A stretch of 64,000 nucleotides of DNA from Caulobacter hibisci (lineage in GTDB: Bacteria > Pseudomonadota > Alphaproteobacteria > Caulobacterales > Caulobacteraceae): positions 1 through 64,000 of the forward strand of contig NZ_JADWOX010000013.1 in NCBI RefSeq assembly GCF_016135805.1. Reading direction: 5' to 3'. How positions within the stretch are numbered: position 1 is the first letter of the stretch; the number at the start of each line of letters is the position of its first letter. The position numbers and the translations under genes are program-made. Positions 1 through 64,000 of the stretch are shown here, in pieces. The notes beneath the pieces were generated by a model. That model saw nothing but the letters and a program-made list of their open reading frames with translations, was not told the DNA's origin and ran no database searches.

Positions 1-60
1 GCCTCTCGGGCCGCGGGCCGCCCTACCACCCCCGCCCGGGGGGGGGGCGGGGGGCGCGCG
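1..60. other. Extreme G/C low-complexity tract at the window edge
   Basis: The first 60 bases are almost pure G and C, with a run of ten G following a C-rich stretch. The tract lies over the 3' end of the neighbouring minus-strand NTF2-like gene and gives it a Pro/Arg/Ala tail that does not look like part of the fold. It may be real, but G-runs of this kind at an edge are also a common place for assembly or base-calling error. Confidence 0.5.
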
Positions 61-436
61 GGGCGGGCGGCGCCCAGCGCGTCCCCGGATCCGGCTGCGG
101 GTCGATGCCCACGATCAGGCCGTCGCGCAGCAGGGAGGCGATCACGGCGGTGTTCTGCGACCACAGGCGGCCGTCGGGGCGGCGCAGGGCGATCTCGACG
201 TCGGCGTGGACCCAGCCGTTGGCCTGGGGGCGCACGCGCATCAGGCTGATATCGACGCCGGCCATGGCGAACTGGCGCTCGAAATAGCCGCGGGCGGCCT
301 CCATGCCGACGACGTCGCCGCCTTCTAGGATGTTGGCGAAGGCGATGTCGGGGTGCAGCTGGGCCACGACGGCCTCGAGATCGCGTCGCCGCGTCGCGTC
401 GAAGTGCCGGGTCAGCAACACTTCAGCCTTGGCCAT
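23..436 (-). CDS. NTF2-like (SnoaL-type) protein, suspicious C-terminus
   Basis: A 137-residue protein of the nuclear-transport-factor-2-like superfamily, small cone-shaped alpha/beta domains that serve as binding proteins or enzymes. The N-terminal helix (RHFDATRRRDLEAVVAQL), the phrase HPDIAF and the later strand with RPDGRLWSQNTAV fit the family and align with the neighbour at 440-802. It begins 3 bases after that gene ends, so the two are probably cotranscribed. The last 20 or so residues (Pro/Arg/Ala-rich) come from a G/C homopolymer-rich tract and may reflect a frameshift. No catalytic function can be assigned. Confidence 0.6.
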   Translation of the reverse strand: MAKAEVLLTRHFDATRRRDLEAVVAQLHPDIAFANILEGGDVVGMEAARGYFERQFAMAGVDISLMRVRPQANGWVHADVEIALRRPDGRLWSQNTAVIASLLRDGLIVGIDPQPDPGTRWAPPAPRAPRPPPGRGW

Positions 437-439
437 GCC

Positions 440-802
440 TCACGTCCCGTCTCGCTCTTCGGCGACATCCATGCGCGCCACCCGACCCTCATGGAAGGTG
501 TAGATATGTCGCACGCAGATGTCGGACCAGAGACGTCCCTGAAGATTGCGCACGGTCTGGTTCGTCGAGACCGCGACCCGGCCGTCGTCCAGCGGGATGA
601 ATTCCATCGGCGCGGTCTCGACCTGCACGATCGCGTCGCGACGGGTCCAGAAGTCGCGCATCGCCTCCAGGCCCACGACCCGGCCGCCGACGAACTGATC
701 GGGCCAGTCGACCGCGGGGTCGAGCTCGGCGACGAAGGCCTCGAAATCCCCGCGGTTGAAGGCCGCGTAGAGCCGGGTCAGCAGGGCGATGCGGGCGGGC
801 AT
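440..802 (-). CDS. NTF2-like (SnoaL-type) protein
   Basis: A 120-residue single-domain protein of the NTF2-like superfamily. The fold signature is visible: an N-terminal helix ending RGDFEAFVAELDP, then VDWPDQFVGGRVVGLEAMRDFW, then strands with LQGRLWSDICVRHIYTF. It resembles its downstream neighbour (23-436) in order and spacing of motifs, suggesting an old tandem duplication. It lies 21 bases after a lipoprotein-type cytochrome c gene. The substrate cannot be inferred. Confidence 0.7.
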   Translation of the reverse strand: MPARIALLTRLYAAFNRGDFEAFVAELDPAVDWPDQFVGGRVVGLEAMRDFWTRRDAIVQVETAPMEFIPLDDGRVAVSTNQTVRNLQGRLWSDICVRHIYTFHEGRVARMDVAEERDGT

Positions 803-823
803 GGCGAGGCGGTCTCGGACGGG

Positions 824-1318
824 TCAGGGAGCGGGCTTGTAGCCCGTCTCCACTTTCAGATAGGCGATCAGGTCGACCCGGTCCTTGGGGTTGGCCAGGC
901 CCGCGAAGGTCATCTTGGTACCGGGCAGGGCGGTGCGCGGGTTGGCCAGCCAGTGATCCAGGTGCTCGGCGTCCCAGGCAAAGCCCGCGCCCTTCACGGC
1001 GTCTGAATAGCTGTAGCCCGGGTGCGAGCCGGCCTTGCGGCCGAAGACGCCGTAGAGGTTGGGGCCGGTCATGTTGGGGCCGCCCTGCGTGATGGTGTGG
1101 CACGAGCGGCAGAGGGCGAACTTGCTCTGGCCGTTCAGCAGGTCGCCGGTGTTGTAGGGCGCGGGCAGGGCAGCCAGGGCGGCGGCCTTCTCGGCGTCGG
1201 TCGGCGGCGGCGTCGCGGGCGCGGCGGCGACGGTGTCGCTCGACGTCTCGCCGCCGGGCGAGCAGGCGGCCAGGGAAACGCACAGCATGGCTGCCGCGAC
1301 GACGGAAAGGGTACGCAT
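824..1318 (-). CDS. Lipoprotein-type class I cytochrome c
   Basis: A 164-residue exported c-type cytochrome that would carry electrons at the membrane or in the periplasm. The N-terminus is a lipoprotein signal (MRTLSVVAAAM... with lipobox LAAC, Cys about 19), followed by an Ala/Pro/Thr-rich linker. The haem-binding CRSCH lies at about residues 70-74, and the probable axial Met is in PGTKMTF near the C-terminus, as in cytochrome c2-like proteins. A GTG sits one codon upstream of the chosen ATG. First of three closely spaced minus-strand genes; the partners (two NTF2-like proteins) do not reveal its redox role. Confidence 0.85.
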   Translation of the reverse strand: MRTLSVVAAAMLCVSLAACSPGGETSSDTVAAAPATPPPTDAEKAAALAALPAPYNTGDLLNGQSKFALCRSCHTITQGGPNMTGPNLYGVFGRKAGSHPGYSYSDAVKGAGFAWDAEHLDHWLANPRTALPGTKMTFAGLANPKDRVDLIAYLKVETGYKPAP

Positions 1319-1481
1319 CACAATCCCCGATAGGCGTTATGTCGCAAGGCTTGCGACGCCGCGCCGCATTCAAATCCAAGCCGGTTTCTGACCCGTGAAT
1401 TCATTGTGGAACGACGTTATTCGGTCAAGGTCTCGCCGCAGTGTTTTGGGCCTCCCTGCGACAACGCACGCTATCTAGCGA

Positions 1482-1555
1482 GATTCCCACGGGAAATGTG
1501 ATTTCGAGAACCGTGGGTATGCACGGAAGAATTTGACCGTCGTTAACCATGATTC
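1482..1555 (+). promoter_or_regulatory. gcrA upstream region with two GANTC sites and a TTAACC
   Basis: Between the divergent cytochrome gene and gcrA there are two GATTC (GANTC) sequences, at 1482-1486 and 1551-1555, and a TTAACC at 1543-1548 resembling a CtrA half-site. In Caulobacter, gcrA transcription is known to respond to DnaA, CtrA and the CcrM methylation state of GANTC sites, so these are plausible control elements. No convincing -35/-10 pair was located, and CtrA binding needs more than one half-site. Confidence 0.45.
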
Positions 1556-1610
1556 TACCCAAGAGAGGCGGGGGCTGATCCCGCGCCCCGAAAAAGAAGC
1601 GGAAAGCGTC

Positions 1611-2102
1611 ATGGACTGGAACGAGGAACGTACCGCCACGCTCAGGAAGCTGTGGCTTGAAGGGTTGAGCGCCAGCCAGGTGGCTCGCCAACTGGGCGGC
1701 GTCAGCCGCAGCGCCGTCATCGGCAAGATCCACCGCCTGGGCATCACCGCCCGCGAAACGCCGATCCGGCCGCGCACCGTGGCCGTCCGCGTTTCCCGCC
1801 AGGCCCCGCGCACCCGCGCCGCCGCCCCGGCCCAGGCCCGTCCGGCGCTCCGCCCGCAGGTCGCGGTGATGGAAGACCTGACCCCCACGGCCGGCATTCT
1901 CGACCTGTCGATGCACTCGTGCCGCTGGCCGATCGGCAATCCGGACGCCGGCGACTTCGGCTTCTGCGGCCGCGAGACGATGAGCAAGCGCGCCTCCTAC
2001 TGCCCCGACCACACCCAGGGCGCCTTCCGTCGCTTCCGGTCCCCCTCCGAGATCGACGCCTGGACCCGCCAGAGCCTGCCGCAGGAACGCCGCGTCCTCT
2101 GA
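1611..2102 (+). CDS. gcrA: Cell-cycle regulator GcrA
   Basis: A 163-residue DNA-binding regulator that, in Caulobacter, works with sigma-70 RNA polymerase at promoters carrying CcrM-methylated GANTC sites and helps time the cell cycle. The N-terminal helix-turn-helix begins MDWNEERTATLRKLWLEG and continues SASQVARQLGGVSRSAVIGK. A basic Ala/Pro/Arg linker follows, then a C-terminal module with conserved Cys (HSCRWPIG, FCGRE, YCPDH) that contacts sigma factor in the characterised protein. The start at 1611 is chosen because it gives the canonical N-terminus and has GGAAAG upstream; an earlier in-frame ATG adds unrelated residues. A small gene follows 57 bases downstream. Confidence 0.96.
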   Translation: MDWNEERTATLRKLWLEGLSASQVARQLGGVSRSAVIGKIHRLGITARETPIRPRTVAVRVSRQAPRTRAAAPAQARPALRPQVAVMEDLTPTAGILDLSMHSCRWPIGNPDAGDFGFCGRETMSKRASYCPDHTQGAFRRFRSPSEIDAWTRQSLPQERRVL

Positions 2103-2158
2103 CGCGTCCCGCTCTTCAGACCTTCAAGCCTCTCAAGCCCTCTCAAGAGAGACATCCC

Positions 2159-2362
2159 ATGATCCTCATCGAGAACGCCGCCGGCAGCAGCCAGGTGATC
2201 ACGATCATCGAAGAGTTCGCCGGTCACTCGATCTCGCGCGACCTGCAGCCGGGCGACGCCGCCCGTATTCCGGTCGGTCAGTTCAAGTCGATCGTCGTGC
2301 GTGAAACCTACCCCGAAGACTGGATGAGCCGCGTACGCAGCCGCCAGGCCGCCGCCGCCTGA
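2159..2362 (+). CDS. Small protein of unknown function downstream of gcrA
   Basis: A 67-residue protein that I do not recognise. It has no signal peptide or membrane segment. It reads as a compact mixed alpha/beta domain (MILIENAAGSSQVITIIEEF, then a segment with LQPGDAARIPVGQFKSIVV) ending in Arg/Ala-rich sequence. A purine-rich AAGAGAGAC lies just before the ATG. It follows gcrA on the same strand and is closed by a strong terminator, so cotranscription with gcrA is likely. Codon use matches its neighbours, which supports a real gene. Confidence 0.75.
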   Translation: MILIENAAGSSQVITIIEEFAGHSISRDLQPGDAARIPVGQFKSIVVRETYPEDWMSRVRSRQAAAA

Positions 2363-2465
2363 GACCCTAAGGATCGATCTTCGCGGAACAGCGCGCTCGC
2401 CCGTAGGGAGGCTTGAGCCGGCGCTGAGGATTGCGAAGCCGATCTTGTAAAAGCGTTTAAGTACG

Positions 2466-2502
2466 AGCCCCGCGAGCCTCCGGTTCGCGGGGCTTGTCTT
2501 TT
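2466..2502 (+). terminator. Rho-independent terminator after the gcrA unit
   Basis: A perfect 10-bp stem (AGCCCCGCGA paired with TCGCGGGGCT) with a 9-base loop is followed by TGTCTTTT. It ends the plus-strand gcrA transcription unit and separates it from the convergent lipoprotein gene. Confidence 0.9.
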
Positions 2503-2515
2503 GTGGGCCCTGAGT

Positions 2516-2974
2516 TCAGCAGCCGCCTTCGGCGATCGCCGCCAGGCGGGCCTCGCCCAGCACCGCGCCGGCGCCGCCGCCGTCGCCGGCTACCGGTTCC
2601 AGGGTCAGGCGCAGGCGGGCCTTGCCGTCGCCCAGGCCCTGGCGGTCGACGCGGAAACCGAAGCTCTGGGGCGGATCGCCCTTGCCGGTCGAGAACGGCG
2701 CCTGCGGAAAGACGGCCGTGCGGCCCAGGGTCTGGACGCCGCCGTTGGTGACCAGGGCGAAGACCAGATCCACTTGGCCCGAGCGGGGCGGGGTGTAGCC
2801 GTCGAGACGCGCGACCAGTTGCAGGCCGGGGCAGCGTTCGGCGGCGGCGTCGCGCGCCAGGATCCTTTCGGCCGGGCGGCCGACCGCGGCGTTGGCGGTC
2901 GGCGCGGCCGAACAGGCGGCGAGACTCCACGGCGCGGCGAAGAGGGCGGCGGCGAGGGCGAGGAAGCGCGACAT
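2516..2974 (-). CDS. Small lipoprotein following the tyrosinase
   Basis: A 152-residue predicted lipoprotein: basic start MSRF, a hydrophobic stretch, and lipobox LAAC near residue 20. The mature part is rich in beta-strand pattern (VDLVFALVTNGGVQTLGR, and a C-terminal ARLRLTLEPV). It contains one Cys in ERCPG and one at the C-terminus (EGGC), a possible disulfide. It begins 38 bases after the tyrosinase gene, so the two probably form an operon, and it could be an accessory or partner protein. No family could be named. The start at 2974 is chosen because the longer frame runs through the tyrosinase gene. Confidence 0.7.
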   Translation of the reverse strand: MSRFLALAAALFAAPWSLAACSAAPTANAAVGRPAERILARDAAAERCPGLQLVARLDGYTPPRSGQVDLVFALVTNGGVQTLGRTAVFPQAPFSTGKGDPPQSFGFRVDRQGLGDGKARLRLTLEPVAGDGGGAGAVLGEARLAAIAEGGC

Positions 2975-3012
2975 GATCCTGTCTCCGCCCCGACGCTGCG
3001 CGCCGCCTGTGG

Positions 3013-4482
3013 TCAAACGATGACGACTTCGACCTTGGCCGAGGCGATGGCCGCCGGGACGGGCGCGCCCGTCTGGCTGTCGACCGCCTCCAGCCGCACC
3101 CGGATGTCGTCGCCGGTGGAGACGCCGGCCGCGGCCAGGGCCTGCAGGGTCTCGGTCAGGTCGGCCGAAGCTGAGATCCCGCCATCGCCGCCGTGACCGG
3201 CATGGGCGCCCGAGCCGAAGAAGCCGATGGTCGTGACATAGCCCGGATCGCTGGCCTCGCGGCCGCCGCCGCCATTCGGCCCATCGACATAGACCTTGAC
3301 CTCGACATTGTCGGACGGCGGGGTCAGGCCGCTGATCAGGGCCACGGCGCGCGAGCCGAGCAGGGCCAGGGGCGTGGCCTCGGTTTGCGGCTTGGCCACC
3401 GCGGCCAGGGCCTGGCGATCGCCGCCGCCGGCCGCGCTGGCCAGGAACTGCACGCCGGTGTCGCTGGTGCGCTTGCGGGCCGCCAGCGAGCGGACGCCCA
3501 GGTCGGCCGCCGCGCCGGCCGAACCGCGGGCGAAGATCTGGGTGATGCGCTGGTCCGACAGCCGCCGGACGGGCGCGGCGGGAAAGCGGAGCGGCGAGGA
3601 GCCGTAGGTGTAGCCCAGGGCCGTGACCTGCTGCACCTGGTTGGGGGTGGTCGACCACCAGCCGCCGCTGGGGGTCAGGTAGTTGTTCTGGAAGACCATG
3701 TTCTGCCAGAGACTGTCCTGGGTGTTCTGGCGGCCCAGGCCGTTCCAGCGCCACCAGATGCGGTCGATATTGCCGTGGTGCATCTGGAAGATCGGGTCCA
3801 TCGGCGAGCGGGGCGAGGGCATCCAGCCGCCCAGCCGCACGTGGATGGTGTTGTGCGGCGTCGCCTCGAGCACGCCTTGAGTACCGGTGCGGGTGGTGAT
3901 CCAGCTGGGAGCGAGGCTGTTCTGGCCGGCCGGGCGCGAGGTGCCGAACAGCTCGTAATTGGTCTCGCCGTAGATCCGGTTCATCACCGTCGGGCCGACG
4001 ATGTCGTCGGTGAGGACCACATTGTTGTTGCGCGTCGGCTCGTACAGCGAATTGGGCTGGCCGTTGTAGGTGGGGTCCGAGAAGGCCTGGGGCACCTTGC
4101 GGTTGGCCGACCAGTCCCAGTAGGGCATGGCGAACTGCCGATAGCCGGTGACCGCGCGGATCATCCGCTCGTACATGGTCACGTAGCCGCGGTGCCAGGG
4201 CAGGAAGTACCAGTTGCCGTGCGGGCACTTGTTGAAGCCCGCCGAGGTGCCGTGGATGTTGGCCATGTCGGTCCAGGTCGGCAGGGCGCCCGGCGTGCGC
4301 GCCTTGAGGATCCGCACGCCGTCGCGTAGGGCGACGACGACCGGGTCGTTCAGCTTCAGCGAATTGATCTCGCGGCGCACCGGCACGGTCGCGGCCAGGG
4401 CCGAAAGGCCCGGCGCGGCGCCAGCGAAAACGGCGACGCCGCCACCGCTGACCAGCTTGAGCATGTTGCGGCGCGAGGCCAT
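3013..4482 (-). CDS. Tyrosinase / polyphenol oxidase, exported
   Basis: A 489-residue type-3 copper oxidase expected to hydroxylate monophenols and oxidise diphenols to quinones. CuA ligands lie in IHGTSAGF (His 77), CPHGNWYF (His 88) and LPWHRGYVTMYER (His 97). CuB ligands lie in PHNTIHVRLGGW (His 211 and 215) and QMHHGNIDRIWWRW (His 236/237). The start SRRNMLK plus a hydrophobic stretch ending near LSALAA looks like a Tat signal, which suits a cofactor loaded before export. After the catalytic core comes a roughly 220-residue C-terminal region containing a beta-rich domain (residues about 370-489); such extensions often shield the active site. A lipoprotein gene follows. Confidence 0.92.
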   Translation of the reverse strand: MASRRNMLKLVSGGGVAVFAGAAPGLSALAATVPVRREINSLKLNDPVVVALRDGVRILKARTPGALPTWTDMANIHGTSAGFNKCPHGNWYFLPWHRGYVTMYERMIRAVTGYRQFAMPYWDWSANRKVPQAFSDPTYNGQPNSLYEPTRNNNVVLTDDIVGPTVMNRIYGETNYELFGTSRPAGQNSLAPSWITTRTGTQGVLEATPHNTIHVRLGGWMPSPRSPMDPIFQMHHGNIDRIWWRWNGLGRQNTQDSLWQNMVFQNNYLTPSGGWWSTTPNQVQQVTALGYTYGSSPLRFPAAPVRRLSDQRITQIFARGSAGAAADLGVRSLAARKRTSDTGVQFLASAAGGGDRQALAAVAKPQTEATPLALLGSRAVALISGLTPPSDNVEVKVYVDGPNGGGGREASDPGYVTTIGFFGSGAHAGHGGDGGISASADLTETLQALAAAGVSTGDDIRVRLEAVDSQTGAPVPAAIASAKVEVVIV

Positions 4483-4556
4483 GGCCGTTCCCCCCGGTTT
4501 TGGATCCGTTGGACTCGACTATGGCGAAATATCCGGGAAATGCAATTTATGCGCGT

Positions 4557-5183
4557 CTATCCGGCATGGTCCTGGGCCGTGGCGCGGATCAGCTCCGACA
4601 GCAGGGTCCGGCCACGCGGCCAGGCCCCGTGGCCGGAGTCGACATTGATGTGGCCGGCCCGGCCCAGGTCGACGAAGCGCGAGCCCCAGCCGCGGGCGAA
4701 GGCCTCGGCGCGATCGATGGCCACATAGGGGTCGTCGCGACTGGCGACCACCAGGCTGGGGAAGGGCAGGCGGCTGCGCGGGATGGGCGAGAAGCCGATC
4801 AGCAGGCGGCCGGCGGGGCCCTCGCGATTGACGTCGGCCGGCGCCACGAGCAGGGCGCCTCGGACGCCGCGTCCGCCGGTCACCTGGGCCAGGTGGCCGA
4901 CCAGGGCGCAGCCCAGGCTGTGGGCCACCAGGATCGCCCCGGGGCGGCTGCGCACGGCCTCGGCCAGGCTGATGGTCCAGTCGCCGAGGGTGGGTCGCTC
5001 CCAGTCGGTCTGGTCCACCCGCTCGGCGTTGGGCAGGGCGCGCTCCCAATGGCTCTGCCAATGCTCGGGACCGGAGTTGTAGAGGCCGGGCACGATCAGG
5101 ATCGGCGGATCGTCGCGGGAGGCGGCGGACGGCGCGCCGTCGGTACGCGGCGGCTGCGGAAAGGGCGGCGAGGCGAAGGACAT
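4557..5183 (-). CDS. RBBP9/YdeN-family alpha/beta hydrolase
   Basis: A 208-residue serine hydrolase of the RBBP9/YdeN type. It shows the family opening PPILIVPGLYNSGPEHWQ, the nucleophile elbow AHSLGC, an acidic residue in SRDDPYVA and the His in GHINVDSGHG. Substrates of bacterial members are mostly unknown. The start at 5183 was preferred because GAAGAG lies about ten bases upstream and the protein then begins MSFASPPF; an in-frame start at 5258 would add 25 unrelated residues. It is transcribed divergently from egtBD. Confidence 0.85.
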   Translation of the reverse strand: MSFASPPFPQPPRTDGAPSAASRDDPPILIVPGLYNSGPEHWQSHWERALPNAERVDQTDWERPTLGDWTISLAEAVRSRPGAILVAHSLGCALVGHLAQVTGGRGVRGALLVAPADVNREGPAGRLLIGFSPIPRSRLPFPSLVVASRDDPYVAIDRAEAFARGWGSRFVDLGRAGHINVDSGHGAWPRGRTLLSELIRATAQDHAG

Positions 5184-5264
5184 CGCTAAACTCTTCAAGA
5201 CGGAGGCCGCCGAAGCGGCTTTGGTCCGCTTTTCGCTCTCGCGGACCGCGTGGAGCAATCCAGA

Positions 5265-5283
5265 TCAATTCAATAGGAATTGA
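5265..5283. promoter_or_regulatory. Perfect inverted repeat between divergent genes
   Basis: TCAATTC-AATAG-GAATTGA, 7-bp arms with a 5-base spacer, sits in an AT-rich pocket of the 234-base divergent region between the RBBP9-like gene and egtBD. Size, symmetry and location suit a repressor or activator operator serving one or both genes. The cognate regulator is not obvious. Confidence 0.4.
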
Positions 5284-5417
5284 GAACTGCTGATGACACC
5301 ATGCTGGCAGCAGTCCGCGTTGCCCTTCCGGCGCGGAACGCCCAAGCTCCGGGTTCGTTGTGGTCACCAGTCCGCGCGCGCGTTCGCCCGCGCGGGCCGT
5401 CCTCGCCAGGAGCGTGC

Positions 5418-7580
5418 ATGAGTCCCGACGACACCCTGGTCCTGGCTTCCGTCGCCCAGGCCGCCGCCGACAGCCCGCTGGCCCGCTTCCGCGCGGTGCG
5501 GGAGAGAACCGAAACCCTGGCCGCGCCGCTGTCGCCCGAGGACCAGGCGGCCCAGTCCATGCCCGACGCCAGCCCGACCAAGTGGCACCGGGGGCATACG
5601 ACCTGGTTCTTCGAGACCTTCCTGCTGGCGCCGTTCCAGCCGGGCTACAGGCCCTACGATCCGGCGTTCGGCTATCTGTTCAATTCCTATTACGAGGCCA
5701 TGGGCCCGCGTCAGCCGCGTCCGCAACGGGGCCTGCTGACCCGGCCGTCCTGCGTCGAGGTGGGGGCCTATCGCCGCCACGTCGATGCGGCCATGGCCCG
5801 GCTGCTGTCGGGTCCGCTGTCGCCGGAGATGCTGGAGCGGCTGGAGCTGGGCCTGGCCCACGAGGAGCAGCACCAGGAACTGCTGGTGATGGACATCCAG
5901 CACCTGTTCGCCCAGTCGCCGCTGCAGCCGGCCTATCGCGAGCGCCCCGACGTCCCGCGGCCGCCGGCGCGCGGTCTGGGCTATGTCGGCTTCGAGGGCG
6001 GGCTGGCGACGATCGGCGCCGACGAGGGCGGCTTCGCCTTCGACAACGAGCGGCCGCGCCATCGCGTGTTCCTCGAACCCTTTCGCCTGGCCGACCGCCT
6101 GACCACCAACGCCGAGTGGCTGGGGTTCATGGAGGACGGAGGCTACGAGCGGCCGGAGTTCTGGCTGTCGGACGGCTGGGCCATGGTCCAGGACGAGGCC
6201 TGGGACGCGCCGCTCTACTGGCGTCGGGAAGAGGACGGCGCCTGGACCGAGTTCGGCCTGGCCGGCCGCCGTCCGCTCGACCTCGCCGCGCCCGTCGTCC
6301 ATGTCAGCTTCTACGAAGCGGCCGCCTTCGCCGTCTGGTCCGGCGCCCGCCTGCCCACCGAGGCCGAGTGGGAAGTGGCCGTGCGGTCGGACGCCCGCCT
6401 GCGGCAGATGTCGGGCGAGACCTGGCAATGGACCGCCAGCGCCTATGCGCCTTACCCGGGCTTCCGCCCCGGGGCCGGGGCGCTGGGCGAGTACAACGGC
6501 AAGTTCATGGTCAACCAGATGGTCCTGCGCGGCGGTGCGGCGGCGACGCCGCCGGGCCATGCGCGGGCGAGCTATCGCAACTTCTTCCATCCTGGGCAGC
6601 GCTGGATGTTCGCCGGCGTGCGTCTGGCCCGCGACGGCGCGGGAGGGCGTGAGAGAGCCATGGACTCAGAGTTCCGGAAAGACGTGCTGGCGGGCCTGGC
6701 CTCGAGCCCCAAGAGCCTGCCCAGCAAGTATTTCTACGACGCCGAAGGCTCGCGCCTGTTCGAAGAGATCACCGAGCTGCCGGAATACTATCCGACCCGC
6801 ACCGAGACGGCCTTGCTGCGCGCGATCGCGCCGGAGATCGCCGCCCGCATCCCGCAGGGCGCGGCGATGATCGAGTTCGGCAGCGGGGCCAGCACCAAGA
6901 CCCGGATCCTGCTGGACGCCGCGCCGCAGCTTGCGGTCTACGCGCCGATGGACATCAGCGCTTCGGCGCTGGATGCGGCGGCGGCGGCGATCCGCGCCGA
7001 CTATCCCGGCCTGGAGGTCGCGCCCGCGCTCGGCGACTTCACCCATCCGCTGGGCCTGCCGGCGGCGGCGCGGGGGCGGCCGACGGTCGGCTTCTTCCCC
7101 GGCTCGACGATCGGTAATTTCCCGACGGACGAGGCGGTGGCCTTCCTGGAAGCGGCGCGCCGCCTGCTGGGGCCGGACGCGCTGTTCGTCGTCGGGGCCG
7201 ACATCGCCAAGGGCGAGGACGTGCTGATCCCGGCCTATGACGATGCGGCGGGCGTGACGGCGGCGTTCAACAAGAACCTGCTGGTCCGCGCCAATCGCGA
7301 ACTGGAAGCGGATTTCGACCTCGACGCCTTTGCGCACCTGGCGGTGTGGAACGCGGTCGAGAGCCGCATGGAGATGCATCTGGTCAGCCTGGAGGACCAG
7401 GTGGTTTCGGTCGCTGGCAAGGCCGTCGCCTTCCTGGCCGGCGAGACCATCCACACCGAGAATTCCTACAAGTACGAGCCGGCGGCCTTCGCGGACATGG
7501 CGGGCCGGGCCGGCTGGCGGGTCGAGGCCCGCTGGATCAGCGAAGATCCCGCCTTCGGGGTCTTTGCGCTGAGGTCCTGA
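5418..7580 (+). CDS. egtBD: EgtB-EgtD fusion: ergothioneine biosynthesis
   Basis: One 720-codon frame holds two ergothioneine enzymes. Residues 1 to about 410 are EgtB, the non-haem iron sulfoxide synthase joining hercynine to a thiol. They comprise a DinB-like domain with iron ligands His 60 (RGHTTWFFE) and His 148/152 (HEEQHQE), then a formylglycine-generating-like domain ending MFAGVRLARD. Residues 415-720 are EgtD, the SAM-dependent histidine trimethylase, with IEFGSGASTKT at about 485-495 and GFFPGSTIGN. An internal ATG at 6660 with GGGAGGG upstream would start a normal 306-residue EgtD. One extra G in that G-run would end EgtB at a TGA (6650 in the present numbering), so the fusion may be a one-base indel. 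AGGAG precedes the 5418 start. Confidence 0.9.
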   Translation: MSPDDTLVLASVAQAAADSPLARFRAVRERTETLAAPLSPEDQAAQSMPDASPTKWHRGHTTWFFETFLLAPFQPGYRPYDPAFGYLFNSYYEAMGPRQPRPQRGLLTRPSCVEVGAYRRHVDAAMARLLSGPLSPEMLERLELGLAHEEQHQELLVMDIQHLFAQSPLQPAYRERPDVPRPPARGLGYVGFEGGLATIGADEGGFAFDNERPRHRVFLEPFRLADRLTTNAEWLGFMEDGGYERPEFWLSDGWAMVQDEAWDAPLYWRREEDGAWTEFGLAGRRPLDLAAPVVHVSFYEAAAFAVWSGARLPTEAEWEVAVRSDARLRQMSGETWQWTASAYAPYPGFRPGAGALGEYNGKFMVNQMVLRGGAAATPPGHARASYRNFFHPGQRWMFAGVRLARDGAGGRERAMDSEFRKDVLAGLASSPKSLPSKYFYDAEGSRLFEEITELPEYYPTRTETALLRAIAPEIAARIPQGAAMIEFGSGASTKTRILLDAAPQLAVYAPMDISASALDAAAAAIRADYPGLEVAPALGDFTHPLGLPAAARGRPTVGFFPGSTIGNFPTDEAVAFLEAARRLLGPDALFVVGADIAKGEDVLIPAYDDAAGVTAAFNKNLLVRANRELEADFDLDAFAHLAVWNAVESRMEMHLVSLEDQVVSVAGKAVAFLAGETIHTENSYKYEPAAFADMAGRAGWRVEARWISEDPAFGVFALRS

Positions 7581-7641
7581 ACAGGCGTCCTGAACAGGCA
7601 ATAGCAAAGTCGTGGCCGGCCACTCGATAGCGGACAGCCCA

Positions 7642-7673
7642 AGAGCCCGGATCGGCAGACCGATCCGGGCTCT
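7642..7673. terminator. Long perfect hairpin between convergent genes
   Basis: A perfect 14-bp stem (AGAGCCCGGATCGG / CCGATCCGGGCTCT) with a CAGA tetraloop lies between egtBD and the convergent KGG-protein gene. There is no T-run on either side, so it may stop transcription in both directions by structure or stabilise 3' ends rather than act as a classic intrinsic terminator. Confidence 0.65.
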
Positions 7674-7739
7674 AAGATCCTGATACGTGCGGCGCTACGC
7701 TCGGCTGCGTCGCCCGTCCCCCCCTAGATCGCGGCATTG

Positions 7740-7949
7740 CTAGAGGTCGCGTCCGCCGAGGCGGCCGCCGCCACGCGAAGAGGAGCCGCCCTTGCGGCCG
7801 GCATTGGCGGCCAGATCGCGATCCTTGGCGAAGCTTCGTTTTTCGCTGGGGACGCTTGCGCCGCCCTTGCGAGCTATCTCGCGGCGACGCTCCGGGTCCA
7901 TGGCGGCGAAGCCTCGGCGGCCACGGGGCCGTTCGCTGTCGAGGTCCAT
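7740..7949 (-). CDS. KGG-repeat stress-induced protein (YciG/GsiB-like)
   Basis: A 69-residue, highly basic and hydrophilic protein with the KGG motifs typical of bacterial general-stress proteins. Recognisable pieces are RGFAAMDPERRREIARKGG, NAGRKGG and a Gly/Ser/Arg tail. Such proteins are linked to desiccation and osmotic stress and resemble hydrophilins. AGGAG precedes the ATG. It lies 9 bases after a small proline-rich gene and is probably cotranscribed with it. Confidence 0.88.
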   Translation of the reverse strand: MDLDSERPRGRRGFAAMDPERRREIARKGGASVPSEKRSFAKDRDLAANAGRKGGSSSRGGGRLGGRDL

Positions 7950-7958
7950 GTCTTGCTC

Positions 7959-8126
7959 CTAGTCGGGACTGGTCACGGGAGGGAACGGAGCCGGATTGGC
8001 GCCATAGGGCCGGTCGTCGCCCGGCTGCACCGGGGGCGGCTGCGACGGAACTTCGTCGGGCGTGGAGCCCGGCGGATCGTCCGGCGTTTGCGGCTCGAGA
8101 GGCGGCGGGGCGGTGGGATCGGTCAT
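7959..8126 (-). CDS. Small proline-rich protein
   Basis: A 55-residue protein dominated by Pro, Asp, Thr and Ser (MTDPTAPPPLEPQTPDDPP), probably disordered. I do not recognise a family. The start at 8126 is favoured because GGAAG lies about nine bases upstream; an earlier in-frame ATG at 8207 would add 27 residues of different character. Its closeness to the KGG stress gene (9 bases) suggests a shared transcript and perhaps a stress role. Confidence 0.6.
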   Translation of the reverse strand: MTDPTAPPPLEPQTPDDPPGSTPDEVPSQPPPVQPGDDRPYGANPAPFPPVTSPD

Positions 8127-8218
8127 GGCGTCTTCCGGTGTTCCGGTGAAGTAACCGGTGAAGTCGCGTTCGGTTTCACGCAGCAGGCGAGACAAATGCA
8201 TCGGCAAGGACGATTGTC

Positions 8219-8917
8219 GTGCGGAACGTTAGGTTGAGAGTGATGCGCAAGACGACTGCGAAATCCGAAAATACCTCACTCTTTACAAGGCATTGGAAGC
8301 TCGGGGCGGGCTTCCTGGCGGGGCTCTTGGGGTGGGTTTTGGCCCGCCGAATGAATCTGCCCGGAAGCACGCATATTTTGATCGGCTGGGACGTCGGCGC
8401 CGCGATTTACGGCGTTTTGCTGTGGCGTCTGTTCCTCACCGCCGACGAGGCCAAGCTGCGGGCCAAGGCCGCGGCCGAGGACGAAGGGCGCTCGATCATG
8501 CTGCTGATCGTGCTGGCGGCGATCGCCGCCAGCTTGGCCGCGGTGGTGGCGGCGATGATCGGCGCGCGCTCGGCGACGGCGTCGGTCAAGGACCTGACGG
8601 CGGCCTGCGCGGGCGTGACCCTGCTCTTGTCATGGATCGTGCTGCACTCGGTGTTCGTGCTGCACTACGCCCACCGCCATTTCGGCGAGGGAGCGGGGAA
8701 GGGCGGGTTCGGCTTTCCCGGCGAGCCGGCCCGCACCTACAAGGACTTCGTCTACCTGGCCTTCAGCATAGGGGCGACCTTCCAGGTCTCCGACAACGAC
8801 GTGCGCACCGGGGCGCTGCGCAACCTCGTCACCGCCCATGCGGTGACGGCCTATTTCTACAACACCGCCATCCTGGCCCTGGGGATCAACATCATCGCCG
8901 GGGTCGTCAGCGGCTAA
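8219..8917 (+). CDS. DUF1345 integral membrane protein
   Basis: A 232-residue membrane protein of the DUF1345 family, function unknown. Membrane segments can be read at about residues 28-45 (AGFLAGLLGWVLA), 55-75, 92-118, 132-155 and 205-230. The soluble stretch KDFVYLAFSIGATFQVSDNDV is the family signature. The GTG at 8219 has AAGGA eight bases upstream; an ATG at 8243 is the alternative. It is divergent from the stress genes and convergent with the EF-hand lipoprotein gene, only 6 bases away. Confidence 0.85.
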   Translation: MRNVRLRVMRKTTAKSENTSLFTRHWKLGAGFLAGLLGWVLARRMNLPGSTHILIGWDVGAAIYGVLLWRLFLTADEAKLRAKAAAEDEGRSIMLLIVLAAIAASLAAVVAAMIGARSATASVKDLTAACAGVTLLLSWIVLHSVFVLHYAHRHFGEGAGKGGFGFPGEPARTYKDFVYLAFSIGATFQVSDNDVRTGALRNLVTAHAVTAYFYNTAILALGINIIAGVVSG

Positions 8918-8923
8918 GGCGGC

Positions 8924-9715
8924 TTAGCCGCGAGGCGGGGGACCGCCGCGGCCGCGACCACGACCGCCCTTGCCGCCGCGATCGTCGCCTTCGCCGTCGA
9001 GGATCTTCTGCATGGCGGTCTTGGGCAGCTCGGCCAGGGTCAGGCGTCCGTCGCCGTCCTTGTCGAGCAGCTTGAAGCGCGAGGCGGCGGCCTTGGCCTC
9101 CTCGTCGCGGGTGACGCGGCGATTGAAGTCGGCGTCGGCGCCCATGACCGGCTGCGGCTCGGCCAGCAGGGCGAAGGGCGTGGCGCCCAGCAGCATGTTG
9201 CCCAGGCCGTTGGGACGCCGGCGCGGGCCGTCGCCGCCCGGACCGCCGTCTTCACCGCCGGAGGGCGCTTCCATCGCCTGCTGCGGCATGGCCGAGGCCT
9301 GGACGATCTCCGGCGCGATGGTCCGCTCGTAGGTCGAGACCTCGAAGCCGTCGAGCACGCCCGACTTGTCGGTGTCGAGGCGATCGAAGAAGCGCAGGGA
9401 GTCGGCGACGAACTCGGCCTTGGTCAGGGCGCCGTCGTGATCGGCGTCGGCGCCGGCGAACCAGGCCGCGACGGGATAGGGCTGGCCGCCCTCGGCGCGG
9501 AACGGCTCGCCCGCCGGGCTGATGAACACCTGCTTGCCGCCGCCGCCCGGACCGCCGGGGCCGCGAGGACCGCCTTCGCCAGGAGGCGGGCCGAAGCCGG
9601 GGCGACCGCCGGGTCCGCCCTGAGGACCGCCCGGAGGGCCGTCGGACGGCCCGCTGGCGCAGGCGGCGAGCGACAGGGCGGCGATGGCCAGGAAGGGCAG
9701 GGCGCGTGCGGTCAT
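8924..9715 (-). CDS. EF-hand lipoprotein
   Basis: A 263-residue predicted lipoprotein: hydrophobic signal and lipobox LAAC (Cys about 19), then a long Gly/Pro-rich linker (GGPQGGPGGRPGFGPPPGEG). Calcium-binding-type loops follow: DADHDGALTKAEF, DTDKSGVLDGFEV, a weaker DADFNRRVTRDEE and DKDGDGRLTLAEL. The C-terminus is Gly/Arg-rich. EF-hand proteins bind Ca2+ at Asp/Asn-rich loops, so a surface or periplasmic calcium-binding role is reasonable. It lies just downstream of a sensor kinase/response regulator pair on the same strand (77-base gap), and a second EF-hand gene lies on the other side. Confidence 0.85.
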   Translation of the reverse strand: MTARALPFLAIAALSLAACASGPSDGPPGGPQGGPGGRPGFGPPPGEGGPRGPGGPGGGGKQVFISPAGEPFRAEGGQPYPVAAWFAGADADHDGALTKAEFVADSLRFFDRLDTDKSGVLDGFEVSTYERTIAPEIVQASAMPQQAMEAPSGGEDGGPGGDGPRRRPNGLGNMLLGATPFALLAEPQPVMGADADFNRRVTRDEEAKAAASRFKLLDKDGDGRLTLAELPKTAMQKILDGEGDDRGGKGGRGRGRGGPPPRG

Positions 9716-9792
9716 GGAAGAACTCCTTCCCGTCGCTTGAAGCGGCGCCGCATTGCGCTCTGATGTCGGCGACGCAACAGTCCTGCTCGTGC

Positions 9793-11262
9793 TTAGGCCG
9801 GAAGGGTCACGCGCGCGCGCAGCCCGCCTTCGGGGCGGTTGGACAGGGACACGTCGCCGCCGTGGGCGCGGGCCAGGGAGCGGACCACGGCTAGGCCGAG
9901 GCCGATGCCGCCGGTTTCGCGGTTGCGTGAGGGCTCGCCGCGGAAGAACGGCTCGAACACCCGCTCCAGCTCGGCCGCCGGCACGCCGGGGCCGTCGTCG
10001 TCGATCTCGATCACGGCGCAGTCGTCCTCGCGATAGACCCGGCCGCGGGCGGAGCCGCCGTACTTCAGGGCGTTCTCGACCAGGTTGGTGACCAGGCGCT
10101 TGAGGGCGATCGGGTCGCCCTCGACGACGATCTTCTGGCTGTCCTCGGCGACGGCGTTTCCGCCGGTCTCGGCGGTCTCGTCCATGACGCTTTCCAGCAG
10201 GGAGGCCAGCTCCAGCTTGGTGCGCTCGGCCTCGCGGCTGGTGTCGCGCACGAAGGCCAGGGTGGCCGAGATCATCGCCTCCATCTGGTCGATGTCGGCT
10301 TCCAGCTTGGTGCGGACCTCTTCGGGCGCGGCCTCGATGCGGAATCGCAGGCGGGTCAGGGGCGTGCGCAGGTCGTGGGCGATCGCGCCGATCATGGCGG
10401 TGCGATCCTCGACATAGCGGCGCAGGCGCTCCTGCATGTTGTTGAAGGCGCTGGAGGCCGCGTTGACCTCGGCCGAGCCCGACAGGCTGAGCGGCGGCGC
10501 GCGCGGGTCCCGGCCCAGGCGCTCGGCGGCGGCGGCGAAGGCTGTGATCGGCCCGGCCAGGCGGCGGGCGAACAGCCAGGCCAGCGGCGAGACGGCCAGC
10601 ACCGACAGGGCCAGGATCAGCAGGATGCGCTGCTGCCAGCTGTCGAAGCGGAAGGTGGGCTTGGGCTCGACGACCAGCCAGCCTCCGTCGGCCTGACGGA
10701 CGCCCAGCTCGAAGTCGCCGAACAGGAAGGGCTCCTCGCGCATCATCGCCGCCAGGCGCTCAGCCTGGGAGGACGCACGCAGGCCGGGCGGCGGGCCGCC
10801 GATGCCGTCCGGTCCGCCCGGGCCGGGGCCAGGGCCAGGCCCGGGGCCGCGCGGACCGCCGGGCTCGCCGGACGGCGGCGGGGGAGGGGTCTTCTGCCGC
10901 TGGGTGCGCACGAAGAAGCGCGGGCCGTTGTCGGTGAGGATCGAGATCCGATCGACCGGCACGCCGAGGTCGCGGCCGACGGCGGCCTTGAACTCGGCCC
11001 GGCGCGGGGAGTCGTCCGCGTCGAGCTTCATGGCCGAGCGGTGGCGGATGACCAGCGGCCGGCCGTCGCGCGCGTGCACGGTCTGGCCGCTCTTCACCGT
11101 CCGGACGATCTCGCTGAGGCGATAGAACTCCGGCGGCGGCGGCGGCAGGGTGAAGATGACCGCGATGGCGATCAGCTGCGCCGCCACCAGGGTCACGATC
11201 ACCAGTCCCAGGGCCTGGGCGAACAGGGGGGCGCCGCCACGCCCCGGGACCGCTAGTCTCAT
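9793..11262 (-). CDS. Sensor histidine kinase with Pro/Gly-rich sensor loop
   Basis: A 489-residue membrane kinase partnered with the regulator at 11259-12026. Order: TM1 about 14-38, a periplasmic domain of roughly 165 residues, TM2 about 225-245, HAMP (RRLAGPITAFAAAAERLG), HisKA with phospho-accepting His in AIAHDLRTPLTRLRF, and an ATPase domain with N-box NLVENALKYG, DDGPGVP and GGIGLGLAVV. The sensor domain holds an unusual run of Pro and Gly-Pro repeats that resembles the linker of the neighbouring EF-hand lipoprotein. The start overlaps the regulator's stop as ATGA, so the two are translationally coupled. The stimulus is unknown. Confidence 0.93.
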   Translation of the reverse strand: MRLAVPGRGGAPLFAQALGLVIVTLVAAQLIAIAVIFTLPPPPPEFYRLSEIVRTVKSGQTVHARDGRPLVIRHRSAMKLDADDSPRRAEFKAAVGRDLGVPVDRISILTDNGPRFFVRTQRQKTPPPPPSGEPGGPRGPGPGPGPGPGGPDGIGGPPPGLRASSQAERLAAMMREEPFLFGDFELGVRQADGGWLVVEPKPTFRFDSWQQRILLILALSVLAVSPLAWLFARRLAGPITAFAAAAERLGRDPRAPPLSLSGSAEVNAASSAFNNMQERLRRYVEDRTAMIGAIAHDLRTPLTRLRFRIEAAPEEVRTKLEADIDQMEAMISATLAFVRDTSREAERTKLELASLLESVMDETAETGGNAVAEDSQKIVVEGDPIALKRLVTNLVENALKYGGSARGRVYREDDCAVIEIDDDGPGVPAAELERVFEPFFRGEPSRNRETGGIGLGLAVVRSLARAHGGDVSLSNRPEGGLRARVTLPA

Positions 11263-12026
11263 GGCGTGCGGGTGACCTTGGGCGTGAACATGTAGCCCTC
11301 GCTGCGGATCGTGCGGATCAGTTCGCCGCCGCCGCCGTCGTCGAGCTTGCGGCGCAGGCGGCTGATCTGGACGTCGATGGCGCGGTCGTAGGCGTCGCTG
11401 TCGCGGCCACGGGCCAGGTCCAGCAGCTGGTCGCGGGTCAGGACGCGCTGCGGGCGTTCGACGAAGGCGCGCAGCAGCGAGAACTCGCCGCTCGACAGGT
11501 TGACCACCACCGACTGCGGCGAGCGCAGTTCGCGGCGGACCAGGTCCAGGCGCCAGCCGGCGAACTCGCAGGCCGCGCCCATGGTGTCGTCGCTGGAGCG
11601 CGGCTCGGCGCGGCGGCGCAGAACGGCGCGGACGCGGGCCAGCAGTTCGCGCGGGTTGCACGGCTTGGGCAGGTAGTCGTCGGCGCCGAGCTCGAGGCCG
11701 ACGATGCGGTCGGTCTCCTCGCCCATGGCCGAGAGCATGATGATGGCGGGACCGTCCTGCGCCGCGAGGCGGCGGCAGATGGCCAGGCCGTCTTCGCCGG
11801 GCAGCATGACGTCGAGCACGACGAGATCGACGGGGCCCTTGGCGAGCGCCTGTTCCATAGTGCGGGCGTCCTGAGCCGCGTCGACGACGTAGCCGTGGCG
11901 GACCAGGAAGTCGGAGACGACGTCGCGGATGCCGGGATCGTCATCGACGATCAGGATGCGGGCGCCGGCGCCCTTGGTGGTGTCCGCGGCGACGGCGGAC
12001 GAGGCTGTGGTCGGGGAGGTGTCCAT
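11259..12026 (-). CDS. OmpR-family response regulator
   Basis: A 255-residue two-component regulator. The receiver domain (about 22-140) has the acidic pair in ILIVDDDPGIRD, phospho-acceptor Asp in DLVVLDVMLPGEDG and Lys in YLPKPCNP. The C-terminal winged-helix DNA-binding domain (about 155-250) ends with DVQISRLRRKLDD and IRSEGYMFTP. An N-terminal stretch of some 20 Thr/Ala/Ser residues precedes the receiver. Its gene is first in the operon with the kinase and is divergent from an EF-hand gene 104 bases away, so it may regulate that gene. Confidence 0.94.
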   Translation of the reverse strand: MDTSPTTASSAVAADTTKGAGARILIVDDDPGIRDVVSDFLVRHGYVVDAAQDARTMEQALAKGPVDLVVLDVMLPGEDGLAICRRLAAQDGPAIIMLSAMGEETDRIVGLELGADDYLPKPCNPRELLARVRAVLRRRAEPRSSDDTMGAACEFAGWRLDLVRRELRSPQSVVVNLSSGEFSLLRAFVERPQRVLTRDQLLDLARGRDSDAYDRAIDVQISRLRRKLDDGGGGELIRTIRSEGYMFTPKVTRTP

Positions 12027-12130
12027 ATCGTTGGTCCTTTCATGCCCCTGTCACCGTCAGATTTCACGCTTGCAACAGCCGCGCAACCTGATCGTGACTC
12101 CCTAGCGTCAAATCGCCACGGAGCTTTTCC

Positions 12131-12568
12131 ATGAACCGACTCGTTCCCGCCGTCCTGGGCCTGTCCCTGCTGGCCGCCACGGCCGTCCACGCCCAGCCTG
12201 GCCAGGGCGGTCCCGGCGGCATGCGCGGCCCCGACGCCGACGGCGACGGCGCGGTGACCGCCGCGGAGTACGACGCCTTCGCGCTGCAACGCTTCGAGCG
12301 CTTCGACGCCAACAAGGACGGGGTGATCGACGCGGCCGAGATCGACGCGATCAAGAAGCGTTTCGAGGAGCGCGAGGGCCAGGGCGGCGGCGGTTTCGGC
12401 GCCCGGATGCTGGCCCAGCTGGCGGCGCAGGACGCCGACAAGGACGGCAAGATCACCAAGGACGAGGCCCTGGCCGCGGCCCGCGACCAGTTCGCCAAGT
12501 CCGACGCCAACAAGGACGGCAAGCTGACCGGCGACGAGTTCCGCATGGGACCGCCGCCGCAGCGCTAG
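12131..12568 (+). CDS. Secreted EF-hand protein
   Basis: A 145-residue exported protein. A cleavable signal peptide (MNRLVPAVLGLSLLAATA, cleavage near VHAQ) precedes a short Gly-rich stretch and four EF-hand-type loops: DADGDGAVTAAEY, DANKDGVIDAAEI, DADKDGKITKDEA and DANKDGKLTGDEF. All have good calcium-ligand spacing, so the mature protein probably binds calcium in the periplasm. It is divergent from the response regulator, which makes it a likely regulatory target. Confidence 0.9.
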   Translation: MNRLVPAVLGLSLLAATAVHAQPGQGGPGGMRGPDADGDGAVTAAEYDAFALQRFERFDANKDGVIDAAEIDAIKKRFEEREGQGGGGFGARMLAQLAAQDADKDGKITKDEALAAARDQFAKSDANKDGKLTGDEFRMGPPPQR

Positions 12569-12587
12569 TTCGGGGCTCGCGGACGCC

Positions 12588-12672
12588 GGCGGCTCGTCCT
12601 TCGACAAGGTCGGGATGAGCCGCCAGGGGTGTCGGTGGAGGGGCGCGCCCCGAGCCTGTCGAAGGGCGGGGG
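12588..12672. repeat. Palindromic intergenic repeat, TCCTTCGACA family
   Basis: A hairpin (GGCGGCTC at 12588-12595 pairing with GAGCCGCC at 12617-12624) encloses TCCTTCGACAAGGTCGGGAT. A second element, GAGCCTGTCGAAGGGC, follows about 25 bases later in inverted orientation. The same core words recur at 42918-43014 and 51440-51532. Lies between the EF-hand gene and the convergent MBL-fold gene. Confidence 0.75.
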
Positions 12673-12701
12673 TCTGCCCGTTCCGGAAATGTCTTGGAAT
12701 A

Positions 12702-13412
12702 TCAGCCCGGCGAGCGGTTCACCGGCGCCGCGTAGCCGGGGCCCTTCATGGCGGCGACCGCGCGGTCGCCGACGAAGGGGTTGTTCCGCCGCTCGGCCCC
12801 GAAGCTCGACATCGGGCCATGGCCCGGCACGAAGCGCACGTCGTCGCCCAGCGGCCACAGCTTGCCGGTGATGGCGTCGATCAGGTCCTGGTGGTTGCCG
12901 CGCGGGAAGTCGGTGCGGCCGATCGAGCCTTGGAACAGCACGTCGCCGACCTGGGCGAACTTCATCTCGCGATGGAAGAAGATCACGTGCCCCGGCGTAT
13001 GGCCCGGGCAGTGCAGGACCTCGAACTGCGTCTCGCCCAGGGTGACCACGTCGCCGTCCTCCAGCCAGCGGTCGGGCACGAAGATGCGGGCCTCGGGCAC
13101 GCCGTACATCTCGCCGCTTTCCTGGATGCGATCGATCCAGAACTGGTCGTCCTTGTGCGGCCCCTCGATGGGAACGCCGGTCCTGGCCTTCAGCTCGGCC
13201 GCGCCGCCGGCGTGGTCCATGTGGCCGTGGGTGATCCAGATCTTCTCCAGGGTCAGGCCCTGCTCGGCCAGGGCCTTGAGCAGGCGGTCGACCTCGCCGC
13301 CCGGATCGATGACAGCGGCCTTTTTCGTCCTGGAGCACCAGACGATCGTGCAGTTCTGCTGCAGCGGCGTGACCGGGGCGATGACGGCGCGGATCGGCGG
13401 TTCCTGGCTCAC
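12702..13412 (-). CDS. MBL-fold hydrolase, glyoxalase II-like
   Basis: A 236-residue metallo-beta-lactamase-fold enzyme of the small glyoxalase II/YcbL type. It has the metal-binding signature THGHMDHAGG, a further His in CPGHTPGH, and the DVLFQGSIGRTDFP segment characteristic of this branch. Likely reactions are hydrolysis of thioesters such as S-lactoylglutathione. The GTG at 13412 is chosen because GGAG lies six bases upstream and the product starts MSQEPPIRAVIAPVTP; a TTG at 13424 overlaps the Shine-Dalgarno. It follows the permease terminator, so it is probably an independent unit. Confidence 0.85.
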   Translation of the reverse strand: MSQEPPIRAVIAPVTPLQQNCTIVWCSRTKKAAVIDPGGEVDRLLKALAEQGLTLEKIWITHGHMDHAGGAAELKARTGVPIEGPHKDDQFWIDRIQESGEMYGVPEARIFVPDRWLEDGDVVTLGETQFEVLHCPGHTPGHVIFFHREMKFAQVGDVLFQGSIGRTDFPRGNHQDLIDAITGKLWPLGDDVRFVPGHGPMSSFGAERRNNPFVGDRAVAAMKGPGYAAPVNRSPG

Positions 13413-13422
13413 GGCGAACTCC

Positions 13423-13456
13423 AAACGAAAACGGGCGGGACCCGAAGATCCCGCCC
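13423..13456 (-). terminator. Rho-independent terminator after the permease
   Basis: An 8-bp GC stem (GGGCGGGA at 13433-13440 with TCCCGCCC at 13449-13456) is followed, on the minus strand, by GTTTTCGTTT. It ends the permease transcript just before the MBL-fold gene. Confidence 0.88.
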
Positions 13457-13485
13457 GCTCTGAACTAGAGACTACCGTCTCGAGA

Positions 13486-15102
13486 TCAAGACCGTTCCTC
13501 GGGCGAACCCGGGGCCGGAGCGCCCGGCATCGGCGGAACCGAGGTGCCCGGCGCCTCGACGGCCAGTTCCGGCACGTCGGTGAGGCCGCGGCCCAGGTGG
13601 CTCTTGCGGATGCCGTAGGCCAGATAGATCACCAGGCCCAGCGCGCCCCAGATCGGCAGCACCAGCATGGCTTCCAGCGGCAGGTTGAAGTAGAGGGCCG
13701 CGCAGCCGACCATGGCCAGCGGGGCCACGACCCAGATCGCCGGCGTCTTGAACGGACGCGGACGGTTCGGATCCTTCACCCGCAGCACCATCACCGCGAT
13801 CGCCACCATGAAGAAGGCGAACAGGGTGCCGGAGTTGGAGATGTCGGCCAGCTGGCCGACCGGGAAGAAGGCCGCGGCGATGGCCACGAACACGCCGGTG
13901 ACCATGGTCACGATGTGCGGGGTCTTGAACTTCGGGTGGATGCTGGCGAGCTTCTCCGGCAGCAGGCCGTCGCGGGCCATGACGAAGAAGATGCGGGTCT
14001 GGCCGTAGATCATCATCAGGATGACCGAGGGCAGGGCCAGGTTGGCGGCCAGGCCGAGCAGGTTGCCGACGACGGGCCAGTTGATCTCGCGCAGCACGTG
14101 GGCGAGGGCTTCGTTCGAGCAGACCAGGCGGTCGCTGTTGGCGGCCAGCGAGCAGGCGGCCTGGAAGGCGGCCGAGCCGGGCTGGACGGCCGAGCCGTCG
14201 GCGCCGAGCACCGGCTGGGCGCCGATCGCGCCGATCGCGCCGGAGGCCACCAGCAGGTAGAACACGGTGCAGAGCGCCAGGCTGCCGATCAGGCCGATAG
14301 GCACGTTGCGCTGCGGGTTCTTGGTCTCTTCGGCGGCGGTCGAGACCGCGTCGAAGCCCACATAGGCGAAGAAGATCGAGGCCGCGGCGCCGACGATGCC
14401 CATGCCGGTGGTGCCGTGCGGACCGAACCAGCCGTTGGGGGCGAACGGCGAGAAGTTGCCGCTCTTGATGGCCGGGATGGTCAGGATGATGAAGGCGGTC
14501 AGGGCGGTGACCTTGATGGCCACCAGCACGGCGTTGACGCGGGCGCTCTCGGTGGTGCCGACGACCAGCAGGGCGGTCACGGCCAGGGCCACGATGATCG
14601 CCGGAACGTTGACGATGCCGGCGCTGAAGTCGGCGACCGGGATGAAGCCGTTCATCGACCAGGCCGGACCTGCCTTGAGCAAGACGGGCCACTGGAAGCC
14701 CAGCGCGTTCTCGATCAGGCCGAGGAAGTAGCCGGACCAGCCGGCCGAGACGGCGCTGGCGGCGACGGCGTATTCGAGGATCAGCGCCCAACCGACCATC
14801 CAGGCCAGCGGCTCGCCCATCACGGCGTAGGAGTAGGTGTAGGCCGAGCCCGAGACGGGGACCATCGAGGCCAGTTCGGAGTAGCAGAGCGCGGCGATGG
14901 CGCAGACGGCGCCGGCGATCACGAAGCTCCAGATCATCCCGGGGCCGGCCTTCTGGGCGGCGGCGGCGGTCAGAACGAAGATCCCGGTGCCGATGATGGC
15001 GCCAACCCCCAGCAGCGTCAGCTGGATCGGTCCGAGCGAGCGATGAAGGGATTTTTTCTCAGCCGTCGCTAGGATCGCATCAAGCGATTTTACGCGCCAC
15101 AT
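13486..15102 (-). CDS. APC-superfamily amino-acid permease
   Basis: A 538-residue inner-membrane transporter of the cationic-amino-acid-transporter branch of the APC superfamily. The N-terminal TM1 motif GVGAIIGTGIFVLT is characteristic, followed by SELASMVPVSGSAYTYSY and GFDAVSTAAEETKNPQRNVP. About 12 to 14 hydrophobic segments can be read. The cytoplasmic C-terminal tail is Pro-rich (PPMPGAPAPGSPEE). Amino-acid/proton symport is likely, but the substrate cannot be decided. A clear terminator follows. Confidence 0.92.
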   Translation of the reverse strand: MWRVKSLDAILATAEKKSLHRSLGPIQLTLLGVGAIIGTGIFVLTAAAAQKAGPGMIWSFVIAGAVCAIAALCYSELASMVPVSGSAYTYSYAVMGEPLAWMVGWALILEYAVAASAVSAGWSGYFLGLIENALGFQWPVLLKAGPAWSMNGFIPVADFSAGIVNVPAIIVALAVTALLVVGTTESARVNAVLVAIKVTALTAFIILTIPAIKSGNFSPFAPNGWFGPHGTTGMGIVGAAASIFFAYVGFDAVSTAAEETKNPQRNVPIGLIGSLALCTVFYLLVASGAIGAIGAQPVLGADGSAVQPGSAAFQAACSLAANSDRLVCSNEALAHVLREINWPVVGNLLGLAANLALPSVILMMIYGQTRIFFVMARDGLLPEKLASIHPKFKTPHIVTMVTGVFVAIAAAFFPVGQLADISNSGTLFAFFMVAIAVMVLRVKDPNRPRPFKTPAIWVVAPLAMVGCAALYFNLPLEAMLVLPIWGALGLVIYLAYGIRKSHLGRGLTDVPELAVEAPGTSVPPMPGAPAPGSPEERS

Positions 15103-15283
15103 AGTTCCTCCTGGATAGGCAAGACTCCCCCCCGGGGGTCGCCTTTAGAAAATTTTGCGGACGGTGACCCGTTTATGAGCATGGGGTCAAGGCCGCGCCT
15201 CCGAAGCGCGTAAATGTTCTCCTCGCCCAGGCGTCGTCCAGTGCTGCTTGGCGTTCATCCCCAGCCCAGCTAAAGCCGGCGCG

Positions 15284-17728
15284 ATGCTGCCCATTTTTCA
15301 GGCCATTCCCGCGCTCAAAGGCGCCCTGCAGGATCGCGAGACCGCCGTTCTCGTCGCGCCGCCCGGCGCGGGCAAGACCACGGCCGTGCCCTTGGCGCTG
15401 CTGGACGAGTCGTGGGTCGGGGGCGGCAAGATCGTCATGCTGGAGCCCCGGCGCCTGGCCGCCCGCGCCGCCGCCGCGCGCATGGCCCAGACCCTGGGCG
15501 AAAGCGTCGGCGACACGGTGGGTTTCCGCGTGCGCCTGCAGTCGAAGGTGTCGGCCCGCACGCGGGTGGAAGTGGTCACCGAGGGCGTCTTCACACGGAT
15601 GATTCTCGACGATCCGGGCCTGGACGGCGTGGCCTGCGTGATCTTCGACGAGTTCCACGAGCGCAGCCTCGACGCCGACCTGGGCCTGGCCCTGGCGCGT
15701 GATTCCCAGGGGCTGCTGCGCGAGGATTTGAAGATCCTGGTGATGTCGGCCACGCTGGACGGCGCCCGCGTCTCGGCCCTGCTGGGCGATGCGCCGGTGG
15801 TCGAGAGCGAGGGTCGGATGTTCCCGGTCGAGACCCGCTATCTGGGCCGCGACGATCGCCTGCGGCTCGAAGAGCGGGTCGGCCGCGCGGTGGAGCGGGC
15901 GCTGACCGAGGAGACCGGCAGCGTGCTGGTCTTCCTGCCCGGCCAGGGCGAGATCCGCCGGGCCGAAAGCTGGCTGGCCGAGCGCCTGCGCCGGCCCGAC
16001 GTCGACCTGGCCCCGCTCTACGGCGCGCTGGACCCGGCCGAGCAGGACCGCGCCGTGCAGCCCGCCCCGGCCGGCCGCCGCAAGGTGGTGCTGGCCACCT
16101 CGATCGCCGAGACCAGCCTGACCATCGAGGGCGTGCGGGTGGTGATCGACGCGGGCCTCTCGCGGGTGCCGCGCTTCGACCCGTCCAGCGGCCTGACCCG
16201 GCTGGAGACCGTGCGCGTCGCCCGCGCCGCCGCCGACCAGCGCCGGGGCCGGGCCGGCCGCACCGAGCCGGGCGTCTGCTACCGCCTGTGGGACGAGCCG
16301 GAGACCCGGGCCCTGACGCCCTTCGCCCGGCCGGAGATCCTGGAGGCCGACCTGTCGCGCCTCGCCCTGGATCTCGCCCGCTGGGGCGCCAAGGACGCGG
16401 ATGGTCTCGCGTTCCTCGACCCGCCGCCGCGCGCGGCCTTCAGCGAGGCGCGGTCGCTGCTGACCCGCCTGCAGGCCCTGGACGCGGCCGGCGGGCTGAC
16501 GGCCCACGGCAAGGCGCTGTCGAACATGCCGCTGGCCCCGCGTCTGGCCCACATGGTCGCCCGCGCCGCCGCCTCCGGCCAGGCTCACCGCGCTGCCGAG
16601 ATCGCCGCCGTGCTCAGCGAGCAGGGGTTGGGCGGGCGGAGCGTGGATTTGCGCCAGCGGCTGGAGGGCTTCGGCCGGGACCGCACGCCTCGCGCCCGCG
16701 ACGCCCGGGCCCTGGCCGAGCGCTGGTCGCGGCAGGCGGGAAAGCCGAGCGGCGCCGATCCCTTGGACGACGCTTTGCTGCTGGCCGAGGCCTATCCCGA
16801 GCGGGTGGCCCGGGCGCGCGGCAAGCCGGGCGAATACCAGCTGGCCAGCGGCCGCGGCGTCTATCTGGAGCCGACCGACGCCCTGGCCCGCGAGACCTGG
16901 CTGGCGGTGGGCGAACTGGGCGGGGGCGACGCCCGCGACCGCATACTGCTGGCCGCGCCGCTGGACGAGGACGCCTTGCGCGCCGCCTTCGCCGATCGCC
17001 TGGTCGCCGAGGACCGGCTGGAGACCAGCGGCGGCGGCAAGCTGCGCGCTAAGCGCCTGCTGCGCCTGGGCAAGCTGGTGGTCGACGAGAAGATCATCGA
17101 CAAGCCCGACCCCGCCCTGATCGCCGCCGCCCTGGCCGGCCAGGTGCGGGCCGATGGCCTTGCGGCCCTGAGGCTGGGCGAGCGGGGCAGGGGACTGCTC
17201 GACCGGGTGGCCTTCCTGCGCGCCAATGACGGCGAGCTCTGGCCCGACCTGTCGGAAGCGGCCCTGGTGGCGCGGCTGGACGAATGGCTGGAGCCGCTGC
17301 TGGCCGGCCGCTCGTCGCTGGCCAGCCTCGATGAAGGCACGCTGGAAGCGGCGATCAAGACGCTGGTCCCGTGGGACATGCAGGGCAAGATCGAGGCCCA
17401 GGCCCCGGCGCGCTTCACCGCCCCGACCGGCTCCAGCTTCGCCATCGACTATGGCGCGGAAGGCGGTCCCCGCGTCGAGGTGCGGGTGCAGGAGCTGTAC
17501 GGCGTCGCCGAGCACCCGGCCGTCGCCCACGGCAAGGTCCCCCTGACCCTGGCCCTGCTGTCGCCCGCCCACCGCCCGATCCAGATCACCAAGGACCTGC
17601 CGGGCTTCTGGAAGGGCTCCTGGCGCGAGGTGAAGGTCGAGATGAAGGGGCGCTATCCGCGGCATGTGTGGCCGGACGATCCGGCCAGCGCTGCGCCGAC
17701 GACGCGGGCGAAGCCGCGGGGAACGTGA
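15284..17728 (+). CDS. hrpB: ATP-dependent helicase HrpB
   Basis: An 814-residue DEAH-type RNA helicase of the bacterial HrpB family, whose cellular role is poorly defined. The Walker A motif is VAPPGAGKTT (about 24-33), motif II is FDEFHERSLDADLG, motif III MSATLDG, and motif VI QRRGRAGRTEPG. The C-terminal HrpB-specific region ends with DLPGFWKGSWREVKVEMKG and RYPRHVWPDDP. The start at 15284 gives the usual MLPI... opening; a longer in-frame start adds 12 residues of unlike sequence. A second, diverged copy of the last 200 bases lies 650 bases downstream. Confidence 0.93.
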   Translation: MLPIFQAIPALKGALQDRETAVLVAPPGAGKTTAVPLALLDESWVGGGKIVMLEPRRLAARAAAARMAQTLGESVGDTVGFRVRLQSKVSARTRVEVVTEGVFTRMILDDPGLDGVACVIFDEFHERSLDADLGLALARDSQGLLREDLKILVMSATLDGARVSALLGDAPVVESEGRMFPVETRYLGRDDRLRLEERVGRAVERALTEETGSVLVFLPGQGEIRRAESWLAERLRRPDVDLAPLYGALDPAEQDRAVQPAPAGRRKVVLATSIAETSLTIEGVRVVIDAGLSRVPRFDPSSGLTRLETVRVARAAADQRRGRAGRTEPGVCYRLWDEPETRALTPFARPEILEADLSRLALDLARWGAKDADGLAFLDPPPRAAFSEARSLLTRLQALDAAGGLTAHGKALSNMPLAPRLAHMVARAAASGQAHRAAEIAAVLSEQGLGGRSVDLRQRLEGFGRDRTPRARDARALAERWSRQAGKPSGADPLDDALLLAEAYPERVARARGKPGEYQLASGRGVYLEPTDALARETWLAVGELGGGDARDRILLAAPLDEDALRAAFADRLVAEDRLETSGGGKLRAKRLLRLGKLVVDEKIIDKPDPALIAAALAGQVRADGLAALRLGERGRGLLDRVAFLRANDGELWPDLSEAALVARLDEWLEPLLAGRSSLASLDEGTLEAAIKTLVPWDMQGKIEAQAPARFTAPTGSSFAIDYGAEGGPRVEVRVQELYGVAEHPAVAHGKVPLTLALLSPAHRPIQITKDLPGFWKGSWREVKVEMKGRYPRHVWPDDPASAAPTTRAKPRGT

Positions 17729-17770
17729 GGCGACGATCGCGCAGGCCCTTAGATCGGCCTGTAGAACGCT

Positions 17771-17971
17771 CTATTGCGCTTGATCGACGGTCAGCGTCGT
17801 TTTCACGCCAGCCTCCGGAGCGCCGTCCATACGGGCGCGGCGATCGGCTTCCTTTTGCTTGTCCTTCTTGGCTTGATCATGATGCCACTTGATCGAGAAG
17901 AACATGCCGACGCCCAGCACGATGATCTTGAGTGGGAAGAAAACGATAGGAAACCAGTTTTCCCAGTCCAC
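17771..17971 (-). CDS. Small single-span membrane protein
   Basis: A 66-residue protein with one membrane segment near its start (WFPIVFFPLKIIVLGVGMFF) and a charged tail (HHDQAKKDKQKEADRRAR) likely in the cytoplasm. The GTG at 17971 is chosen because GGAG lies seven bases upstream; a TTG at 18076 would make a 101-residue form with an unusual basic N-terminus. No family recognised. It lies between hrpB and its duplicated 3' end. Confidence 0.6.
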   Translation of the reverse strand: MDWENWFPIVFFPLKIIVLGVGMFFSIKWHHDQAKKDKQKEADRRARMDGAPEAGVKTTLTVDQAQ

Positions 17972-18184
17972 GACTTCACTCCACCAAGATTTTCGAAAAA
18001 CGCCGCGTGTCGCTATTCTGAAGCGTGGGCTGTCTATCAATTTTGTCCGTTCAGGTGTCGTGGACAAAGTGTCCAATCGCGCCAGTCAGTCTGGCGCTGG
18101 CTTCCACCTCGGAGCGAGTGCGGGCTGGGCGCTGGAAGGGAACGCTGGAATAGGCCTCGGCGCGCCTCACGGCCCCGCCAGGAA

Positions 18185-18386
18185 CGGCCGTCGCCCACGG
18201 CAAGGCCCACTTGATCCTGGCCCTGCTGTCGCCCGCCCACTGCCCGATCCAGATCACCAAGGACCCTGCCGGGCTTCTGGAAGGGCTCTTGGCGCGAAGT
18301 GAAGGTCGAGATGAAGGGCCGTTACCCGCGGCATGTGTGGCCGGATGATCCGGCGCGCCGCGCGACGACGCGGGCTAAGCCGCGGT
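18185..18386 (+). pseudogene. Diverged, frameshifted copy of the hrpB 3' end
   Basis: About 200 bases match hrpB 17517-17720 closely. The shared text includes CGTCGCCCACGGCAAGG, CCGATCCAGATCACCAAGG and CGGCATGTGTGGCCGGA. Differences are scattered and many are third-position (for example CGCTAT versus CGTTAC in RYPRHVW). One inserted base (CCC for CC near 18264) breaks the frame. There is no start or helicase core, so it cannot be functional. The pattern of silent differences suggests a copy from a related strain or an old duplication rather than a recent local repeat. Confidence 0.85.
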
Positions 18387-18543
18387 GGATTAGGGGGGGG
18401 CTATTGTGGATCGCAGCGTCTGCCATTGAGTGCCTGCGCCTGTATTATATTGTGCTTTATTGCAAAGCACAGGAACGTCGATACCGACGCCGATCTATAT
18501 GCAAATGCCGGCGCAGATCCGACACAAACCGTGTGGAGCAGCT

Positions 18544-19434
18544 ATGGAAGCCCCAGATCCTGATATTACCAAGGTCGCCGGTCAGATCGCCGCTGATACT
18601 GCCAAAGATCTTCGTGGTGCGTTCGAAAGATTGTTTGGCGACGCGTGGAATGAACTCGGGCTATCAATTGCGGATCGCGCGAAACTTCACCGTTTTGAGA
18701 ATCTTGTAAAAATTTTGAGAAAGGTAGAGCGTATCGCTCTTGCCGAGGGTTATGGTCCAGAGCAATTGAAGGCATTGCCGTTTGGCGACGCAATACGCAT
18801 CACTGAAGCTGCATCCCTAGAGGAGGACGACGACGTTCAAGAAATGTGGGCGCGGTTAATAGCGAAAGCTAGTGCGCCTGAAGGAGGCTTTCCCATACAG
18901 AAGGTTTATATAGAACTCCTGAAATCCCTATCAGGCCCCGAAGTGCTGCTCCTCAACCTGATCTGGAGCTTTCGAACGTCAAAATTCGATAATCGGGAGG
19001 AGTTGGTGGCCTTCAACGAGGCAGCCGAAGCGGCGGCGGAAGCCGGGTGGCGAAAAGTGCCGTCGCAGTTACAGTCTGCATCTATACAGAACCTTCAACG
19101 TCTCCGGTGCATTTTCCTGCCTGCTGAGCGCTTATCCGCAAGCGGTCTTGTCGCTAAAATGCCAAATGAGCTGATCGAAAACCGCTTTGGCAATTGGTCC
19201 CTTGTTGATGCGAAAAAGTTCGATGCGTTGCTGACGCGCGTCTCTGAGCAACTCGCTGTGATTGGCGGCTCCAAGGAGCTCTCCACTGCGAGACGTGACG
19301 CCCAATGGGGCTACCATCAATCTAAAGTTCAAGAGCTGAGATACGGGCTTACGTCACTTGGCAGCGCCCTGATGGAGGCATGTAATTCAATTGATGGCGC
19401 AGTCAGCGCTGATCATAATGCGGATGAGGATTAG
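18544..19434 (+). CDS. Abi-alpha (DUF4393)-like protein
   Basis: A 296-residue soluble protein resembling the DUF4393/abortive-infection-alpha family. Visible family features are an N-terminal helix (GAFERLFGDAWNELG), then RFENLVKILRKVERIA and the signature AASLEEDDDVQEMWARLIA. The C-terminal half is less conserved (FPIQKVYIELLKSLSGPEV, then a long mixed region). Relatives are often carried by prophages and islands and have been associated with phage defence, but a role here is inference. GGAG lies five bases before the ATG at 18544; a longer frame from 18430 would begin in unrelated AT-rich sequence. Its lower GC content marks it as foreign. Confidence 0.7.
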   Translation: MEAPDPDITKVAGQIAADTAKDLRGAFERLFGDAWNELGLSIADRAKLHRFENLVKILRKVERIALAEGYGPEQLKALPFGDAIRITEAASLEEDDDVQEMWARLIAKASAPEGGFPIQKVYIELLKSLSGPEVLLLNLIWSFRTSKFDNREELVAFNEAAEAAAEAGWRKVPSQLQSASIQNLQRLRCIFLPAERLSASGLVAKMPNELIENRFGNWSLVDAKKFDALLTRVSEQLAVIGGSKELSTARRDAQWGYHQSKVQELRYGLTSLGSALMEACNSIDGAVSADHNADED

Positions 19435-19509
19435 AGCGCGCTTCCAGGCGATTTTCAGCGAGTATGGGTGCTGCGGGCGGTCTCAATCAAATTATTTACT
19501 AACAAAAGC

Positions 19510-20217
19510 TTAGACACTTGGTGGTGTTTTCGGGTTTCGGGGGCGCTTTTGTTCCGTTTTTTGTAGTTCAGTTTGTTTCTGCCAGTGCCTTTTTAGCGCC
19601 TCATGTTCTGCCGTTCGATCTGCTTGATCGTAGATATCTGCTTTTATACGGCTGGATCCCTGTGCAATACGCTGCCAATCTTCTCGTATCTTCTTGAGAT
19701 GAGTCGATATTTGGATGAGCGGGTCGTTATTTTCCAGTTGAGACATGCCTTCGTAGTGCGAAAAATTATATTTGTACCGAAGGGATTCTGTTTTTATATC
19801 GGTGGGTGCTCGCTTCCATCGAGCTTCAATTATATATTCTAGGCCTTTTATTTTTTCATATTCGCAAAGAAAGCTTGATAGAGACTGTCCGGGCCTGAGG
19901 ACGCTGATTGCTTGAAAAGGTATTGGTTGGTCACCTCGGACTTCTCCGTTGTCTAACGGAGGGTCGAACGAGAGCTCTACATCGTAGGCTGCTGCGTTAC
20001 CTGCGTTCACCACTTTCAGGTCCACATACATCATGGCCCACGCGTTTGGTTCTATAGTCGCGACCACATGGGGCTGGGCCGCTTGATCGGCCATTCGCTC
20101 CGTTTCTTTTGCCAGTACCTTTGTCACGCGCCACAACGCGACTGTTGCCCCTGCCGTTACAAGAGCCATAAGCACTTGAGCCCAGGCTAAGGCATTAGCC
20201 GGTGTAAACCAGTCCAT
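19510..20217 (-). CDS. Membrane-anchored protein of unknown function
   Basis: A 235-residue protein with one N-terminal membrane segment (LAWAQVLMALVTAGATVALW) and a mostly polar remainder. The middle (VDLKVVNAGNAAAYDVELSF) reads like an immunoglobulin-like beta-sandwich. The C-terminal third is charged and helical (KKIREDWQRIAQ and a Lys/Gln/Glu tail). No family recognised. The start at 20217 follows GGGGGAG by about 9 bases; an ATG at 20235 is the alternative. Low GC and convergent orientation to the Abi-alpha-like gene suggest both came with the island. Confidence 0.7.
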   Translation of the reverse strand: MDWFTPANALAWAQVLMALVTAGATVALWRVTKVLAKETERMADQAAQPHVVATIEPNAWAMMYVDLKVVNAGNAAAYDVELSFDPPLDNGEVRGDQPIPFQAISVLRPGQSLSSFLCEYEKIKGLEYIIEARWKRAPTDIKTESLRYKYNFSHYEGMSQLENNDPLIQISTHLKKIREDWQRIAQGSSRIKADIYDQADRTAEHEALKRHWQKQTELQKTEQKRPRNPKTPPSV

Positions 20218-20520
20218 AAGAACGATCTCCCCCATCGCAAGCAGGGCGAGCTATTGGGCCATGTCAATCCAACATCCACAACCGCCAAATTTTGTCGTTC
20301 GAGCCATACTCTGTCGGGAATGACTGGTGTTTCGGTGGCCTTCTCTAAAATGTGGAAAGGCAGGAGGCAGACCCGCCACCTCCCTCTCCCCCGCAACAAA
20401 CCACCCCGCCAGCCTTGCCTTCAACGACACCTGCGGTGCATGAGGAACCCCTGAAACGGCGAGGCCTGCTTCGCCGCCCGCACTAACCGGCCTTCCGGCG
20501 ACGGAGGGAGGATAAGAGAC

Positions 20521-22017
20521 ATGACCGAAGCTGCTTCCAAGACCATCAAGGGTCGCACCGGCGACTGGGAAATCGTGCTGGGCCTCGAGGTCCACGCCCA
20601 GGTGGCCAGCAAGTCCAAACTGTTCTCGGGCGCGGCCGTCGGCTTCGGCGCCGGTCCCAACGAGCAGGTCAGCCTCGTCGACGCGGCCATGCCGGGCATG
20701 CTGCCGGTGCTGAACGGCTTCTGCGTCGAGCAGGCGGTGAAGACGGGCCTGGGCCTGAAGGCGCAGATCAACCTGAAGAGCCGCTTCGACCGCAAGAACT
20801 ACTTCTATCCCGACCTGCCGCAGGGCTATCAGATCAGCCAGTTCGACCAGCCGATCGTCGGCGAGGGCGTGGTCGTGGTCGAGCGCGACGACGGCACGAC
20901 CTTCGACGTCCGCATCGAACGCCTGCACCTGGAGCAGGACGCCGGCAAGTCGCTGCACGACCAGGATCCGAACGCCACCTATGTGGACCTGAACCGCGCG
21001 GGCACGGCGCTGATGGAGATCGTCTCCAAGCCCGACATGCGCACCTCGGAAGAGGCGGCCGCCTACGTCAAGAAGCTGCGCACGATCCTGGTCTATCTGG
21101 GCACCTGCGACGGCGACATGGAGAAGGGCAACCTGCGCGCCGACGTCAACGTCTCGGTCTGCCGCCCCGGCGACTACGAGAAGTTCCGCGAGACCGGCAG
21201 CTTCAAGCACCTGGGCACGCGCTGCGAGATCAAGAACGTCAACTCCTACCGCTACATCCAGCAGGCCATCGAGTATGAAGCCCGTCGGCAGATCGAGATC
21301 CTGGAAGACGGCGGCGTGATCGACCAGGAAACCCGCCTGTTCGACCCGACCAAGGGCGAGACCCGCTCGATGCGGTCGAAGGAAGAGGCGCACGACTATC
21401 GCTACTTCCCCGATCCGGACCTGCTGCCGCTGGTGCTGGACCCGGCCTGGGTGAAGTCGATCGAAGAGACCCTGCCCGAACTGCCGGACGCCAAGAAGCA
21501 GCGTTTGCAGAGCCAGTACGGCCTGTCGGCCTACGACGCCGGCGTGCTGATCATCGAGAGCGACCGCGCCGACTACTTCGAGGCCGCCGCCAAGGGTCGC
21601 GACGCCAAGCTGGTCTCTAACTGGGTGACCAACGAGCTGCTGTCGAAGCTGTCGTCGGGCGGCCACGAGATCGCCAACTCGCCGCTGCCGTCGTCGGACA
21701 TCGCCCAGCTGGTCGAGCTGATTGAGAACGGCACTATCAGCTCCAAGATCGCCAAGGAGGTCTTCGAGCACATGTGGGCCGGCGAGGGCCGTCCCGCCGA
21801 GATCGTCGAGAAGCGCGGCCTGGTGCAGATCAACGACACCGGCGCCATCGAGGCGGCGATCGACGAACTGATCGGCGCCAACCCTGACAAGGCCGCCGCC
21901 GTGAAGGACAAGCCCCAGGCCATCGGCTGGTTCGTCGGCCAGGTCATGAAGGCCACCGGCGGCAAGGCCAATCCGGGCACGGTCAACGACCTGCTGAAGG
22001 CCAAGCTGGGTCTCTGA
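20521..22017 (+). CDS. gatB: Asp/Glu-tRNA amidotransferase subunit B
   Basis: A 498-residue subunit of GatCAB, which converts Glu-tRNA(Gln) and Asp-tRNA(Asn) to the amidated forms. The GatB core starts [20 protein letters not shown] and includes [28 protein letters not shown] and the [17 protein letters not shown] signature. The C-terminal tRNA-binding GatB/Yqey domain ends [21 protein letters not shown] strong GGAGGGAGG lies upstream of the ATG. The gene stands alone here, bounded by the island and a terminator. Confidence 0.97.
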
Positions 22018-22041
22018 GGCTCGGCCTTAGCGGTAAAATGA

Positions 22042-22077
22042 AAGGGCCCGTCGCGAAAGCGGCGGGCCCTTCTCTTT
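22042..22077 (+). terminator. Rho-independent terminator after gatB
   Basis: A 13-bp stem (AAGGGCCCGTCGC / GCGGCGGGCCCTT, one G-T pair) with a GAAA tetraloop is followed by CTCTTT. Confidence 0.9.
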
Positions 22078-22094
22078 GGAACGTGCCGAAGCGC

Positions 22095-22487
22095 CTATTG
22101 CGGCGTGCTCGGATCCTGCGTGCTCGAAGCGGCGGCCGGGTCTTCGGCGGGCTTCTTGTGCTTCTTGGACTTCTTCTCGGGCTTGGCCGCGTCCTCGGCG
22201 GCCGGGGCGGTGGTGGTCGAGGTCTCGCCCGGCGCGGTGGCCGAGCTGGGCGAAGCCGCGCCCGTGGCGCTGTCGGCCTGTGGCGGCGTGGTGCTGTCGG
22301 TGGTCGGGGCGGTGGTCGAGGCCGACGGATCGGTCGTGGTGGTGGACGAGCCCCAGTTGCCGGCGCCGGTCGACGGCGGGGTCTGGGCCGAGGGATCGGC
22401 GGCGGGGGCCTGCTGGGCCAGGGCCGAACCGGCGTAGCCGGCGGCGGCGAGCGCGAGGACGGCGGCGGAGATGCGCAAGCTCTTCAT
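22095..22487 (-). CDS. Secreted Thr/Ala/Pro-rich low-complexity protein
   Basis: A 130-residue exported protein. A signal peptide (MKSLRISAAVLALAAAGYAG, cleavage near ALAQQ) leads into a low-complexity region of Thr, Ser, Ala, Pro and Asp (STTTTDPSASTTAPTTDS), then a lysine cluster (KPEKKSKKHKKPAED). It is probably disordered in the periplasm. I do not recognise a family. The start at 22487 is set by the signal peptide; a longer in-frame start at 22616 has no exported character. Confidence 0.65.
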   Translation of the reverse strand: MKSLRISAAVLALAAAGYAGSALAQQAPAADPSAQTPPSTGAGNWGSSTTTTDPSASTTAPTTDSTTPPQADSATGAASPSSATAPGETSTTTAPAAEDAAKPEKKSKKHKKPAEDPAAASSTQDPSTPQ

Positions 22488-22620
22488 CGGTAAGCGCCTT
22501 TTTGTGGCTGCTGCGTCGGACTGTGACGCGGGGCCGACGCTGGGGGCGGCTTGCGGCCGAAATGACCCCGCAATCGGGCTTTGCGGCCGCATGCGTGGCG
22601 CACGCGCGGCGAGCATGGCG

Positions 22621-22658
22621 CAAAAGCGGCGCCCCAGGTGGAGTTCCCGGGGCGCCGC
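22621..22658 (-). terminator. Rho-independent terminator after the RcnB-like gene
   Basis: A perfect 10-bp stem (GCGGCGCCCC at 22626-22635 with GGGGCGCCGC at 22649-22658) is followed on the minus strand by TTTTG. It ends the RcnB-like transcript before the next minus-strand gene. Confidence 0.85.
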
Positions 22659-22692
22659 AAGAGGCTTCAGATGCTGGTCAGATACCGGCGAT

Positions 22693-23232
22693 CTAGTTGT
22701 TGATGATCTCGAAGATCAGGCCGGTGGCGATGGCCGCCAGCACGTAGTCGTTGCCGGTGCGGTACCAGTAGTAGCCGCGCGGCGGGTGACGCAGGTGGTA
22801 ACGGCCGTAGTCGTGAACGACATAGCCGCCGCCGCGATAATAGGGCGGCAGGTAGCCGCCGCGGCGCCAGGCGGTGTAGCCGGGGCGATAGTCCGGACGG
22901 CCGTAGTAATGGGCCGGCGGCGCGCCGTAGTTCCAGCGGTTCTGGTAGTAATAGCCGTTGTAGCGACGGTCGTCCCAGCCGCGGTTGTCGCGACGGTCGT
23001 CCCGGCGATCCCAGCGGCTGTCGCGGCGGTCGTCGCGCCGATCATCACGGCGGTCGTCACGGCGATCCCAGCGCGCATCCCGACGATCGTCACGACGATC
23101 ATCGCGGCGGTCGCCGCGGTCGTCCCGGCGGTCCCAGTCGCCGCGGCCTTGCGCTGAGGCGTCGGTGGCCATGGCGGCCATCGGGCCGGCGACCGAGGCC
23201 ACGACGGCGATGGTGAGCAACAGACGTTTCAT
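22693..23232 (-). CDS. RcnB-family periplasmic protein with RDD repeats
   Basis: A 179-residue exported protein. It has a signal peptide (MKRLLLTIAVVASVAGPM, cleavage near ASAQ) and then about 50 residues of Arg/Asp repeats (RRDDRRDDRRDxRWDRRDD). The C-terminal RcnB domain has its Tyr/Arg/Gly-rich text (YYRGGGYVVHDYGRYHLRHP) and ends with a hydrophobic stretch (YVLAAIATGLIFEI). E. coli RcnB affects nickel/cobalt homeostasis, but relatives with RDD repeats are abundant in alphaproteobacteria and their role is uncertain. The charged repeat could bind polyanions or metal. Confidence 0.85.
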   Translation of the reverse strand: MKRLLLTIAVVASVAGPMAAMATDASAQGRGDWDRRDDRGDRRDDRRDDRRDARWDRRDDRRDDRRDDRRDSRWDRRDDRRDNRGWDDRRYNGYYYQNRWNYGAPPAHYYGRPDYRPGYTAWRRGGYLPPYYRGGGYVVHDYGRYHLRHPPRGYYWYRTGNDYVLAAIATGLIFEIINN

Positions 23233-23410
23233 GTGGACGTCTCCTTGTGGTCAACGGTCGCCTCGCGGCGGCCAAGTCCCTCGACCTTGAAGACGACGAT
23301 GATCCTTCCCGCCTGAACCCGCGCTGAACGGTCATGTCAGGATGCGTCTTGGCGTCGCGCGCCCGGGTGGCCATGTTGGCGCGCAAGAACAGAGGGTCCG
23401 GGAGGCACGC

Positions 23411-24136
23411 ATGACCAGCCCCATCGAGCTGCACTACTGGCCCACGCCCAACGGCTGGAAGATCTCGATCGCCCTCGAGGAGATGGGCCTGCCCTACGAG
23501 ATGATCCCGGTGAACATCGGCACGGGCGAGCAGTTCAAGCCGGAATTCCTGGCCATCAGCCCCAACAACCGCATGCCGGCCATCGTCGATCCGCAGGGTC
23601 CCGACGGCCAGCCGATCTCGATCTTCGAGTCCGGCGCCATCCTGCAGTACCTGGGCCGCAAGACCGGCCAGTTCTATGGCGAGACCGAGCGTGACCGGAT
23701 CGGCATCGACCAGTGGGTGATGTGGCAGATGGGCGGGCTTGGTCCGATGGCCGGCCAGACTCACCATTTCCGCCAGTACGCGCCGGCGATCATCGCCGAT
23801 CAGCGGCAGCTGGCCTATGGCGTGATCCGCTACACCAACGAGACCCACCGCCTCTACGGCGTGCTCGAAAAGCAGCTGGCCGGGAAGGATTTCGTCTGCG
23901 GCCAATTGTCCATCGCCGACTTTGCGATCTGGCCGTGGGTCGTGCCGTGGAAAAATCAGGGCATCCAGATCGAGGAATTTCCAAAAGTGAAGGCCTGGTA
24001 CGACCGCGTCGCCGAGCGCGAGGCCGTGCAGCGCGGCTTCAAACTCGGGGCCGAACTTCGGGCCGGCGGCCTGCAAGCGTCTGGAAAAGCTGCGGAAGAG
24101 GCTCGTAAGGTTTTGTTTGGACAACGCGCGCGTTAA
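23411..24136 (+). CDS. Glutathione S-transferase, YghU/YfcG-like
   Basis: A 241-residue cytoplasmic glutathione transferase. The thioredoxin-like N-domain opens IELHYWPTPNGWKISIALEE, with the glutathione-binding text NNRMPAIVD and IFESGAILQYL. The all-helical C-domain contains GPMAGQTHHFRQYAP and SIADFAIWPWV. These features match the YghU/YfcG (Nu-class) enzymes, which have disulfide reductase activity. GGGAGG lies six bases before the chosen ATG at 23411. Confidence 0.9.
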   Translation: MTSPIELHYWPTPNGWKISIALEEMGLPYEMIPVNIGTGEQFKPEFLAISPNNRMPAIVDPQGPDGQPISIFESGAILQYLGRKTGQFYGETERDRIGIDQWVMWQMGGLGPMAGQTHHFRQYAPAIIADQRQLAYGVIRYTNETHRLYGVLEKQLAGKDFVCGQLSIADFAIWPWVVPWKNQGIQIEEFPKVKAWYDRVAEREAVQRGFKLGAELRAGGLQASGKAAEEARKVLFGQRAR

Positions 24137-24309
24137 CCAACCATATACCGGCGTTTATCAACCGTAACTTTGGTTAGCGAGACGTATAGTCGCGGCTCGA
24201 TTCATGATCTCTGCGCGCTTAACTATATGTTCAGCGAGCAAGGTTTTCTCTGTGTTCATGGCCGAGCTGAACCATTGGGGTTAGCTCGGCAAGACCAGGA
24301 ACCGAAGTC

Positions 24310-24588
24310 ATGATGATGAGCATCGAACCGCCCGCCGCCATCGCGGCCATGCCGCTGCCGAGCGTCGACTCCACCGGGGACGAACTGTTCCGCATGGGCA
24401 TGCTGTACTCGACCGGCCAGGGCGGCGCGCCGCTGGACTACGTCTCGGCCCATATGCTGTTCAACCTCGCCGCCATGCGCGGTTCGGTCGAAGCCAAGGT
24501 CTATCGCAAGGAACTGTCGCAAGAGATGGCCAGCGAAGACGTCGCCGAAGCCCAGCGCCAGGCGCGCCAATGGCTGGCTCACGGCTGA
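24310..24588 (+). CDS. Small SEL1-like repeat protein
   Basis: A 92-residue protein with SEL1-like helical repeats: LFRMGMLYSTGQGGAPLDYV followed by SAHMLFNLAAMRGSVEAK and a final charged helix (SQEMASEDVAEAQRQARQWL). SEL1 repeats mediate protein-protein contacts. Three in-frame ATG codons occur at the start (24310, 24313, 24316), and AGGA lies upstream. It has no obvious partner and is followed by its own terminator. Confidence 0.8.
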   Translation: MMMSIEPPAAIAAMPLPSVDSTGDELFRMGMLYSTGQGGAPLDYVSAHMLFNLAAMRGSVEAKVYRKELSQEMASEDVAEAQRQARQWLAHG

Positions 24589-24615
24589 ACCACGGTTTAG
24601 CCGTTTCTACTCTCG

Positions 24616-24658
24616 GGCCGGACGCCGCCGTGGGATCACGGGGATCCGGCCGTGATTT
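24616..24658 (+). terminator. Terminator hairpin after the SEL1-like gene
   Basis: Outer arms GGCCGGA (24616-24622) and TCCGGCC (24645-24651) enclose an inner CGTG...CACG stem, and GTGATTTT follows on the plus strand. It separates the SEL1-like gene from convergent hfsD. Confidence 0.8.
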
Positions 24659-24663
24659 TCTGA

Positions 24664-25425
24664 CTACTTGCTATAGCCGTTGACGGCGTAGCTGAAGCTG
24701 ATCGGCAGCAGGTCGCGCAGATACTGCTGCATGAACAGCCCCGCCTCGGACGCGCCGCTGCGGGGCACGTAGACGACGTCGAAGCGGCGAAGCGGCACCA
24801 GGTCCGCGCCGCGCGGATCGGTCAGGCCCTTCAGCAGGTCGACCGTGCGCATCATGGCCCGCCCTTCGGGGCCACGCCGGATGACGATCACCTGGCTGCG
24901 CTTGGACGAGCTCTTGAACCCGCCGGCCTGGATGACGGCCCGCAGTGCGTCGCCGTCGCCGGCCATGTCGTAGACGCCGGGATTGCCGACCTCGCCACCG
25001 ACGAACACCTTCAGCGGAGCCGTGCTCTTGACCGACACCTGCACCTGCGGGCGCAGCAGCTGCTGGCCGTAGGCCTGGGTCAGAGAGGTCTCCAGCTCCT
25101 CGATCGTGCGGTCGGCGGCCATGATCGGACCGACCAGCGGCAATGCGACGCGGCCGTCCGGCTGCACCACCACCGACTTATTAAGTTCCGCCGCCGAAGG
25201 TACCGACACCTCGATCTCGTCGCCCGGATAGAACCGGTAGGCGGGCTCGGCCTCGCTCCAGTCGGCATAACCGATATCGGGAAACTGGCCGGTGGGGCGC
25301 GGGGCGGGCGTGATCGGCTCGCCATCGACGTGGCCGCAGGCCGAGAGGCCGGCGCTCGCAAGCGCCAGGGCCAGGGCGGTGGTGAGGGCGGTGCGGCGAT
25401 CCATGCGACGGTTCTTACCAAACAT
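24664..25425 (-). CDS. hfsD: Outer-membrane polysaccharide export lipoprotein (HfsD-like)
   Basis: A 253-residue Wza-type export protein. A lipobox LSAC (Cys about 30) follows a hydrophobic signal. The poly-export domain begins YRFYPGDEIEVSV and includes VVVQPDGRVALPLVGPI. One or two SLBB-type beta-grasp segments follow (LKVFVGGEVGNPGVYDM). In Caulobacter the equivalent protein HfsD exports holdfast polysaccharide across the outer membrane. It is divergent from hfsA with only 65 bases between them. It is shorter than E. coli Wza, as is usual for this branch. The name rests on the neighbouring hfsA/B/C-like genes. Confidence 0.82.
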   Translation of the reverse strand: MFGKNRRMDRRTALTTALALALASAGLSACGHVDGEPITPAPRPTGQFPDIGYADWSEAEPAYRFYPGDEIEVSVPSAAELNKSVVVQPDGRVALPLVGPIMAADRTIEELETSLTQAYGQQLLRPQVQVSVKSTAPLKVFVGGEVGNPGVYDMAGDGDALRAVIQAGGFKSSSKRSQVIVIRRGPEGRAMMRTVDLLKGLTDPRGADLVPLRRFDVVYVPRSGASEAGLFMQQYLRDLLPISFSYAVNGYSK

Positions 25426-25490
25426 AGGTAACCAAACCTTAAGCCCGAACGCCCCAGGGTCACGTGGAAGTTTGGACCCATTGGATTCGC

Positions 25491-26993
25491 ATGTCGACGA
25501 GCGCCTGGACCAGCGTGCCGCACGACCCGCCGTCGCGACGCGACTGGGCGGCGCGGGCCCGCTATGCCCCGACCGATTTCGTCACCCTGCTGTGGCGTGA
25601 ACGCTGGCTGATGCTGGGCGTCTTCGTGATCATCATGGTCTTGGGCGTCGGCTTTGCCATGACACTGAAGAAGACCTACACCGCCAGCTCCAGCCTGTTT
25701 GTCCGCCTGGGCCAGGAATATGTCTACGAGCCGCGCGCCGGCGACGCCGCCCGCGGCGCGGTGCCCGACGTCGACCAGGTGATCCAGTCGGAAAGCGAGA
25801 TCCTGGGCAGCGGCGAGCTGCGCGAGCGGGTGATCCGCAAGCTGGGCTTCGCCACCGTGTTTCCGGACGCCGCCGGCAAGTTCGCCGCCGCCAATCCCGA
25901 GCAGAAGCGCAAGATGATCGCCGAGGGCCGCGACAGCGTCGGCCGCAATCTCAAGATCGAGACCGCGCCCGACAACTCGATCATCCGGCTGTCGTACCAG
26001 CACCGGGACGCCGAGACCGCCGAGAAGGTGCTCAACACCCTGCTCGAAGAGTACCTGATCTATCGCCGCAGCCTGCTGATCAACGACGACGACAAGGTGC
26101 TGGCCAAGCAGCGCGATAATTTCCAGGAGCGCTTGGCCGAGACCGACACAGCCTACCAGGCCTTCCTGCAGACCAACGACATCGGCGACTTCACCGCCCA
26201 GAAGACGGCCCTGACCCAGCTGCAGGCCCAGGTCGAAGCCCAGCGCTACGCGATCGACGCCCAGCTTCAGGACCGCCAGGGGCGCCTGGCCTCGGTGCAG
26301 TCCGAGCTGTCGCGCACGCCGGCCGAGTCGGTGCTCTATCGCGACCAGGACATGTCGGCCGCCAACAAGCTGACCCAGCTGAAGCTGGACCGCGAGGGCC
26401 TGCTGTCGCGCTACCTGCCCAGCGCCCAGCCGGTGCGCGACATCGACGCCCAGATCGCCCAGCTCGAGCAGGGCCTGGCCAGCGGCCGCACCAACGCCGA
26501 GGGCGCGCGCCGCAGCGGTCCCAACCCGATCTGGCAGACCCTGCAATCGACCCGCAACGACCTCGCCGCAGAGGTCGCGGCCCTGCGCCAGTCGCAGACC
26601 GCCTACGCTGCCCAGGTGCAGGAAGTGAACGAGCGCCTGCTGCGCCTGTCGGAGCTGGAGCCGCAGTTCAACCAGCTGACCCGCGACCGCGACGTGCTGT
26701 CGGCCAATGTCCGCGACTTCACCGTCAAGGAACAGCAGGACGAGGCCCAGCGGCAGATGTCGGCCGAGAGCAGCGACAACATCCGCATCGTCCAGCGCGC
26801 CGTCGCGCCGTCGGAGGGCAAGAGCCTGCGCAAGCCGGTGTTCGTGCTGGCCTTCCTGTTCGCCGCCTTCACCGCTGCCTGCGCGGGCCTGGTCCGGATG
26901 CTGCTGCGCCCGGGCCTGCAGACCCCGGCCTCGGCCTCGCGCACCCTGGGCCTGCCGGTGCTGGCGACCGCGGGCGTGAAACGCGCGGCCTGA
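25491..26993 (+). CDS. hfsA: Polysaccharide co-polymerase/export protein (HfsA-like)
   Basis: A 500-residue Wzz/GumC-type inner-membrane protein. TM1 is at about residues 40-60 (LMLGVFVIIMVLGVGFAMTL), a long periplasmic coiled-coil region runs through residues 200-400, and TM2 is at about 455-475 (VFVLAFLFAAFTAACAGLV). It lacks a cytoplasmic kinase domain; a separate hfsB-like gene follows. In Caulobacter, HfsA acts with HfsD in holdfast export. The ATG at 25491 is preferred to a GTG at 25464. Confidence 0.85.
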   Translation: MSTSAWTSVPHDPPSRRDWAARARYAPTDFVTLLWRERWLMLGVFVIIMVLGVGFAMTLKKTYTASSSLFVRLGQEYVYEPRAGDAARGAVPDVDQVIQSESEILGSGELRERVIRKLGFATVFPDAAGKFAAANPEQKRKMIAEGRDSVGRNLKIETAPDNSIIRLSYQHRDAETAEKVLNTLLEEYLIYRRSLLINDDDKVLAKQRDNFQERLAETDTAYQAFLQTNDIGDFTAQKTALTQLQAQVEAQRYAIDAQLQDRQGRLASVQSELSRTPAESVLYRDQDMSAANKLTQLKLDREGLLSRYLPSAQPVRDIDAQIAQLEQGLASGRTNAEGARRSGPNPIWQTLQSTRNDLAAEVAALRQSQTAYAAQVQEVNERLLRLSELEPQFNQLTRDRDVLSANVRDFTVKEQQDEAQRQMSAESSDNIRIVQRAVAPSEGKSLRKPVFVLAFLFAAFTAACAGLVRMLLRPGLQTPASASRTLGLPVLATAGVKRAA

Positions 26994-27089
26994 AACCGCC
27001 GTTCTGCACCTGAGCGATTTGGTCGCCTTTCGCGCGAACATGGTTAGGCATTAGTTTCTACGGTCTTCAACGCGCGGCGATTCGGACGA

Positions 27090-27791
27090 ATGGTGGATTT
27101 GAACGTCGAGATGGCTGAACTGTGGGGGTCGCTCGGCGCCCCTGCGGCTGGCCGTGCGCACGTCGTCCAGTTCGTCTCCGCCCGGCGGGGGGAGGGGACC
27201 TCGACGGTCGCCCGCGAATTCGCCCGCTTCGCCTCCAAGCGCGCCGGTCGCCGGACCTGGCTGATCGACCTGGACCTGACCACCTCGCCGCAATATCAGG
27301 CCATCGCCGCCGATCCCGGGCTGTACGGTCCGCTGGGCGCGGGTGCGGCGGCTAGCCCCGACGGCTCGATGTTCTTCACCGTGCAGCCGCCGGCCCCCCG
27401 GCCCGACGGCGGTGTGTGGTCCGACTCCAAGTACGTGGCCGCCCACAGCGTCGGCGGGCCGCGGTTCTGGGTGACCCGCTTCAAGCGCGAGGCCCTGCGC
27501 GGCCGCCAGAAGGTCCATGTCCTGCCGGGCGTCGAATACTGGGCCGCCCTGCGCCGCCACGCGGAAATCATCGTCGTCGACTGTCCGTCGGCCGACCGCT
27601 CGCAGGCGGCCCTGACTCTTGCCCAGCACATGGACCAGACGATCCTGGTGGTCAGCGCCCAGGAGGCCGACGTGCGGCCGCCGGGCCTGCTGCGCGACGC
27701 CCTGGCCTCGGCGGGCGGCCGCTGCGCCGGCGTGTTCTTCAACCAGGCCTCGGTGACGCCGCCGGGCTTCCTGCGGGCCATCCTGCCGTGA
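27090..27791 (+). CDS. hfsB: CpsD/BY-kinase-like protein with degenerate P-loop (HfsB-like)
   Basis: A 233-residue cytoplasmic protein with the fold pattern of bacterial tyrosine kinases of the CpsD/Wzc-C type. It has VQFVSARRGEGTSTVARE at the Walker A position, RTWLIDLDLTTSP at the A' motif and EIIVVDCPSAD at Walker B. The P-loop reads GEGTST where active relatives have GEGKST, so the catalytic lysine is missing, and the C-terminus lacks a tyrosine cluster. It fits a structural partner of HfsA rather than an active kinase. Its stop overlaps the start of the next gene (GTGA). Confidence 0.78.
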   Translation: MVDLNVEMAELWGSLGAPAAGRAHVVQFVSARRGEGTSTVAREFARFASKRAGRRTWLIDLDLTTSPQYQAIAADPGLYGPLGAGAAASPDGSMFFTVQPPAPRPDGGVWSDSKYVAAHSVGGPRFWVTRFKREALRGRQKVHVLPGVEYWAALRRHAEIIVVDCPSADRSQAALTLAQHMDQTILVVSAQEADVRPPGLLRDALASAGGRCAGVFFNQASVTPPGFLRAILP

Positions 27792-29059
27792 CGCACGGCG
27801 TGGGCTTTGGCGGCGGACCGGTCAGCGTCGCGCCGCCGAGGCTCTTGCTTCCCCAGATCGCCATCTTCGTCGGATCGGTTCTGCTGCTGGTGCTGTTCAG
27901 CGGCGGCTGGGAGCTGCCGCTGGTGGGCGAGAACGCCGACGAGGCCGGCTCGGCCATCCTGCGGGTGGCCTATCTGCCCGCCTACGCCGCCGGCTTCGGC
28001 CTGATCGCGCTCGACCCGCGCAACAGCCTGCGGGCGGCCGTGCGCCAGCCCTTCCTGTTCGCGCTGATGGGCATCGTCTGCCTGTCGGTGCTGTGGTCGA
28101 TCGCGCCCGACGTCACCACCCGCCGCGCCTTCGCCGTGACCTGCACCACCCTGTGCGGCGTGGCCCTGGCCGGACGCTTCCGTTGGCGCGCGCTGGCCGA
28201 GGTGATGGCGGCGACCTTCGCGGTGCTGATCATCGCCTCCTACGTCGTCTGCATCGCCGTGCCCCGCATCGGGGTGATGACCGAGCTGTTCCCGGGCGCC
28301 TGGCGGGGCCTGTGGCGCGAGAAGAACGGCCTGGGCGGCATGATGGCCTTCGGCTTCTGCATCCTGTCGGCGGCCGCCCTGCTGAACCCGGTGCGGGCCA
28401 AGCTGTGGTGGGGCTTCGCCGTGCTGGCGATCGGCCTCGTCCTGATGTCGACCTCCAAGACCTCGCTGGTGTCGCTGATGCTGGGCGTGGCGGCCCTGGG
28501 CTTCGTGCTGATCGCCCGGCGGGGACCTGCGGCGGGGGCGGCGGCGACCTGGACGGCGGTGACGGGCGTGGTTTTGCTGGTCGCCTTCCTGGTCCTGGCC
28601 TCGGACGTGTTCTTCGCCATCCTGGGCAAGGACGCCACCCTGACCGGCCGCACCAAGATCTGGAGCGCGGCCATGGTCGAGATCCAGGAGCGGCCGTGGC
28701 TGGGCTATGGCTACCACGCCGTCTGGGGCGACAAGAGCGGCTGGGGGCCGTTCGCCTGGATCAGCAAGAACGCCGGCTTCCAGGCCCAGCACGCCCACAA
28801 TTCCTGGCTGGAGCAGTGGCTGGGCATGGGGCTGTTCGGCCTGGCCGCCTGGGGGCTGTTCTACATCCAGACCATGGCCCTGGCGCTGCTGGCGGTGTTC
28901 CGCGACCGCGGCGCCTTGCTCGCCTTCCCGTTCCTGGTCGTTTACAGCCTCGTGGCCCTGACCGAGAGCATAGCGGTGGCCTATAACGACTTCCGCTGGG
29001 TGCTGTTCGTGGCCCTGGCGGCCAAGCTGGCCTTCCCCGACCGGGAGATGGAGCGCTGA
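27788..29059 (+). CDS. hfsC: O-antigen ligase/Wzy-type polymerase (HfsC-like)
   Basis: A 423-residue membrane protein with about ten to twelve hydrophobic segments and the Wzy/O-antigen-ligase signature. This includes a periplasmic loop with GRTKIWSAAMVEIQERPWLG, GYGYHAVWG and AQHAHNSWLEQWLGMGL. In Caulobacter the comparable HfsC polymerises holdfast repeat units. The start is a GTG overlapping the hfsB-like stop (GTGA), so the two are coupled. Other starts inside the long frame belong to shadow reading of hfsB. Confidence 0.82.
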   Translation: MTHGVGFGGGPVSVAPPRLLLPQIAIFVGSVLLLVLFSGGWELPLVGENADEAGSAILRVAYLPAYAAGFGLIALDPRNSLRAAVRQPFLFALMGIVCLSVLWSIAPDVTTRRAFAVTCTTLCGVALAGRFRWRALAEVMAATFAVLIIASYVVCIAVPRIGVMTELFPGAWRGLWREKNGLGGMMAFGFCILSAAALLNPVRAKLWWGFAVLAIGLVLMSTSKTSLVSLMLGVAALGFVLIARRGPAAGAAATWTAVTGVVLLVAFLVLASDVFFAILGKDATLTGRTKIWSAAMVEIQERPWLGYGYHAVWGDKSGWGPFAWISKNAGFQAQHAHNSWLEQWLGMGLFGLAAWGLFYIQTMALALLAVFRDRGALLAFPFLVVYSLVALTESIAVAYNDFRWVLFVALAAKLAFPDREMER

Positions 29060-29064
29060 GCGGT

Positions 29065-29718
29065 TTGCTTGCGCCGACCAGGGTCCCCACGCTTGAGGCA
29101 GGGGCGGCCGCCTTGCTCGAGCGTGAGGGATACCTGCTGCTGCGCGAAGCCGTGCCCGAGTCCTGGCGGCAGGCGCTGCGAGACGCCTTCGACGCAGGCA
29201 TCCTCGAACAATGGCCTGTGCCCAGGGCCGCCGGCTGGCGTCACGCCCTGGTCGATCTGGATCCCACGGTGCTGAAGACCTGCCGTCTGCCGGCCCTGCT
29301 GGCGGCGGCGGGGCGGATCCTCAGCGAGCCCTTCTTCCTGTCGCAGGTCGAGGGCCGCGAGCCGTTGCTAGGCGGCGGCCATCAGCCCCTGCATCGCGAC
29401 GGCGTGGAGACGAACGCGGTCGTCGCCATGGTCTTCCTCGACCCCTATGGCCCCGACAACGGCGCGACCCGCGTGGTCCCGCGCGCGCTTGATCGGGGCG
29501 AGCCCGACGAGGCCCTGTGCCTGACCGCGGCCGGGGAGGCGGGGGACATCCTGGTGTTCGACGCCGACCTGCTGCACGGGGCGACCCGCAACGGCTCGGG
29601 CGCGCGGCGGCGGTCGCTGCTGGTCAACTTCATTCCCGAGCGCCTCAGGGCCGGCGAGGACGCCTGCCGGGCGATCCGCAACGTGCGGATGGACAATGGC
29701 GAGGTCTTCGTTCCCTGA
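29065..29718 (+). CDS. Phytanoyl-CoA dioxygenase-family (PhyH) protein
   Basis: A 217-residue Fe(II)/2-oxoglutarate-dependent dioxygenase-like protein. The facial triad is visible as LHRDG (His and Asp) and LLHGATRN (His), with a 2-oxoglutarate-contacting Arg plausible in ARRRSLLVNF. It begins 6 bases after the hfsC-like gene at a TTG codon; no ATG or GTG is available in the first 80 codons, so the start is uncertain. Position suggests cotranscription with the holdfast genes, but PhyH proteins have many substrates. Confidence 0.78.
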   Translation: MLAPTRVPTLEAGAAALLEREGYLLLREAVPESWRQALRDAFDAGILEQWPVPRAAGWRHALVDLDPTVLKTCRLPALLAAAGRILSEPFFLSQVEGREPLLGGGHQPLHRDGVETNAVVAMVFLDPYGPDNGATRVVPRALDRGEPDEALCLTAAGEAGDILVFDADLLHGATRNGSGARRRSLLVNFIPERLRAGEDACRAIRNVRMDNGEVFVP

Positions 29719-29756
29719 GGGCTGGCGACAGCCCGTGCCTCTCCCCAATCCGTGTC

Positions 29757-29851
29757 TCCCCGCGAAGGCGGGGACCCAAGCTGGCTTTCAGGATGAGGCG
29801 CGGCTGTGGACCATCCGCAGACTCGGCTTGGATCCCCGCCTTCGCGGGGAT
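29757..29851. repeat. Paired palindromic repeat, TCCCCGCGAAGGCGGGGA family
   Basis: Two GC-rich hairpins, TCCCCGC-GAAG-GCGGGGA at 29757-29774 and ATCCCCGCCTTCGCGGGGAT at 29832-29851, bracket about 57 bases. GACCCAAGC on one side and GCTTGGATC on the other make the whole a larger inverted repeat. A related layout is at 34586-34692. Lies between the PhyH gene and convergent crtB. Confidence 0.75.
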
Positions 29852-29895
29852 GCTCGGGGAAAAATCAGCCTAATTCCGTAAATGTCGATTTCGAC

Positions 29896-30825
29896 CTAGA
29901 TCTTCGACCACAGGGCTGGCCGCTGGGGCGTCTTGCCCAGCCGGTCCAGCGTGGCCGAGCGCAGGGCGACGATGCCGCCTTCCAGGGCGCGCCAGGCTTT
30001 CTTCCGCCCACTGACGACCACGCGCTCATCCCAGGCCGCGCCGCCGGCGGCCACCACGTCGAGACCGATCTGGCGGTAGACGCCGCGCGCGGCGGCGATC
30101 GCCCAGGCCGAGCGGACGGGCAGGTCGCGCAGACCCCAGCGGGCCGAGGCGTAATAGGGCTCGGCGGCCTCGACCAGGCGGCGGGCGAGGGCGGCGACGT
30201 CGTCGCGGCGGGCGGGGTCGGTCAGTTGCTCGACCGGCAGGTCCAGCTCGGCCAGCCAGGCGCGGGGCACGTAGACGCGGTCGTTGCGGGCGTCCTCGAC
30301 GATGTCGCGGGCGATGTTGGTCAGCTGAAAGCCCAGGCCCAGGTCCTGGGCGCGGCGCAGGGTGGGCAGGTCGTCGGGCGGCACGCCCATGACGATGGCC
30401 ATCATCGCGCCGACGACGCCGGCCACGCCCCAGCAATAGGCCAGAAGGTCTTCCAGCGTCTCATAGCTGCGGCCCTCCACATCCATGGCGAAACCGTCGA
30501 TCAGATCGAGGGCGTAGCGCTCGGGTATGCCGCGCCCCAGGGCCACGGCCTGGAAGGCGGCGAACACCGGATCGGTCGGGGTCTCGCCGGCCAGGGCCGC
30601 GCGGGTCTGGGCGTAGAGGGCTTCCAGCCGCGCCGGCGCGTCGGCCACCGGGCTCATGCCGTGGCCAAGGGTCTGGCCGTCGATGACGTCGTCGCAGTGG
30701 CGGCACCAGGCGTAGAGCATCTCGGCGTCGACGCGGGTCTGGGCGTCGAACAGCGCGGCGGCGGCGGCGAAGCTCTTGCTGCCCTTCTGGATCGCCTCGC
30801 GGCTTTGAAGCTCCAGGTCGCTCAT
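29896..30825 (-). CDS. crtB: Phytoene synthase
   Basis: A 309-residue squalene/phytoene synthase-family enzyme that condenses two geranylgeranyl diphosphates into phytoene. Two Asp-rich substrate motifs are visible: CRHCDDVIDG and NIARDIVEDARNDRVYVP, with AYCWGVAGVVGAMMA between them. It is the last gene of the crtY-crtI-crtB operon, its start overlapping crtI by four bases. The carotenoid context favours phytoene over squalene or hydroxysqualene formation. Confidence 0.92.
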   Translation of the reverse strand: MSDLELQSREAIQKGSKSFAAAAALFDAQTRVDAEMLYAWCRHCDDVIDGQTLGHGMSPVADAPARLEALYAQTRAALAGETPTDPVFAAFQAVALGRGIPERYALDLIDGFAMDVEGRSYETLEDLLAYCWGVAGVVGAMMAIVMGVPPDDLPTLRRAQDLGLGFQLTNIARDIVEDARNDRVYVPRAWLAELDLPVEQLTDPARRDDVAALARRLVEAAEPYYASARWGLRDLPVRSAWAIAAARGVYRQIGLDVVAAGGAAWDERVVVSGRKKAWRALEGGIVALRSATLDRLGKTPQRPALWSKI

Positions 30826-32345
30826 TCGGCGACCGGGGCGGGCAGGGCGAAGTCGTCGATCATCAGCCCGGCCGTGGCCTTGGCGCTGCCCACCACGCCG
30901 GGAATGCCCGCGCCCGGATGGGTGCCGGCCCCGACGAAATAGAGGTTGGGGATCACGTCGTCGCGGTTGTGGGTGCGGAAAAAGGCGCTCTGGGTCAGGA
31001 TCGGCTCCAGCGAGAAGGCCGCGCCCTTCCAGGCGTTGAGGTCGCTCACGAAGTCGTCCGGGGTGATGAAGCGGCTGGTGACCAGATCGGCGGTCAGGCC
31101 CGGAATGTAGTGCTTTTCCAGATAGGCCAGGATGCGGTCGCGGTACTTCGGCCCCTCGACCGACCAGTCGATGTCGGCGGTCTGAAGGTTGGGCACGGGC
31201 GACAGGGCGTAGAAGGTCGAGCAGCCGTCCGGGGCCATGGCCGGATCGCTGGCGGTCGGATGGTGGAGGTAGAGCGAGAAGTCCTCGGCCAGGGCGTTCT
31301 TGCCGTAGATCTCGCCGATCAGCTCCCGGTATCGATTGCCGAAGCAGATGGTGTGGTGGCGGATCTCGGGGTGCTGGGTCTTGAGGCCGAAATAGACCAC
31401 GAACAGCGACGGGCTCCAGCGCTTGTTCTCCAGCGCCTTGCCGACCTTCTGGCCGCGCGGCTCCTCGCGCAGCAGGTGGCGGTAGGTGTGCATGACGTCG
31501 GCGTTGGAGGCGACGGCGTCGAAGGCTTCGAAGCCCTCGTTGGTGATCACGCCGGTGACGCGGCCTTCGCGCACGGCGATACGCTCGACCGGCCGCGACA
31601 GGTGCAGCTTGCCGCCCAGATCCTGGAACAGCTTGGCCAGGCCACGCACCAGGGCGTGGGTGCCGCCGCGCGGGAACCAGACGCCGCCGCGACGCTCCAG
31701 GGCGTGGATCAGGGCGTAGATCGACGAGGTGGCGAACGGGCTTCCGCCGACCAGCAGGCTGTGGAACGACAGGGCTTGGCGGACGTGCTCGTCCTTCACG
31801 AAGCCGGCGACCTTGTCATAGACGCTGCGCCAGGCCTGCAGCTTCATCAGGGCCGGGGCGCTGGAGATCATGCTGCCGAAGTCGAGGAACGGCACCGCGC
31901 CCAGCTCGACATAGCCCTTCTGGTACAGCTCTTCCGAATAGGCGTGGAAGCGGCGGTAGCCGTCGACGTCGGCCGGGTTGCGGGCGGCGATCTGGCGATC
32001 CAGGCCCTCCTGGTCGTTGACGTAGTCGAAGACGTCGCCGTCCTCCCACATCAGCCGATAGAAGGGATCGACGGGCAGCAGTTCGACATAGTCCTCGATC
32101 CGCTTGCCCGAGAGCGCGAACAGCTCCTTGAGGCAATCGGGGTCGGTGACGACGGTGGGGCCGGCGTCGAAGGTGAAGCCGTCCTGCTCCCAGACATAGG
32201 CGCGGCCGCCGGGCTTCTCGCGGCCCTCGAACAGGGTGACGTCGAAGCCCTCGGACTGCAGGCGTATGGCCAGCGAAAGACCGCCGAAGCCGGCGCCGAT
32301 GACGGCCGCCTTGGGACGGGGCGGGGCCGAGGCGTGGGCGTTCAT
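30822..32345 (-). CDS. crtI: Phytoene desaturase
   Basis: A 507-residue FAD-dependent CrtI-type desaturase that introduces double bases of conjugation into phytoene to give lycopene (or neurosporene). The N-terminal dinucleotide motif is AAVIGAGFGGLSLAIRLQSE, and the C-terminal CrtI signature is VGAGTHPGAGIPGVVGSAKA. Interior text such as PRGGTHALVRGLAKLF is typical. The ATG at 32345 is chosen over 32384. It overlaps crtY upstream and crtB downstream by four bases each. Confidence 0.94.
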   Translation of the reverse strand: MNAHASAPPRPKAAVIGAGFGGLSLAIRLQSEGFDVTLFEGREKPGGRAYVWEQDGFTFDAGPTVVTDPDCLKELFALSGKRIEDYVELLPVDPFYRLMWEDGDVFDYVNDQEGLDRQIAARNPADVDGYRRFHAYSEELYQKGYVELGAVPFLDFGSMISSAPALMKLQAWRSVYDKVAGFVKDEHVRQALSFHSLLVGGSPFATSSIYALIHALERRGGVWFPRGGTHALVRGLAKLFQDLGGKLHLSRPVERIAVREGRVTGVITNEGFEAFDAVASNADVMHTYRHLLREEPRGQKVGKALENKRWSPSLFVVYFGLKTQHPEIRHHTICFGNRYRELIGEIYGKNALAEDFSLYLHHPTASDPAMAPDGCSTFYALSPVPNLQTADIDWSVEGPKYRDRILAYLEKHYIPGLTADLVTSRFITPDDFVSDLNAWKGAAFSLEPILTQSAFFRTHNRDDVIPNLYFVGAGTHPGAGIPGVVGSAKATAGLMIDDFALPAPVAE

Positions 32346-33526
32346 GCGTCTTGTCCTCCGAACACGGAACTCTCGCGAATACATTTGAGGGCGGCCGAGA
32401 TCGGCACCGGCGGCTTGCCGATCAGGATCCGCGCCCGGTCGCGCCAGGTCAGGCGCGCCGCATAGAAGCGCTGAATGAGCGGCACCGATAGCCGGTAGAA
32501 GCGCTCCAGCACCCGATAGCGCTCTTCCGGCGCGCAGGCGCGAAACAGCATGCGGTTCAGCAGGCGCAGGAACCGCCGCCGTCGCCAGACGGCCTTGGAC
32601 TGGGTCTCGACGCAGGTGCGGACGCTGGCGCTGGTGATGCGGGGCAGGCCGGCGATCTTGTCGGCCAGGCGCGCGGCGTCAGGCAGGGAATAGCCGGTGG
32701 TTGGCTGGAACAGCGCCGCGCGCAGGCCCACCTCCGCCACCTGCGGCCGGGCTTCGCGCCAATAGCCGTCGATGTCGCCGCCCAGGGCGATGGGCAGGAC
32801 GCCGTGCTCCTCGCGCTCGACCGCCTCGACGGTCCAGCCCTGGGTCTTGGCGTAGTCGGCGATGGCTTCGGACAGGGCGATGCGGTCCAGGGCCGGGCCG
32901 TCGCTGTAGCGGGTGTCCTCGACCAGCAGCCGGCGGGCGTCGAGCGGCAGGACGTAGACGAAGCGATAGCCGTCGGTCTGCGGGACGGTGGCGTCCATGA
33001 TGATCGGCGCGGTCAGGCCGTGCGGGGCGGTCAGGCGCAGGTCTTGCCCGACGAACTTCTGCCAGCCCAGGGCCAGCCGCTTGCTGCGCCGCGCGCCGCG
33101 GCCGTCGATCACCGCCCCGGCGACGATGCGGCGGCCGTCGGCCAGGGTGACCTGATGCGGATTGACGTCGACCACGCCGATGCCGGTCCAGGCGTCGGGA
33201 CCCAGGGCGCGGGAGACCACCTCGTGCAGCCGCCTGGAGGTGATGGCCAGATAGGGCGTGGGCAGGCGGCGGCTATGGGCGGGAAAGCGCACCTCGTAGC
33301 CGCTCCAGCGATGGGCGATCAGCGGCCGCAGCCAGCCGCCGATGGCCTCGTCGACGTCGGTCTCGAAGTGGCACCAGGTGTGCTGGCCGCCGATGGTCTC
33401 GCCCCGCTCGAGCAGCAGCACGCGCAGGCCCGGCCGCAACGCCTTCAGGCGCAGGGCGATCAGGCTGTTGGCCAGTCCGCCGCCCACCAGGACGACGTCG
33501 GCGCGCAACGCGGACGCGGATTCCAT
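32342..33526 (-). CDS. crtY: Lycopene beta-cyclase
   Basis: A 394-residue CrtY-type cyclase forming beta-ionone rings on lycopene, expected to give beta-carotene. It shows the N-terminal FAD/NAD motif [33 protein letters not shown], and the catalytic-region text [18 protein letters not shown] and [13 protein letters not shown]. First gene of the crtY-crtI-crtB operon; no crtE, crtZ or crtW lies in the window. The longer in-frame start at 33700 runs into the divergent folD region and was rejected. Confidence 0.93.
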
Positions 33527-33641
33527 TGTTCTGGCTCTAGCACGAATGGATGACGTCCACGCCAGGGCCTTCGTGCAAAGCCTCGCCGGGTTGCGCGATA
33601 GGGGGCGAGGCGATAGGGGAGCGCGCACAGGAGCGCCGCCA

Positions 33642-34520
33642 ATGACTGAAGCCGCCATCATCGACGGGAAGGCCTTCGCCGCCCGCCTGCGCCAGACCAT
33701 CGCCGCCGACGTCGCCGGCCTGAAGGCCGAGCACGGCCTGACGCCGGGCCTGGCCGTGGTGCTGGTCGGCGAAGATCCGGCCAGCCAGGTCTATGTGCGC
33801 AGCAAGGGCGAACAGACCCTGGAAGCGGGCATGCATTCGGAAACCCACCGCCTGCCGGCCGAGACCTCGCAGGCCGAGCTTTTGGCCCTGGTCGAGCGGC
33901 TGAACTCCGACCCGGCCGTGCACGGCGTGCTGGTGCAGTTTCCGGTGCCCGACCACATCAGCCAGGCCGCCGTGGTCGCCGCGATCTCGCCCGACAAGGA
34001 CGTCGACGGCCTGACCGTCGCCAACGCCGGGCGCCTGGCCAGCGGCCTGCCGGCCCTGACGCCCTGCACCCCGACCGGCTGCATGATGCTGCTGCGCGAC
34101 CAGCTGGGCACGCTGTCGGGCAAGCGCGCGGTGGTCATCGGCCGCTCGAACCTGATGGGCAAGCCGATGGCCCAACTGCTGCTGGCCGCCGACTGCACCG
34201 TCACCATCGCCCACTCCCGCACCCACGACCTGCCGGCCGTCGTCCGCGAAGCCGACATCGTCGTGGCGGCCGTCGGCCGTGCGCAGATGGTCAAGGCCGA
34301 CTGGGTCAAGCCCGGCGCGGTGGTCATCGACGTCGGCATCAACCGCATCCCCAAGGATGACGGCAAGACCCGCCTGGTCGGCGACGTGGCCTTCGACGAG
34401 GTCAAGGCCGTGGCTTCGGCCATCACCCCGGTGCCGGGCGGCGTGGGGCCGATGACCATCGCCTGCCTGCTGGCCAACACCGTGCTGGCCGCCAAGCGCC
34501 TGAACGGGATCGGGGAATAG
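33642..34520 (+). CDS. folD: Bifunctional methylene-THF dehydrogenase/cyclohydrolase
   Basis: A 292-residue FolD that interconverts 5,10-methylene- and 10-formyl-tetrahydrofolate. It has [14 protein letters not shown], the catalytic Lys in [32 protein letters not shown], the NAD(P) motif [17 protein letters not shown] and [23 protein letters not shown] lies ten bases before the ATG at 33642; earlier in-frame starts read through the 5' region of divergent crtY. Followed by intergenic repeats. Confidence 0.96.
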
Positions 34521-34529
34521 TGCCCAAGA

Positions 34530-34757
34530 CCCTCTCCCTGTGGGAGAGGTGTCGGCGAAGCCGACGGAGAGGGGCGTGACTCACATTACAGAAGTCATCG
34601 CCCGCTTCATGCGGGCGACCCAAGCTGAATGAGCCGCATCCTGACACGCCGTTTGGGTCGCCCGGACAAGCCGGGCGATGACTTCATGTAAAGAGGGCGG
34701 AAGCTGAAAACGGCCCCCTCCGGCGCCTCGCGCCACCTCCCCCAGAGAGGGAGGATT
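34530..34757. repeat. Composite palindromic repeat region
   Basis: Small hairpins CTCTCCC-TGT-GGGAGAG (34532-34548) and GTCGGC-GAA-GCCGAC (34551-34565) are followed by a large inverted repeat. In this, TTACAGAAGTCATCGCCCG near 34586 matches CGGGCGATGACTTCATGTAA ending near 34692, with GCGGGCGACCCAAGC / TTGGGTCGCCCGG inside. A further GAGGCGCC-rich piece ends near 34757. No gene lies here; it separates folD from the convergent glycosyltransferase. Confidence 0.75.
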
Positions 34758-34761
34758 TCCC

Positions 34762-36237
34762 TCAATCGGCCCGCTGGTACACCACCAGCGACGACTTGCT
34801 GAGCTTCACGGTCTTCACTACGCGATAGTGAGCAGCCAGCTCCGCATCGATGATCCGCACCACGGCGAAGTTGAAGTCCCGGGCGCGCGGCGTGCGGTCG
34901 ACGATGACGCCGGGCTTCGTCGCCAGGATGCGCCGCACCTCGGTCTCCTGGTCGACGCCGATCGCGCCGTGTTCGCGCAGCAGGTTCAGGTGGCCGGCGA
35001 ACGGCCAGCGCGAAGGCATGGGCGCGCCGGTCAGGTGATAGAGGATGCTGTCGCCGTTCCAGACCCACAGGCCTTGCGACAGGCCCGGGCGGATGGCGGC
35101 CAGCAGCTCGCTCATCTGCGCCGCGCCGCCGCGCTTGGCCTGGCCGCGCACGTAGGCCACGCCATCGGCGATCCCCATCACGGCGATCAGGCCGGTAGCG
35201 AGAATGACACCCAGCCGACGCGGGCGGGCGGCGAACAGCGGGGCCATGGCCACCGCCAGCGGCGCCAGCAGCGGCAAGGCGTAGTGGTCGAAGAAGGTGC
35301 CGAACGCCAGGTAGCCGCCGATGGCCGCGGCCAGCCAGGCGACCGCGAAGCCGAAGGCGAGCTTGCCGCCGGGCCGGGCTCGCCAGCCGCCGATCCAGGC
35401 CGCCAGGCCGACGCCGATCAGGGGAGGGACCAGCAGACGGCAGGCCTTCAGCAGGCGCCAGGCGAGCTCGGCCTCGCTGGCGCCCGAGCGCGCGCCGATC
35501 GACAGGAAGTTGGCGTAGACGAAGGCCTCGGTCTCGCCACGCCAGGCGTAGAAGACCAGGGCCAGAACGGTCGGCATCAGGGCCATGCCGATCCAGAGGG
35601 CGGCGTCGAGCGCCAGCCGGGTCCACGACTTCGACACCCGCCAGGAGACGCCCAGCAGCAGCACGCCGAACGCGAAGCCCTCGAACACCACGGTGTACTT
35701 CAGCTGCAGGCCCAGGCCGACCAGCAGCATGGCCAGGCAGCCCAGTCGTCGCACCGAACGGGCGTCGTCGCTGCGCAGGGCCTTGAACGCCGCCAGGGCC
35801 GCGCCGACGAGCAGCAGGTTGTAGAACACCGGCGCCTGGCCGCCCCAGCCGCCGGCCAGGGGCAGGGCCAGCAGGTAGACGAGCCCGGCCGCGGTCGCCG
35901 CGACGATCCCGGCCGCCGGCGCCGCGAGCCGGGCGATCAGCAGGGCGGTTCCGGCCGCGAACAGCGTGGCGACCACCTGGTACTGAACGATCCCGTCGCC
36001 GCCGAGCAGGCGGATGGCGGCGTAGAGCACGAACAGCCCGACCGGCTTGCGGTCCCAGATGTCCACATAGGGCAGGGCCCCGTGCAGCATGCGGTCGCCG
36101 ACCAGCAGGTAGAAGTTCTCGTCGACATGGATCAGCGGATTACCGAACTGCCAGGCGCGGATCGCGAAGGCGGCGGCCAGCAGGAGGCCGCCGGCCAGGA
36201 TCCAGGCGCGGCGGTCGGGGGAGGGCGAAGACGTCAG
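34762..36237 (-). CDS. GT39-like membrane glycosyltransferase, probable CTG start
   Basis: A membrane glycosyltransferase of about 491 residues in the PMT/ArnT (GT39/GT-C) style. The first periplasmic loop carries the acidic signature PLIHVDENFYLLVGDRM, followed by GALPYVDIWDRKPVGLF, and some 10 hydrophobic segments. The C-terminal part is soluble and periplasmic. No ATG, GTG or TTG exists near the expected N-terminus. A CTG at 36237 overlaps the previous stop (CTGA) and has GGGGAG eight bases upstream, so it is the best start; a GTG at 36342 inside the previous gene is the alternative. Coupled to the GT2/GtrA gene, which may supply its lipid-linked sugar. Confidence 0.8.
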   Translation of the reverse strand: MTSSPSPDRRAWILAGGLLLAAAFAIRAWQFGNPLIHVDENFYLLVGDRMLHGALPYVDIWDRKPVGLFVLYAAIRLLGGDGIVQYQVVATLFAAGTALLIARLAAPAAGIVAATAAGLVYLLALPLAGGWGGQAPVFYNLLLVGAALAAFKALRSDDARSVRRLGCLAMLLVGLGLQLKYTVVFEGFAFGVLLLGVSWRVSKSWTRLALDAALWIGMALMPTVLALVFYAWRGETEAFVYANFLSIGARSGASEAELAWRLLKACRLLVPPLIGVGLAAWIGGWRARPGGKLAFGFAVAWLAAAIGGYLAFGTFFDHYALPLLAPLAVAMAPLFAARPRRLGVILATGLIAVMGIADGVAYVRGQAKRGGAAQMSELLAAIRPGLSQGLWVWNGDSILYHLTGAPMPSRWPFAGHLNLLREHGAIGVDQETEVRRILATKPGVIVDRTPRARDFNFAVVRIIDAELAAHYRVVKTVKLSKSSLVVYQRAD

Positions 36238-37442
36238 GCGCGGCTCTCCCCGGCCAGCGGCGCGGCGGCTTCGGCCGCATCGTTCTCGGCATGGTCGGCC
36301 TCGTCGCGCCAGGTGACCCGGCGCGAGGCGTGGTAGTTCCACAGCGCGCCCAGCACCGCCCCGCCGGCCCCGGCCAGGGCCCAGGACGCGCCGATGGCGT
36401 TGAGGCCCGCGCCGGCCAGGTCGTTGATCAGGGCCCCGCCCAGGCAGGCGGCGTAGAAGCTGAGCAGGCCGCGCCACAGGGCCGCGCCGCGCAGGCGCTT
36501 GTCGCGGAAGGTCAGGACGTTGTTGAGCGCGAAGTTCCAGCTCATGGCGATCAGTATGGCGATGGTCTGGCCCGACCAGAAGGCCATGTCGGCGGCCTGG
36601 GTCGCGCCCAGCACGCCCAGGTGTACGACGAGGCCGCTGACTCCGACCGCCAGGAACTGGAACAGCCGCGCCGACAGCACGCCGTTGGTGCGCTTCTCGG
36701 CCAGCAGGCCGATCAGGTCGAAGGCCACCCGCAGGTCGAGCTTGGACTCGCCGCCGGCCCTCGGCAGCAGGGCGGTGGGGATCTGGACGGCGGCGGGCCG
36801 GCGCTGGCCCGAGGCGACGACGTCGACCAGGATCTTGAAGCCGACGCCCGACAGGCGGGGGCGCACGGCCTGGTACCAGTCTCGGGTCATCAGAAAGCAG
36901 CCGCTCATCGGGTCGGCCAGGCGCAGGCCCAGCAGCGCGCCCGCCAGGTTGACGCCGCCGCGGCTGATGGCGTGGCGGACGCCGGACAGGCCCGAGCCCG
37001 CGCCGTCGAGATAGCGGCTGGCGACCACCAGGTCGGGCTCGCCCTTGGCCATCTTGCGCAGCATGGCGCCGATAAGGCGCGGATCGTGCTGGCCGTCGCC
37101 GTCCATGACCGCCAGGGTCGCGCCTCGGGCGCTGTCCCAGCCGGCGATCGCGGCCGAGGCCAGGCCGCCGACCCCGTCGCGTTTGAGCAGGCGGATGGCG
37201 GGACGGCGCATGGCGACGTCGAGCACCGCCCGGGCCGTGCGGTCGTCGGCCGAGTCATCGACGACGATGATTTCATGGAAGACGTCGGCGAGGTCGGCGC
37301 TGAGGGCTTCCAGCACGCCGCCGATGGCCTCGTGTTCGTCGAGGGTGCAGATGACCACCGAGACCTGGGGCAGGTTCCAGTCGGCGGCGGCGGGCGAGGG
37401 GGCCCGGCGCGCGGGACGGATGGTGGTGGTGTGCGGACCCAT
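36234..37442 (-). CDS. GT2 glycosyltransferase with GtrA domain (DPM1-like)
   Basis: A 402-residue two-domain protein. Residues about 25-250 form a GT2 dolichol-phosphate-mannose-synthase-like transferase with VSVVICTLDEHEAIGG, VVDDSADDRT, the metal motif VMDGDGQHDP and DPMSGCFLMTRDWY. Residues about 270-390 are a GtrA-type membrane domain with four segments (FLAVGVSGLVVHLGVLG ... LWNYHASRRVTW). It should make a polyprenyl-phosphate sugar at the inner membrane for the coupled GT39-like transferase, together modifying a polysaccharide, lipid or protein. Confidence 0.9.
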   Translation of the reverse strand: MGPHTTTIRPARRAPSPAAADWNLPQVSVVICTLDEHEAIGGVLEALSADLADVFHEIIVVDDSADDRTARAVLDVAMRRPAIRLLKRDGVGGLASAAIAGWDSARGATLAVMDGDGQHDPRLIGAMLRKMAKGEPDLVVASRYLDGAGSGLSGVRHAISRGGVNLAGALLGLRLADPMSGCFLMTRDWYQAVRPRLSGVGFKILVDVVASGQRRPAAVQIPTALLPRAGGESKLDLRVAFDLIGLLAEKRTNGVLSARLFQFLAVGVSGLVVHLGVLGATQAADMAFWSGQTIAILIAMSWNFALNNVLTFRDKRLRGAALWRGLLSFYAACLGGALINDLAGAGLNAIGASWALAGAGGAVLGALWNYHASRRVTWRDEADHAENDAAEAAAPLAGESRA

Positions 37443-37567
37443 GGGAACGGCGCTCCGTGATCGGGAGCGACAGGTTCCGGGATAACTCCGCCGGCAGTTT
37501 GTTGGCTTGGTATCGGGCGTTCGTCGAACGTGTTACCGCTCTGACGCAAAGGGCATTCTGGCAGGGA

Positions 37568-38047
37568 TCAGCCGGCCAGATATTCCGCCACGCGGCCTTC
37601 CAGCTCGTGGGACAGGGCCCGTCCGACGGGATGTTCGTCGGTCTTGATGCTGTCGCGCACGCAGGCCTTGATCGCGTCGATATGGGCGTCGACGAGGAAC
37701 ATCGGCGCCGACAGGCGGGTAGCCGGATCGTCGATCAGCTTGCACAGAGAAGCGGCCAGGCGGGTGATCAGCGGAAATTCGTAGGTGGCCCCCAGGCCCT
37801 TAAGGTCGTGGGCGCGCAGATAGAGGGTCTCGACCGTCACGGCGGTCAGGCCGTCAGCCCGCACGCCCTGGCGCGCGGCTTCCAGCTTGGTGATCTCGTC
37901 GTCGAGCCATTGGGCGAAGTTGCCCGACAGGCTCTTCAAGGCCGCCTCGGCCTTGGCGATCGCGGCCATGTCGATGCCGCCGCGTCCGCCCACCTTGAGC
38001 TTCAGCATGTTCGGAACCTGGATTACTTCAGCGGTGGGCTTGTTCAT
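37568..38047 (-). CDS. Orphan Hpt-domain phosphotransfer protein
   Basis: A 159-residue cytoplasmic protein with a histidine-phosphotransfer four-helix domain. The phospho-accepting motif is LRAHDLKGLGATYEF (His in HDLKG), followed by a helix with RLAASLCKLID. It lacks kinase and receiver domains, so it would pass phosphate within a multistep relay. No kinase or regulator lies next to it, so its partners are unknown. The first 25 residues (Lys-rich) lie outside the domain. Confidence 0.85.
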   Translation of the reverse strand: MNKPTAEVIQVPNMLKLKVGGRGGIDMAAIAKAEAALKSLSGNFAQWLDDEITKLEAARQGVRADGLTAVTVETLYLRAHDLKGLGATYEFPLITRLAASLCKLIDDPATRLSAPMFLVDAHIDAIKACVRDSIKTDEHPVGRALSHELEGRVAEYLAG

Positions 38048-38157
38048 CAGGGTCGCCTCCCCGTCGGCGTTACTTAGGGAACGGTCACATGCCAGGCGTT
38101 AAGAATGAGTGAGACGACCGTCTCGCTTCACGCCCATTATTACATTTCCGACTGTAT

Positions 38158-38937
38158 CTAAGCCGAAAACTGTTCGGTCAGTACGCGCTCCTCCAGACTG
38201 CGGCCCGCGTCGAACAGCATCGACAGGGTCAAGCCTCGGTCCTCGGAGATGTGCACCTCGACGACGTCGCGGACTTCGTAATTGTCGGCCACGGCGCTGA
38301 CGGGCCTCTTATCGCATTCCAGGACCTCGAACGTCACCCTCGCGTTCTGCGGCAAAAGCGCGCCCCGCCACCGCCTGGGTCGAAACGCGCTGATCGGGGT
38401 CAGGGCCAGCACCTGGGCGCCGATCGGGATGATCGGCCCGTGGGCCGACAGATTGTAGGCCGTGGAGCCGGCCGGCGTGGCCACCAGGGCGCCGTCGCAG
38501 ACCAGCTCGCCCATCCGCACCTTGCCGTCGATCGAGATCCGCAGCTTGGCGGTCTGGCGGGTCTGGCGCAGCAGCGAGACCTCGTTGATCGCCAGGGCCC
38601 GGTGCTGCCGGCGGCGGGAATCGATGGCGACCATGGCCAGGGGGTGGATGACGGCGCGCTCGGCGGCGTTGATCCGGCCCAGAAGGTCGTCCTCGCTGTA
38701 CTCGTTCATCAGGAAGCCGACCGAGCCGCGGTTCATGCCGTAGATCGGCCGCTGGCTGCGGATGGTCTCGTGCAGCATCTCCAGCATGAAGCCGTCGCCG
38801 CCCAGGGCCACCACGATCTGGGCGTCGTCGCCGGCGTCGCCATAGCGGGCGGTCAGGCGCTCGCGAGCCTCCTGGGCCTCGGGGCGGTCGCTGGCCTGGA
38901 AGGTCAGGCGAGTCGAATAAGGCTGGGCTTGGAACAT
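38158..38937 (-). CDS. nadK: NAD kinase
   Basis: A 259-residue ATP/NAD kinase that makes NADP+. The family motifs are [15 protein letters not shown] (GGDG), [27 protein letters not shown] and [20 protein letters not shown]. It is slightly shorter than E. coli NadK, as is normal in alphaproteobacteria. The start lies at 38937, with a DUF2336 gene upstream on the same strand (59 bases). Confidence 0.95.
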
Positions 38938-38996
38938 GCCGCCCCAAGTGGCGGGATCGCCCCGGTGTTGTCAAACGACGGCGGTCAAAGCCTCCG

Positions 38997-40118
38997 TCAG
39001 GCGGCGCTGACGGCTTGGCGGAAGGCCATGGCGGCGATGTCGGGGCGGAACGGGCCAAAGGCGCCGCTGGCCTTGCGGGCGGCTTCCGCGCCGCCGCCGG
39101 GACGGCCGCCGTTCAGCTGCCGCACGAGCTCGAGGATGGTCGGGAAGACGCTGCGGTCGATGCCGACCGCCGAGCAGGCCAGGGCCAGCAGTTCGGGGCG
39201 GTTGCTGTCGATGGCGCGGCGCACCTGGCGCACGTCGAAACGCCCCAGCCGCGCCATGGCGAAGACGAACAGCGGCAGGCGGCCTTCGCGCAGCACGCGC
39301 AGCAAATAGCCGGGACGCAGTTGGCCGGCGGAGTCGAGCTTCTCGACCAGGGCCGCCTCCATCTCCTCGCGGTCGGCCTCGTCCTCGATGGTCACGGCGC
39401 CGGCCGCGGTGGGTTGCAGGCCGAGGTGGGCGCCATGGGTGGCCTCGTCGACGGCGGCGCGCAGCTTGGCCGGGTCGAGCTCGAAGCGGTCGGCCAGGGC
39501 GTCGCGCAGGGCGCGGCCGACCCACAGATAGAGCTGCTCGGCCAGCAGGGGCGACAGGCCCGGATGGCGGGCCAGGGGCGAGCGCAGGGCGACCACGTCC
39601 TTGGCCTCGGCCACCAGCCGGCCCATGGCGTCGGCGCTGATCTGGGCGGTGGTGTTGCCGGCCAGGGCGGTCAGCACGGCCGGCTCGCCCTGGGTGAGGA
39701 TGGCCTCGACGACCGGCGAGTGCAGGTTGGGACGGCGGGCGACCTCGATCTGGTGTTCCAGCGTGGCCTGGACCAGCAGGCGGATCAGGTCGTGGTCCTG
39801 CAGCACCGGGCTGCGGGCGATGATCGGGCGGGCGATCTCGATCTCGTCGAGGGCCAGGATGTTGACCAGGGTCGAGGGCGCCCAGGCCGCGTCGGCCAGG
39901 CGTTCGGCCAGGCGCTGGCGGATGTCGCGCTCGGCCTCGACCACCAGGCTCATGAAGATCGAATCGAGCAGGATCTGGATTTCGGGCGCGGCCGGCTGAC
40001 CCTGGGCCTCGCCGGTTTCGCAAAGGTCGATGATGCCGGAAAGCAGGCGCTCGCGATCTTCCGGCTCGCGGCTGCGGGCCAGGGATAGAAGCGCGGCGGT
40101 CTGTGCGGCCTGGCTCAC
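38997..40118 (-). CDS. DUF2336 protein
   Basis: A 373-residue, almost entirely helical soluble protein of the DUF2336 family, which is largely confined to alphaproteobacteria. It is built of HEAT-like helical pairs (RQRLAERLADAAWAP, ILALDEIEIARPIIARS, LTALAGNTTAQISADAM), suggesting a scaffold. The C-terminal part has MARLGRFDVRQVRRAID. No enzymatic motif is visible, and its function is not established. It precedes nadK on the same strand. Confidence 0.85.
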   Translation of the reverse strand: MSQAAQTAALLSLARSREPEDRERLLSGIIDLCETGEAQGQPAAPEIQILLDSIFMSLVVEAERDIRQRLAERLADAAWAPSTLVNILALDEIEIARPIIARSPVLQDHDLIRLLVQATLEHQIEVARRPNLHSPVVEAILTQGEPAVLTALAGNTTAQISADAMGRLVAEAKDVVALRSPLARHPGLSPLLAEQLYLWVGRALRDALADRFELDPAKLRAAVDEATHGAHLGLQPTAAGAVTIEDEADREEMEAALVEKLDSAGQLRPGYLLRVLREGRLPLFVFAMARLGRFDVRQVRRAIDSNRPELLALACSAVGIDRSVFPTILELVRQLNGGRPGGGAEAARKASGAFGPFRPDIAAMAFRQAVSAA

Positions 40119-40276
40119 GACCCTCCTCGAACGCCAAACTTGGGGGCGCCAAACGAGACTTTGGCCACCTTGGTGTTTCCTGATGAAAACATGTTTAAAC
40201 AGGTCAAGCCATTGAACCTGGAGAATAGCGGCGCTCTGTCGCAGATGAATCCCAGGTCGCGATAGAGGAAACGCCT

Positions 40277-41770
40277 ATGGGGCGAGCACTGATCCTGGCT
40301 CTGGACCAGGGCACCACGAGCACGCGGGCGATCCTGTTCGACAGCGAGGGTGCGGCCCTGGCCGAGGCCGGCCGGCCTCTGCGCCAGAGCTATCCGCACG
40401 ACGGCTGGGTCGAGCACGACGCCGACGAGATCGCCGCCGCCTGTGTGGGGGTGATCCGCGAGGCGGTCGAAAAGTCGGGCGCGGACCTCGACGAGGTCGT
40501 CGCCCTGGGAATCACCAACCAGCGCGAGACGTTGGTGGTCTGGGACAAGGCCACGGGCCGCCCGATCCATCCGGCCATCGTCTGGCAGGACCGCCGCACG
40601 GCCGAGGCCTGTGAGGCGCTGCGAAAGGACGGCAAGGAAGCCGAGGTCACGGCCGCCACCGGCCTGCTGCTCGACCCCTATTTCTCGGCCACCAAGATCG
40701 CCTGGCTGCTCGACAACGTGCGCGGCGCGCGGGCCAGGGCCGAGGCGGGCGAACTGCTGGCCGGCACCATGGACAGCTGGGTGATCTGGAAGCTGACGGG
40801 CGGGGCGCGCCACGTCACCGACGCCACCAACGCCTCGCGCACCCTGCTGTTCGACATCCAGACCCAGGACTGGTCGCAACCGATGCTCGACCTGTTCGGC
40901 GTGCCGCGTTCGCTGCTGCCGCAGGTGCTCGACTGCGCGGCCGACTTCGGCGAGGTCGGGGCCCAGGTGCTGGGGCGGCCGCTGCCGATCCGCGGCGTGG
41001 CCGGCGACCAGCAGGCGGCGCTGATGGGGCAGGGCTGCATCCGCCCCGGCGAGATGAAGGCCACCTACGGCACAGGCTGCTTCATGCTGATCAACACCGG
41101 GACGACCCGGCCGGTCTCGGCCTCGCGGCTGCTGACGACGGTGGCGGCGCGGGTGAACGGCCAGACGACCTATGCCCTCGAAGGCTCGATCTTCGTGGCC
41201 GGGGCGGCGATCCAGTGGCTGGGCGAGGGCCTGGGGATCACCGGCGGTCCGCGCTCGGCCGAGGCCCTGGCCCGCTCGGCCAAGGCCGACCACGGCGTGG
41301 TCGTGGTGCCGGCCTTCACGGGTCTCGGCGCGCCCTGGTGGGACGCCAAGGCGCGCGGCGCGATCTTCGGCCTGACGCGCGACGCGGGCCTGCCCGAGAT
41401 CGCCGCGGCCACCTACGACGCCTGCGCCTTGCAGAGCCGCGACCTGATCGAGGCCATGCGCGCCGACGCGCCCGACGCCTTCCTCGGCGAGGCCCAACTG
41501 CGCATCGACGGCGGCATGTCCAAGAGCGCCTGGTTCAGCCAGCGCCTGGCCGACCTGACCGGCCTGCCGGTGGCGCGGGCCAGCTACCAGGAGACCACGG
41601 CCCTGGGCGCGGCCCTGTTCGCGGGGCTGGGGGCGGGGGTCTACGACTCGCTGGAGGCGGCCGCCAAGGCCCGCCCCGCGGCCGAGGACCTGAAGCCGGC
41701 CATGGCCGTCCACGTTCGCGAGGCGGCCTATGCCCGCTGGCTGGACTGCGTGCCGCGCGTGCGTTCTTAA
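40277..41770 (+). CDS. glpK: Glycerol kinase
   Basis: A 497-residue FGGY-family kinase converting glycerol to glycerol-3-phosphate. N-terminal ALDQGTTSTRAILFD, substrate-site ITNQRETLVVWD and HPAIVWQDRRT, and the later GVAGDQQAALMGQG and LRIDGGMSKSAWF match glycerol kinase specifically. AGAGGAAA precedes the ATG. No glpF or glpD is adjacent. The 158-base upstream region holds a perfect TGTTTAAACA palindrome (40192-40201) that could be an operator, though it is short. Confidence 0.95.
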   Translation: MGRALILALDQGTTSTRAILFDSEGAALAEAGRPLRQSYPHDGWVEHDADEIAAACVGVIREAVEKSGADLDEVVALGITNQRETLVVWDKATGRPIHPAIVWQDRRTAEACEALRKDGKEAEVTAATGLLLDPYFSATKIAWLLDNVRGARARAEAGELLAGTMDSWVIWKLTGGARHVTDATNASRTLLFDIQTQDWSQPMLDLFGVPRSLLPQVLDCAADFGEVGAQVLGRPLPIRGVAGDQQAALMGQGCIRPGEMKATYGTGCFMLINTGTTRPVSASRLLTTVAARVNGQTTYALEGSIFVAGAAIQWLGEGLGITGGPRSAEALARSAKADHGVVVVPAFTGLGAPWWDAKARGAIFGLTRDAGLPEIAAATYDACALQSRDLIEAMRADAPDAFLGEAQLRIDGGMSKSAWFSQRLADLTGLPVARASYQETTALGAALFAGLGAGVYDSLEAAAKARPAAEDLKPAMAVHVREAAYARWLDCVPRVRS

Positions 41771-41833
41771 AGGAGCGCCGCAAATCTCAGGACGTGTCGA
41801 CAAGCGTCTCGCTAACCTGGGCGGGCATTGCTA

Positions 41834-41847
41834 TGACATCGCTGTCA
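41834..41847. promoter_or_regulatory. Palindromic operator TGACA-TCGC-TGTCA
   Basis: A short inverted repeat with 5-bp arms lies 33 bases upstream of the SMP-30 gene. Its form is like operators of LacI/GntR-family sugar regulators in alphaproteobacteria. It could control the gene set at 41880-44984. No regulator gene is adjacent. Confidence 0.5.
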
Positions 41848-41879
41848 AAAGCAATAACCGCACAAGGGAGGCCTCACGC

Positions 41880-42914
41880 ATGACCGCGACGCGCCGCACT
41901 GTCACGCTGGCTCTTGGAGCCGGCGCCGCACTCGCCGCCGGAGGCCTTTCGATGTCCGCCCAAGCCGCCGCCCCAACCCTGGGCTCGATCCGCCGCCTGT
42001 CGCCCGCGCTCGACGCCGTGATCGCGCCGGACGCCAAGATCGAAAAACTGGCCGACGGCTTCGTCTGGTCGGAAGGGCCGGTCTGGGTGAAGGACGGCCA
42101 GTATCTCGTCTTCTCCGACGTGCCGGCCAACATCATGTACCGCTGGAGCCGGACGGACGGCAAAAGCGTCTTCCTGCAGCCTTCCGGCTATGACGGCCCG
42201 CCGACCAAGATCTTCCGCGAGCCGGGTTCGAACGGCATGGCGCTGGACGCTAGGGGCGACCTGCTGGTCTGCAATCACGGCTACCGGGCGATCACCAAAC
42301 TGGACCTGAAGACCAAGGCCAAGTCGGTCGTCGTCGACCGCTACGAGGGCAAGCGCTTCAACAGCCCCAACGACCTGGCCGTGGCCAAGTCGGGCGCGAT
42401 CTACTTCACCGATCCGCCCTACGGCCTGGAAGGGCTGAACGCCTCGCCGGCCAAGGAGCTGAGCTTCAACGGCGTCTATTTGCGCCGCGCCGACGGCTCG
42501 CTGGCGGTGGTCGACGACAAGCTGACCTTCCCCAACGGCGTGGCCCTGAGCCCCGACGAGAAGGTTCTGTACGTCGCCGTCTCCGATCCGGAAGGGCCGG
42601 TGATCATGGCCTACGACCTGGGCGCCGACGGCCTGCCGACCTCGCGCAAGGTGTTCTTCGACGCCGGGGCCCTGCACAAGGCCGGCGGGCCGGGCCTGCC
42701 GGACGGCATGTGCCTGGACACCGAGGGGCGGCTCTACGCCACGGGGCCGGGCGGGGTGCTGGTGATCACCCCGGCGGGCGAGCTGATCGGCGTCATCGAG
42801 ACCGGCGGTCCGATCGCCAACTGCGCCTTCGGCGAGGACGGCAAGACCCTGTTCCTGACCGCCGACAAGACCCTGGCGCGGGTGCGGCTGAAGACGACCG
42901 GACTGGTCTTCTGA
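41880..42914 (+). CDS. SMP-30/gluconolactonase-family exported protein
   Basis: A 344-residue exported six-bladed beta-propeller of the SMP-30/gluconolactonase family, likely a sugar lactone hydrolase in the periplasm. The N-terminus TRRTVTLALGAGAALAAGG looks like a Tat signal. Propeller text includes DGFVWSEGPVWVKDG, NDLAVAKSGAIYFTDPPYG and KLTFPNGVALSPDEKVLYV. AAGGGAGG lies upstream of the ATG at 41880. Together with the next two exported proteins it suggests extracytoplasmic sugar processing. Confidence 0.88.
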   Translation: MTATRRTVTLALGAGAALAAGGLSMSAQAAAPTLGSIRRLSPALDAVIAPDAKIEKLADGFVWSEGPVWVKDGQYLVFSDVPANIMYRWSRTDGKSVFLQPSGYDGPPTKIFREPGSNGMALDARGDLLVCNHGYRAITKLDLKTKAKSVVVDRYEGKRFNSPNDLAVAKSGAIYFTDPPYGLEGLNASPAKELSFNGVYLRRADGSLAVVDDKLTFPNGVALSPDEKVLYVAVSDPEGPVIMAYDLGADGLPTSRKVFFDAGALHKAGGPGLPDGMCLDTEGRLYATGPGGVLVITPAGELIGVIETGGPIANCAFGEDGKTLFLTADKTLARVRLKTTGLVF

Positions 42915-42917
42915 GCG

Positions 42918-43014
42918 TGAATTCCTCGCCCTTCGACGGGCTCAGGGTGAGGAATTCATAGCGGACGCCGAGCCAGCATTAGCCCTCATCCTGAGCTTGT
43001 CGAAGGACGAGGGC
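42918..43014. repeat. Palindromic intergenic repeat, CTTCGACGGGCTCAGG family
   Basis: First hairpin: TGAATTCCTC (42918-42927) pairs with GAGGAATTCA (42949-42958) around GCCCTTCGACGGGCTCAGGGT. Second: GCCCTC (42982-42987) pairs with GAGGGC (43009-43014) around ATCCTGAGCTTGTCGAAGGAC. The two loops are inverted copies of each other, as in the related region at 51440-51532. Confidence 0.8.
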
Positions 43015-43038
43015 GGTTCAAGACGGAGATGTTTCGTA

Positions 43039-44142
43039 ATGGACAAGCGCACGTTCCTTCAGGGCGGCCTCGCTGCCGGCGCGCTGGCGGTAGCGGCCCC
43101 CGCCGCCGCCCTGGCCCAGGCGAAAGCCGAAGGCCGCAAGCTGGGCTATGCGGTGCTGGGCCTGGGCTACTACGCCACCCAGATCATCATGCCGCGCTTT
43201 GCCGAGTGCGAGCACTCCAGGCTGGTCGCCCTGGTCAGCGGCTCGCCCGACAAGCTGGCCAGGTACGGCGCCCAGTACGGCATCCCGGAAAGCGGCCGCT
43301 ATTCCTACGAGACCTTCGACCGCATCGCCGACAATCCGGCCGTCGACATCGTCTATGTGATCACCCCCAACAGCCTGCACCGGCCGTTCACCGAGCGGGC
43401 CGCCAAGGCCGGCAAGCACGTGATGTGCGAAAAGCCGATGGCCAGCACGGCGGCCGACTGCGAGGCGATGATCGCCGCCTGCAAGGCCGCCGGCCGCAAG
43501 CTGATGATCGGCTATCGCAGCCGCTTCGAGCCGCACAACCTTGACGCCATCGCCCTCTCGCGTGGCGGAGCCTTAGGGGCGGTGCGGACCGTCGTCGCCG
43601 ACCACGGCTGGACGGCCAGCGATCCGACCATGTGGCGGGTCAAGAAGGCGCTGTCGGGCGGCGGCAGCCTGATGGACATCGGCATCTACAGCCTCAACGC
43701 CGCCCGCTACCTGACCGGCGAGGAGCCGATCGCGGTCAACGCCATGGAATCGACCGACCGCTCCAACCCGGTGTTCGCCGAGGTCGAGGACACCATCAAC
43801 TTCCAGCTCCTGTTCCCGTCCGGGGCAACGGCCAACTGCGTCTCGACCTACAGCGCCAACTGCAACCGCTATCGGGTCTCGGGTCCCAAGGGCTGGGTCG
43901 AGATCGATCCGGCCACCAGCTACCAGGGCCAGGCCATGCGGGCCAATCTCGACGGCCAGGCCAAGCCCCGCACGCCGCCGCCGGTGAGCAAGAGCCAGTT
44001 CGCCGGCCAGCTCGACCACCTGTCGGAATGCATCCTCACCGGCCGCGATCCGATCGTCCCGGGCGAGGAGGGGCTGAAGGACCTGCGGATTATCGAGGCC
44101 ATCTACAAGGCGGCCCGCGAAGGCCGGACGGTGAAGCTGTGA
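43039..44142 (+). CDS. Gfo/Idh/MocA-family oxidoreductase, exported
   Basis: A 367-residue NAD(P)-dependent sugar oxidoreductase of the glucose-fructose oxidoreductase type. The N-terminus MDKRTFLQGGLAAGALAVAA is a twin-arginine-like signal with KR in place of RR, as periplasmic Gfo enzymes carry a Tat signal. The Rossmann motif is GYAVLGLGYYATQI, and the family catalytic motif is CEKPMAST. GGAG lies ten bases before the ATG at 43039; the longer frame starts inside the upstream repeat. The next gene begins within its stop codon (TGATG). Confidence 0.9.
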   Translation: MDKRTFLQGGLAAGALAVAAPAAALAQAKAEGRKLGYAVLGLGYYATQIIMPRFAECEHSRLVALVSGSPDKLARYGAQYGIPESGRYSYETFDRIADNPAVDIVYVITPNSLHRPFTERAAKAGKHVMCEKPMASTAADCEAMIAACKAAGRKLMIGYRSRFEPHNLDAIALSRGGALGAVRTVVADHGWTASDPTMWRVKKALSGGGSLMDIGIYSLNAARYLTGEEPIAVNAMESTDRSNPVFAEVEDTINFQLLFPSGATANCVSTYSANCNRYRVSGPKGWVEIDPATSYQGQAMRANLDGQAKPRTPPPVSKSQFAGQLDHLSECILTGRDPIVPGEEGLKDLRIIEAIYKAAREGRTVKL

Positions 44143-44984
44143 TGCGCCGCCGGATCCTCGTCGCGACGATCGCCGTCGCCCTGCCGAGCCTGGCCTGCGC
44201 CCAGCAGCGCGTGGCCCTGTGGCCCAATGGCGCGCCGGGCTTCGAGGCCCGCAAGGCCATCCCCGAGCAGGCGGCCGAATACTGGGCCAAGTCGATCAAC
44301 GACCCGTCGGTGACGGCCTATCTGCCGCCGGCCGACAAGGCCACGGGCGCGGCGGTGATCGTGCTGCCGGGCGGCGGCCACAAGATGCTGGTCATCCATC
44401 CGGAAGGCACCGATGTCGCCAAGGTGCTCAATCCCATGGGCGTGGCGGTGTTCGTGCTGAAATACCGCCTCAGCCAGGAAGAAGGCTCGCCCTACACCAC
44501 CGACCATGCCCGCCAGGACGCGGTGCGGGCCGTGCGGCTGGTGCGCTCGCGCGCCGCCGAGTTCGGGGTGGATCCGAAGAAGATCGGCCTGATGGGCTTT
44601 TCCGGCGGCGGCGAGGTCGTCGACCTGGCCGTCTACGGCTCCACGGCCAAGGATCCGAAGGTCGATGCGGTCGACGCCGTCAGCGGCCGGCCCGATTTCC
44701 AGGTGCTGATCTATCCCGGCCCGGCCGGCATTCCCGACAAGATCCCGACCGACGCGCCGCCGGCCTTCATCCTGGCGGCCGACGACGACGAGTGCTGCTC
44801 GGCCCCGCCGGTGGAGCTGCTGCAGAAGTTCCGCGCCGCCAAGGTTCCTGTCGAGTTCCACCTGTTCCAGAGCGGTGGTCACGCCTTCAACATGGGCTTC
44901 CGCACCGAAAAGGCCGCGATCAAGGTCTGGCCGGAGCGGCTGCGCGACTGGCTGGCCGACAACGGGTGGACGAAGAAGCCATAG
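44142..44984 (+). CDS. Exported alpha/beta hydrolase, carbohydrate-esterase-like
   Basis: A 280-residue secreted serine hydrolase resembling acetyl-xylan-type esterases (BD-FAE/Axe-like). A signal peptide (RRRILVATIAVALPSLACA) precedes VALWPNGAPGFE, the oxyanion region VIVLPGGGHKML, the nucleophile motif GLMGFSGGGEV, an Asp in AADDDECC and the catalytic His in SGGHAFNMG. It is translationally coupled to the Gfo-like gene. Deacetylation or ester hydrolysis of plant or microbial carbohydrate fits the cluster. Confidence 0.87.
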   Translation: MRRRILVATIAVALPSLACAQQRVALWPNGAPGFEARKAIPEQAAEYWAKSINDPSVTAYLPPADKATGAAVIVLPGGGHKMLVIHPEGTDVAKVLNPMGVAVFVLKYRLSQEEGSPYTTDHARQDAVRAVRLVRSRAAEFGVDPKKIGLMGFSGGGEVVDLAVYGSTAKDPKVDAVDAVSGRPDFQVLIYPGPAGIPDKIPTDAPPAFILAADDDECCSAPPVELLQKFRAAKVPVEFHLFQSGGHAFNMGFRTEKAAIKVWPERLRDWLADNGWTKKP

Positions 44985-44988
44985 GCCC

Positions 44989-45019
44989 TTGATCTAGAGT
45001 GCGCTCTACCTTGTAGCCT
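44989..45019 (+). promoter_or_regulatory. MerR-type promoter with palindromic operator
   Basis: TTGATC (44989-44994) and TAGCCT (45014-45019) are separated by 19 bases, the long spacer characteristic of MerR-controlled promoters. The spacer contains the perfect palindrome TAGAGTGCGCTCTA at 44995-45008. It lies just upstream of the merR-like gene, so autoregulation is likely. Confidence 0.75.
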
Positions 45020-45044
45020 CGTTCCGGAATTCGGAGAGGTCGCG

Positions 45045-45458
45045 ATGGTCGAGCATCTGAGTATCGGCGAGATCGCCCGGGAGACCGGGCGCAGCATCCA
45101 CGCCCTGCGCTGGTACGAGGCCCAGGGCCTGATCCCCGGCGTGACCCGCGACGGCGGGCGCAGGCGGGTCTACCGCCAGGCCCATGTCGGCTGGCTGCGC
45201 TTTCTGGGGCGGCTGAAGCGTACGGGCATGAGCGTCGGCGACATGAAGGCCTATGCGGCCCTGGCGGCGCGCGGCGGGGCGACGGCTGGCGAACGCGAGG
45301 CCATGCTGACGCGCCATCTCGAACGGGTCGATGGCGAGATCGCCGCCCTGGCCGAGGCGCGGCGGCTGCTGGAGGTCAAGATCGCCTTCTATGCCGAGTG
45401 GGGACGCTCGGGCCGCCGTCCGCCCGATCCCGAGATCCCTCCGGAGCTTCGGTCATGA
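45045..45458 (+). CDS. MerR-family regulator
   Basis: A 137-residue regulator. The winged helix-turn-helix opens LSIGEIARETGRSIHALRWYEAQGLIP, followed by the wing (GGRRRVYRQAHVGWLRF) and a C-terminal coiled coil for dimerisation (EAMLTRHLERVDGEI). No Cys cluster for metal sensing is present, so the ligand is likely organic or redox. It is coupled to the carboxymuconolactone-decarboxylase-like gene through an ATGA overlap, a likely regulator-target pair. Confidence 0.92.
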   Translation: MVEHLSIGEIARETGRSIHALRWYEAQGLIPGVTRDGGRRRVYRQAHVGWLRFLGRLKRTGMSVGDMKAYAALAARGGATAGEREAMLTRHLERVDGEIAALAEARRLLEVKIAFYAEWGRSGRRPPDPEIPPELRS

Positions 45459-46027
45459 GCGCCCGCATCGCGCCGGCCCAGCCGCCTTGGCCCGAAGCCG
45501 TGCAGGCCTCGTTCGACCGCATGCCGCGCGACTGGATGCCGCCGTTCCAGCTGTTCACCGTCCTGGCGCGCGACCCGAGGCTCTACACGGCCTTCGTACG
45601 CGGGGCGGTGACCTACCTGCCGGGCTCGCACCTGACGATCCGCCAGCGCGAGGTGCTGCTGCTGCGGGTCACGGCGCGCTGCGGCTGCGCCTACGAATGG
45701 GGGATGCGCGTGCACTATTTCGCGAACGAGGCCGGGCTTTCCGACGCCCAACAGCACGCGAGCGTCCATGCCGACGCCGAGGCGGACTGCTGGACAGAGG
45801 ACGATCGGGTCCTAGTCCGGCTGGCCGACCAGTTGAACGACGCCTGCGACGTCGATGACGCCCTGTGGCGCGATCTGGCCGAGCGCTTCACGCCCGAGGC
45901 GATCCTCGAACTGCTGATGCTGGCCGGCTACTATCGGACGGTCGGCGTGCTGGCCAACAGCCTGCGCCTGCCGCTCGAACCAGGCGTTGGCCGGCCGTTT
46001 CCACCCGCTCAGGCCGCGTCCACGTAA
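45455..46027 (+). CDS. Carboxymuconolactone decarboxylase-family (AhpD-like) protein
   Basis: A 190-residue all-helical protein of the CMD/AhpD superfamily. The core has LTIRQREVLLLRVTARCGCAYEWGMRVHY, with closely spaced Cys (CGC rather than CxxC) and the EW..H pattern of CMD members. Family members act as decarboxylases or in thiol-based peroxide defence; the specific reaction is not clear. Its start overlaps the MerR stop (ATGA), and its end overlaps the convergent glycosylase by 19 bases. Confidence 0.85.
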   Translation: MSARIAPAQPPWPEAVQASFDRMPRDWMPPFQLFTVLARDPRLYTAFVRGAVTYLPGSHLTIRQREVLLLRVTARCGCAYEWGMRVHYFANEAGLSDAQQHASVHADAEADCWTEDDRVLVRLADQLNDACDVDDALWRDLAERFTPEAILELLMLAGYYRTVGVLANSLRLPLEPGVGRPFPPAQAAST

Positions 46028-46680
46028 GCCTTCACCCGCGCGAACAGATCCTCGAACATCGGCGTCGTCAGCCGTCCGGTGTTCGTGTTCAGCCGCGAGC
46101 AGTGATAACTGTTGAAGATGCGGTAGGGACCGGCCTGGAATTCCGAGCCGTGGCCGGGGATGCCGGCCGAAGCCTTCAGGCCCAGGGTCTTCAGCACATT
46201 GCGGCGCGAGACGTCGCCCAGGGTGACGATGGCCTTGAGGTTGGGGAACATCTCCAGCCGGGCCTTCAGGAACGGCCGGCAGGTGTTCTCTTCGGAGGTC
46301 TCGGGCTTGTTGCCGGGCGGTGCGCAGCGGACGGCGTTGGTCACCGCGCAGCCGACCAGCTTCAGCGAGTCGTCGGGCCGGGCCTCGAACTTGCCGGTGG
46401 CGAAGCCGAACTTGATCAGGGTGTCGTAGAGCAGCGTGCCGGCATAGTCGCCGGTGAACGGCCGGCCGGTGCGGTTGGCGCCCTTGCGGCCGGGAGCCAG
46501 ACCCACGACCAGCAGGCGGGCGTCCTTGTCGCCGAACGATGGAGCCGGGCCGTTGAAATAGTCCGGATAGAGGTCCTGGTTCTCGTGGCGATAGGCCACC
46601 AGGCGCGGGCACAGCGGGCAGTCCCGGGGCGGCTCGGCCGGGGAGGGAACGACCTCGCCGACGATGTTGGAGTGCTGCAT
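46009..46680 (-). CDS. Uracil-DNA glycosylase, family 5 (UDGb)
   Basis: A 223-residue DNA-repair glycosylase removing uracil (and often other deaminated bases). An iron-sulfur-type Cys pair CPLCPRL near the N-terminus, the motif GLAPGRKGANRTGRPFTGD, LGDVSRRNVL and SYHCSRLNTNTGRLT indicate the family-5 (UDGb) class. The ATG at 46680 was chosen over the long frame that runs through the NYN gene. It lies 11 bases after that gene on the same strand. Confidence 0.9.
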   Translation of the reverse strand: MQHSNIVGEVVPSPAEPPRDCPLCPRLVAYRHENQDLYPDYFNGPAPSFGDKDARLLVVGLAPGRKGANRTGRPFTGDYAGTLLYDTLIKFGFATGKFEARPDDSLKLVGCAVTNAVRCAPPGNKPETSEENTCRPFLKARLEMFPNLKAIVTLGDVSRRNVLKTLGLKASAGIPGHGSEFQAGPYRIFNSYHCSRLNTNTGRLTTPMFEDLFARVKAYVDAA

Positions 46681-46691
46681 GTGGTCGGCCT

Positions 46692-47294
46692 TCAGTATTC
46701 GTCTTCGGCTTCGCGCTCGGCCGGGGTGCGGGCGTCGGCGGCGTTGTAGCGCTGTTGCGGCGCGCGTTGCGGGCGGCCGATGATGTTTCCCAGGTCGGCC
46801 AGATCGACGAAGTTGTCGGCCTGGCGGCGCAGGTCGTCGCTGGTCATCGGCGGCTGGCTCTTCATGGTCGAGACCACGGTGACTCGGCGGCCCTTGCGCT
46901 GCACGGCCTCGACCAGGGCGCGGAAGTCGCCGTCGCCCGAGAACAGCAGCAGGTGGTCGACGGTGTCGGCCATCTGCAGCATGTCGACCGCGATCTCGAT
47001 GTCCATGTCGCCGCGCCAGCGCTTGCGGCCCTGGCTGTCGGTGTATTCGCGGGCCGGCTTGGTCACCAGGGTGAAGCCGTTGTAGTCGAGCCAGTCGACC
47101 AGGGGCCGGATCGGCGAATAATCGTCGTTCTCGGCGATGGCGGTATAGTAGTAAGCCCGCACCAGCAGGCCGCGCTTCTTGAACTCGTCGAGGAGCTTGC
47201 GGTAGTCGATGTCGAAGCCCAGCGCCTTGGCGGCGGAATAGAGATTGGCCCCGTCGATGAACAGCGCCAACCGCTCGGTCGGATAAAAGGTCAC
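46692..47294 (-). CDS. NYN-domain (LabA/DUF88) putative RNase
   Basis: A 200-residue PIN-like NYN-domain protein, likely a metal-dependent ribonuclease. Conserved acidic sites are visible in LALFIDGANLYSA (Asp), RGDMDIEIAVDMLQM (two Asp) and LLLFSGDGDFRALV (two Asp). The C-terminal tail is polar and Arg/Ala-rich. It is divergent from folK with 49 bases between the starts and is upstream of the glycosylase gene. Confidence 0.9.
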   Translation of the reverse strand: MTFYPTERLALFIDGANLYSAAKALGFDIDYRKLLDEFKKRGLLVRAYYYTAIAENDDYSPIRPLVDWLDYNGFTLVTKPAREYTDSQGRKRWRGDMDIEIAVDMLQMADTVDHLLLFSGDGDFRALVEAVQRKGRRVTVVSTMKSQPPMTSDDLRRQADNFVDLADLGNIIGRPQRAPQQRYNAADARTPAEREAEDEY

Positions 47295-47343
47295 GGGTAA
47301 ATCCTTGAAATATCGGCTTGATCAAAATGCTTTGGAGGCGGCC

Positions 47344-47832
47344 GTGGTCGTCGCCCTCGGCTGCAATCTGCCTGGAGCCTATACGAGTCGCGAGGCCTTG
47401 TTGGAAGCCGCCGTGTCGGCGCTGGCCGGCGAGGGGATGGCGGTGGTTGCCCGCTCGAATTGGTGGACCTCGGCCGCCTGGCCCGATCCGACGGGGCCGG
47501 CCTATCTGAACGGCGTCGTGCTGGTGGCGACGGTGCTGGAGCCGGCCGATGCCCTGGCGGCCTTGCATCGCATCGAGGCCAGGTTCGGCCGCGCCCGTGC
47601 CGAGCGCAACGCCGCCCGGACTTTAGATCTCGACCTGATCGCCCATGGGCGGACGGTGATGGAAGGGAACCTCGTTCTGCCCCACCCGCGCGCCCACGAG
47701 CGGCTGTTCGTCATGGGGCCGTTGGCCGAGGTGGCGCCGGACTGGACGCATCCCCTGTCGGGGCGGACGGCGATCGAGTTGGCGGCGACGGCGACGGTGG
47801 GGGCGGACGCGCGGCCTTCCCTCCACCCGTAA
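47344..47832 (+). CDS. folK: HPPK (folate biosynthesis)
   Basis: A 162-residue 6-hydroxymethyl-7,8-dihydropterin pyrophosphokinase. It begins VVALGCNLPGAYTSREALLE, has SNWWTSAAWPDPTGPAYLNG and the signature AERNAARTLDLDLIAHG, then LPHPRAHERLFVMGPL. The GTG at 47344 is preferred because TTGGAGG lies just upstream and the protein then has the usual N-terminus; a TTG at 47305 would add 13 residues. Standard length for the family. Confidence 0.88.
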   Translation: MVVALGCNLPGAYTSREALLEAAVSALAGEGMAVVARSNWWTSAAWPDPTGPAYLNGVVLVATVLEPADALAALHRIEARFGRARAERNAARTLDLDLIAHGRTVMEGNLVLPHPRAHERLFVMGPLAEVAPDWTHPLSGRTAIELAATATVGADARPSLHP

Positions 47833-47857
47833 AATCCCCGCGAAAGGGATTTTACGG
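47827..47857. terminator. Perfect 12-bp inverted repeat between convergent genes
   Basis: CCGTAAAATCCC and GGGATTTTACGG are separated by CGCGAAA. The repeat lies at the end of folK and just before the stop of the convergent sulfotransferase gene. Each outer arm carries a short A/T run, so it can serve as a bidirectional terminator. Confidence 0.75.
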
Positions 47858-47870
47858 TGAAGAGAGCGGT

Positions 47871-48485
47871 TCACCACGCATACCCATGCAGCCGAATCTC
47901 CCGCGCGAAGATCTTCTCGATCCGCACCGCTTGGCGCAGGCTGAGCACCTCGCGATACGACCGGCGGTCGGGACGCCAGCCGCTCTTGGCCTTCACCGGC
48001 AGGCGGCCGGGCCAAGGCACGTCCAACTTATCCAGCACCTCCCCCAGTTCGCGGTCGAGATCCTCGTAGCGCAGCACTCGGTCGACCAGCGGCTTGCCCG
48101 AAAGCCGGCTGGCGTAGAGCGGCAGGTTGAGGGCGTAGTCGCCGGCCGCCAGATAGCGGTCCAGGCACAGCTTGCGGTCGCCGCCATGCGCCGCCGAATG
48201 CTTCTTCATGAAGAAGTGCGACAGCGTCTTGTCCCACGGATTCCGCTCGACGCAGAAGGTGAAGTAGTCGCGCCACAGGTCCGGAACCCGCGCGGCGACC
48301 TGGGTGGCCGACATGTGGTTGGAAAAGCCGTCGGCGTTGCGCGGCTGGTGGCCGGGCTCAGGCGGATGGACGGGCGTGACCACGTCGTCGGAGCCGCAGA
48401 GGCCCGACAGATAGGCCTCGATGCTGGTGCCGGCGGTCTTGCGGGTCTTGATGAAGACGAAGCGGTGACGGTGCGAGATGATCAT
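47871..48485 (-). CDS. Sulfotransferase-family protein
   Basis: A 204-residue PAPS-dependent sulfotransferase-like protein. The 5'-phosphosulfate loop is visible at the N-terminus (FVFIKTRKTAGTSIEAYL), and the 3'-phosphate contact region in FTFCVERNPWDKTLSHF. The C-terminal half has LPVKAKSGWRPDRRSYREVL. These match the Sulfotransfer_2 style that modifies carbohydrates. The start at 48485 places the loop in the right place; a frame from 48671 adds 62 unrelated residues. Possible substrates are surface polysaccharide, but none is shown. Confidence 0.85.
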   Translation of the reverse strand: MIISHRHRFVFIKTRKTAGTSIEAYLSGLCGSDDVVTPVHPPEPGHQPRNADGFSNHMSATQVAARVPDLWRDYFTFCVERNPWDKTLSHFFMKKHSAAHGGDRKLCLDRYLAAGDYALNLPLYASRLSGKPLVDRVLRYEDLDRELGEVLDKLDVPWPGRLPVKAKSGWRPDRRSYREVLSLRQAVRIEKIFAREIRLHGYAW

Positions 48486-48714
48486 GGCGACAGGGTCGGT
48501 GAACGATGTTGCGGTCGATTTTCGGGTTTCCGGAGCTTGTCGCGCCCCTGTATCGAAGCGACTTCCCGATCGTGACCGTTGTTGCGGCTGGACTTTGGCT
48601 GGAGGAGGAGGCATACACGCCCCCTCGCAAAAGTTGGGTGACAACCGAAGCGACGTTGCGTGACGTCGCACGGAGCCCTATTTTGCAAGAGCCCACGCTC
48701 AGCCCGAGGAATTC

Positions 48715-49074
48715 ATGGCCCGCGTCACCGTCGAAGATTGCGTCGAGAAGGTTCCGAACCGCTTCGCGCTCGTCCTGCTGTCGGCGCATCGCGCCCGCGG
48801 CATCTCGGCCGGTGCGGCCCTGATGGTCGATCGCGACAACGACAAGAACCCGGTCGTCGCCCTGCGCGAGATCGCCGACGACGTGATCGATCACGAGGGG
48901 CTCAAGGAGCACCTGATCAGCACGCTGCAACGCGTCGACGAGCACTCGGAAGCCGAGGAAGAGGCCGAAACCCTCGCCCTGCTGGCCGATCCGACTCACA
49001 TGCAGATGAGCGAACTGGAACTCGTTCGCGCGCTGCAAAGCGACCGCGACGGCGGTCAGGAGGAGCGGTACTGA
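48715..49074 (+). CDS. rpoZ: RNA polymerase omega subunit
   Basis: A 119-residue omega subunit that stabilises beta-prime in RNA polymerase. It starts [23 protein letters not shown] and has the helix [11 protein letters not shown], typical of RpoZ, with an acidic C-terminal tail ([16 protein letters not shown]) as in other alphaproteobacteria. GAGGAATTC precedes the ATG. Its stop overlaps the probable CTG start of spoT, the usual rpoZ-spoT pairing. Confidence 0.96.
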
Positions 49075-51419
49075 GCCCCGACGGCGCAGACCCTCTGATC
49101 CTTGAAGCGGCGCCCGCCGCCGCTACGTCCGAACGCGCGCCCGAAGCTGTCTCGTCAGAGACGGAGTCGGGCGCGTCTTCGTCTGAGCTTCCCGCCGCCG
49201 CGGCCCTTGCCGCCAGCGCGCCCGAAGCCCAGCCGGCCCCCAAGCCGCGCAAGTTCCTTCGCCAGTACGAGCTGATCGAGCGGGTCCACGCCTACGACCC
49301 GACGGCCGACGAGGCCCTGCTCAATCGCGCCTACGTCTTCGCCATGCGCATGCACGGCAGCCAGACGCGGGCCAGCGGCGACCCCTACTACGCCCACCCG
49401 ATCGAGGTGGCGGGCATCCTCACCGAGTACCGGCTGGACACCGCGACCATCGTCACGGCCCTGCTGCACGACGTGATCGAGGACACGCCGGTCACCAAGG
49501 AGGAGATCGGCAAGCTGTTCGGCGAGGAGATCGCCGAGCTGGTCGAGGGCGTCACCAAGCTTTCCAAGCTGGAACTCCAGGCCGAGCACACGCGCCAGGC
49601 CGAGAACCTGCGCAAGTTCATCCTGGCCATCTCCAAGGACGTCCGCGTCCTGCTGGTCAAGCTGGCCGACCGTCTGCACAACATGCGGACGCTGCACTTC
49701 ATCAAGACCCAGGCCAAGCGCGAGCGCATCGCCCGCGAGACGCGCGACATCTACGCGCCCCTGGCCCGCAACATCGGCTGCCATCGCATCTGCACCGAGC
49801 TGGAGGAGCTGTCCTTCCAGCACACCAATCCGGTCGCCCGCGACGCCATCGTCCGCCGGCTGGAGAAGCTGCGCGAGGAGCAGGGCGGGGCGGTCCAGCT
49901 GGTCAGCCAGGAGATCCAGGCGCGCCTGGAATCGGCCGGCCTGCCGGCCCGCGTCTTCGGCCGCGAAAAGGCTCCTTACTCGATCTGGCGCAAGCTGCAG
50001 CGCAAATCGATCGGCTTCTCGCAGATGTCCGACATCTACGCCTTCCGCGTGATCGTCGACAGCGAGGAGGATTGCTACAAGGCCTTGGGCGTCGTCCACC
50101 GCGCCTGGTCCAGCGTGCCCGACCGCTTCAAGGATTTCATCTCTACGCCCAAGCGCAACAACTACCGTTCGCTGCACACCACGGTGGTGGGACCGCGCGG
50201 CATGCGCATCGAGATGCAGATCCGCACCGAGTCGATGGACCGGGTGAACGAAGAGGGCGTCGCCGCCCACTTCCGCTACAAGGACGCCTCCTACGGCCTC
50301 GACCTGGAAGGCATGGAGGCCGCCGGCCGCGACCCGCTGGCCAACCTGCGCCAGCTGGTCCAGGTGCTGGAGCATGGCGGGGATTCCGAGGAACTGGTCG
50401 AGCACGCCAAGCTCGAGATGTTCCTCGACCAGGTGTTCGTCTTCACCCCCAAGGGCAAGCTGGTCAGCCTGCCGCGGGGCGCGATGCCTCTGGACTTCGC
50501 CTATGCCGTCCACACCAGCGTCGGCGACACCTGCATCGGCGTGAAGATCAACGGCGAGCTGAAGCCGTTGCGCACCATCCTCAACAATGGCGACGTGGTC
50601 GAGGTGATCCGCGGCTCCAAGCCCGTGGTGCCGCCGGACTGGCGCTCGCTGACGGTGACCGGCCGGGCCCGTTCGGCCATCCGCCGTCACATCCGCCAGA
50701 CCGAGAAGGAAGAGTTCCTGCGCCTGGGCCGGGCCTCGGTGGAGCAGGTCTTCGAACGGGCCGGCAAGAACCTCAAGGACGTGTCGCTGCGGCCGATCCT
50801 CGAGCGCTTCGTGCTGGAGGGCGAGGAAGCCCTGTTCGACGCCGTCGGTCGTGGCCGGGTCTCGCCTAGCCAGGTGCTGGAAACGGCCTTCCCGGGCATG
50901 AAGGACGCCGATCGCGAGGCCGCCACGGCGCGCCGCAAGATCGAGGGCGGCAAGGGCGCGCGGCTCTATGTGCGCGGCGGCGGACTGACGCCGGGCGTGT
51001 CGCTGCACTTCGCCCATTGCTGCAGCCCGGTGCCGGGCGACCGCATCGTCGGGATCCTGCGCGAGGATGGTGAGGGGCTGGACGTTCACACCATCGACTG
51101 CCCCAAGCTGGCCGAATTCGAGGAGCGCGAGGATCTCTGGCGCGACCTCAACTGGACGCCGGAAGCCGAGCGCGACACCGTCTCCCTGGCCCGCCTGCAC
51201 GCCACCATCGGCAATGCGCCGGGCGTGCTGGGCCAGGTCTGCACGATCATCGGCGAGGCGGGCGGCAACATCGTCAACCTGCGCATGCACCACCGGCAGA
51301 GCGACTTCTTCGACACCGACATCGACGTCGAGGTCCGCGACGCCCGCCACCTGACCAACATCTCCGCGGCGCTGCGCACCTGCCCGTCGGTCGAGACGGT
51401 GGATCGGACGCGGGGCTGA
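49071..51419 (+). CDS. spoT: RelA/SpoT-family (p)ppGpp synthetase/hydrolase, CTG start
   Basis: A bifunctional stringent-response enzyme of about 782 residues. After a 70-residue Ala/Ser/Pro-rich leader come the HD hydrolase ([15 protein letters not shown]), synthetase domain ([24 protein letters not shown]-type text in [13 protein letters not shown]), TGS ([18 protein letters not shown]), helical/zinc-finger region ([12 protein letters not shown]) and C-terminal ACT. No ATG, GTG or TTG is available before the HD domain. A CTG at 49071 overlaps the rpoZ stop (CTGA) and has AGGAGGAG ending five bases upstream, a near-ideal ribosome site, so it is chosen. Confidence 0.93.
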
Positions 51420-51439
51420 CCGCGGCGAAGTCAGTGCGT

Positions 51440-51532
51440 GGTCCTCGTCCTTCGACAGGCTCAGGATGAGGACCATTTACAGGCTCGGGCGGTAGAAAAA
51501 CCTCATCCTGGGCCTGTCGAAGGACGAGGTTT
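51440..51532. repeat. Palindromic intergenic repeat, TCCTTCGACAGGCTCAGGAT family
   Basis: Two hairpins, GGTCCTC/GAGGACC (51440-51474) and AAACCTC/GAGGTTT (51498-51532), enclose cores that are inverted copies of one another (CGTCCTTCGACAGGCTCAGG and CCTGGGCCTGTCGAAGGACG). The same family is at 12588 and 42918. Lies between spoT and the convergent Nudix gene, so it may also help termination. Confidence 0.82.
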
Positions 51533-51549
51533 CGCCCCGGAAGTCGAAC

Positions 51550-51963
51550 CTAGGCCTTGCTCGCCTTCAGCGCCGCCACCGCGTCCCGGGTCGCCTGGGT
51601 CAGCGGTGCTGGCAGGGCGTCCAGCACAAACCAGCCCCAGTCGGCGATGGCGTCCGGCTCCTGGATCGCCGGTTCGCCCACGCAGCCGTCGGCGCGATAG
51701 GTGACGGCCAGCCAGTGGCTGTCCTCGCCGATCATGTCGGTGACGGCCAGGACCGGACCGGCCACGACCTGGATCCCTAACTCCTCGCGGATCTCGCGTT
51801 CGGCGCAGGCGCGCCCGGCCTCGCCCCAGTCGAGCTTGCCGCCCGGCTGGCCCCAGTGGCCGGCCTCGGGTTCGCGGCGGCGCTGGACCAGCAGGATGCG
51901 GCCCTGGCCGTCGATGATGGCCGCGCCGCAGCCGACGCGAGGGCGGGGAGGGGAGTCGTTCAT
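51550..51963 (-). CDS. Nudix hydrolase
   Basis: A 137-residue Nudix-fold hydrolase acting on nucleoside diphosphate-linked compounds. The complete Nudix box is visible in PGGKLDWGEAGRACAE and the following REIREELGI. The N-terminal strand reads VGCGAAIIDGQGRILLVQRR, and the later region VLAVTDMIGEDSHWLAVTY is typical. Substrate not predictable. It is divergent from the ParD-like gene (75 bases). Confidence 0.92.
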   Translation of the reverse strand: MNDSPPRPRVGCGAAIIDGQGRILLVQRRREPEAGHWGQPGGKLDWGEAGRACAEREIREELGIQVVAGPVLAVTDMIGEDSHWLAVTYRADGCVGEPAIQEPDAIADWGWFVLDALPAPLTQATRDAVAALKASKA

Positions 51964-52038
51964 GGCGGCGGTCTACTACTTGATGCCCGAAGCATCCGGG
52001 CGCACTTTCGCATGATCCTTTGGCACAAGGCGCGACCG

Positions 52039-52284
52039 ATGGCGACCAGCGTCCAGTTGACCGACGACCTCGAACGTTTCGCTCGCGATTGCGTCGAGGA
52101 CGGGCGGTACGACACCGTCGACGAGGTGGTGCGATCGGCGCTGCGCCTGATGCGTGACGCAGAGCGTCAACGCACCGAATTCAACGCCATGCTGGTTGAG
52201 GCGACGGCGCAGGCGGATCGGGAAGGGACTTTCACTGCCGAGGAGATCTTTGCGGATATCGACGCAAGGTCCGCTCGCGCTTGA
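52039..52284 (+). CDS. parD: ParD-family antitoxin
   Basis: An 81-residue type II antitoxin of the ParD/CopG style. A ribbon-helix-helix (SVQLTDDLERFARDCVEDGRY, then DEVVRSALRLM) would bind the operon promoter. The C-terminal half (REGTFTAEEIFADIDAR) would wrap around the toxin. The ATG at 52039 is chosen because the product then begins like a ParD. Its stop overlaps the toxin start (TTGA). Confidence 0.88.
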   Translation: MATSVQLTDDLERFARDCVEDGRYDTVDEVVRSALRLMRDAERQRTEFNAMLVEATAQADREGTFTAEEIFADIDARSARA

Positions 52285-52586
52285 GCCAAGCGGCCTTTTC
52301 GCCGCTGGCGCGCCTGGACCTTATCGAGGCCGAGGCTTGGATTCGCGCGGACCGACCGTCTGCTGCGGTAGGATTCCGTCGCGCCGTGTTGAAGGCGGCC
52401 GGACTGGTCTTCGATCAGCCGAACTGCGGCGTGGAACGCCTGGAGATCGCGGCCGCGCCGCATCGCCTGTTGGTCGTGCACGGCTTTCCGTATCTTTTTG
52501 TCTATAACGCTGAAAGGAGGCCGCCGCTGATCGTGCGGGTGCTGCATGGCGCGCGCGACCTGCCCAGCCTCCTGAGCAGTTTGTAG
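52281..52586 (+). CDS. parE: ParE-family toxin
   Basis: A 101-residue RelE/ParE-superfamily toxin. N-terminal [17 protein letters not shown] gives the two-helix start, followed by beta-strands [15 protein letters not shown] and [17 protein letters not shown]. ParE proteins act on DNA gyrase. The start is a TTG within the antitoxin stop (TTGA), which would lower toxin translation relative to antitoxin. The pair is complete, so it is probably functional. Confidence 0.87.
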
Positions 52587-52617
52587 ACTCGCCGCGCTGG
52601 CCTTATATCCACGGCTC

Positions 52618-53202
52618 ATGACCAACGAAGACGTCCTCGAAGAATTCCGCGCCGCCGGCGCCCTGCGCGAAGGTCACTTCGTGCTGTCCAGCGGCCTGCA
52701 CAGCCCGGTCTTCCTGCAGAAGAACCTGGTGTTCATGCGGCCCGAGCGCTGCGAGCGCCTGTGCAAGGCCCTGGCCGACAAGATCGTCGCCACGGTGGGC
52801 CATGTCGACGTGGCGGTTTCGCCCGCCGTCGGCGGCATCATCCCGGGCTACGAGACCGCCCGCCACCTGAACGTGCCGTCGATCTATGTCGAGCGCGAGG
52901 GCGGCGGCTTCAAGTTCCGTCGCGGCTTCCACCTGGAGCCGGGCCAGAAGGTCGTGATGGTCGAGGACATCGTCACCACCGGCCTGTCGTCGCGCGAATG
53001 CATCCAGGCGATCAAGGACGCCGGCGGCGATGTAGTGGCCGCGGCTTGCATCGTCGACCGCTCGGGCGGCAAGGCCGATGTCGGCGTGCCGCTGATCGCC
53101 CTGGCCAGCCTGGACGTGCCGGCCTATCCGGCCGACGCCCTGCCGCCCGAACTGGCCGCGATCCCGATCGAGGATCCGGGCAGCCGCCGGCTGAAGGGCT
53201 GA
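52618..53202 (+). CDS. pyrE: Orotate phosphoribosyltransferase
   Basis: A 194-residue enzyme of UMP biosynthesis that joins orotate and PRPP. The PRPP-binding loop is [13 protein letters not shown], with [13 protein letters not shown] and [17 protein letters not shown] forming the substrate loop. It begins the run pyrE-pdxJ-acpS; pdxJ starts 5 bases after its stop. Confidence 0.95.
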
Positions 53203-53207
53203 CCGCG

Positions 53208-53963
53208 ATGCTCCGGCTCGGCGTCAACATCGATCACGTGGCCACGATCCGCAACGCGCGCGGGTCGAGCTATCCCGAGCCGGTGCGCGCCGCCGAGCTG
53301 GCCCTGGCGGCCGGCGCCGACGGCATCACCGCGCACCTGCGCGAGGATCGCCGCCACATCAGCGACGCCGACATCGTCGTGCTGACCGACCTGTGCCTGA
53401 AGCGCGGCAAGCCGCTGAACTTCGAGATGGCGGTCACCGACGAGATGGTCGGCATCGCCATCGGCGCGCGGCCGCACGCGGCCTGCCTGGTGCCCGAGCG
53501 GCGCGAGGAGGTGACCACCGAAGGCGGCCTCGACGTGGTCAAGGGCGGCAACCGCATCGCCGACGCCACCGGCCGGCTGCGCAGCGTCGGCGCGCGGGTG
53601 TCGCTGTTCATCGAGGCCGACCCGGCCCAGATCCGGGCCTCGGCCGATGTCGGCGCCCAGGTGGTCGAGCTGCACACCGGCGCCTATTGCGACGCCGCCC
53701 GCGAGGGCGACGCCGAACGCGCCGCCGCCATTCTCGAACGCCTGAAGACGGGGGCGGCCCTGGCCGCGTCGCTGGGGCTGGAAGTCCATGCCGGTCACGG
53801 CATCGACTACGCCACGGTCAAGCCGATCGCCGCCATCCCGCAGATCGTCGAGCTGAACATCGGCCACTTCCTGATCGGCGAGGCGATCTTCGTCGGCCTG
53901 CCGCAGGCCATCCTGCGGATGCGGACCCTGATGGACGCGGCCAGGCTGGAGTTGGCGGCGTGA
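53208..53963 (+). CDS. pdxJ: Pyridoxine 5'-phosphate synthase
   Basis: A 251-residue TIM-barrel enzyme that forms PNP in the DXP-dependent vitamin B6 pathway. The N-terminus [53 protein letters not shown] and [12 protein letters not shown] are all diagnostic. Its stop overlaps the acpS start (GTGA). Confidence 0.97.
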
Positions 53964-54361
53964 TTATCGGGATTGGCTCGGACCTCAGCGACATCCGCCG
54001 GATCGAGAAATCCCTCGAACGTTTCGGCGAGCGCTTCACCAACAAGGTCTTCACCGAGATCGAGCGCAAGCGGTCCGAGCGCAAGCCCGACCGCGCTTCC
54101 AGCTACGCCAAGCGTTTCGCCGCCAAGGAGGCCTGTTCCAAGGCCCTGGGCACGGGGCTGAAGCAGGGCGTGCATCTGGCCGACATGGGCGTGGTCAACC
54201 TGCCGTCGGGCAAGCCGACCATGGCCCTGACCGGCGGGGCGGCGGCCAAGTTGGCCCAGTTGATCCCCGAGGGCATGGTCCCGGTGATCCACCTGTCGCT
54301 GACCGACGACCATCCCTACGCCCAGGCCTTCGTGATCATCGAGGCCCTGCCGGCGACCTAA
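53960..54361 (+). CDS. acpS: Holo-ACP synthase
   Basis: A 133-residue phosphopantetheinyl transferase that activates acyl carrier protein. It shows [19 protein letters not shown], the Mg/CoA-site motif [14 protein letters not shown] and [16 protein letters not shown]. The GTG start overlaps the pdxJ stop by four bases. Standard length. Confidence 0.95.
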
Positions 54362-54457
54362 AGCATTTTCGAGCGAAGTGGCTTCCGGTTCGCGTGAAGA
54401 AAATGCGTCGAGGCAACAACAGGAGCTTTTGTCTGACGCAGTCAGGCAGAAGCTCCT
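54362..54457. repeat. Palindromic repeat plus hairpin after acpS
   Basis: AGCATTTTCGAGCGAAGTGG and CGGTTCGCGTGAAGAAAATGC form an imperfect palindrome starting near 54363, a sequence style scattered through many alphaproteobacterial genomes. It is followed by the hairpin AGGAGCTT...AAGCTCCT (about 54420-54456) with inner CTGA...GTCAG pairing. It may terminate the pyrE-pdxJ-acpS transcript. Confidence 0.7.
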
Positions 54458-54527
54458 AACGGCGCGCGGCTTGCAGTCTGTCCCTCCGAACACGGCCGAT
54501 GCGCCGTTTCGAGACGGGGGAGACGTC

Positions 54528-54668
54528 ATGACCATCTGGACCGACGAGCACTTGCCACGGCCGCGCAAGCTGGCGCCCTGGCAGCAACGGCCCTTCGCCT
54601 GGCTGGCGATCGGCTGGGGCTTCCTGGCGCTGGTCGTGGTGGCGGTGCTGGCGACCCTTCCGGTCTAG
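54528..54668 (+). CDS. Small single-span membrane protein
   Basis: A 46-residue protein: polar N-terminus (MTIWTDEHLPRPRKLAPWQ) and one membrane segment (AWLAIGWGFLALVVVAVL). GGGGGAGA lies just upstream of the ATG at 54528, which supports translation. An in-frame start at 54378 would include repeat-derived sequence. No family recognised. It ends four bases inside the convergent S41 peptidase gene. Confidence 0.6.
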   Translation: MTIWTDEHLPRPRKLAPWQQRPFAWLAIGWGFLALVVVAVLATLPV

Positions 54669-55972
54669 CTCGCCGGCGCGGCCTCGCGCCGGAAACGCGA
54701 GCCGCCACCGTCGGAGGTGACCGCCTCGAAGGCCGTTACCGCGCCCTTGGCGTCGCGCTCGAACACCACCCGGCGGCTGGGTTCGCCCTGCACGGTGAAG
54801 CTCTCCCCGCCCAGCGGCAGCAGCACGTTGATCGGACGCCGCCCGCGCTTCATGGCGATGCGGCCATCGACCTGGACGATCTCGATCGCGCCATAGCTCC
54901 CCACATAGTCGCCCAGAGGCTTGGCCGTCGGAGGCGCGGCCTCGGCGCGGATCGCCTCCAGCGCCCAGCGCGTGTCCTGGGCGGACGGGCCCGATGCGGT
55001 TTTCAGCACGGTTTCCAGCGCGAGGGCTCGGGCCGTGTCCAGCGCCTTGGCGGACGCGACCGCCACGTCGGGCTGCACCCCGTCGCCTTCCCAGTTGGTC
55101 TTGGTGATCGGGCTGACGGGCGAGCCGTTGGAGACGAAGATCTTGAAGCCGCCGGCCACCGGCACCGGGCCGCCCGGATTGGCCGCGCCGCCGCTGGCCT
55201 CGCCGACGATCACCGCGCGCCTGGCGTTCTTCAGGGTGTAGGCCAGGGCCTCGGCCGCTGAGCCGGTGCGCCCACTGGTCAGGACGTAGAGCGGCACGTC
55301 CAGGCGCGGGGCGGGATACCAGTCCTTGGGGGCCTCGCTCTGGGTCCCCTCGCGGTAGTGGAAGGTGTTGTAGATGTCGGCGCCCTTGGGCGTGAAGGCG
55401 CTGGTCAGATAGCCGACCATGGCCGGCGAGCCGCCGCCGTTGTCGCGCAGGTCGATGATGACCGCGTCGGTGTTGGCCACCATCTGCAGCGCGGCCTCGA
55501 TGGCCTTGCGGGCAGGTTGGTTGGCCTGCCCGAACTCGAATTCGGCGAACATCCGCAGGTCGATATAGCCCAGATTGCCGCCCAGGATCTCGACCCGGCG
55601 CACGCCGTAATTGCCGCGTCTGAAGGGATCGGCGGCCTGCGCAGGCGCGGCGGCAGGCGCGGGACCGGGCGGCGAGGCGTCGGTCGAAGGCGGCGACCAC
55701 GAGACGTTGAAGTGGTGGTCCAGCGGTCGCAGCCGGTCACCCAGCGCCGTGGCCAGGTCGCGTGGATCGGTCAGGCGGTCGTAGGCGCCCTTGGCGGCCT
55801 CGGCCCGCAGCTGGCCGGCGACCGCGGCGCCCTTGGCGGCGTCGTAGTAGTTGTCGGCGATCGCCTTGGCGACGCCCTCGACCACTGGTCGCGGCGCGAC
55901 CTCGGCGGCCTGCGCGATCGAGGCGGCGCTCAGCGCGGCGGCCAGGACGAGAAGCGAGCTGAACGGGCGCAT
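54665..55972 (-). CDS. S41-family peptidase, exported
   Basis: A 435-residue exported serine protease of the S41 (tail-specific/IRBP-like) family. The signal peptide is SSLLVLAAALSAASIAQA. The catalytic domain has NLGYIDLRMFAEFEFG, VIIDLRDNGGGSPAMV and the nucleophile region LTSGRTGSAAEALAY. The C-terminal domain is beta-rich. No clear PDZ domain lies between, so it belongs to the IRBP-like branch. Role probably periplasmic protein turnover. Confidence 0.88.
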   Translation of the reverse strand: MRPFSSLLVLAAALSAASIAQAAEVAPRPVVEGVAKAIADNYYDAAKGAAVAGQLRAEAAKGAYDRLTDPRDLATALGDRLRPLDHHFNVSWSPPSTDASPPGPAPAAAPAQAADPFRRGNYGVRRVEILGGNLGYIDLRMFAEFEFGQANQPARKAIEAALQMVANTDAVIIDLRDNGGGSPAMVGYLTSAFTPKGADIYNTFHYREGTQSEAPKDWYPAPRLDVPLYVLTSGRTGSAAEALAYTLKNARRAVIVGEASGGAANPGGPVPVAGGFKIFVSNGSPVSPITKTNWEGDGVQPDVAVASAKALDTARALALETVLKTASGPSAQDTRWALEAIRAEAAPPTAKPLGDYVGSYGAIEIVQVDGRIAMKRGRRPINVLLPLGGESFTVQGEPSRRVVFERDAKGAVTAFEAVTSDGGGSRFRREAAPAS

Positions 55973-56179
55973 GACGGATCCCCTGGCGAACTTGGCCGGA
56001 GAACATCATTCGGCGAAGGCCTGGGCCAATGAATTATCTTTAAGGCAAGGCCCGCCGGCTTCGCCCAATCGCCGCCATGAAGCGCCACTATCGCGGCGAT
56101 GCTTGCTCGCGGCGACAACCGCGTCTAGCAAGACCTGTCGGGCTCGCCCGACCCCCATTCGCTGAAGAGCCGCGCGCGC

Positions 56180-57034
56180 ATGACCGAAGCCGTCGAGACC
56201 ACGCCCCCCGAAGAAAAGGGCGGCGCCGTCAACGAATTCATCGAGATCATCAAGACCGTGGCCTACGCCCTGGGCATCGCCCTGGTGCTGCGGGTGCTGC
56301 TGTTCCAGCCGTTCACGATCCCGTCGGCCTCGATGGAGCCCAACCTCTATCAGGGCGACTACATCATCGTTTCGAAGTTCTCGTACGGCTATTCGAAGCA
56401 CTCGATCCCGTTCAGCCCGCCACTGTTCAAGGGCCGCATCCTGGGCGGCAAGCCCAAGCGCGGCGACATCATCGTCTTCAAGCTGCCGCGCGACGGCCAC
56501 ATCGACTACATCAAGCGTCTTGTGGGTCTGCCCGGCGACCAGATCCAGGTCCGCGGCGGCGCGCTCTACATCAACGGCAAGGCCGTAGAGCGCAAGGAAC
56601 AGGCCGACGTGCTGGTCGACAGCGGCTACGGCTTCACCCAGCCGATGAAGCGCATCCAGGAAACCACGCCGGAAGGCCGCACCTACCTGACCCAGGCCGA
56701 CGCTGGTCCGGACACCCAGGGCGACAACACCGGCGTCTATGTGGTGCCCGAGAACTGCTACTTCTTCATGGGCGACAACCGCGACAACTCGGCCGACAGC
56801 CGCTTCAACCCGGGCATCTCGCCGTTCAAGACGGATCCGAGCGCCTGCAAGTGGAACTACGAGAACGACCAGTACACGGGCGACTCGATCGGCGTGGGCT
56901 TCGTCCCGGCCGAGAACCTGGTCGGCAAGGCCCAGATCATCCTGCTGTCGTGGAACGCCGATGCGCACCTCTTCAAGCCCTGGACCTGGTTCATGGACGC
57001 GCGTCCGAGCCGCTTCTTCCGCGTGCTGAAGTAG
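56180..57034 (+). CDS. lepB: Signal peptidase I
   Basis: A 284-residue inner-membrane leader peptidase that cleaves Sec and Tat signal peptides. After a membrane segment ([16 protein letters not shown]) it has the catalytic Ser in [15 protein letters not shown], the catalytic Lys in [15 protein letters not shown] and the box [12 protein letters not shown]. The first membrane segment starts about residue 20. Sits upstream of rnc and era, the usual alphaproteobacterial order. Confidence 0.96.
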
Positions 57035-57038
57035 TATC

Positions 57039-57746
57039 ATGGCCGTGATGGACAGACGGGTCGTCGCCGTCGGCGACCTTGAGCGCCGGGTCGGCCATCG
57101 GTTCGAGGACCGCGAACTGCTCGAGCGGGCGCTGACCCACGCCAGCGTCGGCGACGGCGCCAAGGCCAAGGTTCGCGACAACGAGGTGCTGGAGTTCATC
57201 GGTGACCGGGTGCTCGGGCTCCTGGCCGCCGAGGCCCTGGCCGAGCGCTTCCCCAAGGCCAAGGAGGGCGAACTCGCGCCCCGCCTCAACGCCCTGGTCA
57301 GCCGCGAGACCTGCGCCCGCGTGGCCAAGGGCGCGGAGCTGGGTCCGGCCCTGCGCCTGTCGGCCTCGTCCAGCAAGATCGGCGGTCGCGAGACGGAATC
57401 GATCCTGGCCGGCGCCTGCGAGGCCCTGATGGCCGCCCTCTATCACGACGGCGGCCTCGACCTGGCCCGCCGGGTGTTCCTCGACCTGTGGTCCGAAGAG
57501 TTCGACCGGGCCGGGGAGGGGCGTCCGCGCGATCCGAAGACGGCGCTGCAGGAATGGGCGCAGGGCAAGGGCAAGCCCCTGCCGACCTACCGCGTGCTCG
57601 ATCGCACCGGCCCCGACCACGCCCCGGTGTTCACCGTCGAGGTGACCGTGAAGGACGTCGACCCGGCCATCGCCAAGGGCAAGTCTCGGCAAGAGGCCGA
57701 GAAGGCCGCCGCCAAGGCCCTGCTGGAGCAGGTGGGCGCCGATTGA
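57039..57746 (+). CDS. rnc: Ribonuclease III
   Basis: A 235-residue double-strand-specific endoribonuclease. The catalytic signature is [20 protein letters not shown], the second acidic pair is in [12 protein letters not shown], and a double-stranded-RNA-binding domain covers the C-terminal third ([14 protein letters not shown] ... [14 protein letters not shown]). ATG codons at 57039 and 57048 are both possible starts. It is 4 bases after lepB. Confidence 0.96.
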
Positions 57747-57870
57747 ACCTTCTTCTCCCTTCCCCCTCGATGGGGGAAGGGCCGGGGATGGGGGTGAAGC
57801 GGCGGTTCAGCCGCTAACATCGTAGCCACCCCCACCCAACCCTCCCCCATCAAGGGGGAGGGCTTTTTCA
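57747..57870 (+). repeat. CCCTCCCCC-type repeat with terminator hairpin
   Basis: Hairpins CCCTTCCCCC/GGGGGAAGGG (57757-57781) and CCTCCCCC/GGGGGAGG (57841-57861) bracket about 60 bases. The second is followed by CTTTTTC, giving a standard terminator for the lepB-rnc transcript. The paired layout resembles the repeat regions elsewhere in the window. Confidence 0.82.
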
Positions 57871-57895
57871 GTGCTCTGTGCTACACGCACGCCCA

Positions 57896-58846
57896 ATGAC
57901 TGAAAACACCACCACCGCCCGCGCCGGGTTCGCCGCCATCATCGGCGCGCCGAACGCCGGCAAGTCCACCCTGGTCAACCGCATGGTCGGGGCCAAGGTC
58001 TCGATCGTCACCCAGAAGGTGCAGACGACGCGCTTCCCCGTGCGCGGCGTCGCCCTGTCCGGCAACGCCCAGATCATCCTCGTCGACACCCCCGGGATCT
58101 TCAGCCCGCGCCGTCGCCTCGACCGCGCCATGGTTCGTGCGGCCTGGGCCGGCTCGGAAGAGTCCGAGGTCACCGTCCACCTCGTCGACGTGCAGGCCGA
58201 ACTGGCCGACCGCGCCCGCAACGCCACCCCGGCCGAGCACCGCGCCGTGCAGGACGTTCAGACCATCATCGAGGCCCTCAAGGAGAGCGGCCGCAAGGTG
58301 ATCCTGGCGCTCAACAAGATCGACGGCATCAAGCGCGACACCCTGCTGGCCATCGCCAAGGACTTCTTCGACGCCGGCGTCTACACCGACGTCTTCATGA
58401 TCAGCGCCCAGACCGGCGCGGGCGTCGACGACCTGCTGGCCAAGCTGGTCGAGGCCATGCCGGAAGGGCCGTGGCTCTATCCGGAAGACCAGACCGCCGA
58501 CCTGCCGGCCCGCCTGCTGGCCGCCGAGATCACCCGCGAAAAGATCTACCTGCGCGTCCACGAAGAGCTGCCCTACGCGGCCACCGTCGAGACCACGTCG
58601 TTCGAGGAGCGGGCCGACGGCAGCGCCCGCATCGAGCAGACCATCTATGTCGAGCGCGACGGCCAGCGGGCCATCGTGCTGGGCAAGGGCGGCCAGGTGC
58701 TGAAGTGGATCGGCCAGGCCTCGCGCGAGGAGCTTCAGGAGATCCTGGATCGCAAGATCCACCTGTTCCTGCACGTGAAGGTCAAGGAAAACTGGGCCGA
58801 GGAACGCGGCCTGTTCAGCGCCATGGGCCTCGACTTCGATGTTTGA
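57896..58846 (+). CDS. era: GTPase Era
   Basis: A 316-residue GTPase required for 30S ribosome maturation. The G-motifs are IIGAPNAGKSTL, VDTPGI, LNKIDGIK and SAQTGAGV, and a C-terminal KH domain (VLGKGGQVLKWIGQASREEL) binds 16S rRNA. The ATG at 57896 is chosen; a start at 57878 adds six residues beyond the repeat. Its last 8 bases overlap the next gene. Confidence 0.96.
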   Translation: MTENTTTARAGFAAIIGAPNAGKSTLVNRMVGAKVSIVTQKVQTTRFPVRGVALSGNAQIILVDTPGIFSPRRRLDRAMVRAAWAGSEESEVTVHLVDVQAELADRARNATPAEHRAVQDVQTIIEALKESGRKVILALNKIDGIKRDTLLAIAKDFFDAGVYTDVFMISAQTGAGVDDLLAKLVEAMPEGPWLYPEDQTADLPARLLAAEITREKIYLRVHEELPYAATVETTSFEERADGSARIEQTIYVERDGQRAIVLGKGGQVLKWIGQASREELQEILDRKIHLFLHVKVKENWAEERGLFSAMGLDFDV

Positions 58847-59693
58847 CGCACAGGTCGCTCCGACGGTGGACCTCGACGCCTATTTCGCGCGGATCGGCTA
58901 TGCCGGCCCGCGCGAGCCGAGCCTCGAGACCCTGCGGGCGATCTGCCAGAAACATCCGGACGCCATCCCGTTCGAGAACCTCGACGTGCTGCTGGGGCGG
59001 GGGATCAGCCTCGTCCCGGCCGACATCGACGCCAAGCTGATCACCGCCGGCCGCGGCGGCTACTGCTTCGAGCAGAACGGCCTGCTGAAGCGGGTGCTCA
59101 AGGCGCTGGGCTTTACGGTCCAGTCGCTGATGGCCCGCGTCTGGTGGATGAAGCCGCCGGAAGCGCCGACCCGCGCCCGCTCGCACATGATCCTGAAGGT
59201 CACCATCGACGGCCGCGACTGGCTGGCCGACGCCGGTTTCGGCGGCTGCGTGCTGACCGCGCCGCTGGACCTGTTCTCCGACGAGGTGCAGGCCACGCCC
59301 AACGGCGGGTTCCGCATCGAACCGGCCGCGCCGGAAATGGGCGGCGAGCGCCTGGTGCTGGCCGACCTGTCGGGCAACTGGGCGCCGCTCTACCAGGTGG
59401 CGCTGGGGCCGTGGGACGACGTCGACTACGAGCCGGCCAACTTCTTCACCTACACCCACCCCAGCTCGCACTTCACCTGGAGCATGACGGTGGGGCGCAC
59501 GACGCCGATCGCCCGCTATGCCCTGAAGAACAATCGCCTGACCCACCGCGACGCCACCGGCGCCCTGGTCGAGCAGCGCGATCTTTCGGTCGACGAACTG
59601 GAAGCGACCCTGCGCGACGTCATCGGCCTGGCGGTGCAGCCCGACTGGCGCCCGGTGCTGGAGAAGGTCGTGGGCTGGGGAACGCCGGCCTAA
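58839..59693 (+). CDS. nat: Arylamine N-acetyltransferase
   Basis: A 284-residue NAT-family acetyltransferase using acetyl-CoA to acetylate arylamines and related compounds. The Cys-His-Asp triad is visible: Cys in GRGGYCFEQNG, His in RARSHMILKV and Asp in WLADAGFGG, with IPFENLDVLLGRGIS typical. It overlaps the end of era by 8 bases and so may be cotranscribed, although its physiology is unrelated. Confidence 0.94.
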   Translation: MFDAQVAPTVDLDAYFARIGYAGPREPSLETLRAICQKHPDAIPFENLDVLLGRGISLVPADIDAKLITAGRGGYCFEQNGLLKRVLKALGFTVQSLMARVWWMKPPEAPTRARSHMILKVTIDGRDWLADAGFGGCVLTAPLDLFSDEVQATPNGGFRIEPAAPEMGGERLVLADLSGNWAPLYQVALGPWDDVDYEPANFFTYTHPSSHFTWSMTVGRTTPIARYALKNNRLTHRDATGALVEQRDLSVDELEATLRDVIGLAVQPDWRPVLEKVVGWGTPA

Positions 59694-59711
59694 GGGTCTC
59701 GGACCCCCGGC

Positions 59712-60668
59712 TCAGACCCCGGGCTGCGGCTTGGCCCAGCTCTGGGCGGGCAGGCGTTCGGCCGGCTGGTGGAAGAGGTCGTAGCGGCGGATCTTGGCCT
59801 CGCGCAGGTGGGCCTCGATGGCGTCGACGTCGGACTGGCGGGCGAACATCAGGTTTTCGCCGTCCGACTTCCACAAGCCCCGCGCCCCGGTGAAGACGCC
59901 CAGCGCCGACAGGGTCGACTCATAGGCCGCGGCGCGCTGCTCGTCGGCGGCGAGGCGGGCGTAGATGTGTTCGCGCACCAGGGCCGGCGGAGCCGCCCGC
60001 TGTATCGCGCCATCGATCGCGGCCCTGGTCTGGGCCGTGCGCTCGGCGTTGCGGGCCTCGGCCTCGTCCATCGCCGCCAGGGTCTTGACCAGCAGGGCGC
60101 TGGCCTTCTGGACATCGGCCTGCGAGGCGATGGTGATCGGCGAGATCTCCAGCACGTCGTCGGTCGCCTCGAACTGGGGTTTCAGGACGGCGAGGTCGGC
60201 GGCGTCGCCGGCCCGGTCGCGGGCAGCGATCGCCGTCAGTTCGGTCTTCAGGGCAGGCACGGTCGCCCAGGCCTGGCGGGCCTCGTGCAGGGCGATCTGC
60301 CGCTCGACGTACCAGATCCCTTGCACCGACAGCGGCGCCAGCACCGAGGCGCCGAAGATGCCGATGCCCAGGACGTTGAAGCACATCGGGCCCATCGAGG
60401 CGTCGCGCCAGCGCACATAGCCGAAATAGAGGATGGCCCACAGGGTCAGGGCCAGCACGCCGCACGGCACCAGCGAAAACAGGAAGCGGGAATTGAGCAG
60501 CTCGGACGGATCGAAGGCCCGGTTCGTGCTGTCCATCTGGCCCAGGCTGTAGGCGGTGATGATCGCCACGCCGATCAGGGTGGTGACGATCAGCGCCGGC
60601 CAGACGTTCTTGGGCTTGTCCAGCTTGCGGCTGTAGACGTGCGACGCGATCAGCGACTCTTCACTCAT
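59712..60668 (-). CDS. Membrane protein with long helical tail, unknown function
   Basis: A 318-residue protein with three membrane segments in the first 130 residues (WPALIVTTLIGVAIITAYSL, LFSLVPCGVLALTLWAILYF, MCFNVLGIGIFGASVLAPL). A long polar helical region follows (residues about 135-290; VQKASALLVKTLAAMDEAEA). It resembles no family that I can name. The helical tail may be periplasmic or cytoplasmic. It is divergent from recO and convergent with nat. Confidence 0.75.
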   Translation of the reverse strand: MSEESLIASHVYSRKLDKPKNVWPALIVTTLIGVAIITAYSLGQMDSTNRAFDPSELLNSRFLFSLVPCGVLALTLWAILYFGYVRWRDASMGPMCFNVLGIGIFGASVLAPLSVQGIWYVERQIALHEARQAWATVPALKTELTAIAARDRAGDAADLAVLKPQFEATDDVLEISPITIASQADVQKASALLVKTLAAMDEAEARNAERTAQTRAAIDGAIQRAAPPALVREHIYARLAADEQRAAAYESTLSALGVFTGARGLWKSDGENLMFARQSDVDAIEAHLREAKIRRYDLFHQPAERLPAQSWAKPQPGV

Positions 60669-60848
60669 GGACGGCCCCCCGGCGTTACGGACCTTGCTTA
60701 GCGTTTCCACCATGAAGGGTGCAATGGGGTTCGGCTCGCTCGTGACGCGTCGCGGGTTTTGCCGTCGCGCGCGGGGCGTCGTATGGACGGGAATGATCCT
60801 CGATCGCCGCGCCGTTCCGACCCGCCCGCACCGCCTGGGAGCCGCCTG

Positions 60849-61580
60849 ATGGAGTGGGAGGACGACGCCTTCGTGTTGTCGGCCCGCGCCCATGGCGAGA
60901 CCGGGGCGATCGTCGAGTTGCTGACCCAGGACCGCGGCAAGTTCGTCGCCCACGTGGCCGGGGCGGCCTCGCGGCGGATGAAGCCGTTCCTGCAGGCGGG
61001 CGCGCGGGTGATCGTCCGCTATCGCGCCCGCGGTCCCGACCAGATGGGCTCTGCCCAGCTGGAGCCGATGGGCGAGGGGCCTTCGTCGCTGTTCGACGAC
61101 CGCCTTGCCCTGGCTGGGCTGCAATCGGCGGCGTCCGTCGCTGCCGGCGCCTTGCCCGAGCGCGAGCCCCATCCGGGCGCCTTCCTGGCCCTGGAGACCC
61201 TGATCCGGGTGCTGGAGATTCCCGACATCTGGCCGGCCGTCTATGTGCGCTACGAGGCGGGCCTGTTGCAGGACCTGGGCTTTGGCCTGGACCTGTCGAA
61301 ATGCGCCGCCACCGGCGATGTCGATGATCTGGTCTATGTCAGCCCGCGCACGGGGCGGGCGGTCAGCCGCAAGGCCGGCGCGCCCTATCATGACAAGCTG
61401 ATGCCCCTGCCGCGGTTCCTGCTGTCGGCGCAGGGCGGGCTGGACGACGGCGACGTCAAGGCGGGCCTCGACATCACCGGTCACTTCCTGGAGCAGTTCG
61501 TGTTCGGCCCGTTGAATCGCCCCCTGCCGCCGGCTCGGATGTGGCTGCTGGACCGGCTGGGCGAGGCGGAGCGGCTGTAG
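60849..61580 (+). CDS. recO: DNA repair protein RecO
   Basis: A 243-residue RecO, which loads RecA at gaps with RecR and RecF. The N-terminal OB fold begins MEWEDDAFVLSARAHGETGAIVELL and GKFVAHVAGAASRRMKPFLQ, followed by helical parts ending AGLLQDLGFGLDLSKCAATG and PRTGRAVSRKAG. The zinc-binding Cys cluster of some RecO proteins is only partial (one Cys). The ATG at 60849 is used; the longer frame adds unlike sequence. Confidence 0.93.
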   Translation: MEWEDDAFVLSARAHGETGAIVELLTQDRGKFVAHVAGAASRRMKPFLQAGARVIVRYRARGPDQMGSAQLEPMGEGPSSLFDDRLALAGLQSAASVAAGALPEREPHPGAFLALETLIRVLEIPDIWPAVYVRYEAGLLQDLGFGLDLSKCAATGDVDDLVYVSPRTGRAVSRKAGAPYHDKLMPLPRFLLSAQGGLDDGDVKAGLDITGHFLEQFVFGPLNRPLPPARMWLLDRLGEAERL

Positions 61581-61583
61581 GCT

Positions 61584-62357
61584 CTACTCGATCCGCTCGT
61601 GGACGCCCTCGGCGCCGCGCACCCAGTAGCCGGCGGCCTTGATCTGCTTGGGCGACAGGCCCCGCACCTCGACCAGGTGCGCCCGCAGGGCCTTGGCCAC
61701 CCGGGCCTCGGCGGCGAGCCAGACGAAGCCTTCCTTGTCGGCCGGCAGCACGGCGTCGAGCGCCGCGATCAGCGTCTCGGCGTCGTCGCCGCCGTCGCGG
61801 ACCAGCCAGTGCGGCGTCCAGGCGGCCTTGGTCTCGACGGCCAGGGCGTCGTCGGCGGCGTCGACCAGGCCCAGGGTCGTGATCGTCTCGTCGGCGCCGG
61901 CTTCTTCCAGCCGGCGGCCGATGGCGGGCAGGGCGGTCTCGTCGCCGATCAGCACCAGCCAGGGCAGCGCTTCGGGCAGAAGCACCGAACCGCGCGGGCC
62001 GCCGATGTTCAGCGTGTCGCCGACCTTGGCCGACAAGGCCCAGGCCGTGGCCGGCCCGGCCTCGTGGACGGCGAAGTCGATGACCAGGGTCGCCGCGGCG
62101 GTGTCGAAACTGCGAGGCGTGTAGTCGCGCATCACCGGCTCGCCGCCCTCGACAGGGAAAAACAGCTTGATGTGGTCGTCGAAGCCGGCGCTGACGAAGT
62201 CGTGCAGATCGGGCGAGGCGAAGGCGAGGCGCAGCATGCCCGGCGACAGCCGCTCGACGGCGGCGACCGTCAGCACGCGGCGGCGGATCTCGTGGCGCAC
62301 GCGGCGCAGGGCCCAGCGGTCGGTCGCTTCGGCGGCTTCGGGGGAGAGGGTGGTCAT
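61584..62357 (-). CDS. Siderophore-interacting protein (ferric reductase)
   Basis: A 257-residue cytoplasmic flavin-dependent ferric-siderophore reductase of the ViuB/SIP family. The FAD-binding motif is MRDYTPRSFD, followed by LVIDFAVHEAGPATAWA, GGPRGSVLLPE and the NAD(P)H-side text WLVLIGDETALPAIGR, ending IKAAGYWVRGAEGVHE. It releases iron from imported siderophores. A TonB-dependent receptor lies upstream on the same strand, separated by a terminator. Confidence 0.93.
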   Translation of the reverse strand: MTTLSPEAAEATDRWALRRVRHEIRRRVLTVAAVERLSPGMLRLAFASPDLHDFVSAGFDDHIKLFFPVEGGEPVMRDYTPRSFDTAAATLVIDFAVHEAGPATAWALSAKVGDTLNIGGPRGSVLLPEALPWLVLIGDETALPAIGRRLEEAGADETITTLGLVDAADDALAVETKAAWTPHWLVRDGGDDAETLIAALDAVLPADKEGFVWLAAEARVAKALRAHLVEVRGLSPKQIKAAGYWVRGAEGVHERIE

Positions 62358-62445
62358 CGGCGGGATATCCCTTGCGAAGGATCTGGTGTCGGCCCGGACC
62401 CGCCGACCCTAGACCCCTCTGTCGACCCGAGCATGTCCGGCGGCG

Positions 62446-62480
62446 AAATAAAAACGGCGGGATCCCAAGGACCCCGCCGC
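62446..62480 (-). terminator. Rho-independent terminator after the receptor gene
   Basis: CGGCGGG (62455-62461) pairs with CCCGCCG (62473-62479). On the minus strand the stem is followed by TTTTTAT. It ends the TonB-dependent receptor transcript, so the SIP gene has its own promoter. Confidence 0.87.
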
Positions 62481-62488
62481 TTTCAAAC

Positions 62489-64000
62489 TCAGAAGAACAC
62501 CTTGCGGACGCTGAGCCGGATATTGCGGCCCGTGGGGTCCAGATAGTCCTGCTGGTAGGTGCTCGGGATTTCGCCCGTGGCGTCGCGCACGGTCTGCTTC
62601 TCGTCGAACAGGTTGTTGACCCCGAAGGTCACCCGCGTGCCGCGCAGCACGGGATACTTGGCGACCAGCTCGCGCCGCGCGCCCAGATTGGCGAACAGGC
62701 GCAGGTTCACCGTCGTCAGATCGGAGAACCGCAGCGTGCCGGTCGAGCTGCCGGTCGTGCCGCCGTCGACTTCGGTGGCTTCCTTCCAGTTGGCGGTCAG
62801 GCGCGCGCCCAGGCCCATCTTGGTGAAGCCGAGCTGGGCCTCGACCTCGTTGCGGGGCGTGCCGCCGCTGCTGCCCAGGGCGTCGCCGTCCAGCAGGTCG
62901 AGCGGCGTCGCGCCGTCGTAGATATAGACCCGCTCGCGCAGGCGCACGGTGTGGAACAGCGCCATCTGCAGACGCGCCGCGCCCAGGCCGCCGCCGGGGC
63001 CGCCCGGACCACCCGGCCCGCCGAAACCGCCGCCGGGACCGCCGGGACCGCCGAAGCCGCCGCCCGGTCCTCCGCCGAAGCCGCCCTGGCCGCCGCTCTG
63101 ATTGCCGCCCGTGGCCTGGTCGCCGCCGGTCCGCGTCGGGTCCGACGGCGGCTGGGCGTTGTCGCCGCTACCGCTACGCTGTTCGCCGCCCTGGCGCTGG
63201 AGGCCTTGCAGCAGGTCCATGCCGGGAGGCTGCGCGGCGCCGTCCGCAGTCTGGGTCTGGCCCTGACCTTGAGCGGTCTGGCCCTGCGCCTGGCCCTGAC
63301 CCTGGCCCTGACCCTGGCCCTGACCCTGGCCCTGACCCTGACCCTGACCCTGGCCCTGCCGGCGTTCGCCCTGGCCGTCCTGGCCCTGGCGTTCGCGCCA
63401 GCGCTGCATCTCTTCGGGCGTCGGGGTGGGACGCGGCGGGGTCTTGCCGATCTGGCGCGAGAAGTTGAAGCCCCAGCGGATCTGCTCGCTCTCGCGCTTG
63501 GCGTAGTTGATCGGCCGGGCGTCGATGCTGATCAGGCGGCCGACAGGCTCGACCACGCCGTCGCCGTCCTCGTCCGTCGGCGCGGCGCGGGTGAAGCGGT
63601 CCTCGAAGGCGGCCTCGATCGCGGCCGTGGCGCTGGGGAACGACGAGATCGGATTGTCGATCCGCGTGCGGGTGTAGTTGGCGTTGACCGACAGGCCCTC
63701 GATCTGCGGCGGCTTCACCGTGACGCCGAACTTGAGGATGTTGCGCTCTTCGGACTTCAGGTCGGGATTGCCGCCGCTGATGCGGGTGATCTCGACGCTC
63801 TCGCCCCGGACATAGTCGAACACCTGCACGCCGGTGGTCGTGACCTGGGCCCCGCCCAGCTGCGACATGCTGGGCGCGTTCTCCTGGCGGGTGCCCGAGA
63901 CGATGAAGCTGACCGGCTTGATCGGCGACCAGTTCAGGCCGCCGCCGACCGTGGTCAGGGTCCCGAAGTCCGACAGCTGGTTGACCGCCAGGTTCAGGTT
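62489..64000 (-). CDS. TonB-dependent receptor, C-terminal part, with Gln-Gly repeats
   Basis: The C-terminal 503 residues of an outer-membrane TonB-dependent receptor; the frame is open to the window edge. Beta-barrel text is clear (NPDLKSEERNILKFGVTV, GLSVNANYTRTRID, RVTFGVNNLFDEKQTVRD), and the protein ends in Phe, the usual signal for BAM insertion. One external loop contains about 12 Gly-Gln dipeptides encoded by a tandem CCCTGACCCTGG-type repeat (63281-63360), followed by a Gly/Pro-rich tract. Such loops are unusual in the family. The substrate is unknown; a siderophore is suggested only by the adjacent SIP gene. Confidence 0.88.
   Translation of the reverse strand, partial: NLNLAVNQLSDFGTLTTVGGGLNWSPIKPVSFIVSGTRQENAPSMSQLGGAQVTTTGVQVFDYVRGESVEITRISGGNPDLKSEERNILKFGVTVKPPQIEGLSVNANYTRTRIDNPISSFPSATAAIEAAFEDRFTRAAPTDEDGDGVVEPVGRLISIDARPINYAKRESEQIRWGFNFSRQIGKTPPRPTPTPEEMQRWRERQGQDGQGERRQGQGQGQGQGQGQGQGQGQGQGQAQGQTAQGQGQTQTADGAAQPPGMDLLQGLQRQGGEQRSGSGDNAQPPSDPTRTGGDQATGGNQSGGQGGFGGGPGGGFGGPGGPGGGFGGPGGPGGPGGGLGAARLQMALFHTVRLRERVYIYDGATPLDLLDGDALGSSGGTPRNEVEAQLGFTKMGLGARLTANWKEATEVDGGTTGSSTGTLRFSDLTTVNLRLFANLGARRELVAKYPVLRGTRVTFGVNNLFDEKQTVRDATGEIPSTYQQDYLDPTGRNIRLSVRKVFF
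63281..63360 (-). repeat. Hexanucleotide-type tandem repeat inside the TonB receptor
   Basis: CCCTGG and CCCTGA units alternate about a dozen times and encode a run of Gly-Gln in the receptor. The six-base unit keeps the frame whatever the copy number, so length variation would change loop length rather than break the gene. Confidence 0.85.

What the first reader, a model, noticed from the sequence alone, without database searches (positions are those of the whole stretch)
17500..20240. Low-GC island with a diverged second hrpB 3' end and an Abi-alpha-like gene
The last 200 bases of hrpB recur at 18185-18386 with scattered silent differences and a one-base frameshift. Just beyond it the base composition drops and an Abi-alpha (DUF4393)-like gene and an orphan membrane-anchored gene appear before gatB. 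This resembles an element that entered at the 3' end of hrpB by restoring or replacing that end, as islands do at tRNA genes, but here at a protein gene. The silent differences argue for a copy from another strain rather than a recent local duplication. No integrase is present, so the element may be a remnant or moved by homologous recombination. The two-gene content could be an undescribed defence module.
Basis: partly seen in the sequence, partly recalled or inferred. Interest (0 to 1): 0.78.

Follow-up and report, generated by a model that had tools for sequence, protein, structure and literature searches.

The report
Caulobacter cargo slot between two genes
Between the housekeeping genes hrpB and gatB, nine related Caulobacter genomes each carry different small inserts, several of them antiviral or toxin-like by family, with no integrase seen, and a broken second hrpB end in this genome is a scar of one such insertion.

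Summary
The repeat is real: hrpB 17517-17719 recurs at 18185-18385, 92% identical. It is a decayed, displaced 3' end. Relatives change the reading. hrpB and gatB were found side by side in 9 of 75 same-genus genomes, and all nine intervals (1.1-2.8 kb) hold different DNA, starting within 7 bases of the hrpB stop and ending 120-140 bases before gatB. Cargo includes Abi-alpha, retrons XI and VI, HEPN proteins and a TacA/GNAT pair in five; two are suggestive, one matches nothing, one is metabolic. No recombinase family was found in the cargo genes scanned. The piece tied to the restored hrpB end is the 456-base small-gene segment shared with Caulobacter sp. D5; Abi-alpha lies beyond the displaced end, where D5 has a retron. 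Abi-alpha and the membrane gene share no other genome in two searches of 398: not a module. Best explanation: an integrase-free slot bounded by functional sequence, refilled by recombination through hrpB and gatB; one joint in G033 shows a 7-base microhomology. New member of a known kind (PMC5635113).

The parts
15248..17728 (+). hrpB, ATP-dependent helicase; working copy, left flank of the slot (ORF from the first possible start)
   Evidence: ORF; HrpB_C PF08482 E 2.4e-49
17517..17719 (+). 3' end of the working hrpB that recurs downstream
17729..18184 (.). 456-base segment between the two hrpB ends; 87% identical in Caulobacter sp. D5 (bases 43-455); the inserted piece
17771..17971 (-). small gene, GTG start taken from the alignment of relatives, 66 aa; homologues at other places in relatives
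18061..18075 (.). palindrome TGGACACTTTGTCCA upstream of the small gene; exact in 14 of the 15 genomes whose small gene was fetched
18185..18385 (+). displaced, decayed hrpB 3' end; shares its upstream junction with D5
18397..20381 (.). variable cargo of this genome; match with D5 stops at about 18396 and resumes at about 20382; D5 has retron XI here
18544..19434 (+). Abi-alpha (DUF4393) gene, 296 aa; start chosen by its homologue in G019
   Evidence: PF14337 E 2e-16
19510..20235 (-). gene of family phrog_11802, 241 aa; 48% identical over 75% of its length to a P2-EC53 Z-region protein
20382..20520 (+). conserved gatB leader; right border of the slot
20521..22017 (+). gatB, right flank
   Evidence: GatB_N PF02934 E 2.9e-114

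Best explanation
The hrpB-gatB interval is an integrase-free exchange slot for small cargo, often of antiviral type, in a Caulobacter clade. Shown: in the nine genomes where the two genes were found side by side the cargo differs while the borders stay. Shown: this genome and D5 share an older insertion (a 456-base small-gene segment) with a working hrpB end in front and a displaced, decaying end behind, and beyond that displaced end they carry different cargo. Inferred: cargo is exchanged by homologous recombination between incoming chromosomal DNA and the resident hrpB end (working or displaced) and the gatB side. The borders lie where function begins (hrpB stop, gatB leader), so what lies between can be lost or replaced. 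Inferred: new or tandem cargo is sometimes captured with one homologous end and one end joined at a few G+C bases, as fossilised in G033. Inferred and least certain: the DNA arrives in gene transfer agent particles, and the joining is by Ku or by homology-facilitated illegitimate recombination. The Abi-alpha gene would act alone, as an abortive-infection protein like that of Enterococcus prophage 6; the membrane gene is a separate item of phage-borne type.
For: Different cargoes: no nucleotide similarity among the nine cargo stretches (shared small-gene segment left out), and as proteins only the two reverse transcriptases match. Families: Abi_alpha; retron XI RT-protease E 6e-185 and retron VI RT E 9e-79 with HTH_VI E 3e-31; HEPN_RiboL-PSP and AbiU2; TacA1 with a GNAT protein. 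Borders: column identity among the nine falls to background within 4-7 bases after the hrpB stop and 7 bases before the leader anchor. Leader constrained: 94% mean identity over 120 bases, against 63% over the 120 bases after gatB (90% and 49% with gaps counted). Locality: no gap over 88 columns in 5.2 kb from the gatB start. Shared insertion: window and D5 align through the segment and the displaced end, then stop, with the same junction. G033 joint: gatB leader runs into the hrpB interior at CCGCCCG, once in the leader and once in the last 300 bases of its hrpB. Phi p 0.004 in hrpB and 0.014 in gatB. Equipment: GTA_TIM and ComEC in 8 of 9, Ku in 9 of 9. Abi-alpha action: PMC6356687.
Against: Recombination is not special to the flanks: a stretch 2.0-3.5 kb from the gatB start gives Phi p 0.004, one at 3.5-5.0 kb p 0.058. 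The locality control covers one side and 5.2 kb only. No trace of the gatB leader before the displaced end in window or D5 (205 and 824 of 1000 shuffles as good against their own leaders), so the microhomology joint is seen once, in G033. Ku is common in the genus (51 of 75), so it does not mark the slot. No two genomes share a cargo, so a transfer is never seen directly. One of nine cargoes (G003: SDR and LysR) has native base composition and no defence match; two (C. radicis 695 DUF4145, sp. 602-2 DUF2971) are only suggestive and one (endophyticus BI) matches no family above cut-off. Enrichment in defence genes over the genome was not computed. No gene was tested.
Confidence: 0.62

Rival explanations
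1. Site-specific integration at the hrpB 3' end by a recombinase now lost or acting from elsewhere; the small-gene segment is an element between a restored and a displaced end.
For: Restored and displaced ends on the two sides of the 456-base segment are the arrangement left by integrases in gene 3' ends (recalled, for example icd). Borders are sharp.
Against: No recombinase family among the cargo genes scanned in Pfam. Seven of nine genomes have cargo without a full displaced end; one of them, G033, has scrambled pieces. In G033 a joint couples the gatB leader to the hrpB interior at 7 shared bases. The repeat is about 200-240 bases, long for a core site (recalled).
Confidence: 0.12
2. The displaced end is a plain old local duplication with decay, unrelated to cargo entry; cargo turnover is random insertion and deletion in dispensable DNA, bounded by selection on the hrpB stop and the gatB leader.
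For: Both displaced copies are closest to the window's hrpB (196/219 and 198/214). The codon-position pattern 4/4/11 fits an old duplication. The leader is constrained.
Against: The left limit of the differing cargo in window and D5 is the end of the displaced, non-working hrpB end, where selection on hrpB cannot act. The segment between the copies carries a gene found elsewhere in relatives, which a plain duplication does not explain.
Confidence: 0.2
3. Abi-alpha and the membrane gene are a two-gene defence module that entered together.
For: They are adjacent here and both low in G+C; relatives of each occur in phage or plasmid records, those of Abi-alpha only distantly.
Against: In two searches of 398 order genomes no other genome is in both hit lists: membrane gene in 4 others (one weak, E 2.4e-4), Abi-alpha in 5 others (four weak, E 8e-9 to 5e-4). 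They are convergent with 75 bases between the stops. G019's Abi-alpha has another neighbour.
Confidence: 0.06

Closest known systems
Integrase-free transfer hotspots with recombination at flanking core genes (Oliveira et al. 2017, PMC5635113; abstract and passages seen)
   Same: Fixed core neighbours, different content in each genome, no mobile-element genes; double recombination at flanking core genes proposed.
   Different: Small cargo (1.1-2.8 kb) and readable scars (displaced hrpB ends, one leader-hrpB joint). Extra recombination in the flanks was not shown here.
Core defense hotspots cDHS1 and cDHS2 of Pseudomonas aeruginosa (PMC10250203; passages seen)
   Same: Defence systems between core genes, not obviously one kind of mobile element, transfer through flanks suggested.
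   Different: cDHS1 has a median of 26 kb; here one to three cargo genes per genome, and only nine genomes.
P2/P4 antiviral hotspots (Rousset et al. 2022, PMC9122126; discussion and passages seen)
   Same: A small system at one precise place, different in each genome, exchange mechanism open. The membrane gene is 48% identical to a P2-EC53 Z-region protein.
   Different: Chromosomal, not in a phage and no cos site known here.
Abi-alpha of Enterococcus faecalis V583 prophage 6 (PMC6356687; section 3.2.1 and passages seen)
   Same: Same Pfam family PF14337/DUF4393, acts as a single gene there.
   Different: Not on a prophage here by what was scanned; no phage test.
Homology-facilitated illegitimate recombination (PMC6382021, passages seen; de Vries and Wackernagel 2002 not read)
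   Same: RecA-dependent, one homologous anchor; joining at a few G+C-rich bases is recalled from the 2002 paper, not from the passages.
   Different: Known from transformation experiments; here one old joint in G033, and Ku offers another route.

Membership tests
Integrase-free transfer hotspot between core genes | Same two core genes flank different accessory genes in many genomes | tested here: met
   9 of 9 genomes with hrpB next to gatB, 9 different cargoes
Integrase-free transfer hotspot between core genes | No integrase or other mobility gene in the slot | tested here: met
   No recombinase family among the cargo proteins scanned in Pfam; other short ORFs not scanned
Integrase-free transfer hotspot between core genes | Flanking core genes recombine more than other core genes | tested here: inconclusive
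   Phi p 0.004 and 0.014 in flanks, 0.004 and 0.058 in two downstream controls
Defence hotspot | Cargo enriched in antiviral systems | tested here: inconclusive
   5 of 9 cargoes match defence, Abi, HEPN or toxin-antitoxin families, 2 suggestive, 1 no family, 1 metabolic; genome-wide enrichment not computed
Defence hotspot | Cargo protects against phage | not testable with these tools
   Needs phage challenge
Abi-alpha (PF14337) | Match above the curated cut-off | tested here: met
   61.1 bits, cut-off 29, profile 5-196 of 196; NCBIfam gives no match
Abi-alpha (PF14337) | Infected cells die while few phages are made | not testable with these tools
   Shown for E. faecalis in PMC6356687
Integrase-borne island in a gene 3' end | Restored and displaced ends flank an element that encodes an integrase | tested here: not met
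   The ends flank 456 bases with one small gene and no Pfam recombinase

The most novel reading that the evidence does not exclude
The slot records how integrase-free hotspots gain cargo: DNA from gene transfer agents pairs with hrpB on one side and is joined on the other by microhomology end joining, so that each capture adds a restored hrpB end and pushes the old end inward, after which the displaced end itself serves as a homology arm for later swaps. The hotspot would build its own landing pads without any mobile-element enzyme.
Probability: 0.25. Interest if true: 0.72.

Novelty: new member of a known kind. Interest (0 to 1): 0.46.

Why it matters
How defence genes gather at integrase-free chromosomal hotspots is not settled; the papers seen here support or propose exchange through flanking genes, and I saw no single event dissected in the passages read. 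This slot is small and clean, lies in a genus with a studied gene transfer agent, and keeps joints of past events, so the idea can be tested at the bench. It also gives an address (hrpB-gatB) at which to look for unknown antiviral genes: three of nine cargoes (endophyticus BI, sp. 602-2, C. radicis 695) have no clear function.

Tried and rejected
Structure prediction of the membrane and Abi-alpha proteins from single sequences gave mean pLDDT 39 and 50 and was not used. Viral contig scans with both proteins, a method that finds close relatives only, confirmed none. Rfam gave only matches far below the gathering scores in the interval and in four relatives' loci. The right border as a dispersed repeat: in nine genomes the only strong match outside gatB is the G033 interior copy, the rest weak and short in a capped list. 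A gatB-leader remnant before the displaced end of window or D5: not found. Recombination special to the flanks: not shown. Ku as a mark of the clade: rejected, 51 of 75 in the genus. Paper searches: Caulobacter, retron, anti-phage, hotspot (three of four terms) gave 95 papers, 10 listed, none on this slot by title or abstract start; gatB, hrpB and Caulobacter together gave 0. So absence from print is only weakly tested.
Full report
The observation. The last 200 bases of hrpB recur at 18185-18385, in blocks of 94%, 89% and 96%, 92% overall with E 2.4e-76. The copy has an extra base and two gaps relative to hrpB. Its differences from the front hrpB fall 4/4/11 on codon positions 1/2/3; the three pairs of working hrpB genes compared differ 0/0/15, 1/0/14 and 1/0/12. 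So it is a decaying fragment. The third-position excess does not prove a foreign origin: selection on the front copy alone gives it. G+C falls to 0.45-0.55 between 18400 and 20199.

Relatives. The hrpB end was searched in 75 same-genus genomes; clear second copies beside hrpB occur in the window's genome and G028, and two scrambled pieces in G033. Thirty-nine new loci and one already held were taken, so 40 of the 75 genomes beyond coordinates, counting the window. hrpB is followed by gatB within about 3 kb in nine: the window, G028 (Caulobacter sp. D5), G071 (T5M6), G002 (endophyticus BI), G033 (sp. 602-2), G074, G008 (radicis 695), G001 (endophyticus 774) and G003 (the six names come from matching contig lengths). 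In none of 30 other loci of about 11 kb was gatB found (one further locus and three others were too short). For the other genomes I have only the positions: where both genes are matched on one contig they are at least 29 kb apart, otherwise they are on different contigs or gatB or hrpB was not well matched, so adjacency in fragmented genomes cannot be excluded.

The slot. The interval from hrpB stop to gatB start measures 1,101 to 2,848 bases. After the hrpB stop any two of the nine share at most 7 bases, a G run; G033 differs already in the last hrpB codons. Before gatB they share a leader from about 120-140 bases upstream. It is constrained: 94% mean identity over 120 bases, against 63% for the 120 bases after the gatB stop (90% and 49% with gaps counted). 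The nine cargo stretches, with the small-gene segment of window and D5 left out, show no nucleotide similarity to each other, and only the two reverse transcriptases match as proteins. In 5.2 kb from the gatB start no gap exceeds 88 columns; this is a control on one side only.

The cargo. Window: Abi_alpha and a phrog_11802 gene. D5: retron XI RT-protease. 774: retron VI RT with its HTH gene. T5M6: ParA-like ATPase and HEPN_RiboL-PSP. G074: TacA1 antitoxin, GNAT protein and AbiU2. C. radicis 695: DUF4145, weak PD-T7-4 (E 9.5e-4). 602-2: DUF2971 and a protein without a family. BI: two proteins without a family above cut-off. G003: short-chain dehydrogenase and LysR regulator, G+C 0.68, no defence match. 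That is 5 of 9 with clear defence, Abi, HEPN or toxin-antitoxin families, 2 suggestive, 1 unknown, 1 metabolic. As a check, gatB gives no PADLOC match and hrpB only a weak helicase one (E 2.9e-4). Enrichment over the genome was not computed.

The displaced end. Window and D5 align from hrpB through the segment 17729-18184 and the displaced end; the match stops at about 18396 and returns at about 20382. The junction before the displaced end is the same in both. Front hrpB stretches of the two are 93.5-94.1% identical, the small-gene segment 87%, and the displaced copies differ at 25 of 209 bases of the repeat. I infer that the insertion is older than the split of the two and that the cargo behind it changed later in at least one. 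The left limit of that change is the end of a non-working hrpB end, which selection on hrpB does not explain; use of that 200-base stretch as a homology arm does. The segment carries a 66-aa gene whose relatives lie at other places in 13 further genomes fetched.

The G033 joint. Inside the G033 slot a fragment of the gatB leader runs into the interior of hrpB at CCGCCCG, which occurs once in the 140-base leader and once in the last 300 bases of its hrpB; a second hrpB fragment follows out of order. This is what one-ended homologous entry with a microhomology joint would leave. The same was sought before the displaced end in window and D5 and not found (205 and 824 of 1000 shuffles as good).

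Means. GTA_TIM and ComEC are found in 8 of 9 genomes, both missing in the fragmented G028. Ku is in 9 of 9 and 51 of 75 of the genus, while among the 14 control genomes only Bacillus subtilis has it, so the C. vibrioides control has none, as the paper on the Caulobacter gene transfer agent says of C. crescentus (PMC9632790, passages). That paper gives fragments of 8.3 kb that recombine into recipients; the slot with flanks would fit in one. These are means, not proof. Phi tests show recombination in hrpB and gatB (p 0.004, 0.014) but also in a downstream control (p 0.004; another 0.058).

Not a pair. In 398 order genomes per search the membrane gene has matches in 4 others and Abi-alpha in 5 others, none shared. 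The Abi-alpha protein of G019 is 60% identical and stands with another neighbour. The membrane protein is 48% identical, over 75% of its length, to a putative lysogenic conversion protein in the Z region of P2-EC53, between annotated inverted repeats, and to a gene of phage R18C between tail-fibre and tail-sheath genes. I take it as phage-borne cargo of unknown action.

Place among known things. Integrase-free hotspots with recombining flanks are described (PMC5635113, abstract and passages), as are core defence hotspots (PMC10250203, passages) and phage hotspots (PMC9122126, passages and discussion). This is a new member with small cargo and readable scars. The two paper searches aimed at this slot listed nothing on it (10 of 95 listed, none found).

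Noticed in passing
17771-17971 (-), palindrome at 18061-18075; L110-L130: The small gene (about 45-68 codons, core WFPxxFFPxKIxVLGxGMFFSIKWHxDQ) occurs once per genome yet in at least six different surroundings in the 15 Caulobacter genomes compared, with the palindrome TGGACACTTTGTCCA exact upstream in 14 of 15. DNA search: 17 of 75 genus genomes, two of these only 35-38 bases; protein search: 8 of 398 order genomes, all of this genus. A wandering small gene with a kept operator-like site.
   Followed up: partly
L042-L048, L050, L052, L058, L068 after the hrpB stop: In several other Caulobacter genomes hrpB is followed by G+C-rich palindromes of the GGGGGAGG...CCTCCCCC kind, perhaps a dispersed intergenic repeat.
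   Followed up: no
L035, about 1596-1781 in hrpB orientation: G033 keeps a gatB-leader piece and two hrpB pieces in swapped order inside its slot; the second piece begins near the hrpB position where the displaced end of D5 begins.
   Followed up: partly
L032 hrpB 3' end: The last 90 bases of D5's working hrpB are 86% identical to the window's, against 90-97% in the ten bins before, and closer to radicis (93%) and G003 (92%).
   Followed up: no
G000:C3, C4, C46 and eight relatives: The nine slot genomes have 1-3 Ku matches each; the other genomes of the genus mostly have one or none.
   Followed up: no
L077 452-1453: A 333-codon gene, not scanned, precedes the Abi-alpha gene of G019.
   Followed up: no
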